From: Parahalioglobus pacificus
GTDB taxonomy: Bacteria; Pseudomonadota; Gammaproteobacteria; Pseudomonadales; Halieaceae
Assembly (NCBI RefSeq): GCF_014652275.1
Contig: NZ_BMYM01000002.1
Coordinates: forward strand, 248,001 to 312,000
DNA: 64,000 bases
Direction of reading: 5' to 3'
Shown: one piece after another, positions 1 to 64,000 of the stretch
How positions within the stretch are numbered: position 1 is the stretch's first letter
Layout of the letters: each line of letters starts with the position of its first letter
Program-made: the position numbers and the translations under genes
Notes under the pieces: model-generated
Database searches by the model: none
What the model saw: the letters and a program-made list of their open reading frames with translations, nothing else
What the model was told of the DNA's origin: nothing

Positions 1-789
1 GCGATGATTCGTATTCAGATTGATAGCTCAGCTGACGCTCTGACACTGATGCAGGCGAGACACGAGCGCGAGATCGCCCTGCACCAGCAGGGATTCCTGT
101 CTGAGGCCGCTGTGCAGAACGCCAAGGCACAGCTGTTTGCCGCCAACCGCGATCACCAGCAGCTGTTACGTGGAGAGCTACAGCAGCAAAACCTGCTCAA
201 TCAGCTGGAAACGCAGCATCTGTTGCTTCCACAGGAGTCCAGCAACAGCCAGGACGCGCTGCTTGCGCGCCTCAGCGAGCTGGCCCAGCAGGTCGCCCGA
301 CTACACGGACAGCGTGCTCAGGTAGTCACTGCACCCAGGGCAGGTATCGTGCATGATCTCCGTCGCACAGTGGGCCAGCGTGCACCCGGCGCCCAGGGAT
401 CACTGCTGACACTGCTACCCAGTGAGAGCAAACTCTGTATCGAGCTGCTACTGCCAGTCAGCGCCGCGGGCTTCGTGAAATCAGGACAAACCCTCCGGCT
501 GCGCTACGACGCCTTTCCCTACCAAAAGTTTGGCAGCTATCAAGGCACCGTGGAGCGCGTATCGGACACCGTGTCTTTACCCGCTGAACTGGCTAGCTCA
601 CCTATCGCCACGGCAGAACCCATGTACCGAGTGACCGCCCGTCTGGATTCAGCAGCGGTGCAAGCGTTTGGGCAACAGGTAGCCCTGAAGTCGGGCATGA
701 CACTCTCTGCCGACATCCGGCTGTCTCAGCGCAGCTTGCTTCAATGGCTACTAGAGCCGCTCTACAGCCTGCGGGGGCGCTACCTATGA
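1..789 (+). CDS. HlyD-family secretion adaptor (5' end outside window)
   Basis: This is the C-terminal part of a periplasmic adaptor (membrane fusion protein) that links an inner-membrane ABC exporter to an outer-membrane channel. The reading frame is open to the first base, so the N-terminal membrane anchor probably lies upstream. What remains shows a glutamine/leucine-rich helical hairpin (about residues 10-105), a lipoyl-like segment ('VTAPRAGIVHDL') and a beta-barrel region. Its stop overlaps the start of the next gene (ATGA at 786-789), so the two are translationally coupled. By analogy with CvaA/CvaB, the pair exports a double-glycine peptide. TolC at 7584 is a possible outer-membrane partner, which is inference only. 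Confidence 0.85.
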   Translation, partial: AMIRIQIDSSADALTLMQARHEREIALHQQGFLSEAAVQNAKAQLFAANRDHQQLLRGELQQQNLLNQLETQHLLLPQESSNSQDALLARLSELAQQVARLHGQRAQVVTAPRAGIVHDLRRTVGQRAPGAQGSLLTLLPSESKLCIELLLPVSAAGFVKSGQTLRLRYDAFPYQKFGSYQGTVERVSDTVSLPAELASSPIATAEPMYRVTARLDSAAVQAFGQQVALKSGMTLSADIRLSQRSLLQWLLEPLYSLRGRYL

Positions 790-2951
790 CTAGTGCTGTA
801 GCCGCCGAAGTCGACTTCCACTTTCCCGGCTGCGGCAAAAAGTGCACACCCTGCATACTGCAGAGCGAGGTGACGGAGTGCGGCTTGGCCTGTTTGGCTA
901 TGATTGCGAGCCACCATGGCCACCGCACTAACCTGTTGGCGCTGAGACAGCGCTTTTCTGTGTCATCCCGGGGTACCCGATTAAAGGACCTGATAGATAT
1001 GTCCGGCAAGCTGGGCTTTATTGCCCGCGGGGTACGTCTGGAACCTGAATCCCTGCAACAGCTGAACCTGCCCTGCGTTTTGCACTGGGATATGTCGCAT
1101 TTTGTGGTGCTCACACGTGTCGACGGCAGCCGATTTCACGTCAACGATCCAGCGGTGGGCGCTCGCAAGCTGACGCTCAGCGAAATGAGCGCGCACATGA
1201 CTGGCGTCGCGCTGGAGTTACAACCCGGCGCAGAGTTCAGAGCACAGGAGGACAAACCTACACTGCGGTTACACCAGCTGTGGCAGCGCATCGACGGTCT
1301 TGGTCAGAACCTGGCAATACTTTTTTGTTTGTCACTGATGCTGCAGGTATTCGCTGTGGCCTCGCCATTCTTTATGCAAACGGTGGTGGACGATGTTCTC
1401 ATGCGGGGTGATGCCGGCTTGCTGGCTGCGCTCGCAACTGGGTTCGGGCTTCTACTGCTGATCGAGTGTGGCGTGAGCGTATTGCGGCAGTGGGTGATAC
1501 TCAGTTTCTCCAGTCGCTTGGGCGTGCAGCTGGCTGCTAACGTGTTTCGACACCTCATTCGCTTGCCAGTGGCGTTTTTCCACAAGCGACACATGGGCGA
1601 CATCGTATCGCGCTTTGGTTCTTCTCAAGCCATCAACGACATGTTGAGCACTGGGCTTATCACCGGTGTTGTCGATGGATTAATGGCAACTGTCACACTG
1701 CTGGTGATGTTCGTCTACAGCCCACAACTGGCTTGGCTGGTCTTGGGTATCGTCATCATCTACACGCTGATTCGATGTTTACTCTATCCGGTGGAGCGAC
1801 GTCTAGCTGAGCAATGTTTGCTGACCAGTGCACAGACAGAATCCCACTTTATGGAGAGCGTACGCGCTATCCAAACCATCAAATTGTTCCAGCGGGAGAA
1901 CGACCGGCAATCCCAATGGCAGAACCTGTTGGTGACCAGCACTAATAGATCGATACATGCCAGCCAGATTGGAATCGTTCACGGTCTAATCAACTTACTA
2001 CTTTTCGGGGCTGGCAATATCGCAAGCATCTATCTCGCGGCACAGTCAGTGATGAGCGGCATTATGTCGCTGGGCATGATGTACGCCTTCATGAGCTATA
2101 AACAGCGATTCGTTCAGTCTGTAGACGGCTTCATCAGTCAGATATTTCAGTTACGTATGCTGGGTGTTCACCTCGAGCGACTGGCGGATATCGCGCTCAC
2201 ACCTATCGACAGTGAGAGCAATGGCGACGCTGTCGGCAGCACCGCAAAAGGCCCTTATGCCCAATCATCGGCGCCAGAGACGCCGCAACTTCAGCTCAGC
2301 AATTTGTGTTTCAGCTACGGAGGTGCAGATGCCGCTGTATTCGCGGACATCAATCTTCGAATAGACCGGGGCGAGCATGTCGCGATAACCGGGCCCAGTG
2401 GCTGCGGCAAAAGCACCCTGATGCTGTGTCTTATGGGCCTGCTATCACCGACCCAGGGAGCTGTTAGCTTCAACGGGCACCCCTTGTCGAGATCACCAGA
2501 CTATCGTCAGAGAATTGCTGCGGTACTTCAGGACGACCAATTGCTCAGTGGATCCATTGCCGAGAACATCGCCTGCTTTGCGCCCGATATCGACATGCAG
2601 CGGGTCGTTCAATGCGCCGCTATTGCCTGCCTTCACGACAGCATTCTGACACTGCCTATGCAATACAACTCATTGGTTGGGGAAATGGGCTCCAGCCTCA
2701 GCGGCGGGCAGAAACAACGATTGCTGATCGCAAGGGCGCTCTATCGCCAGCCCGACATCCTCTTTCTGGACGAGGCCACCAGTCAACTGGATGTAGCGAC
2801 CGAACAACGAATTGCAGCCCATATCAGCCAGCTCAGCATTACCCGCGTGGTTGTTGCTCACCGTGAAGCAACGATACGAAGCGCTGATCGCATTATCGAA
2901 TTCGGCGCAGGTGACGCACAGGTGCCGTCCGTTATCACACAGGAAGTGTGA
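786..2951 (+). CDS. C39-peptidase ABC exporter for double-glycine peptides (CvaB-like)
   Basis: This 721-aa transporter cuts the leader off a bacteriocin precursor and exports the core peptide. The N-terminal C39 peptidase has the catalytic Cys32 in 'SEVTECGLACLA', His105 in 'SHFVVL' and an Asp in 'VNDPAVG'. A six-helix transmembrane region follows. The ATPase domain has Walker A 'GPSGCGKST', signature 'SLSGGQKQR' and Walker B 'ILFLDEATSQLD'. I chose the ATG at 786 because it overlaps the adaptor stop by four bases; an upstream in-frame ATG at 744 would overlap the adaptor by 46 bases. The precursor gene follows 43 bases downstream on the same strand, which supports a bacteriocin substrate. 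Confidence 0.93.
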   Translation: MTSAVAAEVDFHFPGCGKKCTPCILQSEVTECGLACLAMIASHHGHRTNLLALRQRFSVSSRGTRLKDLIDMSGKLGFIARGVRLEPESLQQLNLPCVLHWDMSHFVVLTRVDGSRFHVNDPAVGARKLTLSEMSAHMTGVALELQPGAEFRAQEDKPTLRLHQLWQRIDGLGQNLAILFCLSLMLQVFAVASPFFMQTVVDDVLMRGDAGLLAALATGFGLLLLIECGVSVLRQWVILSFSSRLGVQLAANVFRHLIRLPVAFFHKRHMGDIVSRFGSSQAINDMLSTGLITGVVDGLMATVTLLVMFVYSPQLAWLVLGIVIIYTLIRCLLYPVERRLAEQCLLTSAQTESHFMESVRAIQTIKLFQRENDRQSQWQNLLVTSTNRSIHASQIGIVHGLINLLLFGAGNIASIYLAAQSVMSGIMSLGMMYAFMSYKQRFVQSVDGFISQIFQLRMLGVHLERLADIALTPIDSESNGDAVGSTAKGPYAQSSAPETPQLQLSNLCFSYGGADAAVFADINLRIDRGEHVAITGPSGCGKSTLMLCLMGLLSPTQGAVSFNGHPLSRSPDYRQRIAAVLQDDQLLSGSIAENIACFAPDIDMQRVVQCAAIACLHDSILTLPMQYNSLVGEMGSSLSGGQKQRLLIARALYRQPDILFLDEATSQLDVATEQRIAAHISQLSITRVVVAHREATIRSADRIIEFGAGDAQVPSVITQEV

Positions 2952-2994
2952 TATCGACCTATCTCAGGTCAGCAATTACAAAAGGAAATGAGTG

Positions 2995-3234
2995 ATGAAA
3001 AAAACAAATAGTGAAAAGGTAAACCCAGGCATCAGAAAATTATCTCAACATGAAATTGCGGTCGCATCAGGTGGAATCACCGAGCCGGGTGGATTATCCG
3101 GGCCGAGAAACTTCGCAGTAGCATCGCGGTTCGCAGGCTCTCTGGGGCTGTTATACGGGTCTTATGAAGTTGGTTACACGATTGGTACCAAGATCTACGA
3201 GGCATATGTAGAACGGGTCTACAATACTCCATAA
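2995..3234 (+). CDS. Class II bacteriocin/microcin precursor with double-glycine leader
   Basis: The encoded peptide is 79 aa. Residues 1-27 form a leader ending in 'KLSQHEIAVASGG', which matches the LSxxELxxIxGG leader recognised by C39 peptidases (L-12, S-11, E-8, I-7, G-2, G-1). The predicted core of 52 aa is rich in Gly, Ala and Tyr, with small-residue helix motifs ('GSLGLLYG', 'GYTIG') and no cysteine, so it would be unmodified and membrane-active if it is a bacteriocin. A GTG lies at 2992, but the ATG at 2995 sits 8 bases after AGGA and is preferred. It follows its matching exporter directly. The target spectrum cannot be read from sequence, and a signalling peptide is an alternative. 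Confidence 0.82.
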   Translation: MKKTNSEKVNPGIRKLSQHEIAVASGGITEPGGLSGPRNFAVASRFAGSLGLLYGSYEVGYTIGTKIYEAYVERVYNTP

Positions 3235-3241
3235 TGCTTAC

Positions 3242-3271
3242 GCTCTCCGGTAGAGCGATCTACCGGGGAGC
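3242..3271 (+). terminator. Strong hairpin after the bacteriocin gene
   Basis: A 13-bp stem (3242-3254 with 3259-3271, one G-T wobble) closes a GCGA tetraloop just downstream of the precursor stop. No T-run follows, so it is not a classical Rho-independent terminator. It may stabilise the 3' end of the precursor mRNA or partly limit read-through to the next gene; both are inference. Confidence 0.5.
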
Positions 3272-3301
3272 CTAATGCGAGTTTGAGTAATCAGGTGCTT
3301 G

Positions 3302-3871
3302 ATGCGAACGTTCGAACGAGTATCAATTTGCCATATAACTAACACCCAAGCTTCTCGAGCCTACCTAGGATTCCTGTGGCTTCCGATTTTGATATGGCTG
3401 TTAGCAACCTGTCTTGCAATAGGGGTATCTGCTCCGCTGTCTATTGTGAACACTGACAATGCGTTTATATTTTGCGTTGCGTTGATTACTGTTTATCTAG
3501 TCCATGAAGCGATTCACTACTTGGCATTCCTATCATCGAAAGTTGATAGGAAATGCATCTCGATAAAGTTGAATCCAAAAAACCTTTCTATAGATATGAG
3601 CTGCGCTAGGAACATACCCATCTCAACCTGGAGATACGTGCTAGCGCTTCCATGTTTACTGTTAACGCCAGTTCTTATCTTAGCTACCACGCAGAGTTCC
3701 TCACCAGCATTCTTCGGGCTGATCACCGCACTCGCTGTTTCCGGCTGTGCCTATGACTTGGCACTACTACTGGCGTTAAAAGGTGTTCCGCGTGATCTGC
3801 TAGTGGCACCGCGACTTCAGATAGAGGGTAAGAACCTTCTCCTTGTGCGACATCCAATGCCGAATAGTTGA
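3302..3871 (+). CDS. Membrane zincin, DUF3267-like (HExxH); possible immunity protein
   Basis: This 189-aa protein has about four hydrophobic segments. The second carries 'VHEAIH' (His68, Glu69, His72), a zinc-protease HExxH motif. A later helix holds 'SGCAYDLALLL', whose Asp152 could be the third metal ligand. This arrangement fits the DUF3267/M50-like membrane zincins. It lies 67 bases after the bacteriocin precursor on the same strand. Membrane proteases of another class (CPBP/Abi) are known bacteriocin immunity factors, so an immunity role is plausible but inferred. Base composition is clearly more AT-rich than the housekeeping genes. ATG 3302 is taken as start; the TTG at 3299 is less likely. 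Confidence 0.6.
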   Translation: MRTFERVSICHITNTQASRAYLGFLWLPILIWLLATCLAIGVSAPLSIVNTDNAFIFCVALITVYLVHEAIHYLAFLSSKVDRKCISIKLNPKNLSIDMSCARNIPISTWRYVLALPCLLLTPVLILATTQSSSPAFFGLITALAVSGCAYDLALLLALKGVPRDLLVAPRLQIEGKNLLLVRHPMPNS

Positions 3872-3915
3872 AGCCCTGTTATCTACTAAACTAAGTTCAA
3901 AGCGAGGGAAAAATG

Positions 3916-4080
3916 ATGAAGCTCAAGCCATCCACCATTGGCTGGATCATGACCGTGGTGATCGCACTTTTGGGTGTGATTATCGGAGCGCCCATAGAGG
4001 CGGTGCTGGTGTTGATCGCAATAGGCACAACAATCGAGTTCTTGTTCCTGCGCGAGAGGGAAAGTAACGAGCCAGAGTGA
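3916..4080 (+). CDS. Small two-helix membrane protein of the bacteriocin island
   Basis: This short reading frame encodes 54 aa (55 if the adjacent ATG at 3913 is used). A GAGGG ribosome site lies 7 bases before the ATG at 3916. The product has two hydrophobic stretches, 'GWIMTVVIALLGVIIGA' and 'AVLVLIAIGTTIEFLFL', then a charged tail 'RERESNEPE', so it is probably a small inner-membrane protein. I recognise no family. Its position after the precursor and the zincin makes it a second candidate immunity protein. A 74-aa frame overlapping it (3843-4067) lacks these properties and is taken as spurious. Confidence 0.6.
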   Translation: MKLKPSTIGWIMTVVIALLGVIIGAPIEAVLVLIAIGTTIEFLFLRERESNEPE

Positions 4081-4116
4081 CGCGCGCGTTATAACGCCCC
4101 ACAGACCGAGAGCTAG

Positions 4117-6006
4117 CTACACAGCCACGTCTGCCAAGTCGCCTTTCTTCTCCAACCAGGACTTACGATCAGCAGAGCGCTTCTTGGCCAACAGCATATC
4201 CAGCATGTTGTTGGTGCCATCACCCGCGTCCAACACCAGACGCACCAGGCGTCGCGTGTCCGGGTCCATGGTGGTTTCACGCAGCTGCAAGGGATTCATC
4301 TCACCAAGCCCCTTGAAACGCTGCACATTCACCTTGCCGCGCAACTTCTCGGCTTCTATGCGATCGAGCACGCCCTGTTTCTCGGCTTCATCCAGCGCGT
4401 AGAAAACTTCCTTGCCAACATCAATGCGATACAGCGGTGGCATGGCTACATACACATGCCCGGCTGCGACCAGCGGCCGGAAGTGACGAACAAACAACGC
4501 ACAGATCAAGGTGGCGATGTGCAGACCGTCTGAGTCGGCGTCTGCCAGAATGCAGATCTTGTGGTAGCGCAGACCACTGAGGTCATCACTGGCAGGATCA
4601 ATACCCAGGGCAACAGAAATGTTATGCACTTCCTGAGATGCCAAAATTTCCTGTGAGTCTACCTCCCAGGTATTCAGGATCTTGCCGCGCAGCGGCAAGA
4701 TCGCCTGGAACTCGCGGTCACGGGCCTGCTTGGCCGAGCCACCCGCCGAATCGCCCTCCACCAGAAACAGCTCACCGCGTGAGGGATCTTCTCCGGAGCA
4801 GTCTGCGAGCTTGCCCGGCAAAGCGGGGCCCGCAGAGACTTTCTTGCGCGTAACCTTCTTGGCAGAGCGCATACGACTCTGGGCATTACTGATACACAGT
4901 TCAGCGAGCCGCTCGGCATCAGAGGTGTGTTGATTCAACCAAAGACTGAAAGCATCTTTGGCAACGCCCGAGACAAACGCGGCCGCCTCACGGGATGACA
5001 GTCTCTCCTTGGTCTGCCCAGAGAACTGGGGATCTTCAAGCTTGGAAGACAGCACGTAACAGCAGCGGTCCCAAATATCATCGGGGGCCAGCTTGACGCC
5101 TCGAGGCAGCAGGCTACGCAGCTCACAAAACTCCCGCATCGCGTCCAACAGGCCGGTGCGAAGACCATTAACGTGGGTACCACCCTGCGCAGTCGGAATC
5201 AGGTTGACGTAGGATTCGGTGATCAGCTCACCGCCCTCAGGCAACCACTGCACCGCCCAGTCCACGGCTTCAGTCGTGCCCTGAAAGCTGCCCACAAAGG
5301 GTTCCTCAGGGATGCTGGTGTAGTCCGAGGTGCCATCGGCCAGATAGTCCGTCAGCCCGTCTTCGTAGTACCACTCTTCGGTTTCGCCTTTCTTCTCGTC
5401 CTTGAAGCGCACCCTAAGGCCGGGGCAAAGCACCGCCTTGGCACGCAGCACATGCTGCAACCGAGACACCGAGAAATTCATCGAGTCAAAGTACTGGGCA
5501 TCCGGGTGAAACAGCACCTCGGTGCCGGTGTTGCGTTTACCGCAGCTATCAATGACCTTGAGATCCGATGTCTTTTCACCGCCGGCGAACTCAATCTGGT
5601 GCACATTGCCGTCGCGGCGAATGGTGACCGTTAGCGCCGAAGACAGGGCATTCACCACCGACACGCCCACCCCGTGCAATCCACCACTGAACTGGTAGTT
5701 CTTGGAAGAGAACTTACCGCCGGCATGCAGGGTCGACAGAATCACCTCAACCCCGGGCTTGCCCTGCTCCGGATGCAGGTCAACCGGCATTCCCCGGCCG
5801 TTGTCCGACACCGCAATGGAGCCGTTTTTGTACAAGGTCACATCAATACGATCGGCATGGCCTGCGAGGGCCTCGTCGACGCTGTTATCAATGACTTCCT
5901 GGGCGAGGTGGTTGGGGCGCGTGGTATCGGTGTACATACCCGGGCGCTTGCGAACGGGCTCTAGCCCGGTGAGGACTTCGATGTCCTCGGCGTTGTAATT
6001 GCTCAT
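4117..6006 (-). CDS. parE: DNA topoisomerase IV subunit B
   Basis: ParE (629 aa, normal length) is the ATPase subunit of topoisomerase IV, which separates daughter chromosomes. The GHKL ATPase domain shows 'VIDNSVDEALAG', 'DNGRGMP' and 'GGLHGVGVSVVNALS'. The TOPRIM domain shows 'LFLVEGDSAGGSAKQARDR' followed by 'ILPLRGKILN' and an acidic 'DADSDG'. The length and the N-terminus ('EVLTGLEPVRKRPGMYTDTT') favour ParE over GyrB, which is longer. It lies downstream of cpdA on the same strand, an arrangement also known in enterics (tolC/yqiB/cpdA/parE region). Confidence 0.96.
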   Translation of the reverse strand: MSNYNAEDIEVLTGLEPVRKRPGMYTDTTRPNHLAQEVIDNSVDEALAGHADRIDVTLYKNGSIAVSDNGRGMPVDLHPEQGKPGVEVILSTLHAGGKFSSKNYQFSGGLHGVGVSVVNALSSALTVTIRRDGNVHQIEFAGGEKTSDLKVIDSCGKRNTGTEVLFHPDAQYFDSMNFSVSRLQHVLRAKAVLCPGLRVRFKDEKKGETEEWYYEDGLTDYLADGTSDYTSIPEEPFVGSFQGTTEAVDWAVQWLPEGGELITESYVNLIPTAQGGTHVNGLRTGLLDAMREFCELRSLLPRGVKLAPDDIWDRCCYVLSSKLEDPQFSGQTKERLSSREAAAFVSGVAKDAFSLWLNQHTSDAERLAELCISNAQSRMRSAKKVTRKKVSAGPALPGKLADCSGEDPSRGELFLVEGDSAGGSAKQARDREFQAILPLRGKILNTWEVDSQEILASQEVHNISVALGIDPASDDLSGLRYHKICILADADSDGLHIATLICALFVRHFRPLVAAGHVYVAMPPLYRIDVGKEVFYALDEAEKQGVLDRIEAEKLRGKVNVQRFKGLGEMNPLQLRETTMDPDTRRLVRLVLDAGDGTNNMLDMLLAKKRSADRKSWLEKKGDLADVAV

Positions 6007-6080
6007 TCGAAGGGAAGCTTCTGGAACCGCTTTAAGATCGCTCTAGTGTAACGCAGCATCGAGCGCAGGTAAGGCTTGAG

Positions 6081-6908
6081 TTAAAGATATCCGCCCATCT
6101 CGGTATCGGCGATGAAGTTGCCCTCGGGGAGACGCGAAACACCGGTCTCAATGCGCCCATCCGGGTGCAGATCCAGCCAGCGATAGCCCGGTGGAATGAC
6201 GTCGGCGCGGAAGTCCACCTGATCGGGGGCGAACTGCACACAGGTCGAGGGTGAGGCCATCAGTTCTACGCCATTGCGTTCGCGCTGGATGTGCTGATGC
6301 ACATGCCCCCAGAGAACACCGCGCACGGAATCGTGGGTATCCAGAAAGGCAAACAACGTGTCGGCATCCGCCACCATCTGCTCATCCAGCCAGGCACAGC
6401 CCACCGGCACGGGCTGATGGTGTAGGCAAACCAGCACATACTGCCCCGCCTCACGCGCTGCATCCAGCAAACTACTCAGTTGCGCCAACTGCTCTGGGCC
6501 CAACTCACCGCCCACCTCTCCGGGAATCTGTGAATCGAGCATGATGACTTGCCAGTGCGGGGCACTCACAGCCGCAGGCAAGGCGTCGGGGCCAGCAACC
6601 GCAAGCATGGCCTCTCGATTATCGTGGTTACCGGGTAGCCAGTATTGGGTTGGGCAGAGCGTATCGAAAGCGGTTTGCAGACGCTGGTAGGCCGACTGGG
6701 CACCCTGGTCTGAAAGGTCACCCGTGGCCAGAATGGCATCCACATGGGGGCGCTCGCTACGCACCAGGTCAATCACGGCATTCAGGGAAGCATCGGTATC
6801 CACCCCCAGCAGCGTGCCGCCGGCCTTGGCGCATAAATGGGTGTCTGTCAGCTGCACCAGGCGAACGACATCCCCCGCTGGCTGCAATTGCACACGCACC
6901 GACCCCAT
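6081..6908 (-). CDS. cpdA: 3',5'-cyclic-AMP phosphodiesterase
   Basis: A 275-aa calcineurin-like metallophosphoesterase that hydrolyses cAMP to AMP in the cytoplasm. The metal-ligand motifs appear in order: 'LTDTHL', 'ATGDLSDQG', 'LPGNHDN', 'LHHQPVP' and 'WGHVHQH'. An AAGGAGGC ribosome site lies 9 bases before the ATG at 6908. It sits between the DUF1249 gene and parE, as cpdA does in Escherichia coli, although the esterase gene yqiA found there is absent here. Confidence 0.9.
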   Translation of the reverse strand: MGSVRVQLQPAGDVVRLVQLTDTHLCAKAGGTLLGVDTDASLNAVIDLVRSERPHVDAILATGDLSDQGAQSAYQRLQTAFDTLCPTQYWLPGNHDNREAMLAVAGPDALPAAVSAPHWQVIMLDSQIPGEVGGELGPEQLAQLSSLLDAAREAGQYVLVCLHHQPVPVGCAWLDEQMVADADTLFAFLDTHDSVRGVLWGHVHQHIQRERNGVELMASPSTCVQFAPDQVDFRADVIPPGYRWLDLHPDGRIETGVSRLPEGNFIADTEMGGYL

Positions 6909-6936
6909 ACCCCGTTAGCCTCCTTGCCAGTATTAC

Positions 6937-7383
6937 TCAGTCGCCAGCGGTGGGTAGCTGTACGTCTGAGTGCCCGTTTTCCAAACAGTGTGAAAACCAT
7001 TCAGCAAGAAAATGGTTCTGCTGGTGTTTCTCGTCTTGTTGATGCATCTGATCGTTGGGGTAGGCGTAGCGCCCCTCAACGCGGCGGTGGGACTGAAACG
7101 TTCCCACCTCTAACATGCCGGCATCATGATAGGCGCGGAGCTCGACCTTCAGGGAACCCAGCCACTGTTCGTCCTGACGCGCCTGGAACAATCGGAATAT
7201 CGTCGTGTAGCGGCTGCGTTCCAGCACCTCAATGCGCACCCTGGCTTCGCCTAGGCGGAATTCGCAGAGATTGCGGGTCTGATAATCGGGGAACAGACGG
7301 AGTAAGCGCGCGTAATTCGCCTCACACACCGCATGCAGCGATGCCAGGTCAAGGCGATAGGCTTTTTTGGCAGCCCGTTGCAC
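6937..7383 (-). CDS. DUF1249 family protein (YqiB-like)
   Basis: A 148-aa soluble protein of the DUF1249/YqiB family, whose function is not known. It starts with GTG at 7383 after an AGGAGGAG ribosome site. It precedes cpdA on the same strand by 28 bases and is divergent from tolC, matching the tolC-yqiB-cpdA neighbourhood in other gammaproteobacteria. The nudF gene usually found between tolC and yqiB is missing. I see no catalytic motif. Confidence 0.8.
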   Translation of the reverse strand: MQRAAKKAYRLDLASLHAVCEANYARLLRLFPDYQTRNLCEFRLGEARVRIEVLERSRYTTIFRLFQARQDEQWLGSLKVELRAYHDAGMLEVGTFQSHRRVEGRYAYPNDQMHQQDEKHQQNHFLAEWFSHCLENGHSDVQLPTAGD

Positions 7384-7460
7384 TGTTTACCGCTCCTCCT
7401 GCAGTTTGCGATGAACGCACATAATGCATCGACGAACGCCCACATGCCCCGTGGACGATA

Positions 7461-7479
7461 CTTGAGTGTAGCACTTAAG
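7461..7479. promoter_or_regulatory. Inverted repeat between DUF1249 gene and tolC
   Basis: CTTGAGTG and CACTTAAG (8-3-8, one mismatch) form an imperfect palindrome in the roughly 200-base divergent intergenic region. Its size suits a dimeric repressor site controlling tolC, the DUF1249-cpdA-parE unit, or both. No regulator can be named. Confidence 0.35.
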
Positions 7480-7583
7480 ATGGCACAAACAGCGGGCAAA
7501 TTGCACCTTAATCAGCCGCTGCGCCAAACTCCACGGGCTGCTAAACTCCGCAGCTGCAGCCCGATCCATCAAGGGGATATCAA

Positions 7584-9011
7584 ATGAAGCAAACCAGTGC
7601 CGCGCTCATTGCGCTGACACTTTCAATTATTGCTGCTCCGCTGCACGCGGAGTCTCTGCGTGATATTTACGAGCTGGCGCTCGATAACGACGCCCAGCTA
7701 AAAGCTGAAGAAGCGCAGTACCGGGCCAACCTCGAGCAGGAGAACCTTGGGCTATCGGCTCTGTTACCTCAGGTCGCCGCGAACTACAGCTACAGCAATC
7801 GCGACACAGACACCAACGGCGAGAGTATCGAGCTGGATCCGGACCAGGGCTTCGTTCCGATCGACACTTTCACCAATACCGATCTGGACACCGACGGTTA
7901 TCAGGTACAAGTGCAACAGGCGCTGTTTAACCTGCCGGCATGGTTTACCTTCCAATCGGGCAAGGAGTTCACTAAGCAGGCGGAGGCTACATTCGCCGCC
8001 AATCAACAGAACCTGATTGTCCGCACCGTTGAAACCTACCTGGCAGTGCTTCGTGCACAGGACAATCTTGCCGCTTCCAAAGCACAGGAGCGCGCCTTCG
8101 AGCGACAGCTGGAACAAACCCAGCAACGCTTCGAAGTAGGCCTTATCGCGATCACTGACGTTTATGAGGCGCAGGCTGCCTATGATTTGTCCCAAGTGAA
8201 TCGTATCGTGGACGAGAACAACGTGGCAGTTGCGCTTGAGCGTCTGTCGATTCTTACCGGCAAGAGCCACGGCGACCTTAACGTGCTAAAGGAAGACTTC
8301 AAGATCCTTCCACCGCAGCCGGCAGACCGTTCCGAGTGGGTTGAGTTCGCGCTGGAGAACAACTTCACGCTATCTGCGGCTCGCTTTGCCGAGGAAGCCG
8401 CACGGCAGCAAGCCAAGGCGCGCAAGATGGAGCACGCACCTACTGTCAGCGGTAGCTATGCCTACTCCGACTTTCACACCGAGGGCACACTGACCCGTGA
8501 GCCGGCTACAGAGTTCGACGTTCCTCCCGATCAGGATCAGGAGTTAAACACCTGGACCATCAATGTGGATTTGCCGCTGTACACCGGTGGCGCGATTTCG
8601 GCTAACCGTCGCAGGGCCGCTCAGGAATTCAACGCCGCGCGGGAGCAACGCATCAACCTGTCACGCACCACGGTCACTGAAGCCCGGTCCCGCCATATGA
8701 CCGTCATGAGCGATGTCGCGCGTGTTGCCGCACGCAAACAAAGCATTGTCTCCTCCAAGAGTGCACTTGATGCCACACAGGCCGGTTATGAAGTGGGTAC
8801 GCGTAACGTCGTGGACGTGCTGAACGCACAGAACACGCTATTCGCCGCCGAGCGCGACTACGCCAACAGCCGCTACGATTACATCGTCAACCTGCTGCAG
8901 CTAAAAGAGAACGCAGGCTTGCTCAGCCCTCAGGACGTGTACAACCTGGACAACTTCCTGATTACACCACCACCGCCTACGAGCTCCGAAGGAGAAAGCA
9001 GCGGTACCTAA
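7584..9011 (+). CDS. tolC: TolC family outer membrane efflux channel
   Basis: A 475-aa outer-membrane factor with a signal peptide (about residues 1-22, ending 'APLHA') and two OEP repeats of long alpha-helices with intervening beta-strand segments. It forms the trimeric exit duct for multidrug pumps and type I secretion. The C-terminal repeat contains 'EVGTRNVVDVLNAQNTLF', typical of the family. AAGGGGAT lies 5 bases before the start. Its stop codon overlaps that of waaA on the other strand (9008-9011). It could serve the exporter at 786, but it lies with conserved neighbours and is probably a general channel. Confidence 0.93.
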   Translation: MKQTSAALIALTLSIIAAPLHAESLRDIYELALDNDAQLKAEEAQYRANLEQENLGLSALLPQVAANYSYSNRDTDTNGESIELDPDQGFVPIDTFTNTDLDTDGYQVQVQQALFNLPAWFTFQSGKEFTKQAEATFAANQQNLIVRTVETYLAVLRAQDNLAASKAQERAFERQLEQTQQRFEVGLIAITDVYEAQAAYDLSQVNRIVDENNVAVALERLSILTGKSHGDLNVLKEDFKILPPQPADRSEWVEFALENNFTLSAARFAEEAARQQAKARKMEHAPTVSGSYAYSDFHTEGTLTREPATEFDVPPDQDQELNTWTINVDLPLYTGGAISANRRRAAQEFNAAREQRINLSRTTVTEARSRHMTVMSDVARVAARKQSIVSSKSALDATQAGYEVGTRNVVDVLNAQNTLFAAERDYANSRYDYIVNLLQLKENAGLLSPQDVYNLDNFLITPPPPTSSEGESSGT

Positions 9012-10300
9012 GCGGCATCCTCCGGCGGCGGGTATACCGCCGCCAATACCCCCACCAAACGCTCCTTTGCACCACGGTTTTGGTCGACAACGCGTCTTCC
9101 CGCATCGCCCATAGTGGCGCGACGCTGCGGGTCCAGTGCCAGCGATACCAGCGTCTCCGTCAGCTTGGCGGGATCATCCATCATCTCCATAGCGCCGGCA
9201 GCCATCAGCAGCTGGCTGATCTCCTCGAAATTGAACATGTGAGGGCCTGTGATCACGGGCACACCCCAGACTGCAGGCTCCAGCACATTGTGGCCCCCAT
9301 GCTCTACCAGACTACCGCCCATCACTGCGATATCAGCTGCGCCCAGAAGGATCAGCAACTCGCCCATGGTGTCACCAATCAACACGTCATCGGCCAGCTC
9401 TACCAATCCGCCCACTGACCGTCTCCTCACCTGCCAGCCGGCGCGCACAGCCATTTCATACACGGCTTTAAAACGCTCCGGATGACGCGGGACTAGAACC
9501 AGCAAGGCGGAGTCCACCGTCGCTTTAAGGTGCTGAAATGCCTCCAGCAACTGCTCATCCTCGCCCGGATGGGTACTTGCGGCAACGACCACAGTGCGCT
9601 GATCGCCGTTCAGTTCAGCATCCAGCGCGCGGGCCTCATCGATGAGCCCCTGGCTGAGACCCAGATCAAATTTGATGCTCCCGGTAACCTGAAGGCGATC
9701 AGCCGGCAGGCCCAACGTGATAAAGCGCTCGCCGTCGGGAGCGGACTGGCAGGCTACGGTGTGCAGATGTTGCAGCATGGGTCTGGTCAGGCTGGCAATG
9801 CGCGCATACCCACGCGCAGAGCGCTCTGACAATCGCGCATTTGCCAGTACTACAGGACATCCCGAGCGTGCACAGTGATGCAACAGATTCGGCCACAGCT
9901 CCGTTTCCATAATCACCAACAGCTCAGGTTTCACAGCCGCGATAAACCGCGACGTTGCTCCGGGAAGATCCCAGGGCGCATAGCAGTGAAATACCCGTTC
10001 GCCAAACAGCGCCTTGACTCGGTCTGAACCGGTGGGTGTTGTGGTGGTAACAACCAGTCGGTGCTCCGGGTAGCGCGCAAGCAGTGTTTCGATAACAGGT
10101 GCCGCGGCAATTGTTTCGCCCACGGACACGGCATGCACCCAGATAACGGGCGCGCCGGAGCCCAGCCCAGCGGAATGCACAAACCCGAAGCGCTCCGACA
10201 GTCTGTGCCTGTAAGCAGGCGCCAGTCGTGAGCGCCACAGCATGCGCAGCAGGATAAACGGCAGGGCGAGATAAAAAATGGCGCTGTATACAAGGCGCAT
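9008..10300 (-). CDS. waaA: 3-deoxy-D-manno-octulosonic acid (Kdo) transferase
   Basis: WaaA (430 aa) transfers Kdo from CMP-Kdo to the lipid A precursor at the cytoplasmic face of the inner membrane. A hydrophobic N-terminal segment anchors it. The Kdo-transferase domain follows ('WVHAVSVGET', 'METELWPNL'), with a GT-B C-terminal half ('MGGSLVEHGGHNVLEPA'). I prefer the ATG at 10300; a TTG at 10312 would add four residues but lacks a ribosome site. It supplies the Kdo acceptor for the heptosyltransferases encoded at 28293-30322. Confidence 0.94.
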   Translation of the reverse strand: MRLVYSAIFYLALPFILLRMLWRSRLAPAYRHRLSERFGFVHSAGLGSGAPVIWVHAVSVGETIAAAPVIETLLARYPEHRLVVTTTTPTGSDRVKALFGERVFHCYAPWDLPGATSRFIAAVKPELLVIMETELWPNLLHHCARSGCPVVLANARLSERSARGYARIASLTRPMLQHLHTVACQSAPDGERFITLGLPADRLQVTGSIKFDLGLSQGLIDEARALDAELNGDQRTVVVAASTHPGEDEQLLEAFQHLKATVDSALLVLVPRHPERFKAVYEMAVRAGWQVRRRSVGGLVELADDVLIGDTMGELLILLGAADIAVMGGSLVEHGGHNVLEPAVWGVPVITGPHMFNFEEISQLLMAAGAMEMMDDPAKLTETLVSLALDPQRRATMGDAGRRVVDQNRGAKERLVGVLAAVYPPPEDAA

Positions 10301-10423
10301 CAAGCTGTCCAAAGACTGCGGTCAAATAGGTAATTCAGAATACGCGCGCGCCCGTACGCTGCCAAGCACCACGCCCGGCAATAGCAATCGAGCTATACTT
10401 GCGCTTTTACGCACACGGCCCGA

Positions 10424-11620
10424 ATGAGTAAACAACAGCTGCAACTCGACATCGCCATCATTGGCGGCGGCATTGCCGGCCTGTGGACGCTCAATCAGTT
10501 ACGGGGTCTTGGCTACAGTGCTGCCCTGTTTGAACAAGAGGCGTTGGGCAGTCATCAGACTATCGCGTCTCAGGGCATGATCCATGGCGGCATCAAGTAC
10601 GCGCTGGGCGGTGCCCTGAGCGGTGGCTCGGAAACCATATCGGCAATGCCTGCAGCCTGGCGCGCTTGCCTGGCTGGCAATGGACCCGTGGATCTGCGCG
10701 GCGCCAAGGTCCTGAGCGACGACTTTTACCTGTGGTCTGCCGGCAGCCTGCAATCGCGCATGACATCGTTCTTTGCCAGCAAAATGTTGCGAGGCAGGGT
10801 GCAGAAACTGCAACGGCCTGAGTTTCCTGCGCCACTGCGCGATGACGCCTTTAAGGGCCAAGTCTACCGGCTGGTTGATCTGGTCATGGACACGCCCTCG
10901 GTCATAGAAACGCTTGCTCGCAACTGCGCCGATGCGATCTTCAATATTGATTGGCAGCACTGCAGCTTGCGCACCGAGCAGGGCCATGCCCTTATCAGCA
11001 CGCCGAAAACGGACATTGTGCCGCGCCAACTGGTATTGACCGCCGGCGTGGGTAACGAGGCGCTGCTTCAGCAGCTGGGGGCGGAAACACCGCAGATGCA
11101 GCGACGGCCGCTGCAGCAGGTTCTGGTCAAGCACGAGTATGCTGAGCCGTTTTACGCGCATTGCACCGGCACCAACCCATCACCCCGACTCACCGTATCC
11201 AGCCACACTACTCGCCATGGGGAACCTGTCTGGTACTTGGGCGGAGACCTTGCCACGGAGAACACAGACACCGCACCCGATCGCCTGATTGAGTTAGCCA
11301 AGACGGAGTTAGCTACCCTGCTGCCCTGGGTGCCTTTTGGAAAGATGGAGTGGCAGACCATCAGACTGGACAGGGCCGAACCCAAGCAGTCCGCATTGCG
11401 TCGACCAGACAGCGCCTACTTAGGCGAGGTGGATGCCGTGAGCAATGCGCTGACTGCCTGGCCCACAAAGCTCAGCCTCAGCCCCGACTTGGGTGATGCC
11501 ATCAGCAATGCACTCTCTGAGAAAGGCATACAGCCCGGCGCGCCGGTGGATTTGTCACCGTTGCAGCCGCTGGGTCGCCCAACCGTAGCTGAAGCCTGCT
11601 GGGATACTCTGTTTCCATGA
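10424..11620 (+). CDS. FAD-dependent oxidoreductase (DAO family)
   Basis: A 398-aa flavoprotein with an N-terminal Rossmann dinucleotide motif ('IAIIGGGIAGLWTLNQL') and the DAO fold used by amino- and hydroxy-acid oxidases. 'SQGMIHGGIKYALGG' near residue 50 resembles the isoalloxazine-contact segment of glycerol-3-phosphate and 2-hydroxyglutarate oxidases. The substrate is not recognisable. A TATACT box at 10394-10399 lies 24 bases before the start. Its stop overlaps the next gene's ATG (11617), so the two are coupled and probably work on one pathway. Confidence 0.75.
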   Translation: MSKQQLQLDIAIIGGGIAGLWTLNQLRGLGYSAALFEQEALGSHQTIASQGMIHGGIKYALGGALSGGSETISAMPAAWRACLAGNGPVDLRGAKVLSDDFYLWSAGSLQSRMTSFFASKMLRGRVQKLQRPEFPAPLRDDAFKGQVYRLVDLVMDTPSVIETLARNCADAIFNIDWQHCSLRTEQGHALISTPKTDIVPRQLVLTAGVGNEALLQQLGAETPQMQRRPLQQVLVKHEYAEPFYAHCTGTNPSPRLTVSSHTTRHGEPVWYLGGDLATENTDTAPDRLIELAKTELATLLPWVPFGKMEWQTIRLDRAEPKQSALRRPDSAYLGEVDAVSNALTAWPTKLSLSPDLGDAISNALSEKGIQPGAPVDLSPLQPLGRPTVAEACWDTLFP

Positions 11621-12411
11621 GCTGGATGCGGTCTATGGGCAACACCGGGCTTACCGTGAGCGCATTGGGGCTCGGGACTGTGAAACTCGGGCGCAACACA
11701 GGCGTAAAGTACCCCAGTGGTTTTGAGCTCCCGGATGATCGCAGCGCCCGCGCACTACTGACACGCGCGCGGGACCTGGGGATCAATTTGCTGGATACGG
11801 CGCCCGCCTACGGTACCAGCGAAGAACGGCTGGGCGGGCTGCTCAAAGACGATCGCGATCATTGGATTCTCTGCACTAAGGTGGGCGAGGAGTTTACCGA
11901 CGGTCAATCCAGCTACCACTTTAGCCCGGAGCACGTGCGCTTTTCGGTTGAGCGCAGCCTGCAAAGGCTGAAGGTGGAGTGTCTAGATATCGTTCTGGTG
12001 CATTCCGACGGCAACGACCTGGCCATCGTGGAACAACATGGCACGCTGCAGGCACTGGCGGAGTTAAAAAAGGAAGGCAAGCTAAAGGCACTGGGCTTGT
12101 CCGGTAAAACCGTCGACGGCGGGCTGGCCGCACTGCCTGACTGCGACCTTATGATGATCACCTACAACCCAGTAGAGACTGATCAAGCGCCACTGCTGGA
12201 TGCCTGCGCTGATACGGGTACCGGCGTATTGATCAAAAAAGCACTGGCAAGTGGTCACTTGAACCAACTAGGCGACAATGCCGACCCGGTGGAAACCGCG
12301 ATGGCCTTCGCGCTGGATCACCCCGCCACAACGGCGGCGGTAGTGGGCACCATCACACCGGCAAATTTGGAACGCAATGTGGCAGCGGCCCGACGCGCAG
12401 TGGGCAACTGA
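11617..12411 (+). CDS. Aldo/keto reductase
   Basis: A 264-aa (beta/alpha)8-barrel NADPH-dependent reductase. The catalytic residues appear as Asp and Tyr in 'NLLDTAPAYGTSEERLGG', Lys in 'ILCTKVGEEF' and His in 'IVLVHSDG'. The C-terminal 'VVGTITPANLERNV' is the nucleotide-binding end. It is slightly shorter than typical members (about 300 aa). The four-base overlap with the upstream oxidase suggests a shared substrate, which I cannot name. Confidence 0.82.
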   Translation: MSWMRSMGNTGLTVSALGLGTVKLGRNTGVKYPSGFELPDDRSARALLTRARDLGINLLDTAPAYGTSEERLGGLLKDDRDHWILCTKVGEEFTDGQSSYHFSPEHVRFSVERSLQRLKVECLDIVLVHSDGNDLAIVEQHGTLQALAELKKEGKLKALGLSGKTVDGGLAALPDCDLMMITYNPVETDQAPLLDACADTGTGVLIKKALASGHLNQLGDNADPVETAMAFALDHPATTAAVVGTITPANLERNVAAARRAVGN

Positions 12412-12443
12412 GCGCGGCATAATAGGAAAATCAAAGAGAAGGA

Positions 12444-13880
12444 CTAACTGTCGCCGTTATTCTGCATACGATTGAGAATGGACGTGGTCGACACGTTTTC
12501 TACCAGCGACAGAACCTGCACCTGACCACCGTAACTCTCGACGATTTCCCAACCAACCACATCGCGCTTGTCACCGTAGTCACCGCCTTTAACCAGGATG
12601 TCGGGATGAAGAGTTTCAAGCAGTGAGCGCGGCGTATCTTCGTCAAAGCTTACCACCCAATCCACGGCTTCCAGCCCCGCCAGTACTGCCACGCGCCGAT
12701 CAATAGGATTCACGGGGCGTCCATCGCCTTTGAGCCTGCGCACAGAGTCATCGTCGTTAACCGCAACCACTAAACGGTCACCTAACTTACGAGCCTGTTC
12801 AAGGTAGGTCACATGCCCGGCATGAATAATGTCAAAGCAGCCGTTGGTAAAAACCACCTTCTCGCCGTGGCTGCGGGCATCGGCAATGGCGATAGCAAGC
12901 TGTTCACGCGACATAGCACCCCGCTCTGTGCCCTGCTCGGCCTGCACAGCGCGGCGCAGCTCCGGCGCGCTAATCGCCGCCGTTCCCAGTTTCGCCACCA
13001 CAATACTGGCGGCAAGATTCGCCAGGGCAACGGCATCGGCCATGGCTGCACCGCCCGCCAGACTGGCGGCAAGCACAGCAATCACTGTGTCACCGGCACC
13101 GGTGACATCAAACACTTCTCGCGCCCGGGCAGGCAGGTGCAACTCGTCAGCATCGGGCCGCAGCAGGGTCATACCATGCTCACCCCGGGTAACCAGCAAA
13201 GCTTTCAGATCCAGCGAATGCATCAGTGCTTTTCCGCGCTCCACCAACACTTGCTCGTTTTCGCAGTGGCCAACAATCGCTTCAAACTCGCTGAGGTTCG
13301 GTGTGAGCAAGGTCGCGCCACGATAGCGATCAAAGTCGGCACCCTTCGGGTCTACTAACACCGGAACGCCGGCAGCTTTAGCCGCGGCGATCAACGGTTG
13401 CGGATCGGCCAGAGTGCCCTTCGCATAGTCGGAGAGAATCAGCGCGCCACAGCTCCCCAAGTGCTTCTCCAGCGCAGGCATCAGGTTGGGAGCATTCACC
13501 GCCATGCTCTGTTCTTCAAAATCCAGCCGAATCAGCTGTTGATGTCGGCTGATCACACGCAGCTTGGTAATCGTGGGCGACTCAGGCACACGCTCGAAAC
13601 TGCATTCAACGCCTGCGCCTGTCAGCGTTGCTTGCAGGGCATCCGCCATCTCATCGTCACCGGTATAGCCGAGCAGGGTTGAACCGCAGCCAAGTGCCGC
13701 AATATTGAGCGCCACATTACCGGCACCGCCAGGGCGGTCGTTAATCTGCTCAACGCGCACTACCGGCACAGGCGCCTCCGGCGATATGCGCGAAGCGTCG
13801 CCTTGCCAATAGCGGTCCAGCATAATGTCGCCGAGTACCAGCACTCTGGCTTGATCAAAGCGGGGCATGCCCAGTTTCAC
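12444..13880 (-). CDS. hldE: Bifunctional D-beta-heptose kinase/ADP-heptose synthase
   Basis: HldE (478 aa) makes ADP-heptose for the LPS inner core. The N-terminal ribokinase-type domain shows 'GGAGNVALNIAALG' and 'DVTGAGDTVIAVLA'. The C-terminal nucleotidyltransferase domain shows 'FTNGCFDIIHAGHVTYL' and 'LVKGGDY'. Both domains are complete. The start is GTG 13880 with a GAGGA ribosome site; ATG 13868 is an alternative. It works upstream of WaaC and WaaF. Confidence 0.96.
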   Translation of the reverse strand: MKLGMPRFDQARVLVLGDIMLDRYWQGDASRISPEAPVPVVRVEQINDRPGGAGNVALNIAALGCGSTLLGYTGDDEMADALQATLTGAGVECSFERVPESPTITKLRVISRHQQLIRLDFEEQSMAVNAPNLMPALEKHLGSCGALILSDYAKGTLADPQPLIAAAKAAGVPVLVDPKGADFDRYRGATLLTPNLSEFEAIVGHCENEQVLVERGKALMHSLDLKALLVTRGEHGMTLLRPDADELHLPARAREVFDVTGAGDTVIAVLAASLAGGAAMADAVALANLAASIVVAKLGTAAISAPELRRAVQAEQGTERGAMSREQLAIAIADARSHGEKVVFTNGCFDIIHAGHVTYLEQARKLGDRLVVAVNDDDSVRRLKGDGRPVNPIDRRVAVLAGLEAVDWVVSFDEDTPRSLLETLHPDILVKGGDYGDKRDVVGWEIVESYGGQVQVLSLVENVSTTSILNRMQNNGDS

Positions 13881-14051
13881 GGTAATCCATCCTCAATGAG
13901 AGATTTCATCGTCGCGCGATGATAACACGCAGCCCGACACGCTCTTGCTGCTACGGGGTAAAGACGCTACCTTGCCCAGCCTCTGAGTGAGAGCGCTGTA
14001 TACGCCTCAGGGCTACGCAGGCGCCAATCATTGCCATCACAGGAACACAGC

Positions 14052-14669
14052 ATGATCCCGGGTCTACCCGCTGATATCGACACCATCAAGGGCTTCCTCG
14101 CCGAAGATGAGGCTCAGGCCCTCTATCACTATGCCGGCGAGAGCCTGCCACTGGGCCCCGTGCTGGAAGTGGGCAGCTATTGTGGCAAATCCACTATCTA
14201 CCTTGGGCTTGCGGCCAAGGATCAGGGCAGCACTGTCTTCGCACTGGACCATCATCGCGGCTCGGAGGAGCACCAGCCCGGCGAAATATTCCACGACCCC
14301 GATCTGTACGATGACAGCACAGACGGTGTTGATACCTTTCGGGAGTTTCGCCGCAATATCCGAAAAGCCGGGCTGGATGACACCGTCGTCCCCGTTGTTG
14401 CCGGCTCTGCGCTCGCAGCGCGACACTGGCAAACCCCGCTCGGGATGGTGTTCATTGATGGCGGGCACAGTCTCGCGGCAGCATTAGAGGACTATCGCTG
14501 CTGGGCGATGCATGTGGTTCGCGGAGGAATACTAACCATTCACGACGTCTACCCGGATGCCCATGAAGGGGGGCAGGCACCCTGGGCCGTTTACCAAATG
14601 GCCCGAGATTCAGGGTTGTTTGAAGAAGTGGCCCGGGTACGAAGCCTCGGCATACTGCGCCGGTTGTAA
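14052..14669 (+). CDS. Class I SAM-dependent methyltransferase (family 24-like)
   Basis: A 205-aa protein with the SAM-binding motif 'VLEVGSYCGKSTIYLGLA' and the acidic 'MVFIDGGHS' strand seen in Methyltransf_24 proteins, which often act in glycan or secondary-metabolite synthesis. I chose the ATG at 14052, 7 bases after AGGA; a longer frame from TTG 14031 lacks a ribosome site. It is divergent from hldE. The substrate is unknown. Confidence 0.75.
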   Translation: MIPGLPADIDTIKGFLAEDEAQALYHYAGESLPLGPVLEVGSYCGKSTIYLGLAAKDQGSTVFALDHHRGSEEHQPGEIFHDPDLYDDSTDGVDTFREFRRNIRKAGLDDTVVPVVAGSALAARHWQTPLGMVFIDGGHSLAAALEDYRCWAMHVVRGGILTIHDVYPDAHEGGQAPWAVYQMARDSGLFEEVARVRSLGILRRL

Positions 14670-14690
14670 GGCTCGCGGGGCAAGCCGGCC

Positions 14691-15773
14691 TTAGTCGGCC
14701 CGGCGGCGCTCCGGTGAGGCAGATGCACCACCGTCCACAGCCAGTAAGGAAACATCAGTAAACAGATTTGCAGCGGCGGTATGCCCGGTCAAGGCATCGG
14801 CTGCCATCAGTATGGCACCTGCCGTCCAAGTCGGCTTTTCGTCTGGCCAAAGCAGGTCTTCAACCATTTGGTAACCGGTCCAGTAGGAACCATCTTCTGC
14901 GCGCCACTGATGTAGCCAGCTGTACACCTCAACAGCGCGGGCGTGGTCACCCGCCGCCAGTAAGGCCATCACCAGTTCGCAGGATTCAGCCACGGTATAC
15001 CAGGGTTCCTCAACGACGCAGCGACAACCCACGCCCTCCAGCACAAACTCATCGAAGCGCGCAGCCAACCGTGCGCGGGCATCGGCGCCGCGAATTACAC
15101 CCGTAAGCACAGGGTAAAACCAATCCATGGAGTAGCGGCTTTTACTTTCCCAGGTGCGATCGAAGCGCTCGGGCTTCTGGCGCAGTGCCACGCCCAGCCG
15201 TTCACGCGCCGACAGCCAGTCGGGGCGCACCTCGCCCAAAGTCACCGCAATATTGTGCGCACACTCAAGGCTCTTGTAGATCGAACTGCAGCCCGTCATC
15301 AGGGCATCGCCCTTGGCATTGCCCTGCTCATCCACCGCCCAGTCGATCTCGCCGTGTTCGGATTGAAGGCGCAGCACAAAGCCAATCGCGCGTTCCACGG
15401 TTGGCCAAAGCCGCCTCAGAAACTCCGTGTTTTTGCTCACGAGATAGTGATGCCAAACACCCACGGCAACGTAAGCGACAAAATTGGTTTCGCGGCGCTC
15501 GCGGTTATCGATGACATCGCCACGGTAGGCAGCCCACCAACTCCCGTCTTCCAGCTGACAACGCGCCAGCCAATCGTAGGCACGCTCGGCCGCTTCCCAC
15601 TCGCCACCGATAGACAGTCCCATCGCCGCTTCAACATGGTCCCAGGGGTCGGTGTAGCCGCCCTCAAACCAGGGAATCTCGCCCGACGGCTGTTGGACCG
15701 CCAGGATAAAGTCGACAGTCGGTTTCAGAAACTCGGTAGGGAATAAGCCGGGGCTCAGGTACAGGCCGCTCAT
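14691..15773 (-). CDS. (alpha/alpha)6-barrel 'prenyltransferase/terpenoid cyclase-fold' protein
   Basis: A 360-aa protein made of repeated helical units with 'GSWWAAY', 'GEIPWFEGGYTDPWDHVEAA' and 'GSYWTGYQ', resembling the (alpha/alpha)6 toroid of terpenoid cyclases and glucoamylase-type hydrolases. Databases often label such proteins 'prenyltransferase', but I see no DxDD cyclase motif or prenyl-diphosphate site, and a glycan-active hydrolase is as likely. It overlaps the upstream methyltransferase by four bases (ATGA) and is last in a three-gene operon. Confidence 0.6.
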   Translation of the reverse strand: MSGLYLSPGLFPTEFLKPTVDFILAVQQPSGEIPWFEGGYTDPWDHVEAAMGLSIGGEWEAAERAYDWLARCQLEDGSWWAAYRGDVIDNRERRETNFVAYVAVGVWHHYLVSKNTEFLRRLWPTVERAIGFVLRLQSEHGEIDWAVDEQGNAKGDALMTGCSSIYKSLECAHNIAVTLGEVRPDWLSARERLGVALRQKPERFDRTWESKSRYSMDWFYPVLTGVIRGADARARLAARFDEFVLEGVGCRCVVEEPWYTVAESCELVMALLAAGDHARAVEVYSWLHQWRAEDGSYWTGYQMVEDLLWPDEKPTWTAGAILMAADALTGHTAAANLFTDVSLLAVDGGASASPERRRAD

Positions 15774-16492
15774 GCAGCTGCCTCCTTGCGGAAATACAGC
15801 ACAACGCTTTTACCCACCACGGGGTTGAGGCAGCGCTCAAGAACACGTGTAAATGCCGGCTTATCCATCAGGTCCCACACCAGTAGGCGGTGATACTGAC
15901 GGATCAGCCAGTTGCTGTCCTGGGTGTCCCAGAACAGACATTTCAGCCACCAGAACGGCGCGTGCAGCGCGTGCGCCCAGTGACGGTGATAAAACTGGAA
16001 GCCCAAGCTTTCAATTTCTTTTTGCAGCTCGGCGGCCTTGAAGATGCGGAGATGCCCGCCGGGCACCTGGTGATAAGCATCGCTCAGGGCCCAGCAAATT
16101 TTCTCCGGCCAACGCCGCGGCACTGAGGCACAAAACAAACCGCCCGGTTTGAGCACCCGACGAATCTCCGCCAGTGCTCCGCGATAATCGGGAATGTGCT
16201 CCAACACCTCACTGCAAATGACCTTGTCGAAACTGGCATCGGCAAAGGGCAGTTGCAACGCGTTGGCAGCAGCGAGAACAAAGCTGCGCTCGCCCTGCGT
16301 GGCCTCAAGGTCAATAAAGTCGTCAAACTTGGATTGCGCGGCCATCAAATCAGTGTGAGAGAGATCGACACCCACCGCTTCCACTTCCTGGGCGACATAC
16401 GTGGCTATGACATGGCGTCCTTCACCGCAGCCCAGATCCAGAACCCTGTCTCCCGGCATCAGCGGGAACTGATCAAATTCAACGGTCTGCAT
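15770..16492 (-). CDS. Class I SAM-dependent methyltransferase
   Basis: A 240-aa methyltransferase with 'RVLDLGCGEGRHVIATYVA' (motif I), 'VICSEVLEHIPDYRGALAEI' and 'RRVLKPGGLFCASVPR' (Methyltransf_11 type). The frame runs open to 16699, but that stretch duplicates the glycosyltransferase on the same strand in another frame. The ATG at 16492, overlapping that gene by 14 bases, is the likely start. It is the middle gene of the trio and probably methylates a sugar or lipid acceptor made by its partner. Confidence 0.82.
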   Translation of the reverse strand: MQTVEFDQFPLMPGDRVLDLGCGEGRHVIATYVAQEVEAVGVDLSHTDLMAAQSKFDDFIDLEATQGERSFVLAAANALQLPFADASFDKVICSEVLEHIPDYRGALAEIRRVLKPGGLFCASVPRRWPEKICWALSDAYHQVPGGHLRIFKAAELQKEIESLGFQFYHRHWAHALHAPFWWLKCLFWDTQDSNWLIRQYHRLLVWDLMDKPAFTRVLERCLNPVVGKSVVLYFRKEAAA

Positions 16493-17741
16493 CGGACAAC
16501 ACTCGGCGGTAATAGGCGGCCATCTCGCGGGCGCAGACGGTCCAGCTAAACTTTTCCAGAATACGGTCGCGCCCGGCAGCGCCCAGCATTTCACGTCGCT
16601 GGGGATCTTCCAGTAAAGCACCAATAGCGCCGGCCAAGGCAGAAGCATCTTTAGCGGGTACCAAAACACCGGCGTCGCCAACCACCTCTGGCAGCGCACC
16701 GCCGTTGGTACTCACTACCGGGACGCTACAGGCCATGGCCTCGCCCGCTGGCAATCCAAAGCCTTCGTAAATAGAGGGCACAACAGCAACCGTGGCTTCG
16801 GCATAGTAAGCCACCATCTGTTCAGTACTGATATTGCTCACGAACTGAATTTTGTCCTTCAAACCAAGGCGCCCTATCAACTGCTCGGTCTTGCCGCCTG
16901 GCTGGGGTTTGCTCACCAGCAGTAGCTCCAGTTCAGGGTAGCGTTTCAGTAGATCTGCATAGGCCAGGAGCAGGTAGCGCAGGCCTTTCAGGGGCGCATC
17001 GGCAGACGCGGTTGCCATTAAGCGGAGGGGTTTGCGCTGAACCTCCGGTAACGGCCTGAACACCTCGGTATCGATGCCGTTATAGACAAGATCGATACCC
17101 GCAGGCTGAAGGCCGAAATCCCGGGCAATATCCTGACGGGAGCAGTCAGACACCGTCACCACGTGATGTAACTGTTTAACCACACGCTTTTGCATGTGCA
17201 GAAAGGAGTGCCAACGGCGAATCAATACCCGTTCCCAGCCGTGTCGGGCAGCCGCCAGGGCGATGCGCAAGTCGCTGGTGATTGGGTGGTGCACGGTTGT
17301 CACCAACGGTATTCCCATGGCCTGCAGCTTCAGCATGCCGTAGCTCAGGCTCTGGTTGTCGTGCACCAGATCGTACTCATCGCGGTGCTCGCGCAGGTAC
17401 TTCACCGCGCGGCGGCCAAATGTGTAGGGCTCTGCAAAACCACCCGTGAGCTTGCTGGTCCATTCAATCACATTGCTCATGGAGCGCAGGTGATGCGGAC
17501 GCAGCGAATCAAGCCCGTTCTCGAACAGATCCAGACTGGGCAACTCAATCAGGCGCACCCTGGGGTCAAGGTGAGGATAGGGCGGACCCGATATCACATC
17601 CACAGAATGCCCGGCATCTACCAGCGCCTTACTCAGATACCTCAAATACACGCCCTGGCCACCGCCGTGCGGCTGGCTACGATAGCCAAGCAAGGCAATG
17701 CGCAACGGCTTTGCGGGCGCGGGCGAGTCGCCAGACACCAC
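16479..17741 (-). CDS. Glycosyltransferase family 4
   Basis: A 420-aa GT-B retaining glycosyltransferase. It has the N-terminal acceptor-domain motif 'GYRSQPHGGGQGVYLRYLSKAL' region, 'TTVHHPI' and the C-terminal donor-site 'SIYEGFGLPAGEAMACSVPV' with the EX7E pattern. It is first in a trio with a methyltransferase and an (alpha/alpha)6-barrel protein. The start is GTG 17741 or the adjacent GTG; no strong ribosome site is seen. It is divergent from rmlA, so it may use or follow dTDP-rhamnose, which is inference. Confidence 0.85.
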   Translation of the reverse strand: MVSGDSPAPAKPLRIALLGYRSQPHGGGQGVYLRYLSKALVDAGHSVDVISGPPYPHLDPRVRLIELPSLDLFENGLDSLRPHHLRSMSNVIEWTSKLTGGFAEPYTFGRRAVKYLREHRDEYDLVHDNQSLSYGMLKLQAMGIPLVTTVHHPITSDLRIALAAARHGWERVLIRRWHSFLHMQKRVVKQLHHVVTVSDCSRQDIARDFGLQPAGIDLVYNGIDTEVFRPLPEVQRKPLRLMATASADAPLKGLRYLLLAYADLLKRYPELELLLVSKPQPGGKTEQLIGRLGLKDKIQFVSNISTEQMVAYYAEATVAVVPSIYEGFGLPAGEAMACSVPVVSTNGGALPEVVGDAGVLVPAKDASALAGAIGALLEDPQRREMLGAAGRDRILEKFSWTVCAREMAAYYRRVLSDADR

Positions 17742-17931
17742 CGCCAGAGCAGAATCGAGCGTCTGCGTATCGAGGTCGCGCTGCGTTGTATCGGGTTGCC
17801 TGATAGCAGCCTCCTGTCGGGTTCACTGTGGGGTTTTCAGAGGACCGGCATTACCGCGGGGGTAATAGCCCGGCGAAAGGGGCCAGATTCTAGCAATGAT
17901 TGATCAAAATTCCACCCCGTTAGCGGGGTCA

Positions 17932-17960
17932 TAGGCACTGGCCCACGCCCCCCGTATAAT
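17932..17960 (+). promoter_or_regulatory. Sigma70-type promoter of rmlA-rmlC
   Basis: A perfect TATAAT -10 box (17955-17960) lies 17 bases after TAGGCA (17932-17937, 4 of 6 matches to the -35 consensus). The start of transcription would be near 17967, giving a leader of about 17 bases that includes GGAG before the rmlA ATG. Confidence 0.6.
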
Positions 17961-17983
17961 CGCCGGCTGAACTGGAGAGACCT

Positions 17984-18889
17984 ATGAGCGCAACCAACTA
18001 CAAGGGCATTATTCTCGCGGGCGGGTCGGGCACGCGGCTGCATCCGCTGACCAGCACCGTGAGTAAGCAGCTGATGCCCGTCTATGACAAGCCCATGGTC
18101 TACTACCCACTGGCCACGCTGATGCTCGGCGGCATTCGCGATATCCTCATTATTACCACCCCTCGCGATCAGGCCGCCTTCGCCGATCTTCTGGGCGACG
18201 GGAGCCAGTGGGGCGTGAACATCCAGTACACGGTGCAGCCTAGCCCGGATGGCCTCGCTCAGGCGTTTATTCTCGGCGAATCCTTTATTGGCAGCTCGCC
18301 CGCCAGTCTCGTTCTGGGTGACAACATTTTCTACGGCGGCGGCTTCACCAAGAAGCTACGCAACGCCGCAAGCCGCGATAGCGGCGCCTCGGTATTCGCT
18401 TATTACGTGCAGGACCCCGAGCGCTATGGCGTGGTTGAGTTTGACGGCGACGGCATCGCCCGCGATATCGAGGAGAAACCCGCGAAACCACGTTCACATT
18501 ACGCTGTGACGGGTCTGTACTTCTATGACAACGATGTGGTGGATATCGCCAAGAGCATCAAACCTTCTCACCGCGGCGAGCTGGAAATCACCGACGTGAA
18601 CAAGGTCTATCTGGAACGAGGTGATCTACAGGTGGAGGTGATGAGCCGCGGCACGGCCTGGCTGGATACCGGCACCCACAACTCCCTGTTGGATGCCGCA
18701 AACTTCATCCGCGTGGTCGAGGAGCGACAAGGGCTCAAGGTAGCCTGCCCCGAGGAAGTGGCATTTCGCATGGGTTACATCGACGCGGAACAACTTCAGG
18801 CCCTGGCGGCGCCGCTGGAGAAAAGCGGCTATGGCCTCTACTTGAATAGCCTGCTGCGCGAAGACGGAGCCGTGTTCGATGAAACGTGA
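17984..18889 (+). CDS. rmlA: Glucose-1-phosphate thymidylyltransferase
   Basis: RmlA/RfbA (301 aa) makes dTDP-glucose, the first step to dTDP-L-rhamnose. It shows the nucleotidyltransferase signature '[14 protein letters not shown]', '[16 protein letters not shown]' and 'GDNIFYG'. The length is usual. It overlaps rmlC by 11 bases. The remaining two pathway genes are on the opposite strand, convergent with this pair. Confidence 0.96.
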
Positions 18890-19427
18890 AGACACGCCGC
18901 TGGAGGGCGTTTGCCTACTAACGCCCAGGGTGTTCGGCGACGAGCGCGGGTTCTTTCTGGAGAGCTGGAACGAAAACACATTTCGCGAACTGGGTCTGGA
19001 CCTTAACTTCGTTCAGGACAACCACAGTCGCTCCAGTCAGGGCATACTGCGCGGCCTGCACTACCAGACTGAGCACACCCAGGGGAAACTGGTACGTGTG
19101 ACCTCTGGTGCCGTGTTCGATGTCGCCATCGACCTGCGACAGTCATCACCCAGCTTCGGCCAGTGGTTCGGCACTACTCTGGATGCCACCGATCACAAGA
19201 TGCTGTGGGTGCCGCCAGGTTTCGCCCACGGCTTTCTGGTGCTGACGCCATTTGCTGATTTTCAGTACAAGTGCACGGACCTTTATGACCCGTCCAGCGA
19301 GGTTAGCCTGGCGTGGAACGACCCCACCGTGGGCATAGACTGGCCACTGACTGGAATTGGGGAACCCGCACTGTCAGGAAAAGATAAAGAGGGTTTGGCC
19401 TGGGACCAAGCGCCCAAATTTGCTTAG
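18879..19427 (+). CDS. rmlC: dTDP-4-dehydrorhamnose 3,5-epimerase
   Basis: RmlC (182 aa) is a cupin that epimerises dTDP-4-keto-6-deoxyglucose at C3 and C5. Typical motifs are '[20 protein letters not shown]' with the catalytic His, and '[13 protein letters not shown]'. It is translationally linked to rmlA by an 11-base overlap. Confidence 0.95.
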
Positions 19428-19528
19428 GTGTGCCTTCGCTGGCTGCGATGCAGCTGCTGGCGACCATAGCTGGCCCTTGGCGGACCGCTAATCAGTATCT
19501 GCCTATGCTTTAGCGGACACCCCGGGGG

Positions 19529-20593
19529 TTAATCTTGTAGCAATGGCGTCCACCAGCTCTCGTTGTCCAAATACCAACTGAGGGTCTTGGCGATGCCGGT
19601 TTCAAACGTCTCAACGGGCGCGTAACCCAATTCGCCAGAGATCTTGCTAGCGTCGATGGCGTAACGCCAATCGTGGCCCGCGCGATCCTCAACAAAGGTA
19701 ATCAGCTCACTGGCAGAGCGGCCACTGGCCTGTGGCGCGTCGGGATAGCGCTGCGCCAAAGTGGCATCTGCAGCGAACAGGGCATCCAACTGCTCGCACA
19801 GCAACCGCACGATCGCCAGGTTGTTCCACTCGTTATTGCCACCTATGTTGTAGGTGTCACCCAGGGTTCCGCCCAGCAACACCTTTTCGATACCCCGACA
19901 ATGATCCTCTACGTACAGCCAATCTCGGATGTTAGAGCCATCACCGTACACCGGTAATGCACGTCCGCGGAGAATGTTGGTAATGCACAATGGGATCAGT
20001 TTTTCAGGGAAGTGGAATGGCCCATAATTGTTAGAACAGTTGCTGGTGGTCACTTGTAGGCCATAGGTGTGGTGGTAGGCACGCACCAGATGATCAGACG
20101 CCGCCTTACTCGCGGAGTATGGCGAGTTCGGCTCGTACTTCTGCTCTTCATAAAATCCCGGTGCCTCGGGGCTGAGTGAACCGTAGACTTCATCGGTGGA
20201 AACATGATGAAAACGGTGATCACGTCCGCTGCCATCTAACCACTGTGCGCGTGCTGCCTTCAGCAACGCATGCGTACCCACAACATTGGTTTCTATAAAC
20301 GCATCGGGCCCGGTAATGGAACGGTCCACATGGCTTTCCGCCGCAAAGTGCACCAAGGTATCCACCGCAAATTCGCGCATGGCCTTTTCCACACTCGACT
20401 GATCGCAAATATTGGCATGCACGAAGTGCACCTGTTCATTGCCTGCGAGCGAGGCCAAGTTCTCCCGGTTGCCCGCATAGGTCAGCGCATCGTAAGCAAC
20501 AACGACGTCCTCGGGGTACTGGCGTGCCCAGTAGTGCACGAAGTTTGCACCGATAAAGCCGGCACCGCCGGTGACCAGTAGGGACCTAGGCAT
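19529..20593 (-). CDS. rmlB: dTDP-glucose 4,6-dehydratase
   Basis: RmlB (354 aa) is an extended SDR that converts dTDP-glucose to the 4-keto-6-deoxy sugar. It shows the NAD site 'LVTGGAGFIGANFVHY', 'HFAAESHVDRSI' and the catalytic 'YSASKAASDHLV'. It follows rmlD on the minus strand and overlaps its end by eight bases. Confidence 0.96.
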   Translation of the reverse strand: MPRSLLVTGGAGFIGANFVHYWARQYPEDVVVAYDALTYAGNRENLASLAGNEQVHFVHANICDQSSVEKAMREFAVDTLVHFAAESHVDRSITGPDAFIETNVVGTHALLKAARAQWLDGSGRDHRFHHVSTDEVYGSLSPEAPGFYEEQKYEPNSPYSASKAASDHLVRAYHHTYGLQVTTSNCSNNYGPFHFPEKLIPLCITNILRGRALPVYGDGSNIRDWLYVEDHCRGIEKVLLGGTLGDTYNIGGNNEWNNLAIVRLLCEQLDALFAADATLAQRYPDAPQASGRSASELITFVEDRAGHDWRYAIDASKISGELGYAPVETFETGIAKTLSWYLDNESWWTPLLQD

Positions 20594-21467
20594 TATTGAG
20601 TTCCTTTAATTCATTGAGCATGGCGCGCAGCTGAGAACGCCAATGTTGCGCCGGGAGTTGTAGCAAGCTGCGTACCCTGTGTTTGTCCAGCACGCTATAA
20701 GCCGGCCGCGACGCGGGCGTAGGATAGTCTGCAGCGGAGATCGGTGCCACAGTGGTTGGGCTACCCAGCAACGCAAGCGCCCTCGCCTCCTCTTCAATGG
20801 CCACAGCGAAGTCATACCAGCTGCAGACACCGGCGTCACTCCAGTGAAAAATGCCGGTAGCGTGGGGCGCCTTCGCGGCTGCCCACACTGCATGCGCCAG
20901 GCCATTAGCCCAAGTGGGTGTTCCCACCTGATCGTCCACCACTGATAAGGCGTCCCGCTCGGCCATCAACCGCAACATGGTTTTGACGAAATTACCGCCG
21001 TGGGCGGAGTACACCCAACCCGTGCGAAAGATGGTGGCCTCAGGAAGAGCTACTAAGACCGCCCGTTCACCCTCCAGCTTGGATTGCCCGTAAACCCCTA
21101 GCGGCCCGGTAGCGTCATCGGGGGAATAAGGCCGGCTGGCCGACCCGTCGAACACAAAATCTGTGGAAACGTGTATCAGCCGGGCGCCATGGTGCGCACA
21201 GGCTGCAGCGATCACTCCGGGCGCGACGGCATTAGCGGCCATCGCCGCGTCGACCTCCGATTCGGCTTTATCAACCGCGGTGTAGGCGGCTGCATTCACC
21301 CAAACCGCTGGCTTGTGCCTGGCCAGGCAATCGTTGACCGCATTGGCGTCAGTGATATCTAACTCAGCGCGGCTAAGACCGATAACCTGCACATCTCCGG
21401 GCACTGTGCGCAGCAATTCCCAGCCCAATTGTCCCCCGGCGCCAGAGACGAGAACAGTGTGTGTCAA
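20586..21467 (-). CDS. rmlD: dTDP-4-dehydrorhamnose reductase
   Basis: RmlD (293 aa) performs the final reduction to dTDP-L-rhamnose. It has 'VSGAGGQLGWELL', 'STDFVFDG' and the YxxxK motif 'YGQSKLEGE'. It begins with TTG at 21467, supported by AGAGG about 7 bases upstream. It forms a minus-strand pair with rmlB. Confidence 0.95.
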   Translation of the reverse strand: MTHTVLVSGAGGQLGWELLRTVPGDVQVIGLSRAELDITDANAVNDCLARHKPAVWVNAAAYTAVDKAESEVDAAMAANAVAPGVIAAACAHHGARLIHVSTDFVFDGSASRPYSPDDATGPLGVYGQSKLEGERAVLVALPEATIFRTGWVYSAHGGNFVKTMLRLMAERDALSVVDDQVGTPTWANGLAHAVWAAAKAPHATGIFHWSDAGVCSWYDFAVAIEEEARALALLGSPTTVAPISAADYPTPASRPAYSVLDKHRVRSLLQLPAQHWRSQLRAMLNELKELNNA

Positions 21468-21504
21468 AATCTAACCTCTTTCCGTGCGATCGCGTTTAAC
21501 GATA

Positions 21505-21532
21505 CCCAGTCGCAGTGGCCCAGTCGCAGTAG
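21505..21532. repeat. 14-bp tandem duplication upstream of rmlD and the GT-C gene
   Basis: CCCAGTCGCAGTGG is followed at once by CCCAGTCGCAGTAG (one mismatch). It lies in the divergent region between rmlD and the gene at 21583. It may be a chance slippage duplication or a pair of binding sites. Confidence 0.5.
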
Positions 21533-21582
21533 CCTAGTGACGGTGACATCGCTAGACTATCGCCAAACAAGGCCCATCTGAC

Positions 21583-23091
21583 GTGCACCCAGGCAACTCC
21601 ACCACACCCAGCTACACACTCGCGCTTGACTGGCGGCTTTTGGTTGCCGTCAGCGTTGGGCTGTCTATCTGGCTGATTGCGATAGACCCGGTCGTCAATC
21701 GGGACGCCATTTTATATCTGCGCGCAGCAGACGCCTACCTGCAAGATGGACTGTTGGCCAGTCAGGCGCTGTTTGGCCGCCCCATATTGTCAGTCTCCAT
21801 CGCTTTCCTACACAAGCTCACGGGCATCCCGCTGCTGTGGTGTGGCCACATACTGACCAGCGCTTTCTATGCCCTGTTGACCTGGGCCTGTGTATCGACA
21901 GTGGCCATCATGGGCGGCGATAGACGCACCCAGTGGTTTGCTGCGATTTTGATTCTCAGCCAGCCTGTTCTAAATGACTATCGCAGTGCCATCATGCGCG
22001 ACCCGGCCTACTGGTCGCTGTTGATGCTTTCGCTACGTGAGCTGCTGCTGTATGTTCGCTCCCCAGGTTGGCGACACGGGACAGGCTGGGTCATCAGCAT
22101 TCTGGCGGCCTCGGTGTTCCGATTTGAGGGCTTGTTCATCGCACTGGCAGCGCCCATCGCCGTTGCCCTGATCAGTGCACACCCGCGCAGCTGGCGTCAT
22201 GGCGCCGCGTTGCTCTTGCCAATCCTGCTGGCAGCACTGGCAGGCGCAGCGCTATTCACCGCCACCAATAACGGGCAGCCCTTGTTTCCGGCGATCGCCT
22301 TTTACATTAACCAGATACAGGCGTTCCCTGCGCGTCTTGAGGAAGTGCAGGCAGCTACCGGCAAAGCGCTTTTGGTCTTCACGGCGCAAGAAGACGCCGA
22401 TGTGGCGGTTTACGCAGGCCTGCTGGCGGTGTTGCTACTCAATATCTGTCGTGCCGTCAGCTGGCCACTGATCGCGCTGTGGCTGTGGGGCATCGCCAAC
22501 GGCTTGCAGCAGCGCATAAATCGTACCGACCGGGGAATTCTCTGGGTGCACCTGGCGGTAGCATCGGCGTACCTGCTTATCTTTATGTTCAGCAACCGAT
22601 TCGTGCTCGAGCGATACAGCAGCGTACTCACCCTGTTTATCGTCCTGCACCTGGCTTTTATGCTCAGTGCCTGGTGGCAAACATCAAAGGGTAAAGGCTG
22701 GCGCGTGCTCATCGCCGTGGTGCTGATTGGACAAAGCCTGGATACGCTGCACAACAATAAATACCGAAAGTCATTCATTCGCGATGCCAACGCCTGGGTA
22801 CAGGATCACACGCCGGCCGATGCGACTATCGCCAGTAATGAAATGTACATCGCCTATTTCAGCGGACGTCAGTACGACTGGTCACATTACAGCGCGCATG
22901 ATTTCAGAGTGGCCGAGCTGTTACGTAGGCCAGAGCTCTACCAGGACGCCGACTACCTGGTGATGGAGGTAAAGGCAGCCGAGCTCACCGCCTGGCAGGC
23001 GTTTGCGGTTGATCAGGGGCGTGAAGAGGTCGCGGTATTTGACGGTCAGCGAGACCGCAGTTTGCGTATTTTGCGACTGGGTTCACCCTAA
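21583..23091 (+). CDS. GT-C type membrane glycosyltransferase (family 39-like)
   Basis: A 502-aa polytopic membrane protein with about ten hydrophobic segments. The first large loop has 'DPVVNRDAILYLRAADAYLQDG', like the acidic active-site loop of GT39/ArnT-type enzymes, which take sugars from polyprenyl phosphate carriers. The C-terminal soluble part includes 'TIASNEMYIAYFSGRQYDW'. It starts with GTG (no better in-frame start is seen). It leads a plus-strand group with a sugar kinase and a sulfotransferase, suggesting periplasmic modification of a surface glycan. Confidence 0.65.
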   Translation: MHPGNSTTPSYTLALDWRLLVAVSVGLSIWLIAIDPVVNRDAILYLRAADAYLQDGLLASQALFGRPILSVSIAFLHKLTGIPLLWCGHILTSAFYALLTWACVSTVAIMGGDRRTQWFAAILILSQPVLNDYRSAIMRDPAYWSLLMLSLRELLLYVRSPGWRHGTGWVISILAASVFRFEGLFIALAAPIAVALISAHPRSWRHGAALLLPILLAALAGAALFTATNNGQPLFPAIAFYINQIQAFPARLEEVQAATGKALLVFTAQEDADVAVYAGLLAVLLLNICRAVSWPLIALWLWGIANGLQQRINRTDRGILWVHLAVASAYLLIFMFSNRFVLERYSSVLTLFIVLHLAFMLSAWWQTSKGKGWRVLIAVVLIGQSLDTLHNNKYRKSFIRDANAWVQDHTPADATIASNEMYIAYFSGRQYDWSHYSAHDFRVAELLRRPELYQDADYLVMEVKAAELTAWQAFAVDQGREEVAVFDGQRDRSLRILRLGSP

Positions 23092-23141
23092 CACTGCAAC
23101 ACTTGCAGACGCAGCCAACCGCGCCAGCGTACAATAGCGCT

Positions 23142-23921
23142 ATGACCGCGAGTGCCCTCCCCAACCAAAATTCAAACCCCCGCGACTGGCCCACAGTGGC
23201 CGCGCAGTTGGCTGATCGGCAGCTACCTGACGGTTGGGAACTGGTGAACAGCTCCGGCTTTGCCAGAGTGGCCCATAACGCCGAGCAACGCCTGTTTTAC
23301 AAGGAATTCCTGCCTCGCAGCCCACTGGAGTCTGTGAAGGCGACACTGCGGGGTAGTCGCGCAACACGCGCACGTATTCACAACGACGAACTACGCCTGG
23401 CCGGCTTCAAGGCTCCGCAGAACATTGCCTGGGGCGCGCTGGGCAGCGGGGCCGAGTACCTGATCAGTACCGCGGTGCCAGGTCATGGAGTGGACGACTG
23501 GTTACGCCGGCAGCTCCCCCCCGGCGACCCATCGCTATTCAAGAAACGTCGCCAGCTGTTATCTGATCTAGGACAGGCCGTGGGCCGTCTACACCACACG
23601 GGCTTCGTGCACGGCGATATGCGAACAGGCAATGTGCTGGCGGATTATCGCGGTGGGCGTTTCCACTTCGCCTACATCGACAATGAACGCAATTCTCGCC
23701 ATAAGGTGGCGCCAGGCAAGTTCGTTGCCCGCAACCTTATGCAGCTTAATATGCATACGCCGCAGGAGCTGAGTCGCAGCGAGCGGTGGGTGTTCTTTCA
23801 GGCCTGGCGGCGGCAAATGCGCGAGCTTTCAGAGACAGAAGCCAATGTGTTGGCACGGGAGTCCTTTGCCTGGGCAATGCGTCGCCTGGCCGCCAAAGGA
23901 AAGTTGGTCACATCGCAATGA
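23142..23921 (+). CDS. LPS-type sugar kinase (Kdo/WaaP superfamily)
   Basis: A 259-aa kinase of the lipopolysaccharide kinase superfamily. The catalytic loop is 'FVHGDMRTGNV' (HGDxxxxN) and the metal site is in 'FAYIDNER'. Members phosphorylate Kdo or heptose of the inner core with ATP. The ATG at 23142 is the natural start; a longer frame from 23103 is unlikely. It overlaps the sulfotransferase gene by four bases. It is one of three kinases of this type in the window (others at 25500 and 26297). Confidence 0.78.
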   Translation: MTASALPNQNSNPRDWPTVAAQLADRQLPDGWELVNSSGFARVAHNAEQRLFYKEFLPRSPLESVKATLRGSRATRARIHNDELRLAGFKAPQNIAWGALGSGAEYLISTAVPGHGVDDWLRRQLPPGDPSLFKKRRQLLSDLGQAVGRLHHTGFVHGDMRTGNVLADYRGGRFHFAYIDNERNSRHKVAPGKFVARNLMQLNMHTPQELSRSERWVFFQAWRRQMRELSETEANVLARESFAWAMRRLAAKGKLVTSQ

Positions 23922-24628
23922 ACATCACGGGGCTACTTTGGCGATTGATGCCTGTGCGCGAGCGGGCCGCCATTCTCGATCTGGCGCCCCACTACAAGCA
24001 GCGGCACATCGAGCGCATTCTCAAAGGCCGAGCCGGTTACCAACCCTGCTTCGACCAGCACAAGGCATTGTTCATACATATTCCCAAAAGTGCCGGGCGC
24101 AGCATTGTGCGCGGACTCTTCGATGTGAAATCCGTAGAACATGCACCGGCAGACTGGTACCAGCTTTTGGACCCGGAGAAGTTCGACCGGTATTTCAAGT
24201 TCACCTTCGTGCGCAATCCCTGGGACAGGGCGGTATCTGCCTATACGTACTTGCTGCAAGGCGGCTCAGCGGCAAGCGACGAAGATCAGGAATGGTCGCG
24301 CTTCGTCGCGAGCTTTGAGTCCTTCGATGATTTTGCAAAACAGTGGATCACGGCCGAGAACGTGCAGCGCTATGCCTTGTTCACCCCACAGTGCGCCTTC
24401 CTCAAAGACAAGTTTGGTCGAATATCTATGGATTTCATTGGGCGCTTTGAGAATCTGGAGCAAGACTTTGCGACGGTTGCCCAGCGCCTAGGCACCCAGA
24501 CAAACCTGCCCCACATCAACAGTAGCCGCAGCCGTGATTTTCGCGATTACTACAGCGAGGCTTCTGTTCAGGCGGTGGCAAAGGCCTACGCCGAGGACAT
24601 CGAGACGCTGGAATACCAGTTCCGCTAG
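23918..24628 (+). CDS. Sulfotransferase family protein
   Basis: A 236-aa PAPS-dependent sulfotransferase. The 5'-phosphosulfate loop is 'FIHIPKSAGRSIVRGLF' (residues 52-68) and the 3'-phosphate site is 'FVRNPWDRAVSAY' (97-109), as in carbohydrate sulfotransferases of family 2. The true start is ATG 23918, coupled to the kinase gene (ATGA). The longer frame from 23786 runs through that gene. It probably sulfates a surface carbohydrate, and the context suggests LPS. Confidence 0.85.
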   Translation: MNITGLLWRLMPVRERAAILDLAPHYKQRHIERILKGRAGYQPCFDQHKALFIHIPKSAGRSIVRGLFDVKSVEHAPADWYQLLDPEKFDRYFKFTFVRNPWDRAVSAYTYLLQGGSAASDEDQEWSRFVASFESFDDFAKQWITAENVQRYALFTPQCAFLKDKFGRISMDFIGRFENLEQDFATVAQRLGTQTNLPHINSSRSRDFRDYYSEASVQAVAKAYAEDIETLEYQFR

Positions 24629-24632
24629 GGCA

Positions 24633-25496
24633 TTAATCCGAGGGTGGTACGCGCTGAAGTATCCAGCTGCTGAGCTCTTCGAGCACGGTTTCTCTTTCCG
24701 GCTCGTTGAATATCTCATGGTACAGCTCTGGATAAATACGCAGGGACTTATCTTCTGAGGCGATCGCCTGATGAAATACCTCAGAACCCTCGGGTGCTGT
24801 CATGGCATCGGCGGCGCCATGCATTACCAGCAACGGCAGCGTAATGTGTTCACGCTGTGCAGCCACCGTGTCCATCATGGTAAACAGCTCAGTCACCAAT
24901 CGCGCACTCACCTTCCCGTTATGCACAAGGGGGTCGTCGCGATAACGCCGCACAACCGCGGCATCGCGGCTGATCTGGGTGGCATCAAGTGCCAGCAGAC
25001 CCACGGTGGGCCAAACCCGCGACAACAGCCGGGCAATCCATAACATCACCGGCGACGGCGGGTCGCTGGCCTGTAGCGCGGCACCGGAGAGTGCCGCTCC
25101 GGCAAACTCTCCCTGGTGCTTTAACAAGTAGTAGGCGCCGATAAGCCCGCCCATACTGTGACCCACAAGAAAACAGGGCTGGCCGGGATACCATTCATCG
25201 ATGAGGTCGCGCAGCGTGTCCAGTGGCGTCATAAAGTCATCACAGCTGTCACAGTAGACACGCGCACCCGGTGATTCACCGTGGCCCACATGATCAGGCG
25301 CAACAACGGCAATGCGCCTCGCAGCCATGAACTCGGCAAAGCCCTGATAGCGTCCCGAGTGCTCCCCCAGCCCATGGGCCAGCAGAATTACGGCGACCGG
25401 GCTCTCCAGCGCCCAATGGCGGTAGTACACCTGGTCATGAAGCCTGCTCTCGGCCGGAACAACAGACAGGCCAGTTTGCACCGTATTGTTCGTCAT
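24633..25496 (-). CDS. Alpha/beta hydrolase (monoacylglycerol lipase-like)
   Basis: A 287-aa serine hydrolase of the Hydrolase_4 group. The oxyanion region is 'LLAHGLGEHSGRY', the nucleophile elbow 'LVGHSMGGLIGAYYL', the acid is in 'MHGAADAMTAPEGS' and the histidine in 'YPELYHEIFNEPER'. No signal peptide is seen. It is last on the minus strand of the LPS core operon, four bases after the kinase gene, and it ends five bases from the convergent sulfotransferase. Its role there is unclear. Confidence 0.85.
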   Translation of the reverse strand: MTNNTVQTGLSVVPAESRLHDQVYYRHWALESPVAVILLAHGLGEHSGRYQGFAEFMAARRIAVVAPDHVGHGESPGARVYCDSCDDFMTPLDTLRDLIDEWYPGQPCFLVGHSMGGLIGAYYLLKHQGEFAGAALSGAALQASDPPSPVMLWIARLLSRVWPTVGLLALDATQISRDAAVVRRYRDDPLVHNGKVSARLVTELFTMMDTVAAQREHITLPLLVMHGAADAMTAPEGSEVFHQAIASEDKSLRIYPELYHEIFNEPERETVLEELSSWILQRVPPSD

Positions 25497-25499
25497 GTC

Positions 25500-26300
25500 T
25501 TACCCCATCAGTGTATGGCCACGCTGACCATAGCGTTTTCTATGCTTCTTCCTCAGGCGCCTCAGGGGTGCCAGTGCCATCGCTTCCACCGCATCGCGAC
25601 TGATCCCGCTGATGTCAGTATAGGCATCGAGAAAGTGCTCGAAGTCTGCTCTGGGCAAACCCATTTCTTCGGCATTGAGTATAAATCTCGCCAGATCCCG
25701 TCCCCGTCGTGAACGTTGTGCGCTGTGACGAATGGCGTCCAGATCTACTAGCGTCAGACGGCCATCACCCCATACCCAGTTGCTCCACTTTGTGTCTCCA
25801 TGGGTATAGCCCGTGTCATGCAGTTCAGCCAGCGCGCTGCCACAGGCATTCATCACCCGATCCCATCGCACAGTATCGGGTCGCTGCATCCACAGCGCTT
25901 TAATATCGTCTCCGGGCAAGGCCTCTGTCACCAGCAGGACGCCGCCATTAAAGCCCAGGCATGCCAGCGGCTCTGCCACTTGCACACCCAGCGCGCGCAG
26001 CGACTCGGCGCTGTCATAGGAGCGCAGGGCGCGCCCTCGCACCAGCCGAAACAACAGGCTTTGGACAGGAGACTTGGCGATAAACAACTTGCAGTAGCAG
26101 GGGCGACCACGCAACTCAGCCAGGAAAACCGCGCTGAAAGGGTCGTCCTTAACGCACTGGCCCATGCTGTCCAAGGCAGCGCGCACACTAGATACCTTAT
26201 TTGTTGCAGCATCGGTGCCCGCCGGCATCGCTGCTCTCAGCTCGCCAGCAATCTCCGTAGCGCGCGCACCGCCGCGCAGTGGCCGGAAGGCGCCGCTCAT
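25500..26300 (-). CDS. LPS core kinase-like protein
   Basis: A 266-aa kinase of the Kdo/WaaP superfamily with 'YTHGDTKWSNWVWGDGRL' (HGDxxxxN) and the metal-binding 'LVDLDAI'. It overlaps waaP by four bases. In Pseudomonas several such kinases also follow waaP (for example the PA5006-PA5008 region), so phosphorylation of another inner-core position is likely. The exact substrate cannot be assigned. Confidence 0.78.
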   Translation of the reverse strand: MSGAFRPLRGGARATEIAGELRAAMPAGTDAATNKVSSVRAALDSMGQCVKDDPFSAVFLAELRGRPCYCKLFIAKSPVQSLLFRLVRGRALRSYDSAESLRALGVQVAEPLACLGFNGGVLLVTEALPGDDIKALWMQRPDTVRWDRVMNACGSALAELHDTGYTHGDTKWSNWVWGDGRLTLVDLDAIRHSAQRSRRGRDLARFILNAEEMGLPRADFEHFLDAYTDISGISRDAVEAMALAPLRRLRKKHRKRYGQRGHTLMG

Positions 26301-27151
26301 GACTCAGAGCTCCCGGCCTCTAGCAGTACCCGCGGCAAAGGAGGCTCGCGCCCGTGCTCGCGTCGATACAGTTGCTGCGCCTTCGCGCTCACGGTCATCC
26401 AAAACCCGCTTCTTTCGCCAAACGCAGTGTGCAGGCCGCTTACCTCGTAGTGCTTCAGGAAGCGCAGTACGTCACGCAGTGTCAATCCACAGTCCATGGC
26501 GGAGAAGTACAGTCCCGCCAGGTCTTTAATCAACCAACGCTTAGGGACAACATCGCGGCACTGGGCGCGATGCAGATCGATCACGTGCGCGCGTGGCGTC
26601 GTTGCTAGCGATTCTAGGTCCAGGTGGAAGTGACATAGGTAATAGTCCCTGTGGTTGATGCCGGCTGCATGCATACTTCGACTGGTCTGGGCCAGCATAG
26701 CCACAAGTTTTTGCCGCAGCGCAGGCGGCGGCGGGCTAGCCGCCCAGTCCGCGCAATAGTCTTCCAAACTCACGGTGTGTGTCAGTTCATCGGTAACCAG
26801 TAGGGAGTCACGAATGGCCGGGTTGCGGCCCCAGGAACCGTAGGCGGCGATACTGAGGGTGGGCACGCCGATGCGCTCCAATCGCCGTACGGCCACATAC
26901 TCATTGCGCGCGCTGGTAACAGGCAGGCGGAACTGCAGCAGGTTCTTCAGGATTTCGCCCCACCCAATGCCGCGGTGCAACTTGAGAAAGAACGCCTTCT
27001 CGCCCAAGGCGAAACGCAGTGTTTTACGTCCTTCCCGACTGCGATAGATATCCTTCGAAGCTGCCGCATCGGCGGTATCAATAGCCCATTGCAGCAGGGG
27101 CTGCTGCGCCAACTGCACGGCCATGTCTTCCCTGATGTAAACGTCACTCAT
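26297..27151 (-). CDS. waaP: LPS core heptose I kinase
   Basis: WaaP/RfaP (284 aa) phosphorylates heptose I of the inner core, which is important for outer-membrane integrity. It shows the family-specific active-site stretch 'INHRDYYLCHFHLD' and 'HVIDLHRAQCRD', followed by 'RWLIKDLAGLYFSAMD'. It overlaps waaG by eight bases and the next kinase by four. The length matches known WaaP proteins (about 265-285 aa). Confidence 0.92.
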   Translation of the reverse strand: MSDVYIREDMAVQLAQQPLLQWAIDTADAAASKDIYRSREGRKTLRFALGEKAFFLKLHRGIGWGEILKNLLQFRLPVTSARNEYVAVRRLERIGVPTLSIAAYGSWGRNPAIRDSLLVTDELTHTVSLEDYCADWAASPPPPALRQKLVAMLAQTSRSMHAAGINHRDYYLCHFHLDLESLATTPRAHVIDLHRAQCRDVVPKRWLIKDLAGLYFSAMDCGLTLRDVLRFLKHYEVSGLHTAFGERSGFWMTVSAKAQQLYRREHGREPPLPRVLLEAGSSES

Positions 27152-28289
27152 GCGGCACCTGCGCAGACTTTTTCAGGAAACCCTCAATCAATGCGGCACC
27201 CGTGGCATGCATAGACCACAGGTCGGTGCGCTCAGCGTAGGCCAGGCCGCGCTCACGGCACTGATGGCGGAAGTAGCCGTCACTCATGCGGTCCATAGCC
27301 GTGGTGAGCATCGCAGGCTCGAAGGGGCTGTCCAACACTACGCCAGCTCCTGGCGTGGCAATGTGATGGGCGTAGCCGCAAACATCGGTCACTATCACTG
27401 GCAATCCGGCCACCAAAGCCTCTAGTAAGACAATACCTGCGGCCTCATCCAGTGCCGGGTGCACCAGCGCATCTGCCGCCAGCAGCAACTCGGGGATATC
27501 ATCCCGACCGCCGAGAAAGTGTACCTGATCTGCAACACCTTGCTGTTTGGCCAACTGCCGGAAGCGCCGTTCTTTGTCCTGTCCGGCGATCAGCAAGCGG
27601 GCCGTCAGGTCTTCCCGGCGCGCGAGCAAAGCGGCTAAGGCGGTAATTGCCCGATCCAGGCCCTTTTTACGAAAGCCCGAGCCCACGAACAAAAAGACCA
27701 GCTCGCCAGACGCAATATCCAGTTGTGCACGCGCGGCCTCACGCCGCGCTGCGGCGTTCTCTGACCGACATCGATCACGATCGATGCCCGGCGGCAGCAT
27801 GTGAAGGCGTGACTCGGGCGTATGGTAGTAGTGCTGAAACTTCACCTTCTCGGTTTCTGAAATCAGCAGAATCTCTGTGTTGCTACCCTGGCCAAATACC
27901 GCCTGCTCATAGGAGGAAAAGTGTTTATAGCGCGGCGTCAGACGGTACAGCGATGAGCGCTGGGTAGCGGCGATATCGGCATAACAGCCGTCCGCCGCGT
28001 AATACACGTCCAGGCCGGGCATCTTATTGAATCCCACGACCCCATCGATAGGGCTCGCAGTAATGTCCTGTTTTACCCAGGCGTGAAATCGCTGGTTGCG
28101 TGTATGCCGCGTCAGGGCGCGCGCGGGCACTAAGCGCAGCTCCGTATCCGGCAGCGACTCACCCTGCCAATCGATGCAGTAAATGCGGCAATCATGGCCA
28201 CGCTTTTGCAACGCTTCCACAAAGCGACGAAAGTCGCGCTGCATTCCGCCGTAAGGAAAATACTTGTAGAGCAGCAGGGCCAGCTGCAT
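27144..28289 (-). CDS. waaG: LPS core glucosyltransferase I
   Basis: WaaG (381 aa) is a GT4 enzyme that adds the first outer-core hexose to heptose II. It shows the WaaG-type N-terminus 'YFPYGGMQRDFRRFVEAL', 'VVGFNKMPGLDVYYAAD' and the donor-site 'HPALDEAAGIVLLEALVAGLPV'. It lies between waaC (four bases upstream) and waaP (overlap), as in Pseudomonas. Confidence 0.92.
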   Translation of the reverse strand: MQLALLLYKYFPYGGMQRDFRRFVEALQKRGHDCRIYCIDWQGESLPDTELRLVPARALTRHTRNQRFHAWVKQDITASPIDGVVGFNKMPGLDVYYAADGCYADIAATQRSSLYRLTPRYKHFSSYEQAVFGQGSNTEILLISETEKVKFQHYYHTPESRLHMLPPGIDRDRCRSENAAARREAARAQLDIASGELVFLFVGSGFRKKGLDRAITALAALLARREDLTARLLIAGQDKERRFRQLAKQQGVADQVHFLGGRDDIPELLLAADALVHPALDEAAGIVLLEALVAGLPVIVTDVCGYAHHIATPGAGVVLDSPFEPAMLTTAMDRMSDGYFRHQCRERGLAYAERTDLWSMHATGAALIEGFLKKSAQVPHE

Positions 28290-28292
28290 GGC

Positions 28293-29285
28293 TTAGGCCT
28301 CTGATAGCAGGGTGAGCAACTTTGCCCACACCGCCTCCGGCTGTATCGCGGCCATTTGTGCATCTGCAGCTGCTGCATTGTCGCCCGCCAGTGGTGACAC
28401 CATATGAGATTGATGACGGCCATAGCTGCCGATTAGCGCTGTGCGCGTTGGACCGTAGAGGGACACCGCCGGTACATCCAGGGCTGCAGCAAGATGACCC
28501 AGGCCGGTGTCCACCGCCACCGCTGCACGCACCTCCAGCAGCAAATTGGCAATCCCCCGGAGGTCCAGTCGCGGCAACACTTGCGCATTCGCCGACTGCT
28601 CAGCGATGGCTTGTGCCCGTTCGCGTTCCTTATCGCTGCCCCAGGGCAGCCATACTTTCAGCGCTTTGGTCTCCGCCAGGCGCGCCAGTTCCACCCAGTA
28701 AGACTGCGGCCACAGTTTTTCCTTTCTAGCCGTGCCGTGAAAGAAAAGCAGCCCAGGCTGACTGGCTTCGCTGGTCCCGGGCATGGCATCCCGCACCCCG
28801 TAATCGCCAACGTTCCCAGGTACCGGATAATCCAGCGACTTGGCGAACAATTGGCGGGTGCGCTCCACCGCGTGCATTTCTCGGGGTACGGACAAACGGT
28901 GCTGATAAGCCATCGCCGCAGCGCCTTCCCGCGCACTGTGCTTGTCCAAACCAAACACGGGCGCGTCCGCCAGACGCGATACGAAAGCGCTCTTCAACAA
29001 ACCCTGGGCATCAATCACCCGGTCATAATGCGCAAGCCCCAGCTCGTGCCTGAAGCGCCGCCACTCTGTGCCGGACAGAGTCTTTAGCGGTTGCTTACGC
29101 CAGCGACGCAGAGCGATGGGGATAACCCGCTCTACCGCAGGATGCCAGGCGGGCACTTCTGCGAAGGCCTCTTCCACCGCCCAGTCAAAACGAAGGTCAG
29201 GTCTGGCAGAAACAGCATCGGTGAGCGCAGGCAGGGTGTGGATGACATCGCCCAGTGACGACATTTTCACGATCAACACTCTCAC
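28293..29285 (-). CDS. waaC: LPS heptosyltransferase I
   Basis: WaaC (330 aa) adds the first heptose to Kdo. It is a GT9 protein with 'VLIVKMSSLGDVIHTLPALTD' at the N-terminus region and 'AVAVDTGLGHLAAALDVPAVSLYGPT' in the donor domain. The start is GTG 29285, overlapping the waaF stop (GTGA). The frame is open further upstream but that part lies inside waaF. Confidence 0.95.
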   Translation of the reverse strand: MRVLIVKMSSLGDVIHTLPALTDAVSARPDLRFDWAVEEAFAEVPAWHPAVERVIPIALRRWRKQPLKTLSGTEWRRFRHELGLAHYDRVIDAQGLLKSAFVSRLADAPVFGLDKHSAREGAAAMAYQHRLSVPREMHAVERTRQLFAKSLDYPVPGNVGDYGVRDAMPGTSEASQPGLLFFHGTARKEKLWPQSYWVELARLAETKALKVWLPWGSDKERERAQAIAEQSANAQVLPRLDLRGIANLLLEVRAAVAVDTGLGHLAAALDVPAVSLYGPTRTALIGSYGRHQSHMVSPLAGDNAAAADAQMAAIQPEAVWAKLLTLLSEA

Positions 29286-30322
29286 GTCGAGGCCTCGCGA
29301 CTGAGCAGCTCGTCCAGCTGTGCGATGGCCGCGGCCGGGCTCAACTCGCGCATACAGCGATGGTGGCCCAGTGGGCACTCCCGTTGGAAACAGGGGGCGC
29401 AGTCAATGTCGCTGACCAGCAGGGCCGCGTTCGTGCTAAGCGGCGGTGTAAAGCCCGGGGAGGTCGCGCCGTAAAGCACCAACAGGGGGCGCGCCAGTGC
29501 CGCGGCAATGTGCATCAGCCCGGAGTCATTACTGACCACTGCATCTGCTAGGCTAAGTAGGTCTATGGCTTGCGAGAGCGCTGTTTTACCAGCGAGGTTA
29601 TGCACGGTGCCAGCGTCTAATGCGCCCGCTATTTCAGTGGTAACCGCGCTATCGTTGGCAGAGCCAAATAGAACGACCTGCCAGCCGGCGCGCTGATAGT
29701 GTTTCCCGAGCTCCGCGTAGTGCGATGCCGGCCAGCGCTTGGCACCGCCAAACTCGGCACCCGGGCACAGCGCCAGCAGGGGTTGATCATCAGCGATGTT
29801 AAATGCCTCGGCGGCACGGCCGGCGTTCTCCGCTTGCACTGTCAAGCGCGGTGCCGGCAGCGGATCGGGCAAAGCCGCACCCTCAGGCTGGCCCAGGGCA
29901 ACGAAACGCTGCACCATCAGTGGCAGCGCCTGCTCATCCAGCAGGCGAATATCATTGAGCAACCCAAAACGCATCTCCCCGCGCCACCCGGTGCGCAGGG
30001 GAATACCGGCAAACCAGGGCAGCAGCGCAGACTTCAGCGAGTTGGGCAAGAGAATGGCTTGATCATAGTCGCCGCGCAGTGCGTGCCCCATTTTGCGGCG
30101 CACACCCAGTCCCAGTTCACCGTGCGCCAGCGGCAGCGTCAGGCCCTGGCGAACTTCAGGCATCCGCTCCAGCAGCGGCTGGCTCCAAGCCGGTGCCATC
30201 ACATCAATACTGCCTTCCGGGTTACGTTGCGCGAGCAGTTGATAGAGGGAATGGGACATCACCATGTCACCGACCCATGCGGGGCCGATGACCAGTGTTC
30301 GGTGCTTATCGCTTTGTGACAT
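29282..30322 (-). CDS. waaF: LPS heptosyltransferase II
   Basis: WaaF (346 aa) adds the second heptose. GT9 motifs are 'LVIGPAWVGDMVMSHSLYQLL', 'LCPGAEFGGAKRWPASHYAEL' and 'VSNDSGLMHIAAAL'. I use the ATG at 30322; GTG 30334 would add four residues. It couples to waaC by a four-base overlap and follows ilvE on the same strand. Confidence 0.95.
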   Translation of the reverse strand: MSQSDKHRTLVIGPAWVGDMVMSHSLYQLLAQRNPEGSIDVMAPAWSQPLLERMPEVRQGLTLPLAHGELGLGVRRKMGHALRGDYDQAILLPNSLKSALLPWFAGIPLRTGWRGEMRFGLLNDIRLLDEQALPLMVQRFVALGQPEGAALPDPLPAPRLTVQAENAGRAAEAFNIADDQPLLALCPGAEFGGAKRWPASHYAELGKHYQRAGWQVVLFGSANDSAVTTEIAGALDAGTVHNLAGKTALSQAIDLLSLADAVVSNDSGLMHIAAALARPLLVLYGATSPGFTPPLSTNAALLVSDIDCAPCFQRECPLGHHRCMRELSPAAAIAQLDELLSREAST

Positions 30323-30359
30323 TTCGCGGCTCACACCGCCCGTCCCGGGACGCCTGCTC

Positions 30360-31286
30360 TCAGGCTACGGGGTCCAGCCACTGGGGGTTTTGCGGCCGGT
30401 TGCCACGCACGCTGTCGAAGTACATGGTCTGCAGTTGCTCGGTAATCGGGCCGCGGGAACCACTGCCAATGGTGCGCCCGTCCAGTTCCCTGATCGGCAC
30501 TACCTCGGCCGCGGTGCCAGTAAAGAAGGCCTCATCGGCAACGTAGACCTCATCCCGGGTAATGCGCTTTTCCTCGATGCGATACCCGAGCTCTTCCGCC
30601 AGACTGAAGATAGTGCGCCGCGTGATGCCGTCGAGGCAGGAAGTCAGGTCAGGCGTATAGATGCGGTTGTCACGCACGACGAAAACGTTCTCGCCACTGC
30701 CCTCTGCCACATAGCCTTCATTGTCCAGCAACAGCGCTTCTTCGGCGCCACTGTCCAAGGCTTCGCGCAGTGCCAACATCGAGTTGATGTAGTTGCCGTT
30801 CGCCTTGGCCTTACACATGGTGATGTTGACGTGATGGCGGGTATAACTTGAGGTGCGAACCTTGATGCCGCGATCGCGCGCATCGGGGTCCATGTAAGAG
30901 GGCCACTCCCATGCGGCTACCATTACGTGCGTGCGCAGATTATCTGCGCGCAGGCCCATGCCCTCGGAACCGTAAAAGCACATGGGACGGAGGTAAGCTT
31001 CGCTCAAACCATTCTCGCGAACCACCGCACGCTGAGCCTCATTGATGGTCTCTTTATCGTAGGGCATGTCCATGGCCAGGATATGTGCCGAATTGAACAG
31101 ACGATCGGTGTGTTCCTTCAGCCTGAAGATGCAGCTGCCCCGGTCTTCGGTGTGATATGCACGCACGCCCTCAAACACACCCAGACCGTAGTGCAGCGTG
31201 TGTGTCAGTACGTGTACCTTGGCATCGCGCCAGGGCACCATTTCACCATCCAGCCAGATGACTCCATCACGATCAGCCAGGCTCAT
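30360..31286 (-). CDS. ilvE: Branched-chain amino acid aminotransferase
   Basis: IlvE (308 aa) is a fold-type IV PLP enzyme that interconverts Val, Leu and Ile with their keto acids. It has 'THTLHYGLGVFEGVRAY', the PLP lysine in 'MCKAKANGNYINSML' and 'EGSGENVFVV'. The ATG at 31286 has GGAG 6 bases upstream and gives the usual length; ATG 31298 would add four residues. It overlaps the end of glnE by 14 bases. The glnE-ilvE-waaF order is also that of Pseudomonas. Confidence 0.95.
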   Translation of the reverse strand: MSLADRDGVIWLDGEMVPWRDAKVHVLTHTLHYGLGVFEGVRAYHTEDRGSCIFRLKEHTDRLFNSAHILAMDMPYDKETINEAQRAVVRENGLSEAYLRPMCFYGSEGMGLRADNLRTHVMVAAWEWPSYMDPDARDRGIKVRTSSYTRHHVNITMCKAKANGNYINSMLALREALDSGAEEALLLDNEGYVAEGSGENVFVVRDNRIYTPDLTSCLDGITRRTIFSLAEELGYRIEEKRITRDEVYVADEAFFTGTAAEVVPIRELDGRTIGSGSRGPITEQLQTMYFDSVRGNRPQNPQWLDPVA

Positions 31287-34200
31287 GTGTTTCTCCATTC
31301 AATTCTTTGTCGTCGTTGCCGCCAGCAATTCCGTGGCACAACAAGGTATCCCAGCAGCGTCGCACGGCCTCGCGTTGTGGTACGAACTCATTCGCAGGCA
31401 CCACGCCCTCAATCTGTTGCAGCGCCAATTGATGCGACGCCGAGCGGTATGCCAAGTAGGCCTCCGTCAGAAGTTCGCAATCTGCAGGGTCGAAGAGGCT
31501 TTTTTGCGCCAGGGTTTCCAGCAGCCTAACGTTGTCTGACCAGCGCACCAGCTCAGGCACTTGATAGGCCCACGCGAGCACCGCGTATTGCACCATAAAT
31601 TCAATATCAACGATACCGCCCTCACCCTGTTTCAGATGAAACAGGTCGCCCGCCTTACAGCGAGCTGGGAGCAGGTGTTCACGCATGCGACTGCGCATGG
31701 CGAGCACTTCATGGCGCAGCGCCTCCAGATCGCGCTCACGGCACAAGACGTCACGGCGCACCTCGTCGACACGCGCGGCGACCGTGGCATCACCGGCCAC
31801 AAAGCGGGCACGAACCAATGCCTGATGCTCCCAGGTCCAGGCGGAGTCTGACTGGTAGCTGCGAAAGCCTTCGCAGGTCGTTACCAGCATCCCCGAGGCC
31901 CCCGAGGGGCGCAGCCGCATATCAACCTCATACAGCTGTCCCAGCATCATACGGGTTTCCAAAATATGGATGATGCGCTGACCCAGGCGGGTATAGAACA
32001 TCACGTTATCAATCTGGCGGGGGCCAGATGTCACCCCCTGGGATGCGGAGTCCTGCACAAAGACCAAATCCAGGTCTGACCCGTGCCCCAGCTCAATGCC
32101 CCCCAGTTTGCCGTAGCCAAAGATGGCAAAACCGTAACCGTCACCTTGTCGATCAGGTTCTCCATATTTGGCCACCAGATCAGCCCAGGCGATCGCAATC
32201 ACCTGCCCCAGTATTACCTCAGCAAGAAAGGTGAGCTTATCGCTGACCTGCATCAACGGAAGCTGACCACCCAGTTCGCTGGCGGCCACTCTCAACACAT
32301 GCGACGCCTTGAAATAACGAAGCGCATCCATCTGCGCCTCCAGGTCGTCAATGGGCAGGCGAAGCACTTGCTGCTGCAGTTCATTCTCCAGCGCCTCCCG
32401 ATCGGGCGCGGAGTACAGGCTGGCACTATCGAGCAACTCATCCAGCAGCACCGGGCTTCGTTCCAACTGCGTGGCTATCCAGGGAGAAGCACTGCCTAAC
32501 AACACCAGCTGCTGCAGGGCTCTGGGGTTTTCCAGCAGGAGAGCGAGGTACGCGCTGCGACGGACCACCGCTGTCACCAGCGGCAATAGCCGCGCCAGGG
32601 TGCGGTCCGGGTCTTCACTGTCCAGGCAGGCCTTCAAAAACCTCGGCATGAACGCATGCAACCTTTCCCTGCCCTCGCTTTGCAGCGACAGCAGCTTGCG
32701 ACTCTCACGCAGGGTATCCAGACGCGCCAGGGTATCTTCAGACTGACGGTAGCCGGCCTTGGCTAACATGGCCGCATCCAGACTTGCATCCCAGGGCAAG
32801 AGCTCTTCGGCATCCTCCGGCGCGTCGGCCCCAGGCTCCGCAATCAACTCCGAGAAGTGCTGCGCTACGCGCTCACGGTGCGACTCAAGAACTGACAAAT
32901 AATCATCCCAGCTGTCGCAGCCCATCAGCGTAGCCATTGCCAGCCGCGGCAACTCATCGCCGGGCAAAGTTTGGCTTTGCCTGTCGTCAAAGCCCTGAAT
33001 GGCATGCTCGCTATCGCGCAGGAACAAATAGGCATCGCGCAGCACTTTTGCAACACCCGGCGGCAGGCTGCCCAGGCGCTCACATTCGTCCAGTACCGGC
33101 AGTAGCTCACGCCGCTGCAGTGCAGTATCGCGACCGCCACGGATCAGCTGCAGGCACTGGGCAATAAACTCCACATCGCGAATACCACCGCTGCCGAGTT
33201 TGACATTGTCCTGCAAGCCCTTACGGCGCACCTCGGTCTGAATCATCTGCTTCATGCTGCGCAGACTTTCGATCACCCCGAAGTCGACGTAACGCCGATA
33301 AACAAAAGGCCGCAAGGCACTCATCAGCGTCTGACCGTTGGCCTCACCACCGGTCACGGGGCGCGCCTTGATCATGGCATAGCGCTCCCAGTCCCGGCCC
33401 TGATCCTGGTAGTACTCCTCCAAAGCGGTGAAGTTATGTACTAGCGCGCCGCTCTCGCCGTAGGGCCTGAGGCGCATATCCACGCGAAACACAAACCCAT
33501 CGGCTGTAGGTTGATCGAGGAGCTTGATAATGGCGCGCCCCAGCCGGGTAAAGAACTCCTCATTACTCAGGGGCTTATCGGGGTGGTCCGTCTCACCGGC
33601 TTCGGGGAATGCGAAGATCAGGTCTATGTCAGAGGACACATTGAGCTCAGCCGCTCCCAGCTTCCCCATCGCCAGCACCACCAGATTCTGTTCAGCGCCG
33701 TCACTACGCCCTCTCGGTATCCCATGCCGGGCCTGCAACTGCGCCATCGCCAGGGACTGGGCTGCCGCAATACAGGTATCAGCCAGCGCGGAGGTGTCAG
33801 CAATCGTCTCTCGGGTATCGGCGCTGCGGCAGAAATCGCGCCAGACAATGCGCAGCATTTCCCGATTACGAAACCGGCGCAGCACGGCCATAGGATCGGC
33901 AGTCGGCTCATCCAGCGCTTCCGCAAGGCGCTGCGCGTACTGCTTCGCAGTCAATGAATGTGCAAGATCACCGCTATTGAGCAGCGCGGAGAATGTAGCG
34001 GGGTTGCGGCGGGCCTGCTCTGCGACAAAACGGCTGCACGCCAGTGCACGACCACACTCCCGGGCGAGATCCGTGGCTGCTAGCGCCTGCTGGAGCGCCG
34101 CTGCCGTTTCAGTATCGGCGCGTTCCATAATGCTGGCCCAGACCGCTTGCGCATTGTCGGCAAGCGCCGGCGCAAGGCCTGCGACATCGGGTTCTGTCAC
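31273..34200 (-). CDS. glnE: Bifunctional glutamine synthetase adenylyltransferase/adenylyl-removing enzyme
   Basis: GlnE (975 aa) switches glutamine synthetase off and on by adding or removing AMP. Two nucleotidyltransferase domains are visible: 'SSDIDLIFAFPEAGE' in the N-terminal adenylyl-removing half and 'GHGSDLDLVFVQD' in the C-terminal half. The length is typical. It starts with GTG. It heads the minus-strand run into ilvE and the LPS core genes. Confidence 0.95.
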   Translation of the reverse strand: MTEPDVAGLAPALADNAQAVWASIMERADTETAAALQQALAATDLARECGRALACSRFVAEQARRNPATFSALLNSGDLAHSLTAKQYAQRLAEALDEPTADPMAVLRRFRNREMLRIVWRDFCRSADTRETIADTSALADTCIAAAQSLAMAQLQARHGIPRGRSDGAEQNLVVLAMGKLGAAELNVSSDIDLIFAFPEAGETDHPDKPLSNEEFFTRLGRAIIKLLDQPTADGFVFRVDMRLRPYGESGALVHNFTALEEYYQDQGRDWERYAMIKARPVTGGEANGQTLMSALRPFVYRRYVDFGVIESLRSMKQMIQTEVRRKGLQDNVKLGSGGIRDVEFIAQCLQLIRGGRDTALQRRELLPVLDECERLGSLPPGVAKVLRDAYLFLRDSEHAIQGFDDRQSQTLPGDELPRLAMATLMGCDSWDDYLSVLESHRERVAQHFSELIAEPGADAPEDAEELLPWDASLDAAMLAKAGYRQSEDTLARLDTLRESRKLLSLQSEGRERLHAFMPRFLKACLDSEDPDRTLARLLPLVTAVVRRSAYLALLLENPRALQQLVLLGSASPWIATQLERSPVLLDELLDSASLYSAPDREALENELQQQVLRLPIDDLEAQMDALRYFKASHVLRVAASELGGQLPLMQVSDKLTFLAEVILGQVIAIAWADLVAKYGEPDRQGDGYGFAIFGYGKLGGIELGHGSDLDLVFVQDSASQGVTSGPRQIDNVMFYTRLGQRIIHILETRMMLGQLYEVDMRLRPSGASGMLVTTCEGFRSYQSDSAWTWEHQALVRARFVAGDATVAARVDEVRRDVLCRERDLEALRHEVLAMRSRMREHLLPARCKAGDLFHLKQGEGGIVDIEFMVQYAVLAWAYQVPELVRWSDNVRLLETLAQKSLFDPADCELLTEAYLAYRSASHQLALQQIEGVVPANEFVPQREAVRRCWDTLLCHGIAGGNDDKELNGETHEPG

Positions 34201-34216
34201 AGCGGGCTATCCAGTG

Positions 34217-35992
34217 TTAACCATCGAGCACAGGTGCCACACGCAGCACCTCTTCGATGGTGGTCTGCCCTCGAGCAACACGCATGGCACCACTGAGGCG
34301 TAGGGTTTTCATGCCCTCTTTCATGGCCAGGGTGCGCACGCGGGCGGTATCCATGTGAGGTTTGATTTCATCCTGCACCGCTGGTGTATTCACCAGCACC
34401 TCGTAAATCCCCTGACGGCCCATGTAGCCCGTGTCGCGACAGGCGCGACAACCCACTGGGCGGGCAATCTTCTCGGGCATACGCACTTTCCAAGGCGCTA
34501 CCAGCTGCTGCCAGGCTTCGGGTTCGGGCGCTTCCCAGGATTTACATTTCTCGCAGAGTATCCGCACCAGGCGCTGGGACATCACGCCGCGAACCGTCGC
34601 CTTGATCAGATACGGTGGCACCCCTAGTTCCAGCAAGCGTGACACCGAGCTGGGGGAGTCATTGGTGTGTAGCGTCGACAGCACCAGGTGTCCAGTGAGG
34701 GCCGCCTGCACTGCCATATTGGCGGTTTCCAGATCGCGAATCTCGCCAACCATAATGATGTCGGGGTCCTGACGCATGAGTGCCCGCACACCCGCCGAGA
34801 AATCCAGGTCGATGCTATGATTGACCTGCATCTGGTTGAAGGCGCCTTCTACCATTTCGATGGGGTCTTCAATGGTGCAAACGTTAACCTCGTCCGTGGC
34901 CAGTTCGCGCAAGGTTGAATACAGCGTGGTGGTCTTACCCGAGCCCGTGGGGCCGGTAACCAGCACAATGCCATTGCCTGCGCCGGTCATCTGGTGCCAG
35001 CGAGCCAGGTCATCGTCCGCCAGGCCCAGCTGTTCAAAACTCTTTTGCAACACATCGGGATCAAAAATCCGCATCACCAGCTTTTCACCAAAGGCCGTTG
35101 GCAGTGTGGCCAGACGTAGCTCGACTTCGTCGCCTTCGGGGGTTCGCGTTTTCAGTCGACCGTCCTGCGGCCGGCGCTTCTCGGCAACATCCATTCGCCC
35201 GAGAATTTTTATGCGGCTGGTAACTGCCGCGCAGACCTGTTGCGGCAGTTCGTAAACACTGTGCAGCACGCCGTCTATCCGGAAGCGCACATGTCCAATT
35301 TCCCGCCGCGGCTCGATATGGATGTCACTGGCGCGTTGTTCGAACGCGTACTGCAGCAGCCAATCCACCACGCTCACAATATGCTGGTCGTTGGCATCCG
35401 GCTCCTTCATGGAGCCAAGCTCGAGCATTTGCTCCAGATTGCCTATACCGGCCACAGCCTCCGGTTTACTGCCACTGTGCGCACCACGAACAGACCCCGC
35501 CATGGTGTAAAACTCGGCCGTATGGCGCACCAGAGCCCGGGGGTCGGAGATCACACGCCGGATGGGGCGGCGCAGCACGTGCTCCAGGTTGGACTCCCAG
35601 CCACGGACATAGGGTTCAGCAGACGCAATTACTACGTCCTGATCGCTAACTTCGACGGCAAGAATGCGATGCCGCTGTGCGAATGCCTGCGACATGACTT
35701 CGGAAACTGCGCTGACATTGATCTTGAGCGGGTCTATGTCGTACACGGCTTGGCCGGTTTGCTGCGACAGCCAACCCAGCAAGGCATCCATATCCAGCAC
35801 CGCTCCTGAGCGAGCCGCATCCGGCAGCTTTTGCTCTGCAAGGAATACCAACGGATGCACACTGCCTACCGCCGTCTTGCTAACGCGCTTGCGCTCTTCC
35901 TCGGTGATTCTGCCGTCATTGCAAAGTTGCTCGACCAGCCCTGGAAGGGTCAGCCTGGCCTCGCTGGTGAACACATCGGGTGACACTGCCAT
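34217..35992 (-). CDS. GspE/PilB family secretion or pilus ATPase
   Basis: A 591-aa AAA-type ATPase powering type II secretion or type IV pilus assembly. It has an MshEN/T2SSE_N domain in the first 150 residues, Walker A 'VTGPTGSGKTTTLYSTL', Walker B region 'DIIMVGEIRDLETA' and His box. A four-cysteine zinc motif follows ('CEKCKS' and 'GCRACRDTGYMGRQGIYEV'). No other pilus or secretion gene is nearby, so its partner system is elsewhere. It could be a PilB/MshE-type motor responding to c-di-GMP through the MshEN domain. Confidence 0.88.
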   Translation of the reverse strand: MAVSPDVFTSEARLTLPGLVEQLCNDGRITEEERKRVSKTAVGSVHPLVFLAEQKLPDAARSGAVLDMDALLGWLSQQTGQAVYDIDPLKINVSAVSEVMSQAFAQRHRILAVEVSDQDVVIASAEPYVRGWESNLEHVLRRPIRRVISDPRALVRHTAEFYTMAGSVRGAHSGSKPEAVAGIGNLEQMLELGSMKEPDANDQHIVSVVDWLLQYAFEQRASDIHIEPRREIGHVRFRIDGVLHSVYELPQQVCAAVTSRIKILGRMDVAEKRRPQDGRLKTRTPEGDEVELRLATLPTAFGEKLVMRIFDPDVLQKSFEQLGLADDDLARWHQMTGAGNGIVLVTGPTGSGKTTTLYSTLRELATDEVNVCTIEDPIEMVEGAFNQMQVNHSIDLDFSAGVRALMRQDPDIIMVGEIRDLETANMAVQAALTGHLVLSTLHTNDSPSSVSRLLELGVPPYLIKATVRGVMSQRLVRILCEKCKSWEAPEPEAWQQLVAPWKVRMPEKIARPVGCRACRDTGYMGRQGIYEVLVNTPAVQDEIKPHMDTARVRTLAMKEGMKTLRLSGAMRVARGQTTIEEVLRVAPVLDG

Positions 35993-36075
35993 GGGTGGAA
36001 ATGGCCTCCGGCCGTGGCTTCAATTATGCCCTCATGCTAGCACAGGCATGGGCCGCAAAACCCGACATTCAGACT

Positions 36076-36104
36076 ATGACAGAGGCGCTGCAAATACCTA
36101 TACT
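36076..36104 (+). promoter_or_regulatory. Sigma70 promoter of the PhoU-like/pit operon
   Basis: ATGACA (36076-36081, 5 of 6 matches to the -35 box) and TATACT (36099-36104, 5 of 6) are separated by exactly 17 bases. The leader to the ATG at 36131 would be about 20 bases. Confidence 0.65.
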
Positions 36105-36130
36105 GCGCGCTCAAGCAACGAGGGTATCCG

Positions 36131-36811
36131 ATGGCAGGTGGCAATCCTCTGGAGCGACTCTTCGGTAAGTCGCCCATAGGTCCAATTCAGGAACACATGC
36201 AGCTGGCCAATGAAGCGGCCTGCCTGCTTCCACAGCTGATTGAGGCCAGCATTGATGGTGACTGGAAGCGCGCCAAAGAGGTCAACAAGCAGATACAGGC
36301 CTCAGAGGCCGCTGCGGATAAACTCAAGCGCAAGATCCGCCAGAACCTGCCGCGCTCGCTGTTCCTTCCGGTACCCCGGGGCGATCTGCTGGAATTGGTA
36401 TCCACCCAGGACAAAGTTGCCAACGTGGCCAAGGACATCGGCGTGCTGGTAATGGGCCGGGAGATGACCTTTCCCGCAAAACTGCAGGAACCACTAACGG
36501 AGTTTCTCGACGCATGCCTGTCAGCGGTGGACCAGTGCCTCGGCGCTATTCAGGAGCTGGATGAACTCCTGGAAGTGGGTTTTACCGGACGCGAGGTAAG
36601 GCGCGTAGAAAAAATGCTGAAGGATCTTGATCGTACGGAGGCGAAGTGCGATAGAACGGCCGCCAAGGTTCGCCGCATTCTGTTCCGGATGGAATCAGAG
36701 CTGCCGCCCATCGATACGATGTTCCTTTACAGGGTTCTGGCACTAATATCGGACTTGGCTGATGTGTCGGAGTCCGTCGGCGACCGACTTCAAATCATTA
36801 TTGCGCGCTAG
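36131..36811 (+). CDS. DUF47/PhoU-like protein (TIGR00153)
   Basis: A 226-aa all-helical protein of the PhoU-like DUF47 family, which accompanies Pit phosphate permeases and probably tunes their activity. Motifs include 'LFGKSPIGPIQEHM', 'LPRSLFLPVPRGDLLELV' and 'LISDLADVSESVGDRLQI'. The pit gene follows 13 bases later, which supports one operon. Confidence 0.9.
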   Translation: MAGGNPLERLFGKSPIGPIQEHMQLANEAACLLPQLIEASIDGDWKRAKEVNKQIQASEAAADKLKRKIRQNLPRSLFLPVPRGDLLELVSTQDKVANVAKDIGVLVMGREMTFPAKLQEPLTEFLDACLSAVDQCLGAIQELDELLEVGFTGREVRRVEKMLKDLDRTEAKCDRTAAKVRRILFRMESELPPIDTMFLYRVLALISDLADVSESVGDRLQIIIAR

Positions 36812-36824
36812 GGAGCTCCCTTAA

Positions 36825-38102
36825 ATGGACATCATTGCCCAGTACGGTCCGATCTTCGTGATCATGGCCTGCGCCTTCGGCTTCTTCATGGCCTGGGGAA
36901 TCGGCGCCAATGACGTGGCCAATGCCATGGGCACCTCTGTGGGCTCACGCGCACTCACTATCAAGCAAGCCATTCTGGTGGCCATGATCTTTGAGTTCAT
37001 GGGCGCCTACCTAGCTGGAGGCGAGGTAACTTCTACTATACGCAAGGGCATCATCGATGCCGATGCCCTGTCGGACACACCCGAGCTTATGGTTTACGGG
37101 ATGATGTCCGCCCTGCTGGCCGCGGGTACCTGGCTATTGATTGCCAGCATGAAGGGCTGGCCAGTATCGACGACCCATTCCATCGTGGGCGCCATCGTGG
37201 GTTTCGCTGCGGTAGGCATCTCGGTTGAGTCCGTGCACTGGGAGCAGGTGGGTACCATCGCCGCCAGCTGGGTGGTTTCGCCCGTGCTCGCCGGCACCAT
37301 TTCCTTCGGCCTCTTCATGAGCGTGAAAGTGCTCATTCTGGACACTGACGACCCCTTCCACCGGGCCAAACGGTTCATCCCCATCTATATGTGGATGGTG
37401 GGATTCATGATCTCCATGGTGACTCTGCTTAAGGGTCTTAAGCACATCGGTCTGGACCTGGACCTGGGGCTGGGCTCCAAGTTCGCCAATGCGATCCCCA
37501 TCTCCGCGGCTATCGGCCTGGTCGTTGCCGGTCTGGGCATGCTGATGCTGCGGCGCGTCAAAGAAGTTCAAGACGAAAACAACCGCTTTGCCAGTGTCGA
37601 GCGGGTCTTCGCCATCCTGATGATTTTCACCGCCTGTGCCATGGCATTCGCCCACGGCTCCAACGACGTGGCCAACGCCGTAGGGCCACTGGCAGCCATT
37701 GCCGCTACGGTACAGAGCGGCGGAGAGATCGCGGCAAAATCCGCCATGCCCTGGTGGATTCTGCTTACCGGTGCACTGGGCATCGTGATCGGTTTGGCTA
37801 CCTACGGCTGGAAGGTCATTGCAACTATCGGCCGCAAAATCACAGAGCTGACACCCAGTCGTGGCTTCGCGGCCGAGCTGGGCGCCGCCTCTACCGTTGT
37901 CATCGCCTCGGCGACGGGCCTACCCATTTCCACCACCCACACGCTGGTGGGTGCTGTGCTGGGCGTGGGCATTGCACGAGGCATCGCCGCACTTAACCTG
38001 CGCACCGTGGGCTCCATCTTTATGTCGTGGATTATCACCCTCCCCGCCGGTGCAGGCCTGGCGATCCTGTTCTTCTTTATCTTCAAGGGTATCTTCGGCT
38101 AG
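36825..38102 (+). CDS. pit: Inorganic phosphate transporter, Pit family
   Basis: A 425-aa low-affinity phosphate permease with about ten membrane segments. Both inverted-repeat signature motifs are present, 'GANDVANAMGTSVGSRAL' near the N-terminus and 'HGSNDVANAVGPLAAI' in the second half, along with 'GWPVSTTHSIVGAIVG' and 'ATGLPISTTHTLVGAVLG'. It forms an operon with the DUF47 gene. Confidence 0.95.
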   Translation: MDIIAQYGPIFVIMACAFGFFMAWGIGANDVANAMGTSVGSRALTIKQAILVAMIFEFMGAYLAGGEVTSTIRKGIIDADALSDTPELMVYGMMSALLAAGTWLLIASMKGWPVSTTHSIVGAIVGFAAVGISVESVHWEQVGTIAASWVVSPVLAGTISFGLFMSVKVLILDTDDPFHRAKRFIPIYMWMVGFMISMVTLLKGLKHIGLDLDLGLGSKFANAIPISAAIGLVVAGLGMLMLRRVKEVQDENNRFASVERVFAILMIFTACAMAFAHGSNDVANAVGPLAAIAATVQSGGEIAAKSAMPWWILLTGALGIVIGLATYGWKVIATIGRKITELTPSRGFAAELGAASTVVIASATGLPISTTHTLVGAVLGVGIARGIAALNLRTVGSIFMSWIITLPAGAGLAILFFFIFKGIFG

Positions 38103-38188
38103 CAAGCCGCCTGTGCATTATTCCCACTGGTGGGAGTACCGCATTATTGGGTACCCTTAGCGGCCATTTAATGCACTGAGAGAGTACC

Positions 38189-39499
38189 GTGCCCACCGAA
38201 GGCCGTCGGCATATTCGCTGGTTCAGGAATACCGCGCCCTACATCAATGCACACCGAGGCAAGACCTTTGTGCTGATGTTGGGGGGAGAGGCTGCGCGCG
38301 ACGCAAACTTCCCCAATATCATCCACGACATCGCCCTGCTCAACAGCCTAGGGATTCGCCTGGTGATTCTGGTGGGGGCGCGGCCTCAGATAGCGCAGCG
38401 GCTGCAAGCCGCTGGATTGACACAGCACATACACAACGGTGTACGCATTACCGATGCAGATAGCATTGTGCATGTGAAGGATGCGGTGGGCGCAATACGT
38501 ATCCAGGTTGAAGCCATGCTCTCTATGGGCCTGCCCAACTCACCCATGCAGGGCTCACGCATTCAGGTAGCCTCCGGCAACAACATCGCAGCACAACCCA
38601 TCGGCGTGGTCGACGGCGTTGACCACCAGCTCACGGGGCGCATTCGTCGCGTGGACCGCAAGGCTATTTCAGCACAATTGGATGCGGGTGCCATCGTACT
38701 GCTGTCACCTCTGGGCTACTCACCCACAGGTGAGGTATTCAATCTCAGCCTGGACGACATCGCGGTGCACACCGCAGCGGCCATCGAGGCGGACAAGCTC
38801 ATCCTCTTCGGGGAAGCCGACGGCATCACCGGTGAGAACGGAGAACTGCTGCGCCAATGTTCCGTTGGGGAAGCCCAGGGAATGGCTTTGGCGAATGAGG
38901 AACAGGCCGGATTGTTGGCAACAGCAAGCCGAGCCTGTTTGTCGGGTGTCAGTCGCTGCCAGATCATCAGCTACAAGGATGACTGCGCGCTGTTAGAGGA
39001 GCTATTCACCCATGATGGCTCCGGCACCCTGATCGCCAGTGATTCTTATGAACAATCTCGCGTGGCTTCCATTGATGACATCGGCGGTATTCTCGAGCTG
39101 ATCGAGCCGCTAGAACAGTCAGGCGTATTGCTGAAGCGCTCACGGGAACTGTTGGAAGCAGAGATCCGTCAGTTCCGGATATTGGAACGAGACGGACGCA
39201 TTATTGCCTGCGCCGCACTTTATCCCTTCGATGAGGATAACTGTGGGGAGCTGGCCTGCATCGTCACGGATCCAGAGTATCGAGGGGGTGAGCGGGGCCT
39301 GCGATTGCTCAACGAGTTGGAACGCGAGGCACGGCGCCAAGGCCTGGACGCAGTATTTGTGCTCACCACGCAAACCGCCCACTGGTTTATCGAGCAAGGT
39401 TTCGAGGAGAGCACGCGCAAGGCGCTGCCCGGTCAGCGTAACGCGCTGTACAACTTGCAGCGCAACTCCAAGGTGCTGTTCAAGAAACTAACGGTTTAG
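38189..39499 (+). CDS. argA: Amino-acid N-acetyltransferase (N-acetylglutamate synthase)
   Basis: ArgA (436 aa) acetylates glutamate with acetyl-CoA in the first step of arginine synthesis. The N-terminal amino-acid-kinase-like domain ('FVLMLGGEAA', 'LVILVGARPQI') is the arginine feedback site. The C-terminal GNAT domain shows 'ELACIVTDPEYRGGERGLRLL'. It starts with GTG at 38189 after GAGAGAG. Confidence 0.95.
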   Translation: MPTEGRRHIRWFRNTAPYINAHRGKTFVLMLGGEAARDANFPNIIHDIALLNSLGIRLVILVGARPQIAQRLQAAGLTQHIHNGVRITDADSIVHVKDAVGAIRIQVEAMLSMGLPNSPMQGSRIQVASGNNIAAQPIGVVDGVDHQLTGRIRRVDRKAISAQLDAGAIVLLSPLGYSPTGEVFNLSLDDIAVHTAAAIEADKLILFGEADGITGENGELLRQCSVGEAQGMALANEEQAGLLATASRACLSGVSRCQIISYKDDCALLEELFTHDGSGTLIASDSYEQSRVASIDDIGGILELIEPLEQSGVLLKRSRELLEAEIRQFRILERDGRIIACAALYPFDEDNCGELACIVTDPEYRGGERGLRLLNELEREARRQGLDAVFVLTTQTAHWFIEQGFEESTRKALPGQRNALYNLQRNSKVLFKKLTV

Positions 39500-39617
39500 C
39501 CGCGCCAGAGGCTCGGAAAAACCGGCTTTTCGCCAGATTAAGCCAACCCCATTTTTTGCTATGCTGCGCTGCCGCAGTCCACAGGTAAGGCTGCGCTCGT
39601 CTTTGTAGAGGTTTGTC

Positions 39618-41462
39618 ATGCCAGAATATCGCTCCAGAACCACCACACACGGCCGCAACATGGCTGGCGCCCGCGCACTGTGGCGTGCCACGGGCATGAA
39701 AGACGACGACTTCAATAAGCCGATTATTGCGGTGGTGAACTCCTTCACCCAGTTCGTACCCGGACACGTTCACCTCAAGGATCTGGGACAGCTGGTTGCC
39801 AGGGAGATCGAGAAATCCGGCGGTGTGGCCAAAGAGTTCAACACCATTGCGGTCGATGACGGTATCGCCATGGGCCATGACGGCATGCTCTACAGTCTGC
39901 CCTCGCGCGACATTATCTCCGACTCGGTCGAGTACATGGTGAATGCCCATTGCGCGGACGCCATGGTGTGCATATCCAATTGCGACAAGATCACCCCCGG
40001 GATGCTGAACGCCGCCATGCGACTGAACATCCCCGTGGTATTCGTTTCTGGAGGCCCCATGGAAGCGGGCAAAACCAAGCTCTCTGAACACAAGCTGGAC
40101 CTGGTCGATGCGATGGTCATCGCCGCCGACAGCGATGTGGACGACGAGACGGTCGCAGAATACGAGCGCTCTGCCTGCCCTACCTGCGGCTCCTGCTCCG
40201 GCATGTTCACAGCGAACTCAATGAACTGTCTCACCGAGGCGCTGGGACTTAGCCTGCCGGGGAACGGCTCCACCCTGGCCACTCACTCGGATCGCGAGCA
40301 ACTGTTCCTGCGTGCAGGTCGCCTGGTGGTTGATCTGGCCAAGCGATACTACGAAGGCGATGACGCCTCCGTGCTGCCGCGCAACATTGGTAGCTTTAAT
40401 GCTTTTGAGAACGCCATGGCACTGGATATTGCGATGGGCGGTTCAACCAATACCATTCTGCATCTGCTGGCAGCGGCCAAAGAAGCGGAGCTGGACTTCA
40501 CCGTGGCGGATATCGACAGGCTGTCCCGTCGCGTGCCACAGCTGTGTAAAGTGGCGCCCAACACACCCAAATACCACATGGAAGATGTGCACCGCGCCGG
40601 CGGAGTGATGGGTATTCTGGGAGAGCTGAACCGTGCGGGTCTGCTGCACGATGACTGCCCCACGGTGCACAGCAAAACCATGGGCGAAGCCCTTGCGAAG
40701 TGGGACATTGCGCAAAGCAACGACAAGGACGTACACAGCCTTTACAGCGCGGGTCCCGCCGGCATTCCTACGCAAACCGCGTTTAGCCAGTCGACGCGCT
40801 GGCCAACACTGGACATCGATAGGGAGCAGGGCTGTATTCGCAATCTGGAGCATGCCTACTCGCAGGAAGGTGGCCTGGCCGTGCTGTTTGGCAACATTGC
40901 CGAGGATGGCTGCGTCGTTAAGACCTCTGGCGTGGACGAAGACATCCACGTTTTTACCGGCAAAGCCTACGTGTGCGAAAGTCAGGAAAGAGCGGTGGAA
41001 GATATTCTGGCCGACAAGGTGAAAGCCGGCGACGTGGTGGTTATTCGCTACGAGGGGCCGCGCGGCGGCCCCGGCATGCAGGAGATGCTCTACCCCACCA
41101 GCTACCTGAAATCCAAAGGCTTGGGCAAGGTATGTGCCTTACTGACCGACGGGCGCTTCTCAGGCGGCACCTCCGGTCTGTCTATCGGCCACGCATCCCC
41201 GGAGGCGGCGGCGGGTGGTGCGATCGCGCTGGTGGAGCACGGCGATACCATCCATATCAATATCCCCGAGCGAAGCATCAATGTAGATGTCAGTGATGAA
41301 GAACTGGCTCAGCGACGCGCTGCTATGGAGACCAGTGATAAACCCTGGCAACCCGTCGAGCAACGGCCGCGCAAGGTCAGTCCTGCGCTGAAGGTTTACG
41401 CCAAGCTGGCCACCAGTGCAGACAAAGGTGCGGTGAGGGATCTCAGCCAGATTGGCCTTTGA
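39618..41462 (+). CDS. ilvD: Dihydroxy-acid dehydratase
   Basis: IlvD (614 aa) dehydrates dihydroxy acids in valine and isoleucine synthesis. Iron-sulfur cysteines are seen in '[12 protein letters not shown]' and '[19 protein letters not shown]'. The C-terminal '[20 protein letters not shown]' is typical. A TATGCT -10-like box lies at 39560-39565. Its end overlaps the convergent lipoprotein gene by 20 bases. Confidence 0.96.
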
Positions 41463-42324
41463 GCGCGTCGCGCTGCGCCTGACCTTGCTGGATCAGGAGC
41501 TCTAGATCGCTGCGTAGATCAGCGATCTCCCGGCGCAGCCTTGCGTCTTGCTTCTCTGTACGACTCTCCAAAACAGCCGCTGTAGCGCTGGAAATTACGC
41601 GGAAGTTATTGTCGTAAATCGCCTGATACTCCGGTGATACGCTGTCCTCCCGGGCATCAATGGCGCGGCGCACCTCATCCTGCCAACCCGACTGGCGCTT
41701 CAGGATACGCTCCAATCGGTCGATCCACAGTGCACGTTCCTCCAACCAGATGGCGTCCGAGCGCTGCAGCGCCGCGACTCTGGCTTCGATGTCGGATTTT
41801 TGCTCGCTGCTTAGCCTGCCCATGTAGTCCTGAAGGTTGTCTCGCAGGTTTTCGTAGGCATCTTCGTAGTATTTCGCATCACTGCGCTCAAGGTACTTTT
41901 TCTCGTACTTGAGTTGGCGCTCGCGCAGCTCGTCAATAAACTCCGCGAGCTGCTCGTCGCTGAGTTGCTCGCCCAGTGAGATCATCCACTCCAGCCCGCG
42001 TACCTCAACGCGCTCGTAGGCAGCCTCTACTGACAGCGACAGGTCTTCAATCATCTGCGCAGTTACCGGCTCATCCAATGCCTGCTCCGTCTCTTCCAAC
42101 AGGGTGAGGTAGCGCGGCAGTTCCTCTTCCCGGTGCCACGCTAGGAATGGCGCCAGCTGTCGGTCGAGGAAGCGATCTTGCTCCCGATCCAGATCCACAT
42201 AACGGTCTAGATACCAGGGAATCAGGAAGTCCAATCGGTTATAGAAAAATGTGGTACTGCTGCAGGCACTGATAAACAGTGCCAGAACTGCCACCGTTGT
42301 CAGGCGAATCAGTGATGGTTTCAT
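41443..42324 (-). CDS. DUF6279-like lipoprotein
   Basis: A 293-aa lipoprotein with a signal peptide and lipobox ('LFISAC', Cys about residue 21). The mature part is highly charged and helical ('[17 protein letters not shown]', '[18 protein letters not shown]'), probably a coiled-coil periplasmic protein. I assign it tentatively to DUF6279; function unknown. I use ATG 42324, since the TTG at 42333 has no advantage. It precedes no clear partner, but the diguanylate cyclase gene lies 12 bases upstream on the same strand. Confidence 0.75.
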
Positions 42325-42336
42325 AGTGCTCAATCC

Positions 42337-43425
42337 TCAACGCCAAATCGGCAGTGCGTCGCCTAAAGGCTCGGGCAGCTGTACCAACGACGCCACTTGC
42401 TGAGCGCGATCACGGCCGGCCGCCTTGGCCCTGTACAGTGCGGCATCCGCCTGTCGCAGCCAATCGTCCGCCGATTCGGCAACGCTGGGGTCGCAGACAC
42501 CCAGACTAATCGTCACTCGACGCTCTGGCAGCATATGCGAAGTCTTTACCCGGTCGCGCAGCTCATTCGCCAGCACTAACGCCCGGCTTACCGTGGTTTC
42601 GGGCAACAGAATCGCAAACTCTTCACCGCCATAGCGAAATACGGTGTCTGCACCGCGAATTCGTTCCTGAATCAGTGCCACCAGCGCTTTAAGGACTTCG
42701 TCACCCGCTGCATGGCCCAGCTCGTCGTTGACGGCCTTGAAATGATCAACGTCCAGCATAATCAGCGCGCTAATTCGCTTATGCCGCTGCCACAGCGAAA
42801 ACGCACTGGCGAGCTCCTCCTCGAAATGTCGTCGGTTTTTGGCACCGGTTAAGGCATCGTGAATAACAAGGTTACGGTAGCGGGACGACTGTTGGTTCAC
42901 TGCACGCATCAGCCACCAGCTGACCAACAGCGTGTGGATCATGCTCACCAACATGATGAGCGCCATGCCGGTTTCAAACTCCAAAAACACCGCAGGAATC
43001 ACGACCATCAGGCAGGGTGCACCCAGCCACATCCCCGCCCCGGTTCTCAGAATACTCGGCACAGCCACCATCAACGGATACATCCAGAACAGGCTGTATT
43101 CCTGCCCAAACATCACCGAGAGAATAACCAGAGGAATAGTGAGTAATAGAACGGTTGGGGGAGACAGAAAACCGCTGCGACGGCGAAGGATCATCCAGAG
43201 ATTGGCCACGAATACCGCAGAGAGCACCAGAGCCGCAGCCGCAGGCAACCACTCTCCCGTGCTCCAGTGACGGTAAGCCAAAGGCGCAAGAATAACCGCA
43301 AGCAGGAACAGAATGTGAAGATTGGCGCGCCTGTCCCGGCGCATTTCTTCCGGCGAGCTTGCAACAGCGCTGACGCCACTGGCGACAAGGTCGCCCGCAA
43401 TCCGCTCTCCGAGCACGCGCTTCAT
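42337..43425 (-). CDS. Membrane-bound diguanylate cyclase (GGDEF)
   Basis: A 362-aa protein with an N-terminal region of five or six membrane helices (about residues 30-185) and a C-terminal GGDEF domain. The active site is intact ('FRYGGEEFAILLP'), as are 'IHDALTGAKNRRHFEEEL' and 'ISLGVCDP', so it probably makes cyclic di-GMP. I see no RxxD inhibitory site directly before GGEEF (residues there read 'GADTVFRY'). The ligand of the membrane sensor is unknown. Confidence 0.9.
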   Translation of the reverse strand: MKRVLGERIAGDLVASGVSAVASSPEEMRRDRRANLHILFLLAVILAPLAYRHWSTGEWLPAAAALVLSAVFVANLWMILRRRSGFLSPPTVLLLTIPLVILSVMFGQEYSLFWMYPLMVAVPSILRTGAGMWLGAPCLMVVIPAVFLEFETGMALIMLVSMIHTLLVSWWLMRAVNQQSSRYRNLVIHDALTGAKNRRHFEEELASAFSLWQRHKRISALIMLDVDHFKAVNDELGHAAGDEVLKALVALIQERIRGADTVFRYGGEEFAILLPETTVSRALVLANELRDRVKTSHMLPERRVTISLGVCDPSVAESADDWLRQADAALYRAKAAGRDRAQQVASLVQLPEPLGDALPIWR

Positions 43426-43461
43426 GCGCTCAAACTCCGAGAAAGTCCGGCGTGGCTAGCA

Positions 43462-43902
43462 TCACGGGTAGTCCAGACCATCAGTCGCAAACGGCATCTC
43501 TGGGTTACGGAAACACTTGAATTCAAGGTGATTCCCGGCAGGGTCACTCACAAAGAAAGTGCGCTGTTCCCCTCTCCGCCCAGCAAAGCGCGTGGTGGGC
43601 TCAATCACAAAATCAACCTCCGCGCGCCTCAGCCTTGCTACCAGAGCATCGAAATCCGTCCACGCCAACACTGCGCCAAAGTGCGAGGCGGGCACTTCTT
43701 CATCATCCACGGGATTGTGGGCCACAGGCGGTAGCAATTCAGGAGCCACCTTATGCACCACCAACTGATGCCCCCAGAAGTTGTAGTCTATCCAGCGGTC
43801 TGCTCGTCGGCCCTGCTCACACTCGAGCAGATCACCGTAAAACGCTGCGGCCTTTTCAAGGTCATCGACGGGTAGGGCCAGGTGGAACGGCAGTGGATTC
43901 AT
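43462..43902 (-). CDS. VOC family protein (glyoxalase/dioxygenase fold)
   Basis: A 146-aa metalloprotein-fold protein with paired beta-alpha-beta-beta-beta units. Possible metal ligands are the His in 'PFHLALPVDD', the His in 'HFGAVLAW' and the Glu in 'GNHLEFKCF'. Family members include glyoxalases, fosfomycin-resistance proteins and dioxygenases; the substrate is not assignable. It lies 7 bases downstream of the dehydratase-like gene on the same strand. Confidence 0.82.
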   Translation of the reverse strand: MNPLPFHLALPVDDLEKAAAFYGDLLECEQGRRADRWIDYNFWGHQLVVHKVAPELLPPVAHNPVDDEEVPASHFGAVLAWTDFDALVARLRRAEVDFVIEPTTRFAGRRGEQRTFFVSDPAGNHLEFKCFRNPEMPFATDGLDYP

Positions 43903-43909
43903 CGCGCAG

Positions 43910-44863
43910 TTACCAGGGAAGTTTATTCAAATCGAGATTACCACCTGAGACGACAGCGACCGTTTTGCGGCCCCGGAACTGCTCCGGGTGCTCCAAAATG
44001 CCCGCATAGCTCACCGCGCCCGAGGGTTCGATAACCTGCTTCATCCGCGACCATTGCAAGCGCATCGCAGCGACGATCGCCTCATCACTGACAGTCACTA
44101 CCGTATCAACGAACTGTTGCATCAATGCAAAGTTACGCTCGCCCAGAGACGTCAGCAATCCATCGGCGATGGTGTTTGGGCTAGTCTGCGGAATAATACG
44201 CCCCAAACCAAAGGAGCGGAATGCATCATCGGCACCGGCGGGCTCAACAGCAACAACGGTCACCGAGGGCTTGAGGGTTTTTACCGCAAGAGCAACACCA
44301 CCCAGAAGACCTCCACCACCCACAGGTATCGCCAGAGCTTCTACATCCGGCACCTGCTCCAGTATCTCCATGCCCACCGTGCCCTGCCCGGCAATCACCC
44401 GCGCATCGTCATAAGGCGGTACGATGTGCGCACCGGTCTGCGCCACCACCCGGGCAAGCGTTGTCTCCCGCGCCTCCAAGTTTGGCTCGCACTCAATCAC
44501 CAGGCCCCCATAAGACTGCACGGCATCACGCTTAACCGTCGGCGCATTAGATGGCATCACAATATGCGCAGTAATACCCCGGTTGGAAGCCGCCATGGCC
44601 AGCGCCGCTCCGTGGTTGCCGGACGAATGCGTAGCAACCCCTCTGGCAGCCGTTTCGTCATCCAGCCCCAAAACCGCATTACAGGCGCCTCTGGCCTTAA
44701 AAGCACCGGCCTTCTGGAGGTGCTCGGATTTGAACATGACCTCAGTGCCCGCCGCGTCTGACAATCGTTGGCTGGACAACACGGGGGTGAAGTGCACCGC
44801 ATCGGAAATTCGGTTTGCGGCGGCCCTCACGTCATCAATGGTGGGGATTTCTACGGTTGTCAT
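43910..44863 (-). CDS. Threonine/serine dehydratase-like PLP enzyme
   Basis: A 317-aa fold-type II PLP enzyme like catabolic threonine dehydratase or serine racemase. The PLP lysine is in 'KAGAFKARGACNAV', with 'THSSGNHGAALAMAA' and the phosphate-binding 'VGGGGLLGGVALA'. No C-terminal ACT domain is present, so it is not the feedback-regulated biosynthetic IlvA. I use the ATG at 44863; the frame is open to 44935. It is divergent from an alanine/sodium symporter. Confidence 0.87.
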   Translation of the reverse strand: MTTVEIPTIDDVRAAANRISDAVHFTPVLSSQRLSDAAGTEVMFKSEHLQKAGAFKARGACNAVLGLDDETAARGVATHSSGNHGAALAMAASNRGITAHIVMPSNAPTVKRDAVQSYGGLVIECEPNLEARETTLARVVAQTGAHIVPPYDDARVIAGQGTVGMEILEQVPDVEALAIPVGGGGLLGGVALAVKTLKPSVTVVAVEPAGADDAFRSFGLGRIIPQTSPNTIADGLLTSLGERNFALMQQFVDTVVTVSDEAIVAAMRLQWSRMKQVIEPSGAVSYAGILEHPEQFRGRKTVAVVSGGNLDLNKLPW

Positions 44864-44997
44864 AACTAGAGCGGGCTGCACCTTGGGAGGATTGCGCTGA
44901 ATTATCATGCCTGTGGCAGCGCGGTGCAAAACCACCGAAACGGCAGATGCCAGAACACCCTGTGCTATGCTGCTGCGCTTTTCAGAGAAGCGCCCTT

Positions 44998-46344
44998 ATG
45001 GAGCAGCTGGAACAACTCTCAATCCAATTTGTGAATGCCGTTTGGGGCACACCTTTGGTGGTGCTCCTGTTAGGCGGCGGCTTGTTCTTTGCGATCTATT
45101 CCCGTCTGCTACCCTATCGTCATTTCGGTCATGCCGTTGGCATTATGCTGGGCAAACATGACACCCCTGACCAGCCAGGTGAGCTCAGCCACGCCCAGGC
45201 GCTGGCCGCAGCACTGTCAGGCACGATGGGCCTGGGAAACATGGCAGGTGTGGCACTTGCGATTGTCGCCGGCGGTCCCGGCGCCGTTTTCTGGATGTGG
45301 ATGTCGGCACTTGTCGGGATAGCCACAAAATTCTTTACCTGCACCTTGGGCATCATGTACCGCGGCAAAGACAGCTTGGGCCAATTGCAGGGCGGGCCGC
45401 AGTACGTCATTCGCGAGGCCCTGCCACGCGCTTTTTATCCGCTGGCGATCGTATTCTCCCTGGCGGGCCTGATCGGCACCCTGCCCATGTTTCAGGCTAA
45501 CCAACTGACGGCCATGATTCGAGAGAACATCGATATCGGTGGCGATCCGCTGCTGGGTAATTTCATGATAGGCCTAGCAATGGCAACCATTGTGGGCCTG
45601 GTCGTTTTCGGGGGTCTGCAGCGCGTCGCCAAAGTGGCTGTGGCGCTGCTGCCACTGATGGTCGCTATCTACTTGGGCATGACCCTCATCATGATCGGTT
45701 CGAATCTGGAGAAGGTGCCAGGGATTCTCGCCAGTATCGTGCATAACGCTTTCTCGCCAGACGCCGCTGTCGGTGGGTTTCTGGGCGTGGTGCTAATTGG
45801 CGTGAGTCGAGGCGTTTTCTCTAACGAAGCGGGTCTCGGCACTGAAGTCATGGCTCATGGCGCCGCCAAAACCAATGAGCCGGTGCGGGAAGGTCTGGTC
45901 GCCATGCTGGGGCCCGTGGCGGACACGCTCATTGTATGCACCTGCACGGCCATTGTGATCCTGTTGGCGGGCACGTGGGAAAACCCCGGCGACCTCTCTG
46001 GCGTCGTGCTAACCGCCAATGCCTTTAAGGCGCAGTTGGGTACGCCGGGTCTGATACTGCTGTCCATTGTCGCGCTCATACTCAGCAGCACGACGATGTT
46101 CGCGGGCTGGTATTACGGGGCAAAGTGTTTCGGCTTTTTGTTCGGCGCGCAGATTCAACACCACTACAAATGGTACTTCCTGGCAACAATCGTGTTCGGC
46201 GCCTGCGTCAGTATCGATGTGGTGTTCAACCTGATCTCCGGGTCTTACGGGATCATGGCCATTCCCACCATGGTCTCAACCTTGTATCTGGCTGCCAGGG
46301 TGAAGGCAGCGGCGAATGAGTACTTTCATCGCCACCCCTATTGA
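44998..46344 (+). CDS. Alanine/glycine:cation symporter (AGCS family)
   Basis: A 448-aa membrane transporter with about eleven helices that imports alanine or glycine with sodium. Signature stretches are 'ALSGTMGLGNMAGVALAI' and 'SRGVFSNEAGLGTEVMAH'. I use the ATG at 44998; an upstream start at 44947 is unlikely. It is divergent from the PLP dehydratase gene and convergent with leuA. Confidence 0.93.
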   Translation: MEQLEQLSIQFVNAVWGTPLVVLLLGGGLFFAIYSRLLPYRHFGHAVGIMLGKHDTPDQPGELSHAQALAAALSGTMGLGNMAGVALAIVAGGPGAVFWMWMSALVGIATKFFTCTLGIMYRGKDSLGQLQGGPQYVIREALPRAFYPLAIVFSLAGLIGTLPMFQANQLTAMIRENIDIGGDPLLGNFMIGLAMATIVGLVVFGGLQRVAKVAVALLPLMVAIYLGMTLIMIGSNLEKVPGILASIVHNAFSPDAAVGGFLGVVLIGVSRGVFSNEAGLGTEVMAHGAAKTNEPVREGLVAMLGPVADTLIVCTCTAIVILLAGTWENPGDLSGVVLTANAFKAQLGTPGLILLSIVALILSSTTMFAGWYYGAKCFGFLFGAQIQHHYKWYFLATIVFGACVSIDVVFNLISGSYGIMAIPTMVSTLYLAARVKAAANEYFHRHPY

Positions 46345-46376
46345 GACGGCGCTTCAGTTAGGCACCGCCCGCGCTG

Positions 46377-48050
46377 TCAGGCCGCTTCGATCGCTTGCGT
46401 TGCCGCGGCCTTATTGATGGCGCCCAGAATGCCGTCCAGCGACGCTTGAACAATGTCGTGACTGCGACCAACGCCGCAGTAACGTTCACCCTCGATATTC
46501 AACTGGATGTAGCACACCGCTTCCGCATCGGCGCTTTGGCTGAGCGCATGCTCGCTGTATTCCACCAGGACGATTTTGCGCCCCATGAAGCGCTGCATGG
46601 CATCCACAAATGAGGCCACCACGCCGGAGCCCTCACCATTCAGCGTATGGCTGGACTGCCCTTCGTTCAAAGAGGCAGTGAGGCGATCTGCGCCGTCGGC
46701 GCGACTGACCTGGTAATCGCCCAGGCACCAGCGTCCCTGGTCGTGCAAGTAGGTTTTCTCAAACAGATCATAGATAGCATCGGGTTCAACCTCGGCCTCA
46801 GAGGCCTCGGCATAGGCCTGCACCGCACGACTGAAATCAATCTGTAACCACCGCGGCAGCACCAGGCCATGGGTCCGCTCCAGCACGTATGCGATTCCAC
46901 CTTTACCAGACTGGCTGTTAATACGGATAACTTCTTCGTAGGAGCGGCCAATGTCCGCTGGATCGATGGGCAGGTAGGCAACCTCCCAGGGTGAAGTCTC
47001 ATCCCGTCGCGCCAGGCACTTCTTGATAGCATCCTGATGGCTGCCAGAGAATGCGGTAAACACCAATTCACCTGCGTAGGGGTGGCGCGGGTGCAACGGC
47101 AGTTGGGTACATTCCTTACAGGTTTGGATGATTTCGTCCATATTGGACAGGTCCAGCATGGGGTCGACGCCCTGGCTATAGAGGTTCATCGCCATGGTCA
47201 CGATATCCATATTGCCAGTGCGCTCGCCGTTACCCATCAGGGTACCCTCGACCCTGTCAGCGCCAGCCAGCACCCCCAGCTCAGCGGCCGCGACAGCGCA
47301 GCCGCGGTCATTGTGGGTATGCAGGGAGATCAACAGGCTCTCGCGGCGCTCCACTCGGTCGCAGAACCACTCGATCTGATCGGCGTAGACATTCGGCGTG
47401 CTCATTTCCACCGTGGCCGGCAAGTTGATAATGGCCGGCCGCTCTGGTGTGGGCTGCCAAACTGCAGTTACTGCATTGCACACCTCAACCGCGAAATCGA
47501 GCTCAGTTCCCGTGAAGCTCTCGGGCGAGTACTCGAACACCCACTCAGTTTCGGGATAGCGCGCTGCACAGTCCTGAACCAGCTTGGCGCCCTTCACGGC
47601 GATATCGATAATGCCTTCTCTATCAAGGCCAAACACCTGTTCCCGCTGAACGGTAGATGTGGAGTTGTACACGTGCACAATGGCTCTGCGCACCCCTTTC
47701 AAGGCCTCGAAGGTTTTCTCGATGAGGTCAGGCCGTGCCTGGGTCAGTACCTGGATGGTGACATCTTCGGGAATACGATTGTTGTCGATCAGCTCACGCA
47801 CAAAGTCAAAGTCATGACCCGACGCAGAAGGGAACCCAACCTCAATCTCCTTGAAGCCCAGCTTCACCAGCAAGTCCCACAGGCGGGATTTCTGCCTGCC
47901 TGTCATGGGCTCAATCAATGCCTGGTTGCCGTCGCGCAGATCGACACTGCACCAGGTTGGCGCTGTGTCCAGAGTCTTGTCCGGCCACCGCCGGTTGCTC
48001 ATGGCGATAGGTTTGAATGCGGGGTACTTGCTGTGGTCAAAAGCCGTCAT
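46377..48050 (-). CDS. leuA: 2-isopropylmalate synthase (long form)
   Basis: LeuA (557 aa) condenses ketoisovalerate with acetyl-CoA, the committed step to leucine. The TIM barrel shows 'CSVDLRDGNQALIEPM' and 'ISLHTHNDRGCAVAA'. The C-terminal LeuA_dimer domain provides leucine feedback. The length matches the Pseudomonas/actinobacterial type rather than the roughly 520-aa enteric enzyme. It is divergent from an Lrp-type regulator. A TATACT box on the minus strand at 48200-48195 may be its -10 element. Confidence 0.95.
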   Translation of the reverse strand: MTAFDHSKYPAFKPIAMSNRRWPDKTLDTAPTWCSVDLRDGNQALIEPMTGRQKSRLWDLLVKLGFKEIEVGFPSASGHDFDFVRELIDNNRIPEDVTIQVLTQARPDLIEKTFEALKGVRRAIVHVYNSTSTVQREQVFGLDREGIIDIAVKGAKLVQDCAARYPETEWVFEYSPESFTGTELDFAVEVCNAVTAVWQPTPERPAIINLPATVEMSTPNVYADQIEWFCDRVERRESLLISLHTHNDRGCAVAAAELGVLAGADRVEGTLMGNGERTGNMDIVTMAMNLYSQGVDPMLDLSNMDEIIQTCKECTQLPLHPRHPYAGELVFTAFSGSHQDAIKKCLARRDETSPWEVAYLPIDPADIGRSYEEVIRINSQSGKGGIAYVLERTHGLVLPRWLQIDFSRAVQAYAEASEAEVEPDAIYDLFEKTYLHDQGRWCLGDYQVSRADGADRLTASLNEGQSSHTLNGEGSGVVASFVDAMQRFMGRKIVLVEYSEHALSQSADAEAVCYIQLNIEGERYCGVGRSHDIVQASLDGILGAINKAAATQAIEAA

Positions 48051-48262
48051 GGTGTCACCTGATTATTTGGCCGGCGACTGGTGGGCATAGTGCGTAACAG
48101 CGCTGGCGCTCTTGTGAAGCACCACGGAACTCTCATCAGCGGGGTAATCTGACCAGAGCGACTGCACACACGGCCACACCGGGCCGGGCTACGAAGTATA
48201 GTGGCGAAGCCGTAGATAAAAACTGCAAATTCTTCTCATTTCATGCACCATGCAGCGATATA

Positions 48263-48290
48263 TCACTACTAATGCGCTATTATTTAGTGA
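48263..48290. promoter_or_regulatory. Inverted repeat upstream of the Lrp-family gene
   Basis: TCACTA (48263-48268) and TAGTGA (48285-48290) are perfect inverted arms around an AT-rich core in the leuA/lrp divergent region. It could be an autoregulatory Lrp-type site; arms of this kind with an AT-rich centre fit the family in general, but the assignment is inference. Confidence 0.4.
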
Positions 48291-48324
48291 ATGATGTAAT
48301 GCAACGCAGCAATAGTGATACAAA

Positions 48325-48801
48325 ATGAAGCTGGATAGACTGGATCGGCGCATTCTGGAAGTGATGCAGGACAACGGCCGCATCAGCAATCTCGAGTTAG
48401 CCGATAAAGTGGGACTGTCGCCTACACCCTGCTCCCGGCGGGTGCGACAGCTGGAAGCATCGGGGCTGGTACGCGGCCACGTTACCCTCCTCAATCAGGA
48501 CCAGCTGGGCTTAAAGCTCACAGCCTGGATCAGCATCACCATGGACCGACACACGCCGGACCGGTTTGAGGCCTTTGAAGAAGAAGTGAGGGCCTATCCT
48601 GAGGTGCTCGAGTGCGCCGTAGTGACCGGGCAGGCCGCTGACTATCTGATCAAGGCGGTGGTGCCAGATATGGCCTATTACGAGGGATTTTTGCTGGGCA
48701 AGCTGACCCGCATCCCGGGGGTCAGCGGCGTGCTATCCAGCTTTGAGTTACGCCGTGTGGTGAATCGCACACGGCTACCGCTGGATCATACGGAGTCTTG
48801 A
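48325..48801 (+). CDS. Lrp/AsnC family transcriptional regulator
   Basis: A 158-aa leucine-responsive-type regulator. The N-terminal winged helix-turn-helix covers 'LDRRILEVMQDNGRISNLELADKVGLSPTPC' in pieces, and the C-terminal RAM ligand-binding domain follows ('VLECAVVTGQAADYLIKAV'). It is divergent from leuA and has an inverted repeat in its upstream region, so it may sense an amino acid and control one or both genes. The exact member (Lrp or BkdR-like) is not certain. Confidence 0.92.
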   Translation: MKLDRLDRRILEVMQDNGRISNLELADKVGLSPTPCSRRVRQLEASGLVRGHVTLLNQDQLGLKLTAWISITMDRHTPDRFEAFEEEVRAYPEVLECAVVTGQAADYLIKAVVPDMAYYEGFLLGKLTRIPGVSGVLSSFELRRVVNRTRLPLDHTES

Positions 48802-48828
48802 AGTGAGTGCTAACTTTGCCTCAGGGTC

Positions 48829-50664
48829 CTAATTAGTGCGCTCTGCCAGCGACCACGGCGGGAACTCAGCACACTCCAAGGCCTCGTACTCGCGAGAGTC
48901 GAAGAAGTTTTCAACCCCACCATTGTCCAAGAACAGACGGACATACATGGCACAGCGAGCGCTGGCCTGGGCGAGCCTGGCATCCGACTTCAACCGCTGT
49001 TTGAGATCGTCCACCATCACCCGGTCAGTGCTCATGCGAAGACCACCACCCGCCTCGGTATCGAGCACCATGAAAGCACCATCATTAGCCTGCCAGGGTT
49101 GCCAGGGAGTCAGGCTGTTATCGCTACCGCTACCGGGATCGCCACTGCGCGCAAACTGCCCCCAGTAGCCGCGCATTGCCTGCGTCAGGAAAGCGCGGCC
49201 GGGGGCGTTCTCGTCGTTGTAGAGGCCAGCAACTATCTCTCCCATAATCGGCCCCCAAATGAAGTCCAGCTCCACCGCGTGAGCCGCGCCCAGTAGCAGG
49301 GGTAAATCCACCAATGCATTCTGGGTGCCTTCGTCCCAATCGAAGCGGTAGCCGTACACGGGCACACGGGCATCTGTTGCCGCGATGGTCTGTGCGACTT
49401 CATCCACTGCCAGCGCCTTCCAGGTGTCGCTCATGTAGGCAGACATCCAGTTGTAGCTTTCGGGGTCATCTACCCGTGGGAGGAAGCCCAGCCAATTGCT
49501 CACATAATTTGAATCCAGGGCAAGGAATAGCTTGGCCTCATCCAAGTTGGTGCCCGTGATAAGCGGTACCTGATTCCAGCGCTTTGGATCTGCAAAAACC
49601 GTCAGCAGCGAATCTTTGGGCAGCACCGCCCCGTCCCGGAAGTGCTGCGGGGCGCGGTACATTCCGCCTGGCACAGCCAAGGGCTCGAGCAGCTGCTCGA
49701 CGGAGAGCGAGCGCACAAAGGTTAGCCATTCCTGGTCGCTGAAGCTGTCCTGTAAGGCGCGCGCGGACCCAACATCTTCTGCCCTACCGGTGCTTTGCAA
49801 CCACTTCCCCGTGAGCTCCCTGCTGCTGGAGCCTGAGCCCGGCTCTGGGTCGTCGTGGTAGTTTTCTGCCCGCTGCAATGTATTGGTGCCGGTCAACCCG
49901 CTCTGGGCAATGGCACGATGGAACAACCCCTTCGCCAAAGGGCTAGACAGCAGGGCAAATACATTCCTGCCGCCCGCGGATTCACCGAAAATAGTGACGT
50001 TTTGGGGGTTGCCGCCAAAGGCCGAGATATTGTCCCGTACCCACTCCAGCGCCAGCACCATATCCAGATTGCTGAAGTTGCCCGAGGCGTCGAGCGGGTT
50101 GTCTGCCAAGGCCCTGAAAGCGGGGTGGCTTAACCAGCCCAGCACACCCAGACGGTAGTTAATGGAAACCACCACCACCCTCTGCTCCTCGGCCAGGGCC
50201 GTGCCGTCATACGTAGAGCCGGTACCGATGCTGTTGCCACCGCCGTGAATCCAAAACATCACCGGCAAACCCTCTGCGTTTGCAGGGGCATAAACATCCA
50301 GCGTGAGACAGTCCTCGTCACCCATCAGGGTGCCCGGCTCAGCGCCGGTAGCGCCAGCAAGTGCACTGGCAAACTGGGGGCACACCGGACCATGCTGAAT
50401 GGCTGCCAGCGGCTCTGCCCAGGCTTCGGCCGGCACGGGGGCTCGCCAGCGCCGCTCTCCCACTGGGGGCGCCGCATAGGGAATGCCCACCCAGGCAAAG
50501 GTTTTCGACGTCGACTGATAGCCCACCACATCGCCGTACTGCGTGGTACGACGCGTCTCGGGATCGGCCACAGCGGTGCGCTCAGGTGGCTCGGAATCCA
50601 CCAGGTTCAGCGCAATGCCCGCCACAACCAGCAACACACCCAGTACCAATAGTCCTTTCTTCAC
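48829..50664 (-). CDS. Type B carboxylesterase
   Basis: A 611-aa membrane-anchored or exported esterase. The N-terminal hydrophobic segment ('GLLVLGVLLVVAGIALNLV') is a signal anchor. The catalytic serine is in 'IFGESAGGRNVFALL', the oxyanion hole in 'MFWIHGGGNSIGTGS', and the 'EDCLTLDVYAP' signature is present. I choose GTG 50664, which follows GGAG; an ATG at 50742 would extend it by 26 charged residues. The natural substrate is unknown. Confidence 0.88.
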   Translation of the reverse strand: MKKGLLVLGVLLVVAGIALNLVDSEPPERTAVADPETRRTTQYGDVVGYQSTSKTFAWVGIPYAAPPVGERRWRAPVPAEAWAEPLAAIQHGPVCPQFASALAGATGAEPGTLMGDEDCLTLDVYAPANAEGLPVMFWIHGGGNSIGTGSTYDGTALAEEQRVVVVSINYRLGVLGWLSHPAFRALADNPLDASGNFSNLDMVLALEWVRDNISAFGGNPQNVTIFGESAGGRNVFALLSSPLAKGLFHRAIAQSGLTGTNTLQRAENYHDDPEPGSGSSSRELTGKWLQSTGRAEDVGSARALQDSFSDQEWLTFVRSLSVEQLLEPLAVPGGMYRAPQHFRDGAVLPKDSLLTVFADPKRWNQVPLITGTNLDEAKLFLALDSNYVSNWLGFLPRVDDPESYNWMSAYMSDTWKALAVDEVAQTIAATDARVPVYGYRFDWDEGTQNALVDLPLLLGAAHAVELDFIWGPIMGEIVAGLYNDENAPGRAFLTQAMRGYWGQFARSGDPGSGSDNSLTPWQPWQANDGAFMVLDTEAGGGLRMSTDRVMVDDLKQRLKSDARLAQASARCAMYVRLFLDNGGVENFFDSREYEALECAEFPPWSLAERTN

Positions 50665-50789
50665 AGCCCAGCTCCCGGTGAAAAACTGCAACTTTAACTG
50701 GCCGGATCGAGACTTGCGAGAGTGCCCACTGCCCAAGAGCATGGAAGGCTAGGAATCTCATGCATACAGACAGCTATAAGGAATAAGTG

Positions 50790-51569
50790 ATGCAGGACGT
50801 GCAAAACCAGGTCGCCATTGTCACCGGCGGGGGCAGCGGAATGGGACAGATCATAGCGAAGCGGTTAGCAGACCGCGGAGCCAAGGTCGCCATTTTCGAC
50901 GTTAATGAAGACGGCATGGCCACTACAGCCACCCACAGCGCAACAATCAAGGCCTACCGCTGCGACATCAGTCAGTCCGAGGGCGTCAATGCGGCCGTCG
51001 CTCAGGTTATCGCTGATCTGGGGCCTGTCGACCTGCTGGTACATGCTGCGGCGCTGATGCCCAGCCACAAGCTCGTGGATGAGACCCATGAGGGCATGGA
51101 ACGCCTGTTCCAGATCAACTACTTCGGAACGGTTTATATGGTCAGGGCGGTTCTGGACGGCATGATGGAGCGCAACAGCGGGCGCATCATTGCCTTCGGC
51201 TCCATCGCCGGCGAGGTACCTGTCCCTCACATGGGCGCCTACTGCGCGACTAAAGCTGCGGTAAACACCTACATGGAAGTGCTGGAAAACGAGCTGCGAA
51301 ACACCAACATTCATACGCACCTGGTGTGCCCGCCTGCGGTCAACACACCTCTGATTGACCAGACCTTGGCCACGGATAGCCCGGGCAGCATCATCGAATC
51401 CAAGGAGGCTGGCAGGCTGGCTGATCCCGAGAAGATCATCGATGCCATCGAAAAGGGTGTCGCCAAGAACAAGGGAACCATTTACCCCGGTGAGGCCTGG
51501 TTCCTGATGCTCTGGCACACCCTGTTTCCAAAGCTGTGGTGGAAAGTGGTGCTCAAGTTCGAGGACTGA
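50790..51569 (+). CDS. Short-chain dehydrogenase/reductase
   Basis: A 259-aa classical SDR with cofactor motif 'VTGGGSGMGQ', the catalytic Ser in 'AFGSIAGE' and Tyr/Lys in 'AYCATKAAVNTY'. The C-terminal 'FLMLWHTLFPKLWWKVVLKF' is hydrophobic and may be membrane-associated, as in lipid- or sterol-active SDRs. The ATG at 50790 has AAGGAA six bases upstream; a GTG at 50787 is less likely. The substrate is not assignable. Confidence 0.85.
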   Translation: MQDVQNQVAIVTGGGSGMGQIIAKRLADRGAKVAIFDVNEDGMATTATHSATIKAYRCDISQSEGVNAAVAQVIADLGPVDLLVHAAALMPSHKLVDETHEGMERLFQINYFGTVYMVRAVLDGMMERNSGRIIAFGSIAGEVPVPHMGAYCATKAAVNTYMEVLENELRNTNIHTHLVCPPAVNTPLIDQTLATDSPGSIIESKEAGRLADPEKIIDAIEKGVAKNKGTIYPGEAWFLMLWHTLFPKLWWKVVLKFED

Positions 51570-51580
51570 TACGCACCGGG

Positions 51581-51604
51581 GGGGAGGCCCTGACCGGCCT
51601 CCCC
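51581..51604 (+). terminator. GC-rich hairpin between the SDR gene and cysK
   Basis: GGGGAGGCC (51581-51589) pairs perfectly with GGCCTCCCC (51596-51604) around a six-base loop. There is no T-run, so it may be a weak terminator or a cysK-leader structure. Its loop coincides with the candidate cysK -35 box. Confidence 0.4.
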
Positions 51605-51618
51605 GCCTATGGCATACT
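51590..51618 (+). promoter_or_regulatory. Candidate promoter of cysK
   Basis: CTGACC (51590-51595) and CATACT (51613-51618) are spaced by 17 bases, each matching 4 or 5 positions of the sigma70 consensus. The match is moderate and the element overlaps the hairpin above. Confidence 0.35.
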
Positions 51619-51645
51619 GCGCTGCCAGCTCTTGGAGGAAGGCAC

Positions 51646-52650
51646 TTGCAGTACGCCAGTGATGTCACCGCCCTGATCGGCAACACCCCCCTGCTTCACC
51701 TGCGCGAGGTCTCCGAGCGCACCGGCTGTACCATTCTGGGTAAAGCTGAATTTCTCAACCCCGGCGGTTCAGTGAAAGACCGCACCGCACTGGGCATCCT
51801 GCGGGACGCCGAAGCCCGTGGCATGCTGGAACCGGCTGGTCGCATCGTCGAAGGCACGGCAGGCAATACCGGCATCGGGCTCACGCTGCTCGCCAATGCG
51901 CTGGGCTACAAGTGTTCTGTTGTTATGCCCCTTACCCAGAGCAAGGAAAAGATCGACTCGCTGGAGCTTCTGGGCGCCGACCTTCACCTCGTACCTGCAA
52001 CCTCCTACAAAGACCCCAACCATTACATCCATAGGGCCCAGCGCCTGGCGGAACAGTATGCCGAGAAAGAAGGCTGCGCCGTATGGGCCAGGCAGTTCGA
52101 CAATCTCGCCAACATGGCCATACACCGGGACACCACCGGCGAAGAGATTTGGCGACAAACCGATGGCAAGGTGGACGGGTTCGTCTGCGCCGTGGGTACT
52201 GGGGGCACGCTGGCCGGTGTATCAGCAGCGCTAAAGGCCCATAATCCGGCGACCGTTATCGGCCTTGCTGACCCAGACGGGGCTTCGCTCTACGACTGGT
52301 TCACCGAGGGAGAGCTGAAACCGGGTGAGGGAAGTTCGATTCTCGAGGGAATAGGCGTTAATCACATCACCGACAATGTTGCAGAAGCAAAGGTCGATGT
52401 TGCCTTCCAGATCAGCGACCGTGAGGCCCTACCCTACGTATTCGACCTGCTTGAGCAGGAAGGTCTTTGCCTGGGAGGCTCTGCAGGCGTCAACATCGCC
52501 GGCGCCGTTCGCCTGGCCGAACACCTCGGGCCTGGTCATACCATCGTGACCATCCTGTGTGACTACGGGAACCGATACCAGAGCAAGCTGTTCAATCCCG
52601 TTTTTCTGGAAAACCGTGACCTGCCAGTGCCAAAGTGGCTCACCATTTGA
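51646..52650 (+). CDS. cysK: Cysteine synthase A (O-acetylserine sulfhydrylase)
   Basis: A 334-aa fold-type II PLP enzyme that makes cysteine from O-acetylserine and sulfide. It shows 'LIGNTPLLHL', the PLP lysine in 'NPGGSVKDRTA', 'EGTAGNTGIGL' and the phosphate loop 'VGTGGTLAGVSAA'. It starts with TTG at 51646, supported by a strong GGAGGAA site five bases upstream. A cystathionine beta-synthase-like role is possible for such enzymes, but there is no extra domain. Confidence 0.9.
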   Translation: MQYASDVTALIGNTPLLHLREVSERTGCTILGKAEFLNPGGSVKDRTALGILRDAEARGMLEPAGRIVEGTAGNTGIGLTLLANALGYKCSVVMPLTQSKEKIDSLELLGADLHLVPATSYKDPNHYIHRAQRLAEQYAEKEGCAVWARQFDNLANMAIHRDTTGEEIWRQTDGKVDGFVCAVGTGGTLAGVSAALKAHNPATVIGLADPDGASLYDWFTEGELKPGEGSSILEGIGVNHITDNVAEAKVDVAFQISDREALPYVFDLLEQEGLCLGGSAGVNIAGAVRLAEHLGPGHTIVTILCDYGNRYQSKLFNPVFLENRDLPVPKWLTI

Positions 52651-52672
52651 TCGCGATACAGCGAGGAACCCC

Positions 52673-53290
52673 GTGAAGATAGGCATTATCAGCGGCAGCC
52701 ACCGCCAGAATTCTGAAAGTGAAAAGATTGCGCGTCACGTTGAGCAGGCTTTGCTGGCCCAGGCTTACTGTGACGAAACCTGGTTCTATAGCCTGGCGGG
52801 CAATCCTCTACCTTTGTGGGAAGAAGGCATCTGGTCGGACGACCCAGACTGGTCGCAGCGACTTGCACCCCTGAGCGAGGCCCTGCACGGCTGTGATGCG
52901 TTCGTCATCGTAAGCCCTGAGTGGCACGGCATGGCACCCGCCGGACTGAAAAACTTTTTGCTGATGTGGGCATCAGGTGGTGAGCTAGCTCACAAACCCG
53001 CGTTGATCGTCACAGTCTCGGTGGCCGATGGTGGTTCTTATCCTGTGGCCGAACTGCGTATGAGCAGCTATAAGAACAACCGAATCTGCTACCTGCCCGA
53101 GCATTTAATCATTCGCTATGTAGACACGGTGTTCAATGCAGATCCTGCGAAGAACAACGCGCAGGCCCAGGCCTACTTTGAAAAACGACTGGCTTACTGC
53201 CTCGAGCTGCTCGGTGAATACGGTAAAGCCTTTACGCAAATACGCGCCAGCGGCAAGGCCGCCTTGGACGAGTACACCAGTGGTATGTGA
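52673..53290 (+). CDS. NADPH-dependent FMN reductase-like flavoprotein
   Basis: A 205-aa flavodoxin-like protein beginning 'KIGIISGSHRQNSES', the phosphate-binding loop of the FMN_red family. 'IVSPEWHGMAPAGLKNFL' matches the second FMN-contact segment. It begins with GTG at 52673 after GAGGAA; the longer frame from 52559 runs inside cysK. It lies 22 bases after cysK, and a bidirectional terminator follows. Confidence 0.8.
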   Translation: MKIGIISGSHRQNSESEKIARHVEQALLAQAYCDETWFYSLAGNPLPLWEEGIWSDDPDWSQRLAPLSEALHGCDAFVIVSPEWHGMAPAGLKNFLLMWASGGELAHKPALIVTVSVADGGSYPVAELRMSSYKNNRICYLPEHLIIRYVDTVFNADPAKNNAQAQAYFEKRLAYCLELLGEYGKAFTQIRASGKAALDEYTSGM

Positions 53291-53320
53291 CTGGTCGCCA
53301 TACATGGCTGGGGTTGTAAC

Positions 53321-53350
53321 AAAAAAGGGCCGCAATTAGCGGCCCTTTTT
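53321..53350. terminator. Bidirectional Rho-independent terminator
   Basis: GGGCCGC (53327-53333) and GCGGCCC (53339-53345) form a stem with loop AATTA, preceded by six A and followed by five T. It can end transcription of the FMN reductase gene on the plus strand and dsbA on the minus strand. Confidence 0.85.
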
Positions 53351-53367
53351 ATTGGGAGTTTCAAGCC

Positions 53368-54003
53368 TTAGCTACCTGCTTCGGCGCGCTCCTTGGCAAT
53401 CAGGAAGTCCGCAATTTTCAACATGTTCGCCTGCCCCCCCGCCTTGCGGGTGCTGATGCGGTATTTCCCGTTCACCATCATCTCGGGCGTGCCGGTGATC
53501 TGTGCAGCCTTGGCGCGGGCCGAAGCCTGGCGTACCTGGCTGGATACACCGAAAGAATTGTATGCCTTGGTGAAATCTTCCTCGGATACGCCGTTAGCGG
53601 TGAACAAGGCGGCAATCTCTGACTCAGATGCCAGGCGACGGCGATCCACATTCATTGCTTGAAAGATCACGGGGTGCATGGTGTCCATCACATCCAACAC
53701 CTGCGCTGCGTAGTACGCACGCGCATGTAACTCCATGGGTGCATTCCACACAGCGGGCGAGCCCTGGAAGGTAACGTCCTCACCCAGTGTCTTTTTCCAC
53801 TGACCGAGCATGGGCTCAAAGTTGTAGCAGTGGCCACAGCCGTACCAGAAGAACTCGGTCACTTCGATCGCGTCAGGGTTAACGGTTCGAATAGCCGGGG
53901 AAATAACATCATAGTGGGTACCGGCTACCCAGTTATCGTCCTGAGCCAGCGCGAAAGTGGCGCTGAGCAGCAGCACCAGGGTCAGTGAAAATCGCTGCAA
54001 CAT
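53368..54003 (-). CDS. dsbA: Thiol:disulfide interchange protein DsbA
   Basis: A 211-aa periplasmic oxidase that introduces disulfide bonds. The signal peptide ends at 'ATFALA' (residue 20) and the active site is Cys56-Gly-His-Cys59 in 'FFWYGCGHCYNF'. The helical insertion and cis-Pro region ('ITGTPEMMVNG') are present. It lies downstream of cytochromes c4 and c5, as in Pseudomonas. Confidence 0.94.
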   Translation of the reverse strand: MLQRFSLTLVLLLSATFALAQDDNWVAGTHYDVISPAIRTVNPDAIEVTEFFWYGCGHCYNFEPMLGQWKKTLGEDVTFQGSPAVWNAPMELHARAYYAAQVLDVMDTMHPVIFQAMNVDRRRLASESEIAALFTANGVSEEDFTKAYNSFGVSSQVRQASARAKAAQITGTPEMMVNGKYRISTRKAGGQANMLKIADFLIAKERAEAGS

Positions 54004-54080
54004 TGCAATCTCCGATCAGTCTGTTGTGTGTTTGGACAGCAACAAGGCGTCACTGTTCACAGGGATAATTAGGTTTGCAC

Positions 54081-54104
54081 AAAAAAAGGTGGCCGCAGCC
54101 ACCT
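54081..54104 (-). terminator. Rho-independent terminator of cytochrome c4 gene
   Basis: On the minus strand AGGTGGC pairs with GCCACCT (54104-54087) around a four-base loop and is followed by a run of T (complement of A 54081-54087). It separates the cytochrome genes from dsbA. Confidence 0.8.
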
Positions 54105-54123
54105 ATTCGCTAATAGCGGCGCC

Positions 54124-54759
54124 TTACTTCAGGCCGGCCGCGTAGCTCGCCACGGCTTCGATCTCAAGATCGCTGAGACCGAAGGCTGTAGTGCGCATGA
54201 TCATAATGTCCCCGTCATTGGTTCTGCCGGTTTCATCCTCATAGCCCTTGCGATAGGCGCGTAGCTGATCCGCAATGTACTGCGGGTGCTGGCCGGCCAA
54301 TGCGGGGAAGCCAGCTGGCGCATTGCCTTTACCGTTGGGTGAATGGCAGGCCGTACACGCGGCAACATTGCGCTCCAGAATACCTGAGCGGTAAACCTTT
54401 TCGCCAAGCGCCAAAAGTTCTGGGTCCGCCTGGGCACCAGAACCCGCCTGGCTGGCATAGAAGGCCGCAATATCAGCCAGATCCTGATCGGACATATTAT
54501 CGACCTGGCCCACCATGGTGGGTACCGGGCGAGCACCGTCGCGAATGTCCTTCATCTGCTTGAACAGGTACTTGGCACCCTGCCCCGCCAGCTTTGGAAA
54601 CGTGGGTGCAGCGCTATTGCCATCTGCACCGTGGCAGGCTGCGCAGGTCGCGGATTTATCCTTACCCGCAGCAACGTCACCGGTGAGGCCGGCGTCTGCG
54701 GCGATAGCAATTTGGCTGCAGCCTAGTACGAGGCCAGCCGCTAGCAATACTTTCTTCAT
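54124..54759 (-). CDS. Cytochrome c4 (dihaem)
   Basis: A 211-aa exported cytochrome with a signal peptide (cleavage near residue 20, 'AIAADA') and two haem sites, 'CAACHGADGNSA' and 'CTACHSPNGKGN'. Axial methionines are available in each domain ('MKDIRDG', 'MIMRTTAFG'). It carries electrons in the periplasm to terminal oxidases. It is 31 bases downstream of the cytochrome c5 gene. Confidence 0.93.
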   Translation of the reverse strand: MKKVLLAAGLVLGCSQIAIAADAGLTGDVAAGKDKSATCAACHGADGNSAAPTFPKLAGQGAKYLFKQMKDIRDGARPVPTMVGQVDNMSDQDLADIAAFYASQAGSGAQADPELLALGEKVYRSGILERNVAACTACHSPNGKGNAPAGFPALAGQHPQYIADQLRAYRKGYEDETGRTNDGDIMIMRTTAFGLSDLEIEAVASYAAGLK

Positions 54760-54790
54760 GGTTGTTCCAGGTTTAAATCGGTGTTTCCGC

Positions 54791-55084
54791 TTACTCAGCG
54801 GGCTTGGCCATATATTCGATCATGGCTTTGTAGTCTTCGTCTGTGCAATTGAAGCACATACCCTTGGGTGGCATTGCGTTCATGCCGTTGTTTACCGACT
54901 GCACCAGCACGTCCATACCCTTGGCCAGGCGTGGTTCCCAGGCTGCGGCGTCGCCGGTTTTAGGCGCGTTAGCGGCACCAGTGGTGTGACACACAGAGCA
55001 GCTCTTGTTGTACTTCTCCATATCGGGCTCAGCAAATGCAGCGCCGGCGGAAATAGCGAGAGACAAAACCAACAGTTTCTTCAT
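54791..55084 (-). CDS. Cytochrome c5
   Basis: A 97-aa monohaem cytochrome with a signal peptide (ending 'GAAFA', residue 18) and haem site 'CSVCH' (29-33). The C-terminal 'KGMCFNCTDEDYKAMIEYM' holds the disulfide pair typical of c5 and the axial Met lies in 'NAMPPKG'. Start ATG 55084 has GAGG six bases upstream; the adjacent ATG 55087 is also possible. It pairs with cytochrome c4. Confidence 0.9.
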   Translation of the reverse strand: MKKLLVLSLAISAGAAFAEPDMEKYNKSCSVCHTTGAANAPKTGDAAAWEPRLAKGMDVLVQSVNNGMNAMPPKGMCFNCTDEDYKAMIEYMAKPAE

Positions 55085-55194
55085 CATAGACCTCGGTGAA
55101 ATACCAAAACAGTTGCGCAAACGATTGATATCAGGCGAAAAAAGCTGTGGCATTATATACGACTTGCTGGCACTGAAAAAGGCGATCTAGCGCT

Positions 55195-55857
55195 ATGGAC
55201 AGTCAGGCCTTAACGGCACCCAAATACCGCGACGCGCAGTTTCTTACCAGCGCCAGTCGCCTCTCCCAGTGTCCCGAAGACAGTGGCTGGGAAGTGGCAT
55301 TTGCTGGCAGATCTAACGCTGGAAAATCTAGCGCAATCAACAGCTTAACGAAAAATCACAAGCTGGCCAGAACCTCAAAGACACCGGGGCGCACACAGCT
55401 GATCAACTTCTTCTCTCTGTCGGAACAACAGCGACTGGTTGACCTTCCGGGCTATGGCTTTGCCAAAGTACCCAGGGCCGTCAAGGAGGAATGGACCCGC
55501 CAGTTAGAGAACTACCTGGCGAAGCGGGAGAGCCTGAGGGGCATGATTTTGCTGATGGACGTGCGCCATCCGCTGCAGCCTTTCGATCAACAAATGCTGG
55601 ATTGGGCGCTGGCTGCGAATATGCCTGTTCATATTCTGTTGACCAAGGCCGATAAACTCAAAAAGGGGCCCGCCAAAAACACCCTGCTGAAGGTTCGGTC
55701 GGGTCTGGCGGCACATGCCGAACTGGTGAGTGTGCAGCTGTTTTCAGCTCTCAAACACACAGGACACGATGAGCTGGTAGCCGTACTCAATGCCTGGCTC
55801 ACTGACACCAGTGTCTACGAAGAGGACGAGGAAGAGTTTATTGACGAGGCCCCGTGA
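55195..55857 (+). CDS. engB: Ribosome biogenesis GTP-binding protein
   Basis: EngB/YihA (220 aa) is an essential GTPase for 50S subunit assembly. G1 is 'GRSNAGKSS' (38-46), G3 'DLPGYGFA' and G4 'TKAD'. The acidic C-terminal tail ('[12 protein letters not shown]') is somewhat longer than in enterics. It converges on polA with the small RNA locus between them. Confidence 0.95.
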
Positions 55858-55877
55858 TATCCGTTTGGGCACCGAGT

Positions 55878-55917
55878 AAAAAAAGCCCGGTTGTCCGTAG
55901 GGGTGCAGACAACCGGG
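55878..55917 (-). terminator. Rho-independent terminator of the small RNA
   Basis: CCCGGTTGTC (55917-55908) pairs perfectly with GACAACCGGG (55895-55886) around a 12-base loop, followed on the minus strand by C and TTTTTTT. The plus strand has an A-run instead of a T-run, so it does not terminate engB. Confidence 0.9.
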
Positions 55918-55997
55918 AGTCCTAGAGTCTCTGGGGAAAGAGACTTGCTCGGAGTTGACGGCCTAAGGGGGAGCCGTCAGGGTGTAGCAATCGCTAC
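55878..55997 (-). ncRNA. Putative sigmaE-dependent small RNA between polA and engB (ErsA/Spot 42 position)
   Basis: No reading frame explains this stretch. On the minus strand it holds four consecutive hairpins: 55997-55984 (GTAGC/GCTAC), 55978-55957 (GACGGC/GCCGTC), 55945-55926 (AGTCTCT/AGAGACT) and the terminator 55917-55886 followed by seven T. The loops of the last three are C-rich (TCCCCCTTAG, TTCCCC, TGCACCCCTACG), suited to pair with G-rich ribosome sites. A sigmaE-type promoter precedes it. The locus is where enterics carry Spot 42 (spf) and Pseudomonas aeruginosa carries AlgU-dependent ErsA. I expect an RNA of about 120 nt with a similar envelope-stress role; homology beyond position is not shown. 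Confidence 0.78.
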
Positions 55998-56002
55998 GAG
56001 AA

Positions 56003-56031
56003 TTATGACCCGCGGGCATACAAAAAGTTCC
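56003..56031 (-). promoter_or_regulatory. SigmaE/AlgU-type promoter of the small RNA
   Basis: On the minus strand GGAACTT (56031-56025) is followed after 16 bases by TCATAA (56008-56003). GGAACTT is the ideal -35 of RpoE/AlgU and TCATAA fits the TCNRA-type -10. Transcription would begin near 55997, at the base of the first hairpin. A sigma70 -35 is not seen at the right distance. Confidence 0.72.
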
Positions 56032-56064
56032 CACTGCCCTTTCCCGGCAAGCAGCAGTTACCCG

Positions 56065-58776
56065 TTAGTGGGCCTCGTCCCAGTTATCCCCCACACCCGC
56101 CTCTACCAGCAATGGCACGTCAAGGCTGGCCGCAGCGGCCATACGCTCACACAATAAGGCACTCACCGTTTCTATCTGCTCTGTCGCTACCTCCAGCACC
56201 AGTTCATCGTGCACCTGCATGATGACATGGGCATCCACGACGCCCTGCCCCAGCCAGTCATCAACGGCCAACATCGCGCGCTTGATAATGTCTGCGGCCG
56301 TTCCCTGCATGGGTGCATTAATAGCCGTGCGTTCCGCTGCCTGCTGGCGCATTTTATTGCGCGCGTTGATCTCGGGCAGGTATAGGCGCCGACCGAACAA
56401 GGTTTCCACATAGCCCTGTTCATGGGCCAATTCACGGGTGCTGTCCATGTACTCCTTCACGCCGGGATAGCGGTCGAAGTAGCGGTCGATGTAGTCCTGG
56501 GCCTCATTCCTGCCCAGGTGGAGTTGCTTCGCCAGGCCGAACGCGGACATGCCATAGATCAATCCAAAGTTAATGGCCTTGGCTTTCCTGCGCTGCTCGC
56601 CGGAGACCGCGTCGAGATCCGTATCAAACACCTCAGCCGCCGTGGCGCGGTGTACATCCAACCCCTCTCGGAAGGCGCTTAACAGGCCCGCATCCCCAGA
56701 GAGGTGGGCCATAATGCGCAGCTCAATCTGGGAGTAATCTGCAGCGACAATGCGGTAGCCCTCGGGTGCGATAAAGGCCTTGCGGATGCGTCTGCCCTCC
56801 TCCGTGCGAATGGGAATGTTCTGCAGGTTGGGATCGGATGAAGAGAGCCGGCCAGTGGCGGTCACTGCCTGGTGATACGAGGTGTGCACACGCCCACTGA
56901 CGGGGTTAATCATTTCCGGCAGCTTGTCGGTGTATGTGGATTTGAGCTTGTTCAGGCTGCGATGTTCCAGCAGCAGTTTGGGCAAGGGATAATCCAGCGC
57001 GAGCTCAACCAACACCTCTTCCGCGGTGGAAGGCGCACCCTTGGGGGTCTTTTTAACTACCGGGAGCTCAAGCTTCTCGAACAGGATCTCGCCGATTTGC
57101 TTGGGTGAACCGAGATTAAAAGGCTGCCCCGCTGCATCGTAGGCCTGTTGCTCCAAAGTCTGCAAGCGCGCCCCAAGCTCCGCACTCTGGGTAGCCAGCA
57201 TCTCACGCGACAACAGGGCCCCGTGGCGCTCAACCCGCGACAGTATCGGAACCAAAGGCAACTCGAGATCCGTGAGCACCCTCTCCAATGTGGGCTCTGC
57301 TTGCAACTTCGGCCACAGCTCGTGGTGCAGGCGCAGGGTAATGTCCGCGTCTTCTGCGGCGTATGGCCCGGCCTGCTCTAGAGGAATCTGATTGAAAGTG
57401 AGCTGTTTAGCGCCCTTCCCTGCAATATCCTCAAAATGAATGGTTTTCTGGCCAAGGTATTTGAGGGCCAGGCTGTCCATATCGTGCCGTGTGCCCACCG
57501 CATTCAGGACGTAGGATTCCAGCATGGTGTCAAAGGCAATGCCGCGCAGTGTTATGTCATGGTTCGCCAGAACCGATGCATCGTATTTTAGGTTTTGGCC
57601 CACCTTTCTGACATCGGCGTCTTCCAGCAAGGGCTTTAACGCACCCAGCACGGTCTCCGCGCTCAATTGCTCTGGCGCACCCGGGTAGTCATGGGCAAAA
57701 GGCACGTAGGCCGCCCTGCCCGGCTTCACCGCGAATGAGACGCCCACTACCCTCGCCTCCATATAATTCAGGCTCGTGGTTTCCGTATCAAAGGCAAACA
57801 GCTCCGCCGCCTTTAGAACCTCCAGCCACCGGGCAAACACAGCCTCATCCAACACGGTCTCGTAATCTGTCTCGATGGCCTCAACCACCGGCGCTTCGCC
57901 ATCTGTGAGTAGCTCATCCAGCCAGCCTTTGAACTCCATACGGGTGAACAGCTGCACAAGCGCCTCGTTGTCTGTGGCACGGTTTTCCAAATCCGAGGGG
58001 CCTTCCGGCATTTCCACGTCTGTCTTAATCGTGGCAAGCGTGTAAGACATGAATGCGTTGTCCCGCTCTGCCTCCAGCTTTGCGGCCATGGTTTTAGCCC
58101 CGCGAAATGACAGCGTCTCAACTTGATCCAGCGAATCGTAAATCGACTGCAGGCCACCCAGGCCCTGCAGCAGTCCCAGGGCGGTTTTCTCACCAACGCC
58201 AGCAACACCGGGAATGTTATCGACCTTGTCGCCCATCAAGGCGAGAAAATCGATGATCAACTCCGGGCCAATACCAAACTTTTCTACGACACCGTCGGGG
58301 TCCATCACCGTGTTAGTCATGGTGTTGACCAGGGTCACGCGATCATCAACCAGCTGCGCCATGTCTTTGTCGCCAGTGGAGATAATCACTTTGCGCGCTT
58401 CGCTGCTGGCTTGCCTGGCCAGGGTGCCAATCACGTCATCCGCCTCAACGCCTTCGATACACAACAGGGGAAGCCCCATGGCTCGCACGATGTCGTGTAT
58501 GGGCTGCACCTGCTCCCGCAGCTCGTCAGGCATGGATGGGCGGTTAGCCTTGTACTCGGGGTACATGTCATCCCGGAACGTCTTGCCCTTAGCATCAAAC
58601 ACCACAACAACCGGGCTGTCGGGATAGTCCAACTGCAAGCGCCGCAGCATGCTGATCACACCTTTAACGGCACCCGTGGCTTCACCCTTGGAGTTGGTCA
58701 GCGGTGGCAAGGCATGGAAGGCACGGTACAGGTACGAAGAGCCATCGACGAGGACCAGGGGAGGGGAATCAGACAT
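56065..58776 (-). CDS. polA: DNA polymerase I
   Basis: PolA (903 aa) removes RNA primers and fills gaps. All three domains are present: 5'-3' exonuclease ('[17 protein letters not shown]', '[19 protein letters not shown]'), 3'-5' exonuclease with intact '[12 protein letters not shown]', and family A polymerase with '[14 protein letters not shown]' and 'QVHDELVLE'. The length is normal (928 aa in E. coli). It is convergent with engB. Confidence 0.97.
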
Positions 58777-59077
58777 AGAGTTCTACAAACTAGAAGGCAC
58801 AAACGGTCAGCGCATTAAAGCCGATAGAGTAGGGGATTGCCACGGCCACGGGGTGGATTCCGGGAGCAATGCTCTGCCGATCACTGATCCTGCGCGAAAG
58901 TGGCCATCCGTAGCGTCGATGCGCATGGTGAGCACGCAGGCCTACATGAAAGTAACACTTTTTCCTTAGTTCGGCCTGGCAGCATTACTGTAATAAAATC
59001 AGAAGATTAGACACTGTGAATTTCTCATAGTATTACGCGCCATTGCTTTAATTGTCACAAATCCAGCCAATAATACT
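58777..59077. other. Intergenic stretch upstream of polA
   Basis: About 300 bases without a supported gene. The part near polA has ordinary composition and must contain its promoter; I find no convincing -35/-10 pair. The part from about 58970 is AT-rich and contains the small palindrome TTACTGTAA (58985-58993). No terminator or structured RNA is evident. Confidence 0.4.
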
Positions 59078-59107
59078 TTGCGTAACACATAGCGTTACAT
59101 ATATATA
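59078..59107 (+). promoter_or_regulatory. Promoter with embedded inverted repeat
   Basis: TTGCGT (59078-59083) and TATATA (59102-59107) are 18 bases apart. An inverted repeat GTAAC-N7-GTTAC (59082-59098) covers the spacer, a position where a repressor would block RNA polymerase. It would drive the small secreted protein gene 27 bases downstream. Confidence 0.45.
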
Positions 59108-59133
59108 CATCAGCGGTGCAAAAGGAGCATGCG

Positions 59134-59403
59134 ATGAAAAGTTTAGAGTTGCTGGGTTTCTTAATGGTACTAATATCTGTCGGCGTCAGTGCGAACAGCG
59201 GCGACGAGACCAAGTCGGTATCCAGCGCAAACGAAGATGCAGAAACCGTGATGGCCCAGGCGACTGATGCTAAGGGCCAGGCTGCGATTGACCAACAGGC
59301 AGCTGCGATCAGCGCTGCGTTGGAGGCACAGTTGGAAGCAAGACTCGAAGATTCAGCCGCCTCTGTGATACTGAGAGACAGGCTGACAGTGGGCGCCAAC
59401 TAA
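59134..59403 (+). CDS. Small secreted protein of unknown function
   Basis: An 89-aa protein with an N-terminal signal peptide (about residues 1-25, ending 'SVGVSA') and a mature part rich in Ala, Glu, Asp and Gln ('QQAAAISAALEAQLEARLED'), probably helical. AAAGGAG lies six bases before the ATG at 59134; the longer frame from 59116 lacks this. I recognise no family. It stands alone behind its own AT-rich promoter region and may be periplasmic. Confidence 0.6.
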   Translation: MKSLELLGFLMVLISVGVSANSGDETKSVSSANEDAETVMAQATDAKGQAAIDQQAAAISAALEAQLEARLEDSAASVILRDRLTVGAN

Positions 59404-59558
59404 CCTACGAGGCGCGTATGCGCTATAGCTGTGACAACGAGGTGGAGCAGTTAACAAGGCTTCGCACAGGTATCAACTGGGCATTTACCGGCGTTCCCGG
59501 CTAACGCGTCTACGGTCACCGAAGACGGCCGCCTACGCAAAGAGCGCGGGCGATGGTG

Positions 59559-60209
59559 TTAGTGGTCCCAGAAATACCTGGCAGACCGGTAAGTGACCTT
59601 CATTTTAGCCATGTCCAGAGGCGCTTTGAAAAACCCATGGTAGTCACCCTTAGGGTTTATCAGTACCACATTGGAACCGTGATCAATCAGGTAATTTTCA
59701 TCCTGGCCTGGCACCTTCCTGAACGGGGCATTCATGGCGGTCGCGACCCTGAAAAGATCAAGAAACTCACCCGTGACGCCCGTGAAGTCGGGATTGAAAT
59801 AGGGAACGTAAGCCGCCAGCTGCTCGGGCGTGTCACGCGCGGGGTCAACAGAAATCATCACCACGCGGGTATCGTCAACTTCGGTGCCTTCCAGCTCCGT
59901 CATCAGGTTGTTAAGGAACGACATGGTGGTGGGGCAGATATCCGGGCAATAGGTAAAGCCGAAGAACACCAAGGTCCATTGACCTTCCAGTGAGGCCGGC
60001 ACGAAGGGCTCTCCGTGGTGGTCTACCAGCTCAAAGTCCCCGAGGTCTCTGGGCGTATCGAGCAGATAAAAGCCATTCGCCTTCATCTCATCCACCGTCA
60101 TCACCCTGGGCTGCTGAATCCGGTAGACGAATCCAGCGACGATCACCAGGATAAAAGCCAGCACAGCAGCAACGGTTAGCCGCACGCCTTTCGCTTGAGC
60201 AGCATTCAT
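59559..60209 (-). CDS. SCO1/SenC family copper chaperone
   Basis: A 216-aa membrane-anchored thioredoxin-fold protein that delivers copper to the CuA site of cytochrome oxidase. One N-terminal helix (about 10-27) is followed by the copper motif Cys88-Pro-Asp-Ile-Cys92 ('TYCPDICPTT') and the conserved His in 'YLIDHGSNVVLI'. It is the last gene of the oxidase assembly run. Confidence 0.93.
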   Translation of the reverse strand: MNAAQAKGVRLTVAAVLAFILVIVAGFVYRIQQPRVMTVDEMKANGFYLLDTPRDLGDFELVDHHGEPFVPASLEGQWTLVFFGFTYCPDICPTTMSFLNNLMTELEGTEVDDTRVVMISVDPARDTPEQLAAYVPYFNPDFTGVTGEFLDLFRVATAMNAPFRKVPGQDENYLIDHGSNVVLINPKGDYHGFFKAPLDMAKMKVTYRSARYFWDH

Positions 60210-60223
60210 GGGTTCACCTCATT

Positions 60224-61120
60224 TCAGGGCTGGAGCGGGAACAAGTAATGGTCCAGCAACATAATCAGGAACAGGGCCATCAGATATATGATGGAGTACT
60301 TAAAGGTTTCCATTGGCGCCTTGGGATTGTTGCCACGCAACAACACAATCGCCCAATACAGAAAACCCGCACCCAAAACGACAGCGCCCCCAAGATAGAG
60401 CGGGCCGCTAAGCCGGGTAGCGTAGGGCAGCAGGGTAATCAGGAACATGATCACGGTGTACAGGAGGATATGCAGCTTGGTGAACGCTACGCCGTGGGTG
60501 ACGGGCAACATGGGAATGTCCACTGCCGCGTACTCTTCCCGTCGATGGATCGCCAGCGCCCAGAAGTGCGGCGGCGTCCAGGCGAAGATAATCAGCACCA
60601 ATAACAAGGCGTGACCATGAATCTCGCCCGTCACCGCGGTCCAACCCAGCAGGGGCGGGGCGGCGCCGGCCAGGCCACCAATCACAATGTTCTGTGGTGT
60701 AGCGCGCTTCAGGAACATGGTGTAGATAAACGCGTAACCCACAAGCGATGCCAGCGTCAGCCAGGCCGTGAGCGCATTCACCCAGATCAACAGAATGGCC
60801 ATTCCCAACACGCCTAGCACCAGTGCAAAGATACTTGCCTGCAGGGTTCCAACCCGGCCCTGGGCCATCGGCCGATTGCGGGTGCGCGCCATGTGCTGAT
60901 CCACACGCTGATCGACCAGATGGTTCACTGCGGCGGCGGCTCCGGCGCAGAGGGCAATGCCGAGGTTGCCTAGAATAAGGGGTACCCAGGGCACCCAACC
61001 GGGTACCGCCATACACATGCCTATCACGGACGTGAGGATCATCAGAGCCACCACGTTCGGCTTGGTGAGCTCTTTGTAGTCTCGCCAGGTAGCGCGTTCG
61101 GTCATTGCTGTGTCCGCCAT
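60224..61120 (-). CDS. cyoE: Protohaem IX farnesyltransferase (haem O synthase)
   Basis: CyoE/CtaB (298 aa) attaches farnesyl to haem b to give haem O. It is a UbiA-type membrane protein with about nine helices. The first Asp-rich motif is '[19 protein letters not shown]' and the second lies in '[17 protein letters not shown]'. In related clusters a haem A synthase gene (ctaA/cox15) precedes it; none is found here. Confidence 0.95.
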
Positions 61121-61127
61121 AGCACCT

Positions 61128-61817
61128 TTATCCCCCCGAGTTCTTCAACAGGAATTTCAGGTCACTCATAACGTCGCGGTAACCCACGGACTTGTCATAC
61201 GACATCATCACCCAGCCCGCAGGATCCACCAGATACCAGATGTCAGGATCCTCAGCCAGCTCGGGAAACAGCGCGCTGAAGTCTTCAGCACTGATCGAAT
61301 AATCCTTAAGGCCTCTATGGTCCCTATCCAGCAGGGCAGCCAGTGAATCGGGCAGGTCACCGCCATCTTCGAGGGTATTTACTGTAAGCGCAGTCTCAGC
61401 AATCGGCGTATCGGACACATAGGCCCTGGCCAGACGGTTAAACTCCTTACCCATAGCCACATGAATCTGACGTGTCAGGTAGAGGCGCTGCTCACAGGCC
61501 AGGTCACACGCACTGCCCGGTGAGGGCACCAGCATTATCCAACGCGCCTCGCCATCGGTAGCACCCCAATCAGCGATGCGTCCATCCCGCCCATACAAAT
61601 CCACATCGGTGATCTGGCGCGGTGGGTCGAGCAGCGCACCCTGGTTTGCGGTTCCGATCATGCCCACAAGGTCGAGATCACCCCGCACGACAAAAAACCA
61701 CAGCCAACTCGCTGCAAGAATCATCGTCAGTGGGATACCGGCAATCAGCAATAGCACCAGTCGTCCGGTATTGGGTTGTGTCTGTGTTTCCATGTCTATG
61801 TCTTGGGTTCCAGTCAT
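61128..61817 (-). CDS. Cytochrome oxidase cluster SCO-like membrane protein
   Basis: A 229-aa protein with one N-terminal membrane helix (about 18-44) and a periplasmic domain. It contains Cys104-Asp-Leu-Ala-Cys108 ('[14 protein letters not shown]'), a CxxxC spacing like the copper motif of SCO proteins, in a thioredoxin-like context. It overlaps SURF1 by four bases. Proteins at this position in Pseudomonas are annotated only as hypothetical; a thiol or copper role in oxidase assembly is inferred. Confidence 0.72.
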
Positions 61818-62563
61818 TCGTTACGCCCCCTGAGCAGCTGCCAGAGGTTGCTACTGCGAAAAATAAACAATAAGAGCAGCGCGGCGGCCATAGTAAACCA
61901 CTGTACAGCGTAGCCAAGATGTTTTGCCGGGCTGACATTTACGACTTGCCAGTCCACTGCCAACGACCCTGGCTCACCCGCATCGATACGTAGAGGGTAG
62001 GGTAGTAGGGAGGCACCAAGGCGCTCGGTTAGCGCTACCGACAACTTGTCCATCTCAAGCGCCTGCAGTCTCAGCGGCCACTGGCCAGTCAAATCCTGCT
62101 CAGCTAATAAATACGGGTCGCCGGGCGCCACGTAAACATGCCCCGATACGGTCACAGGCCCTGTCAGTTCAGGGATATCCGGCAGGGCTCGTCGCGCGGG
62201 ATCACCGGCAATCCAGCCGCGATTAACCAGCAACAGCTGGTTAGTTGGCAGCGACATAACAGAGACGACTTCATAGCCGTAGCGGCCACCTTGAATCCGG
62301 TTATCCAGCAGAATGTGGCGCTCCGGCAGAAACTGCCCCTCAGCAACCACGGGCAAATAGGCCAATAACTCTGGATCGCCCTCCATAAGCGTACTGGATA
62401 CTACCTGCGGAGGTGCAGCGCTGCGCTGTTCAAAGGCAGTCGCGAGTGCCTCTTTCTCGTCTGCACGCTCCAGCTGCCAAAAGCCCAGGCTAACAAACAC
62501 GGGTAACAGAACCGCTGTAAACACCGCGGTGCGCCACTCTACATCCAGCTTCAGCGTTGCCAT
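61814..62563 (-). CDS. SURF1 family cytochrome oxidase assembly protein
   Basis: A 249-aa protein with a membrane helix at each end ('VFTAVLLPVFVSLGFWQL' and 'AVQWFTMAAALLLLFIF') and a periplasmic domain with 'ILLDNRIQGGRYGYEV' and 'LLVNRGWIAGD', classical SURF1 features. It helps haem A insertion into subunit I. The ATG at 62563 has AGGA eight bases upstream; ATG 62572 would add three residues. Confidence 0.93.
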   Translation of the reverse strand: MATLKLDVEWRTAVFTAVLLPVFVSLGFWQLERADEKEALATAFEQRSAAPPQVVSSTLMEGDPELLAYLPVVAEGQFLPERHILLDNRIQGGRYGYEVVSVMSLPTNQLLLVNRGWIAGDPARRALPDIPELTGPVTVSGHVYVAPGDPYLLAEQDLTGQWPLRLQALEMDKLSVALTERLGASLLPYPLRIDAGEPGSLAVDWQVVNVSPAKHLGYAVQWFTMAAALLLLFIFRSSNLWQLLRGRNE

Positions 62564-62641
62564 TGTGACCATCCTGAAGGGTCCGCTCTCCGGCTTTTAC
62601 GCCGCCTCGCGGTTATACTAGGCGCGACAAGGAGACCCGTT

Positions 62642-62884
62642 TTGCTAAAAGTACTGATCGTAATCTTTATGCTGGCGTTAGTAGCCAGCCTGGGTAGCGG
62701 CTTTTTCTTCCTGATGACCGATCAGGGAGATAAGCGTAGCCGCCGCTTATTCCACTCTCTGGGTGTACGTCTGGGGCTGGCCCTTGGCCTGATCTTCCTG
62801 ATTACCTATGGCGTTGCATCCGGACAGCTGGGCAACAGAAACCCCTGGGACGCTGGCCCGATACCGCAGTCTGAATTGGAGTGA
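62642..62884 (+). CDS. DUF2909 family small membrane protein
   Basis: An 80-aa protein with two membrane helices ('LIVIFMLALVASLGSGFFFL' and 'LGVRLGLALGLIFLITYGV') joined by a basic loop, matching the DUF2909 family found in cytochrome oxidase clusters. It begins with TTG at 62642, seven bases after GGAG, and has a TATACT box at 62614-62619. It is the only plus-strand gene in the cluster. Confidence 0.82.
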   Translation: MLKVLIVIFMLALVASLGSGFFFLMTDQGDKRSRRLFHSLGVRLGLALGLIFLITYGVASGQLGNRNPWDAGPIPQSELE

Positions 62885-62942
62885 GAGTGGCCGGAAGACG
62901 GCGGAGGGCAGGGCGGCATTACGCCGCCCGCGTGAGCAGTAC

Positions 62943-63917
62943 TTACAGGATGTAGACGAACAGGAACAGGAACACCCACACCACGTCAACGAAGTGCCAG
63001 TACCAGCTGGACGCTTCAAAGCCGAAGTGATCATCGGCGGTGAAATGACCGCCGCGCACACTGCGCAACCACTGAATCAGCAACATGGTCATCCCCATCA
63101 ATACGTGGAAACCATGGAAGCCTGTCAGCATGAAGAAGGTTGAGCCGTAAATACCGGAGTTCAGCGTCAGACCGAAGTGTGCGTACGCTTCGTAGTACTC
63201 ATAGGCCTGCACGAAAACGAAGATAATACCCAGCAGTACCGTCAGGCCCAGCCACAGGTTGAACTTCTTCTTGTTACCGTCCAGCAGACCCATGTGCGCG
63301 ATGTGTACAGTGAAGCTGGATGACAACAGAATGATGGTGTTCCACAGGGGCAGCCACTTGTACCACGCCGCGGCATCGCCAAAGGCCATCGTGGTTTCAG
63401 CACTCTGATAGGTGCCGTTGTTGGCTGTGATCTGGTTCGCTACGCCACCAATGGCTTCCTGAGGCGTCTGCAGCATAGGCCAGGTGTACTCAAAGCCTTC
63501 CCACAGCAGGTAGTTCATGCGACCGCCTTCACCTTCACTGGCCAGCCAGGGACCAGCCAGGTTGCGCACATAGAACAGGGCGCCAAAGAAGGCGAAGAAG
63601 AACATCACTTCCGAGAAGATGAACCAGAACATGCCCAGCACATAGGATTTTTTCAGCTGAGCACTGTTGAGCCCTTCGATGTTCTCCTTGATGGCAATGC
63701 GGAACCAGTTGAACAGCGTTGCTGCAAAGAAGAACAGGCCGATCCAGAATATGGACCATGAGCTGGTGGCTGCTTCTGGGTCGCCAAACGTCATGTCGTT
63801 CATGATGCTGGCGGCACCAAAAATACTGAGCATCAGACCTATAGTGGCGCAGACCGCCAACTTGCTTTTGTCCGGTACGTAATACGTTTCGTACTCTGTG
63901 GATGTCTGACTTGTCAT
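62943..63917 (-). CDS. coxC: Cytochrome c oxidase subunit III
   Basis: A 324-aa subunit III of an aa3-type oxidase with seven membrane helices. It shows 'SEVMFFFAFFGALFY', 'HIAHMGLLDGNKKKF', 'TGFHGFHVLMGM' and the C-terminal 'SSWYWHFVDVVWVFLFLFVYI', which are family hallmarks. A long loop after helix 3 (about residues 125-185) is larger than in mitochondrial homologues. Subunits I and II are presumably beyond the window end. Confidence 0.95.
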   Translation of the reverse strand: MTSQTSTEYETYYVPDKSKLAVCATIGLMLSIFGAASIMNDMTFGDPEAATSSWSIFWIGLFFFAATLFNWFRIAIKENIEGLNSAQLKKSYVLGMFWFIFSEVMFFFAFFGALFYVRNLAGPWLASEGEGGRMNYLLWEGFEYTWPMLQTPQEAIGGVANQITANNGTYQSAETTMAFGDAAAWYKWLPLWNTIILLSSSFTVHIAHMGLLDGNKKKFNLWLGLTVLLGIIFVFVQAYEYYEAYAHFGLTLNSGIYGSTFFMLTGFHGFHVLMGMTMLLIQWLRSVRGGHFTADDHFGFEASSWYWHFVDVVWVFLFLFVYIL

Positions 63918-63961
63918 TGTGTTTCTCCGATTAACTCACGCAGGTTCCCCTGCACTGCGTG

Positions 63962-64000
63962 TCAGCGAGCGGCGACTGCGCCGTTCACCATATCTGTAAC
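63962..64000 (-). CDS. C-terminal end of an upstream gene, probably ctaG (partial)
   Basis: Reading from the window edge on the minus strand gives twelve codons ('VTDMVNGAVAAR') then TGA at 63964-63962. In similar clusters the Cox11/CtaG copper chaperone precedes subunit III, so this is probably its tail. The fragment is too short to prove it. Confidence 0.35.
   Translation of the reverse strand, partial: VTDMVNGAVAAR

Follow-up and report, generated by a model that had tools for sequence, protein, structure and literature searches.

Does the short gap between the convergent genes polA and engB in Parahalioglobus pacificus (Halieaceae) hold a small RNA (sRNA) gene of its own under stress control, and is this RNA related to the sRNAs that occupy the same place in other bacteria? 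The window analysed here is a stretch of 64,000 nt of this genome. With a probability of roughly 0.7, we suggest that the gap encodes a free-standing, RpoE-driven sRNA that acts as a C-loop repressor under envelope stress and that belongs to an old clan of sRNAs linked to polA and engB. The promoter motif, structure, terminator, conservation, synteny and cross-detection by covariance models that support this reading were computed; transcription, dependence on RpoE and repression by loop pairing (the latter from published work on sX13 and ErsA) are inferred.

The preliminary description of this locus placed a promoter, four hairpins and a Rho-independent terminator on the minus strand between two convergent conserved genes, in the gene order dsbA, c4, c5, engB, polA. 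The features concerned are the following:

55195..55857, plus strand: engB (ysxC/yihA) GTPase, the convergent neighbour (Pfam MMR_HSR1, consistent with engB)
55878..55998, minus strand: the sRNA, about 120 nt (placements of models R1 and R2; fold z -6.4)
55878..55884, minus strand: U7 tract of the terminator (terminator search and direct reading)
55886..55917, minus strand: SL4, the terminator stem, with loop CACCCCUA (terminator search, fold, alignment and loop census)
55926..55945, minus strand: SL3, loop UUCCCC, the most strongly conserved among the hairpins with C-rich loops (fold, alignments and loop census)
55956..55979, minus strand: SL2, C-rich loop CCCCCUUA (fold and loop census; 7/7 helix pairs covary in Halieaceae, in an alignment where the row of the window RNA is misaligned)
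55984..55997, minus strand: SL1, GUAGC-GAUU-GCUAC (fold and covariation alignment)
56003..56009, minus strand: -10 element GTCATAA (read directly; GTC invariant in 31 aligned loci)
56025..56031, minus strand: -35 element GGAACTT (read directly; GAACT invariant in 31 aligned loci; class-wide test)
56065..58776, minus strand: polA, DNA polymerase I, the upstream neighbour on the same strand (Pfam; stop codon 56067-56065)

Pfam matches bear out the gene order (DsbA, two cytochrome c, MMR_HSR1, DNA polymerase I), and engB, ending at 55857 on the plus strand, and polA, with its stop codon at 56067-56065 on the minus strand, converge on an intergenic region of 207 nt in which promoter, hairpins and U7 tract all lie on the minus strand. 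The promoter GGAACTT-N16-TCATAA is confirmed by direct reading of 56031-56003 (GGAACTT, 15 nt, GTCATAA, which equals 16 nt to TCATAA), as is the terminator with its stem at 55917-55886 followed by U7 at 55884-55878. From the promoter spacing the 5' end of the sRNA is inferred to lie at about 55997, with no transcript data at hand. The covariance model R1 matches the sRNA at G000:C2:303879-303998(-) with 103.8 bits (G000 is the P. pacificus genome, and the window begins at C2:248001); the sRNA is one of the 27 rows of R1. The second model, R2, matches 55879-55998(-) with 78.4 bits.

The predicted fold of the 120 nt has an energy of -52.9 kcal/mol compared to -29.6 +/- 3.65 kcal/mol in 200 shuffles (z -6.4), and it contains the four hairpins SL1-SL4. 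Two terminators, this one among them, were found in 1 kb, compared to 0.8 in shuffles. The promoter string occurs once in the 64 kb window with 0.39 occurrences expected, which is weak evidence alone, and its significance therefore rests on the class-wide enrichment described below. A simple consensus scan of 1 kb found no sigma-70-like site. No Rfam family reached its gathering threshold on the window and, the remaining matches being below threshold, the RNA can still be called undescribed in Rfam. A permissive Rfam scan of 241 nt returned only anti-hemB (12.9 bits) and Pseudomon-1/ErsA (12.4 bits); as sub-threshold hits (12-13 bits) these were rejected as an identity and kept as leads only.

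The preliminary description was to be given up if promoter and hairpins were not conserved between polA and engB in relatives; this test was run and did not refute it. Among 110 fetched engB/polA loci, 58 had both genes (15 of the 30 from one search had neither and were not used), and the sRNA is present in 37 of these 58, in 36 by a pattern of promoter, AGAGAC-type hairpin and terminator and in one (L042) by eye. Thirty of the 36 are distinct, the other six repeating an identical sequence from another collection. Carriers among cultured Halieaceae strains are Seongchinamella unica (L034), Parahaliea maris (L035) and Pseudohalioglobus lutimaris (L033). The sRNA is absent from five loci with an intergenic region of at most 67 nt (L054, L057, L058, L065, L069), four of which are labelled Halieaceae or one of its genera; the remaining 16 of the 58 are labelled as other or unspecified lineages. 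In an alignment of 31 loci (A1), GAACT and GTC of the promoter are invariant and stand at a fixed distance from SL1, an invariance that is partly circular because the search pattern required part of the promoter (GAAC...TC). Promoter, four hairpins and terminator are kept in Halieaceae loci with an intergenic region of some length, with the same reservation that the loci were partly selected by promoter.

The structure was assessed without the promoter in 27 of the 31 distinct Halieaceae RNAs (alignment A2, the source of the Halieaceae-only model R1), a shorter subgroup (L021, L045, L049, L050) being excluded. Because MAFFT had misplaced the window RNA's SL2 in this alignment and RNAalifold predicted no SL2, the structure was supplied by hand. 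The four-hairpin structure is paired in 90.5% of cells and 16 pairs have changed on both sides; none of 500 shuffles reaches either value, and versions of the structure slid along the alignment pair at most 46% of cells. All seven SL2 pairs covary; SL1 and SL3 are nearly invariant, SL1 being paired in 100% of cells with four of its five pairs invariant. R1 finds matches in 59 of 100 Halieaceae genomes at E <= 0.1 (55 at E <= 2e-5), representing 20 of 28 genera; the search gave no match in the other 41 genomes, which counts against our reading. By eye, the polA-engB intergenic region of L080 contains three similar promoter-hairpin-terminator units in tandem.

The suggestion that the site itself is conserved was examined in a class-wide census in which, because selection by the RNA had to be avoided, loci were chosen via engB. 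This gene was sought in 184 genomes of the class and found in 160, and 130 loci were taken, 53 of them with a convergent polA (the 77 without one in the stretch were not assessed); as two of the 53 intergenic regions were shorter than 100 nt, the census comprises 51 of at least 100 nt, that of P. pacificus included. A sigma-E-type promoter (score at least 10 of 12) is found on the strand running from polA to engB in 33 of the 51 and on the other strand in four, compared to a mean of 3.16 and a maximum of 7 in 50 sets of shuffled intergenic regions; at a score of at least 11 the numbers are 21 sense, 2 antisense and 0.32 shuffled. In 32 of the 33 promoter-positive regions a terminator bounds an RNA of 76-140 nt, and these 32 RNAs contain 85 hairpin loops with CCC compared to 15-28 in 40 shuffles. 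R1 (E <= 1, searches of 212 and 40 kb) identifies an RNA in sense orientation in 37 of the 51; its census input was 40 plus 12 loci, and the match of P. pacificus itself was taken from the order-wide search. In the 40 loci it gives 34 matches in 31 loci, all sense and intergenic, three of which extend less than 40 nt into engB. The conserved site proposed earlier is thus supported across the class, where polA-engB regions repeatedly show this type of promoter (33/51) and an RNA with C-rich loops (37/51 by R1), and promoter plus terminator or R1 marks 43 of the 51 regions. Among the eight unmarked, three (L220, L223, L341) resemble weaker cases by eye. In L216 (G299) the engB strand carries both the R1 match and a promoter with a sigma-E score of 11, as an inverted RNA gene would; in L274 an R1 match also lies on the opposite strand, where the promoter score is 10. 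In L342 (G455) the RNA is repeated in tandem, with four units in the gap from polA to engB at 1000-1115, 1217-1326, 1420-1539 and 1634-1747 on the minus strand.

Among the loci fetched for R1 matches beyond Halieaceae, 14 of 23 from the order-wide search and 15 of 19 from the class-wide search lie at polA and/or engB. Several matches of R1 and R2 are located away from both genes, and this counts against our reading. RF01719, the ErsA model, is over its threshold in 7 of 194 genomes of the order, all in one family (f21) that is inferred on this ground to be Pseudomonadaceae; in 21 other genomes it gives weak matches at E <= 0.1. Matches of R1 and RF01719 overlap in six genomes (G017, G043, G216, G110, G113, G077), of which G017 belongs to Halieaceae; the places of overlap are at polA and/or engB in the first four and not in G113 and G077. 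R1 alone finds no match on ErsA at E <= 0.1 in the order-wide search, and in a smaller search it reaches one of seven ErsA loci with 12.7 bits (E 0.63).

R2 has no Halieaceae row: its sources are 36 R1 matches from 33 loci of other families. At threshold 31 of these 33 sources have no Rfam match and two are anti-hemB, and none is over the ErsA or sX13 threshold; some were scanned against Rfam under a second locus identifier for the same place, and the ErsA model matches one of them (L163, G110) below threshold, with 24.7 bits. R1 matches served to bootstrap R2, and the source alignment of R2 was fitted to the R1 structure. Given these sources and this bootstrapping, R2 provides largely independent evidence where ErsA is concerned, but not where the window RNA is. 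It recovers ErsA in all seven ErsA loci with 31.0-34.0 bits. Over 397 genomes of the phylum R2 has matches in 63 at E <= 0.01, P. pacificus included; 22 of the 29 best-scoring phylum loci that were fetched lie at polA and/or engB, and 20 phylum loci compared with Rfam thresholds include 4 sX13 and 10 anti-hemB. R2 thus finds both ErsA and sX13 although neither has an over-threshold member in the training set. Anti-hemB is part of the training set, and the independent evidence for it consequently consists of the two members that R1 alone matches (L198, 35.8 bits; L203, 29.9 bits). In alignment A4, 27 of 28 pairs covary, with a score of 0.765 compared to 0.187 when shuffled, bearing in mind that the alignment was fitted to the R1 structure.

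Some R2 matches stand apart. Four loci (L121, L122, L118, L126) carry two or three tandem matches each, and neither polA nor engB was found near L118 and L126. A second match in the P. pacificus genome (L466, G000:C1:1435885-1435985, minus strand, 34.5 bits) has C-rich stretches and a terminator-like end, and lacks a sigma-E-type promoter and an Rfam match. In another class of the phylum, L455 (G737:C2:163619-163744, minus strand, 43 bits) has three C-rich stretches resembling hairpin loops and a terminator; neither polA nor engB lies close to it, and Rfam gives no match there.

As to the sigma factor, the P. pacificus genome encodes RpoE (312.7 bits) and also Hfq (99.1 bits), and two GGAACTT-type promoters stand upstream of rpoE (L345), at distances of about 198 and 97 nt from the RpoE match as reported. 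Of the four loci that exceed the sX13 threshold, three (L442, L447, L453) have no sigma-E-type promoter and the fourth (L456) scores 10; L443 and L445, sX13-like by eye and without an Rfam scan, also have none, and the score is 7 for L454, which adjoins polA and matches no Rfam family. Among ten anti-hemB loci, six score at least 10 and three have no such promoter at all. This scoring across the clan had no shuffled control of its own. As the promoter is missing in three of four sX13 loci and three of ten anti-hemB loci, putative sigma-E control is not universal; it looks common across the clan and is possibly ancestral.

Could the hairpins be merely the 3' end of polA with its terminator, without a separate regulator? 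They lie on the same strand, only some 67 nt separate the polA stop codon from the inferred 5' end downstream of it, and the terminator would serve polA too; yet a promoter motif that is enriched class-wide intervenes between polA and the hairpins, there are three further hairpins, among which SL2 covaries at 7/7 pairs, and four loci (L002, L005, L033, L041) keep the whole unit despite 837-892 nt from polA stop codon to promoter, making this explanation highly improbable. It is also improbable that the sRNA is real but depends on the housekeeping sigma factor, with a motif that resembles a sigma-E promoter only by chance in the P. pacificus genome: an expectation of 0.39 motifs per 64 kb window and the lack of the motif at three of four loci over the sX13 threshold leave room for this, whereas the simple consensus scan detected no sigma-70-like site in 1 kb, the distance from motif to SL1 is fixed in the aligned Halieaceae loci (in part a circular argument) and the motif is enriched on the sense strand throughout the class. 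We give next to no credence to the idea that the RNA doubles as the message for a small protein, as annotated for Spot 42 (SpfP), because the sRNA contains neither ATG nor GTG, because from TTG it offers just a closed frame of 22 codons and a second frame that runs open to the 3' end, and because homologues differ in length by numbers that are not multiples of three; what speaks for it is the annotated spfP reading frame in E. coli spf.

A weightier objection concerns kinship, since unrelated C-loop sRNAs with sigma-E promoters might have been recruited independently to the same site, making ErsA, sX13 and the window RNA analogues. R1 alone does not match ErsA at E <= 0.1, scores across families are mostly 20-50 bits, composition alone could make C-rich loops and terminators score alike, and Spot 42 occupies the same place yet is unmatched. 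We nevertheless regard independent recruitment as unlikely, given that R1 and the ErsA model overlap in six genomes, in four of them at polA and/or engB, that R2 finds both ErsA and sX13 without an over-threshold member of either among its 33 sources, and that 22 of the 29 fetched phylum loci are at polA and/or engB.

Returning to common descent of these RNAs, the evidence suggests that three separately catalogued sRNAs and the window RNA may be one old, widespread regulator. We lean, if only slightly, towards a specific history in which a single polA-engB sRNA in the ancestor of the Gammaproteobacteria (sensu GTDB) gave rise to ErsA, sX13, anti-hemB and many unannotated RNAs, of which dozens were met here and the window RNA is one; Gammaproteobacteria in this sense include Burkholderiales. 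In this scenario, sigma-E control and three C-rich loops would be ancestral, the RNA would have been retained on one side where polA and engB were split, the promoter would have been lost in Xanthomonas-type RNAs, and Spot 42, which holds the site in enterics, would be a replacement or a descendant no longer recognisable.

For the window RNA we propose a mechanism in which (i) RpoE, of the sigma-E/AlgU type, would transcribe the sRNA from its own promoter just downstream of polA, (ii) transcription would end at its own Rho-independent terminator, (iii) the four hairpins would expose three C-rich loops, CCCCCUUA, UUCCCC and CACCCCUA, (iv) these loops would pair with G-rich ribosome-binding sites and block translation during envelope stress, and (v) the sRNA would be a member of one old polA/engB-linked C-loop clan together with ErsA, sX13 and anti-hemB. 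Repression of G-rich ribosome-binding sites is inferred from the likeness to sX13 and ErsA; by this analogy it is the most likely activity of the RNA in envelope stress, expression and effect both being inferred.

The P. pacificus genome contains 27 copies of the complement of the SL3 loop, TGGGGAAAG (one of them being the antisense of the sRNA), compared to 12 of the reversed string; copies followed by an ATG at 1-7 nt number 92 in 41 genomes of the family compared to 44. At gene starts of P. pacificus it precedes a lipoprotein-like ORF (L361) and an mraZ-like ORF (L355; label assigned from the protein sequence). The former, an Ala/Asp-rich ORF at L361:1040-1498 (minus strand), has an apparent ribosome-binding site, TTGGGGAAAG, that complements the SL3 loop, and is a candidate target on the strength of sequence complementarity only. 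At the mraZ-like start the exact 9-mer was found in one of 30 loci read (41 genomes matched), that of P. pacificus only, and the shorter GTGGGGA is common there in relatives. MraZ has binding repeats of its own, which explain GTGGGGA equally well. Of 30 loci fetched with ATG-linked TGGGGAAAG, 27 were read; 8 have an ORF of at least 60 residues at the ATG, no gene shared among the 27 was recognised by eye, and no target is claimed.

According to the sX13 paper (PMC3771888), the C-rich loops of sX13 need no Hfq to act on G-rich motifs close to start codons; the paper already remarks on Spot 42 and alpha-r7 at polA, the latter with C-rich loops, and raises the question of other bacteria. ErsA is induced by AlgU and regulates algC post-transcriptionally (PMC5819304). 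Anti-hemB of B. cenocepacia is given as a 105 nt transcript, ncS04 (PMC5688073), and PMC3521395 contributes Anti-hemB coordinates only; ncS35 (PMC5760752) maps elsewhere in the genome. In the literature searched, outside which most subscription papers fall, no paper names two of sX13, ErsA, Pseudomon-1 and anti-hemB, and an sRNA 'downstream of polA' appears in the sX13 paper alone; searches at title and abstract level for ErsA/Spot 42 synteny, polA-engB C-rich sRNAs and Halieaceae sRNAs returned nothing on the window RNA. The first part of the question raised in the sX13 paper can apparently be answered with yes for 43 of 51 sampled convergent polA-engB intergenic regions, in many of which the pattern includes an envelope-stress-type promoter. 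The link joins three Rfam families that the searched literature nowhere mentions together, would let results on ErsA and sX13 serve as predictions for many genomes, and provides environmental marine bacteria with a testable candidate envelope-stress regulator.

How does the window RNA compare with the known systems? In E. coli, Spot 42 (spf) lies between polA and yihA/engB in the same orientation to both, and the earlier statement that Spot 42 occupies this place holds; a link with the window RNA is not supported, as R2 gives no match on the E. coli Spot 42 locus at E <= 10, and the Spot 42 model (RF00021) has no match in the window even in the permissive scan. Spot 42 is under control of CRP and is not known to depend on sigma-E. 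Anti-hemB/Burkholderia RNA 7 (RF02837) is linked to engB at 7 of 10 over-threshold loci; polA was not found at these 10 and is present at the anti-hemB locus L203, and the window RNA stays below the threshold of 49.5 with 12.9 bits (E 1.3). Like the window RNA, sX13 of Xanthomonadaceae (RF02232) lies downstream of polA and has C-rich apical loops; three of the four over-threshold sX13 loci among the R2 matches are beside polA, and engB was not found within their fetched stretches. sX13 was published with three stem-loops whereas the window RNA has four, and the sX13 model does not match the window RNA even at E <= 10. ErsA/Pseudomon-1 (RF01719) lies, like the window RNA, between polA and engB in six of seven over-threshold loci (in L117 polA was found and engB was not). 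The Rfam model of ErsA begins with about 33 unpaired positions and has two hairpins in contrast to four in the window RNA, which matches it with 12.4 bits (E 4.8) and does not meet the gathering threshold of 50. C-rich loops are common to both RNAs, the three ErsA loci read (L111, L113, L464) have a sigma-E-type promoter (at least 10 where scored) as the window RNA does, and the window RNA agrees with ErsA in polA-to-engB position and orientation and, judged from its sequence alone, in a promoter of the sigma-E/AlgU type. The parallel with ErsA drawn in the preliminary description has become firmer than it was claimed to be, in that R2, built from other families, recovers both the window RNA and ErsA.
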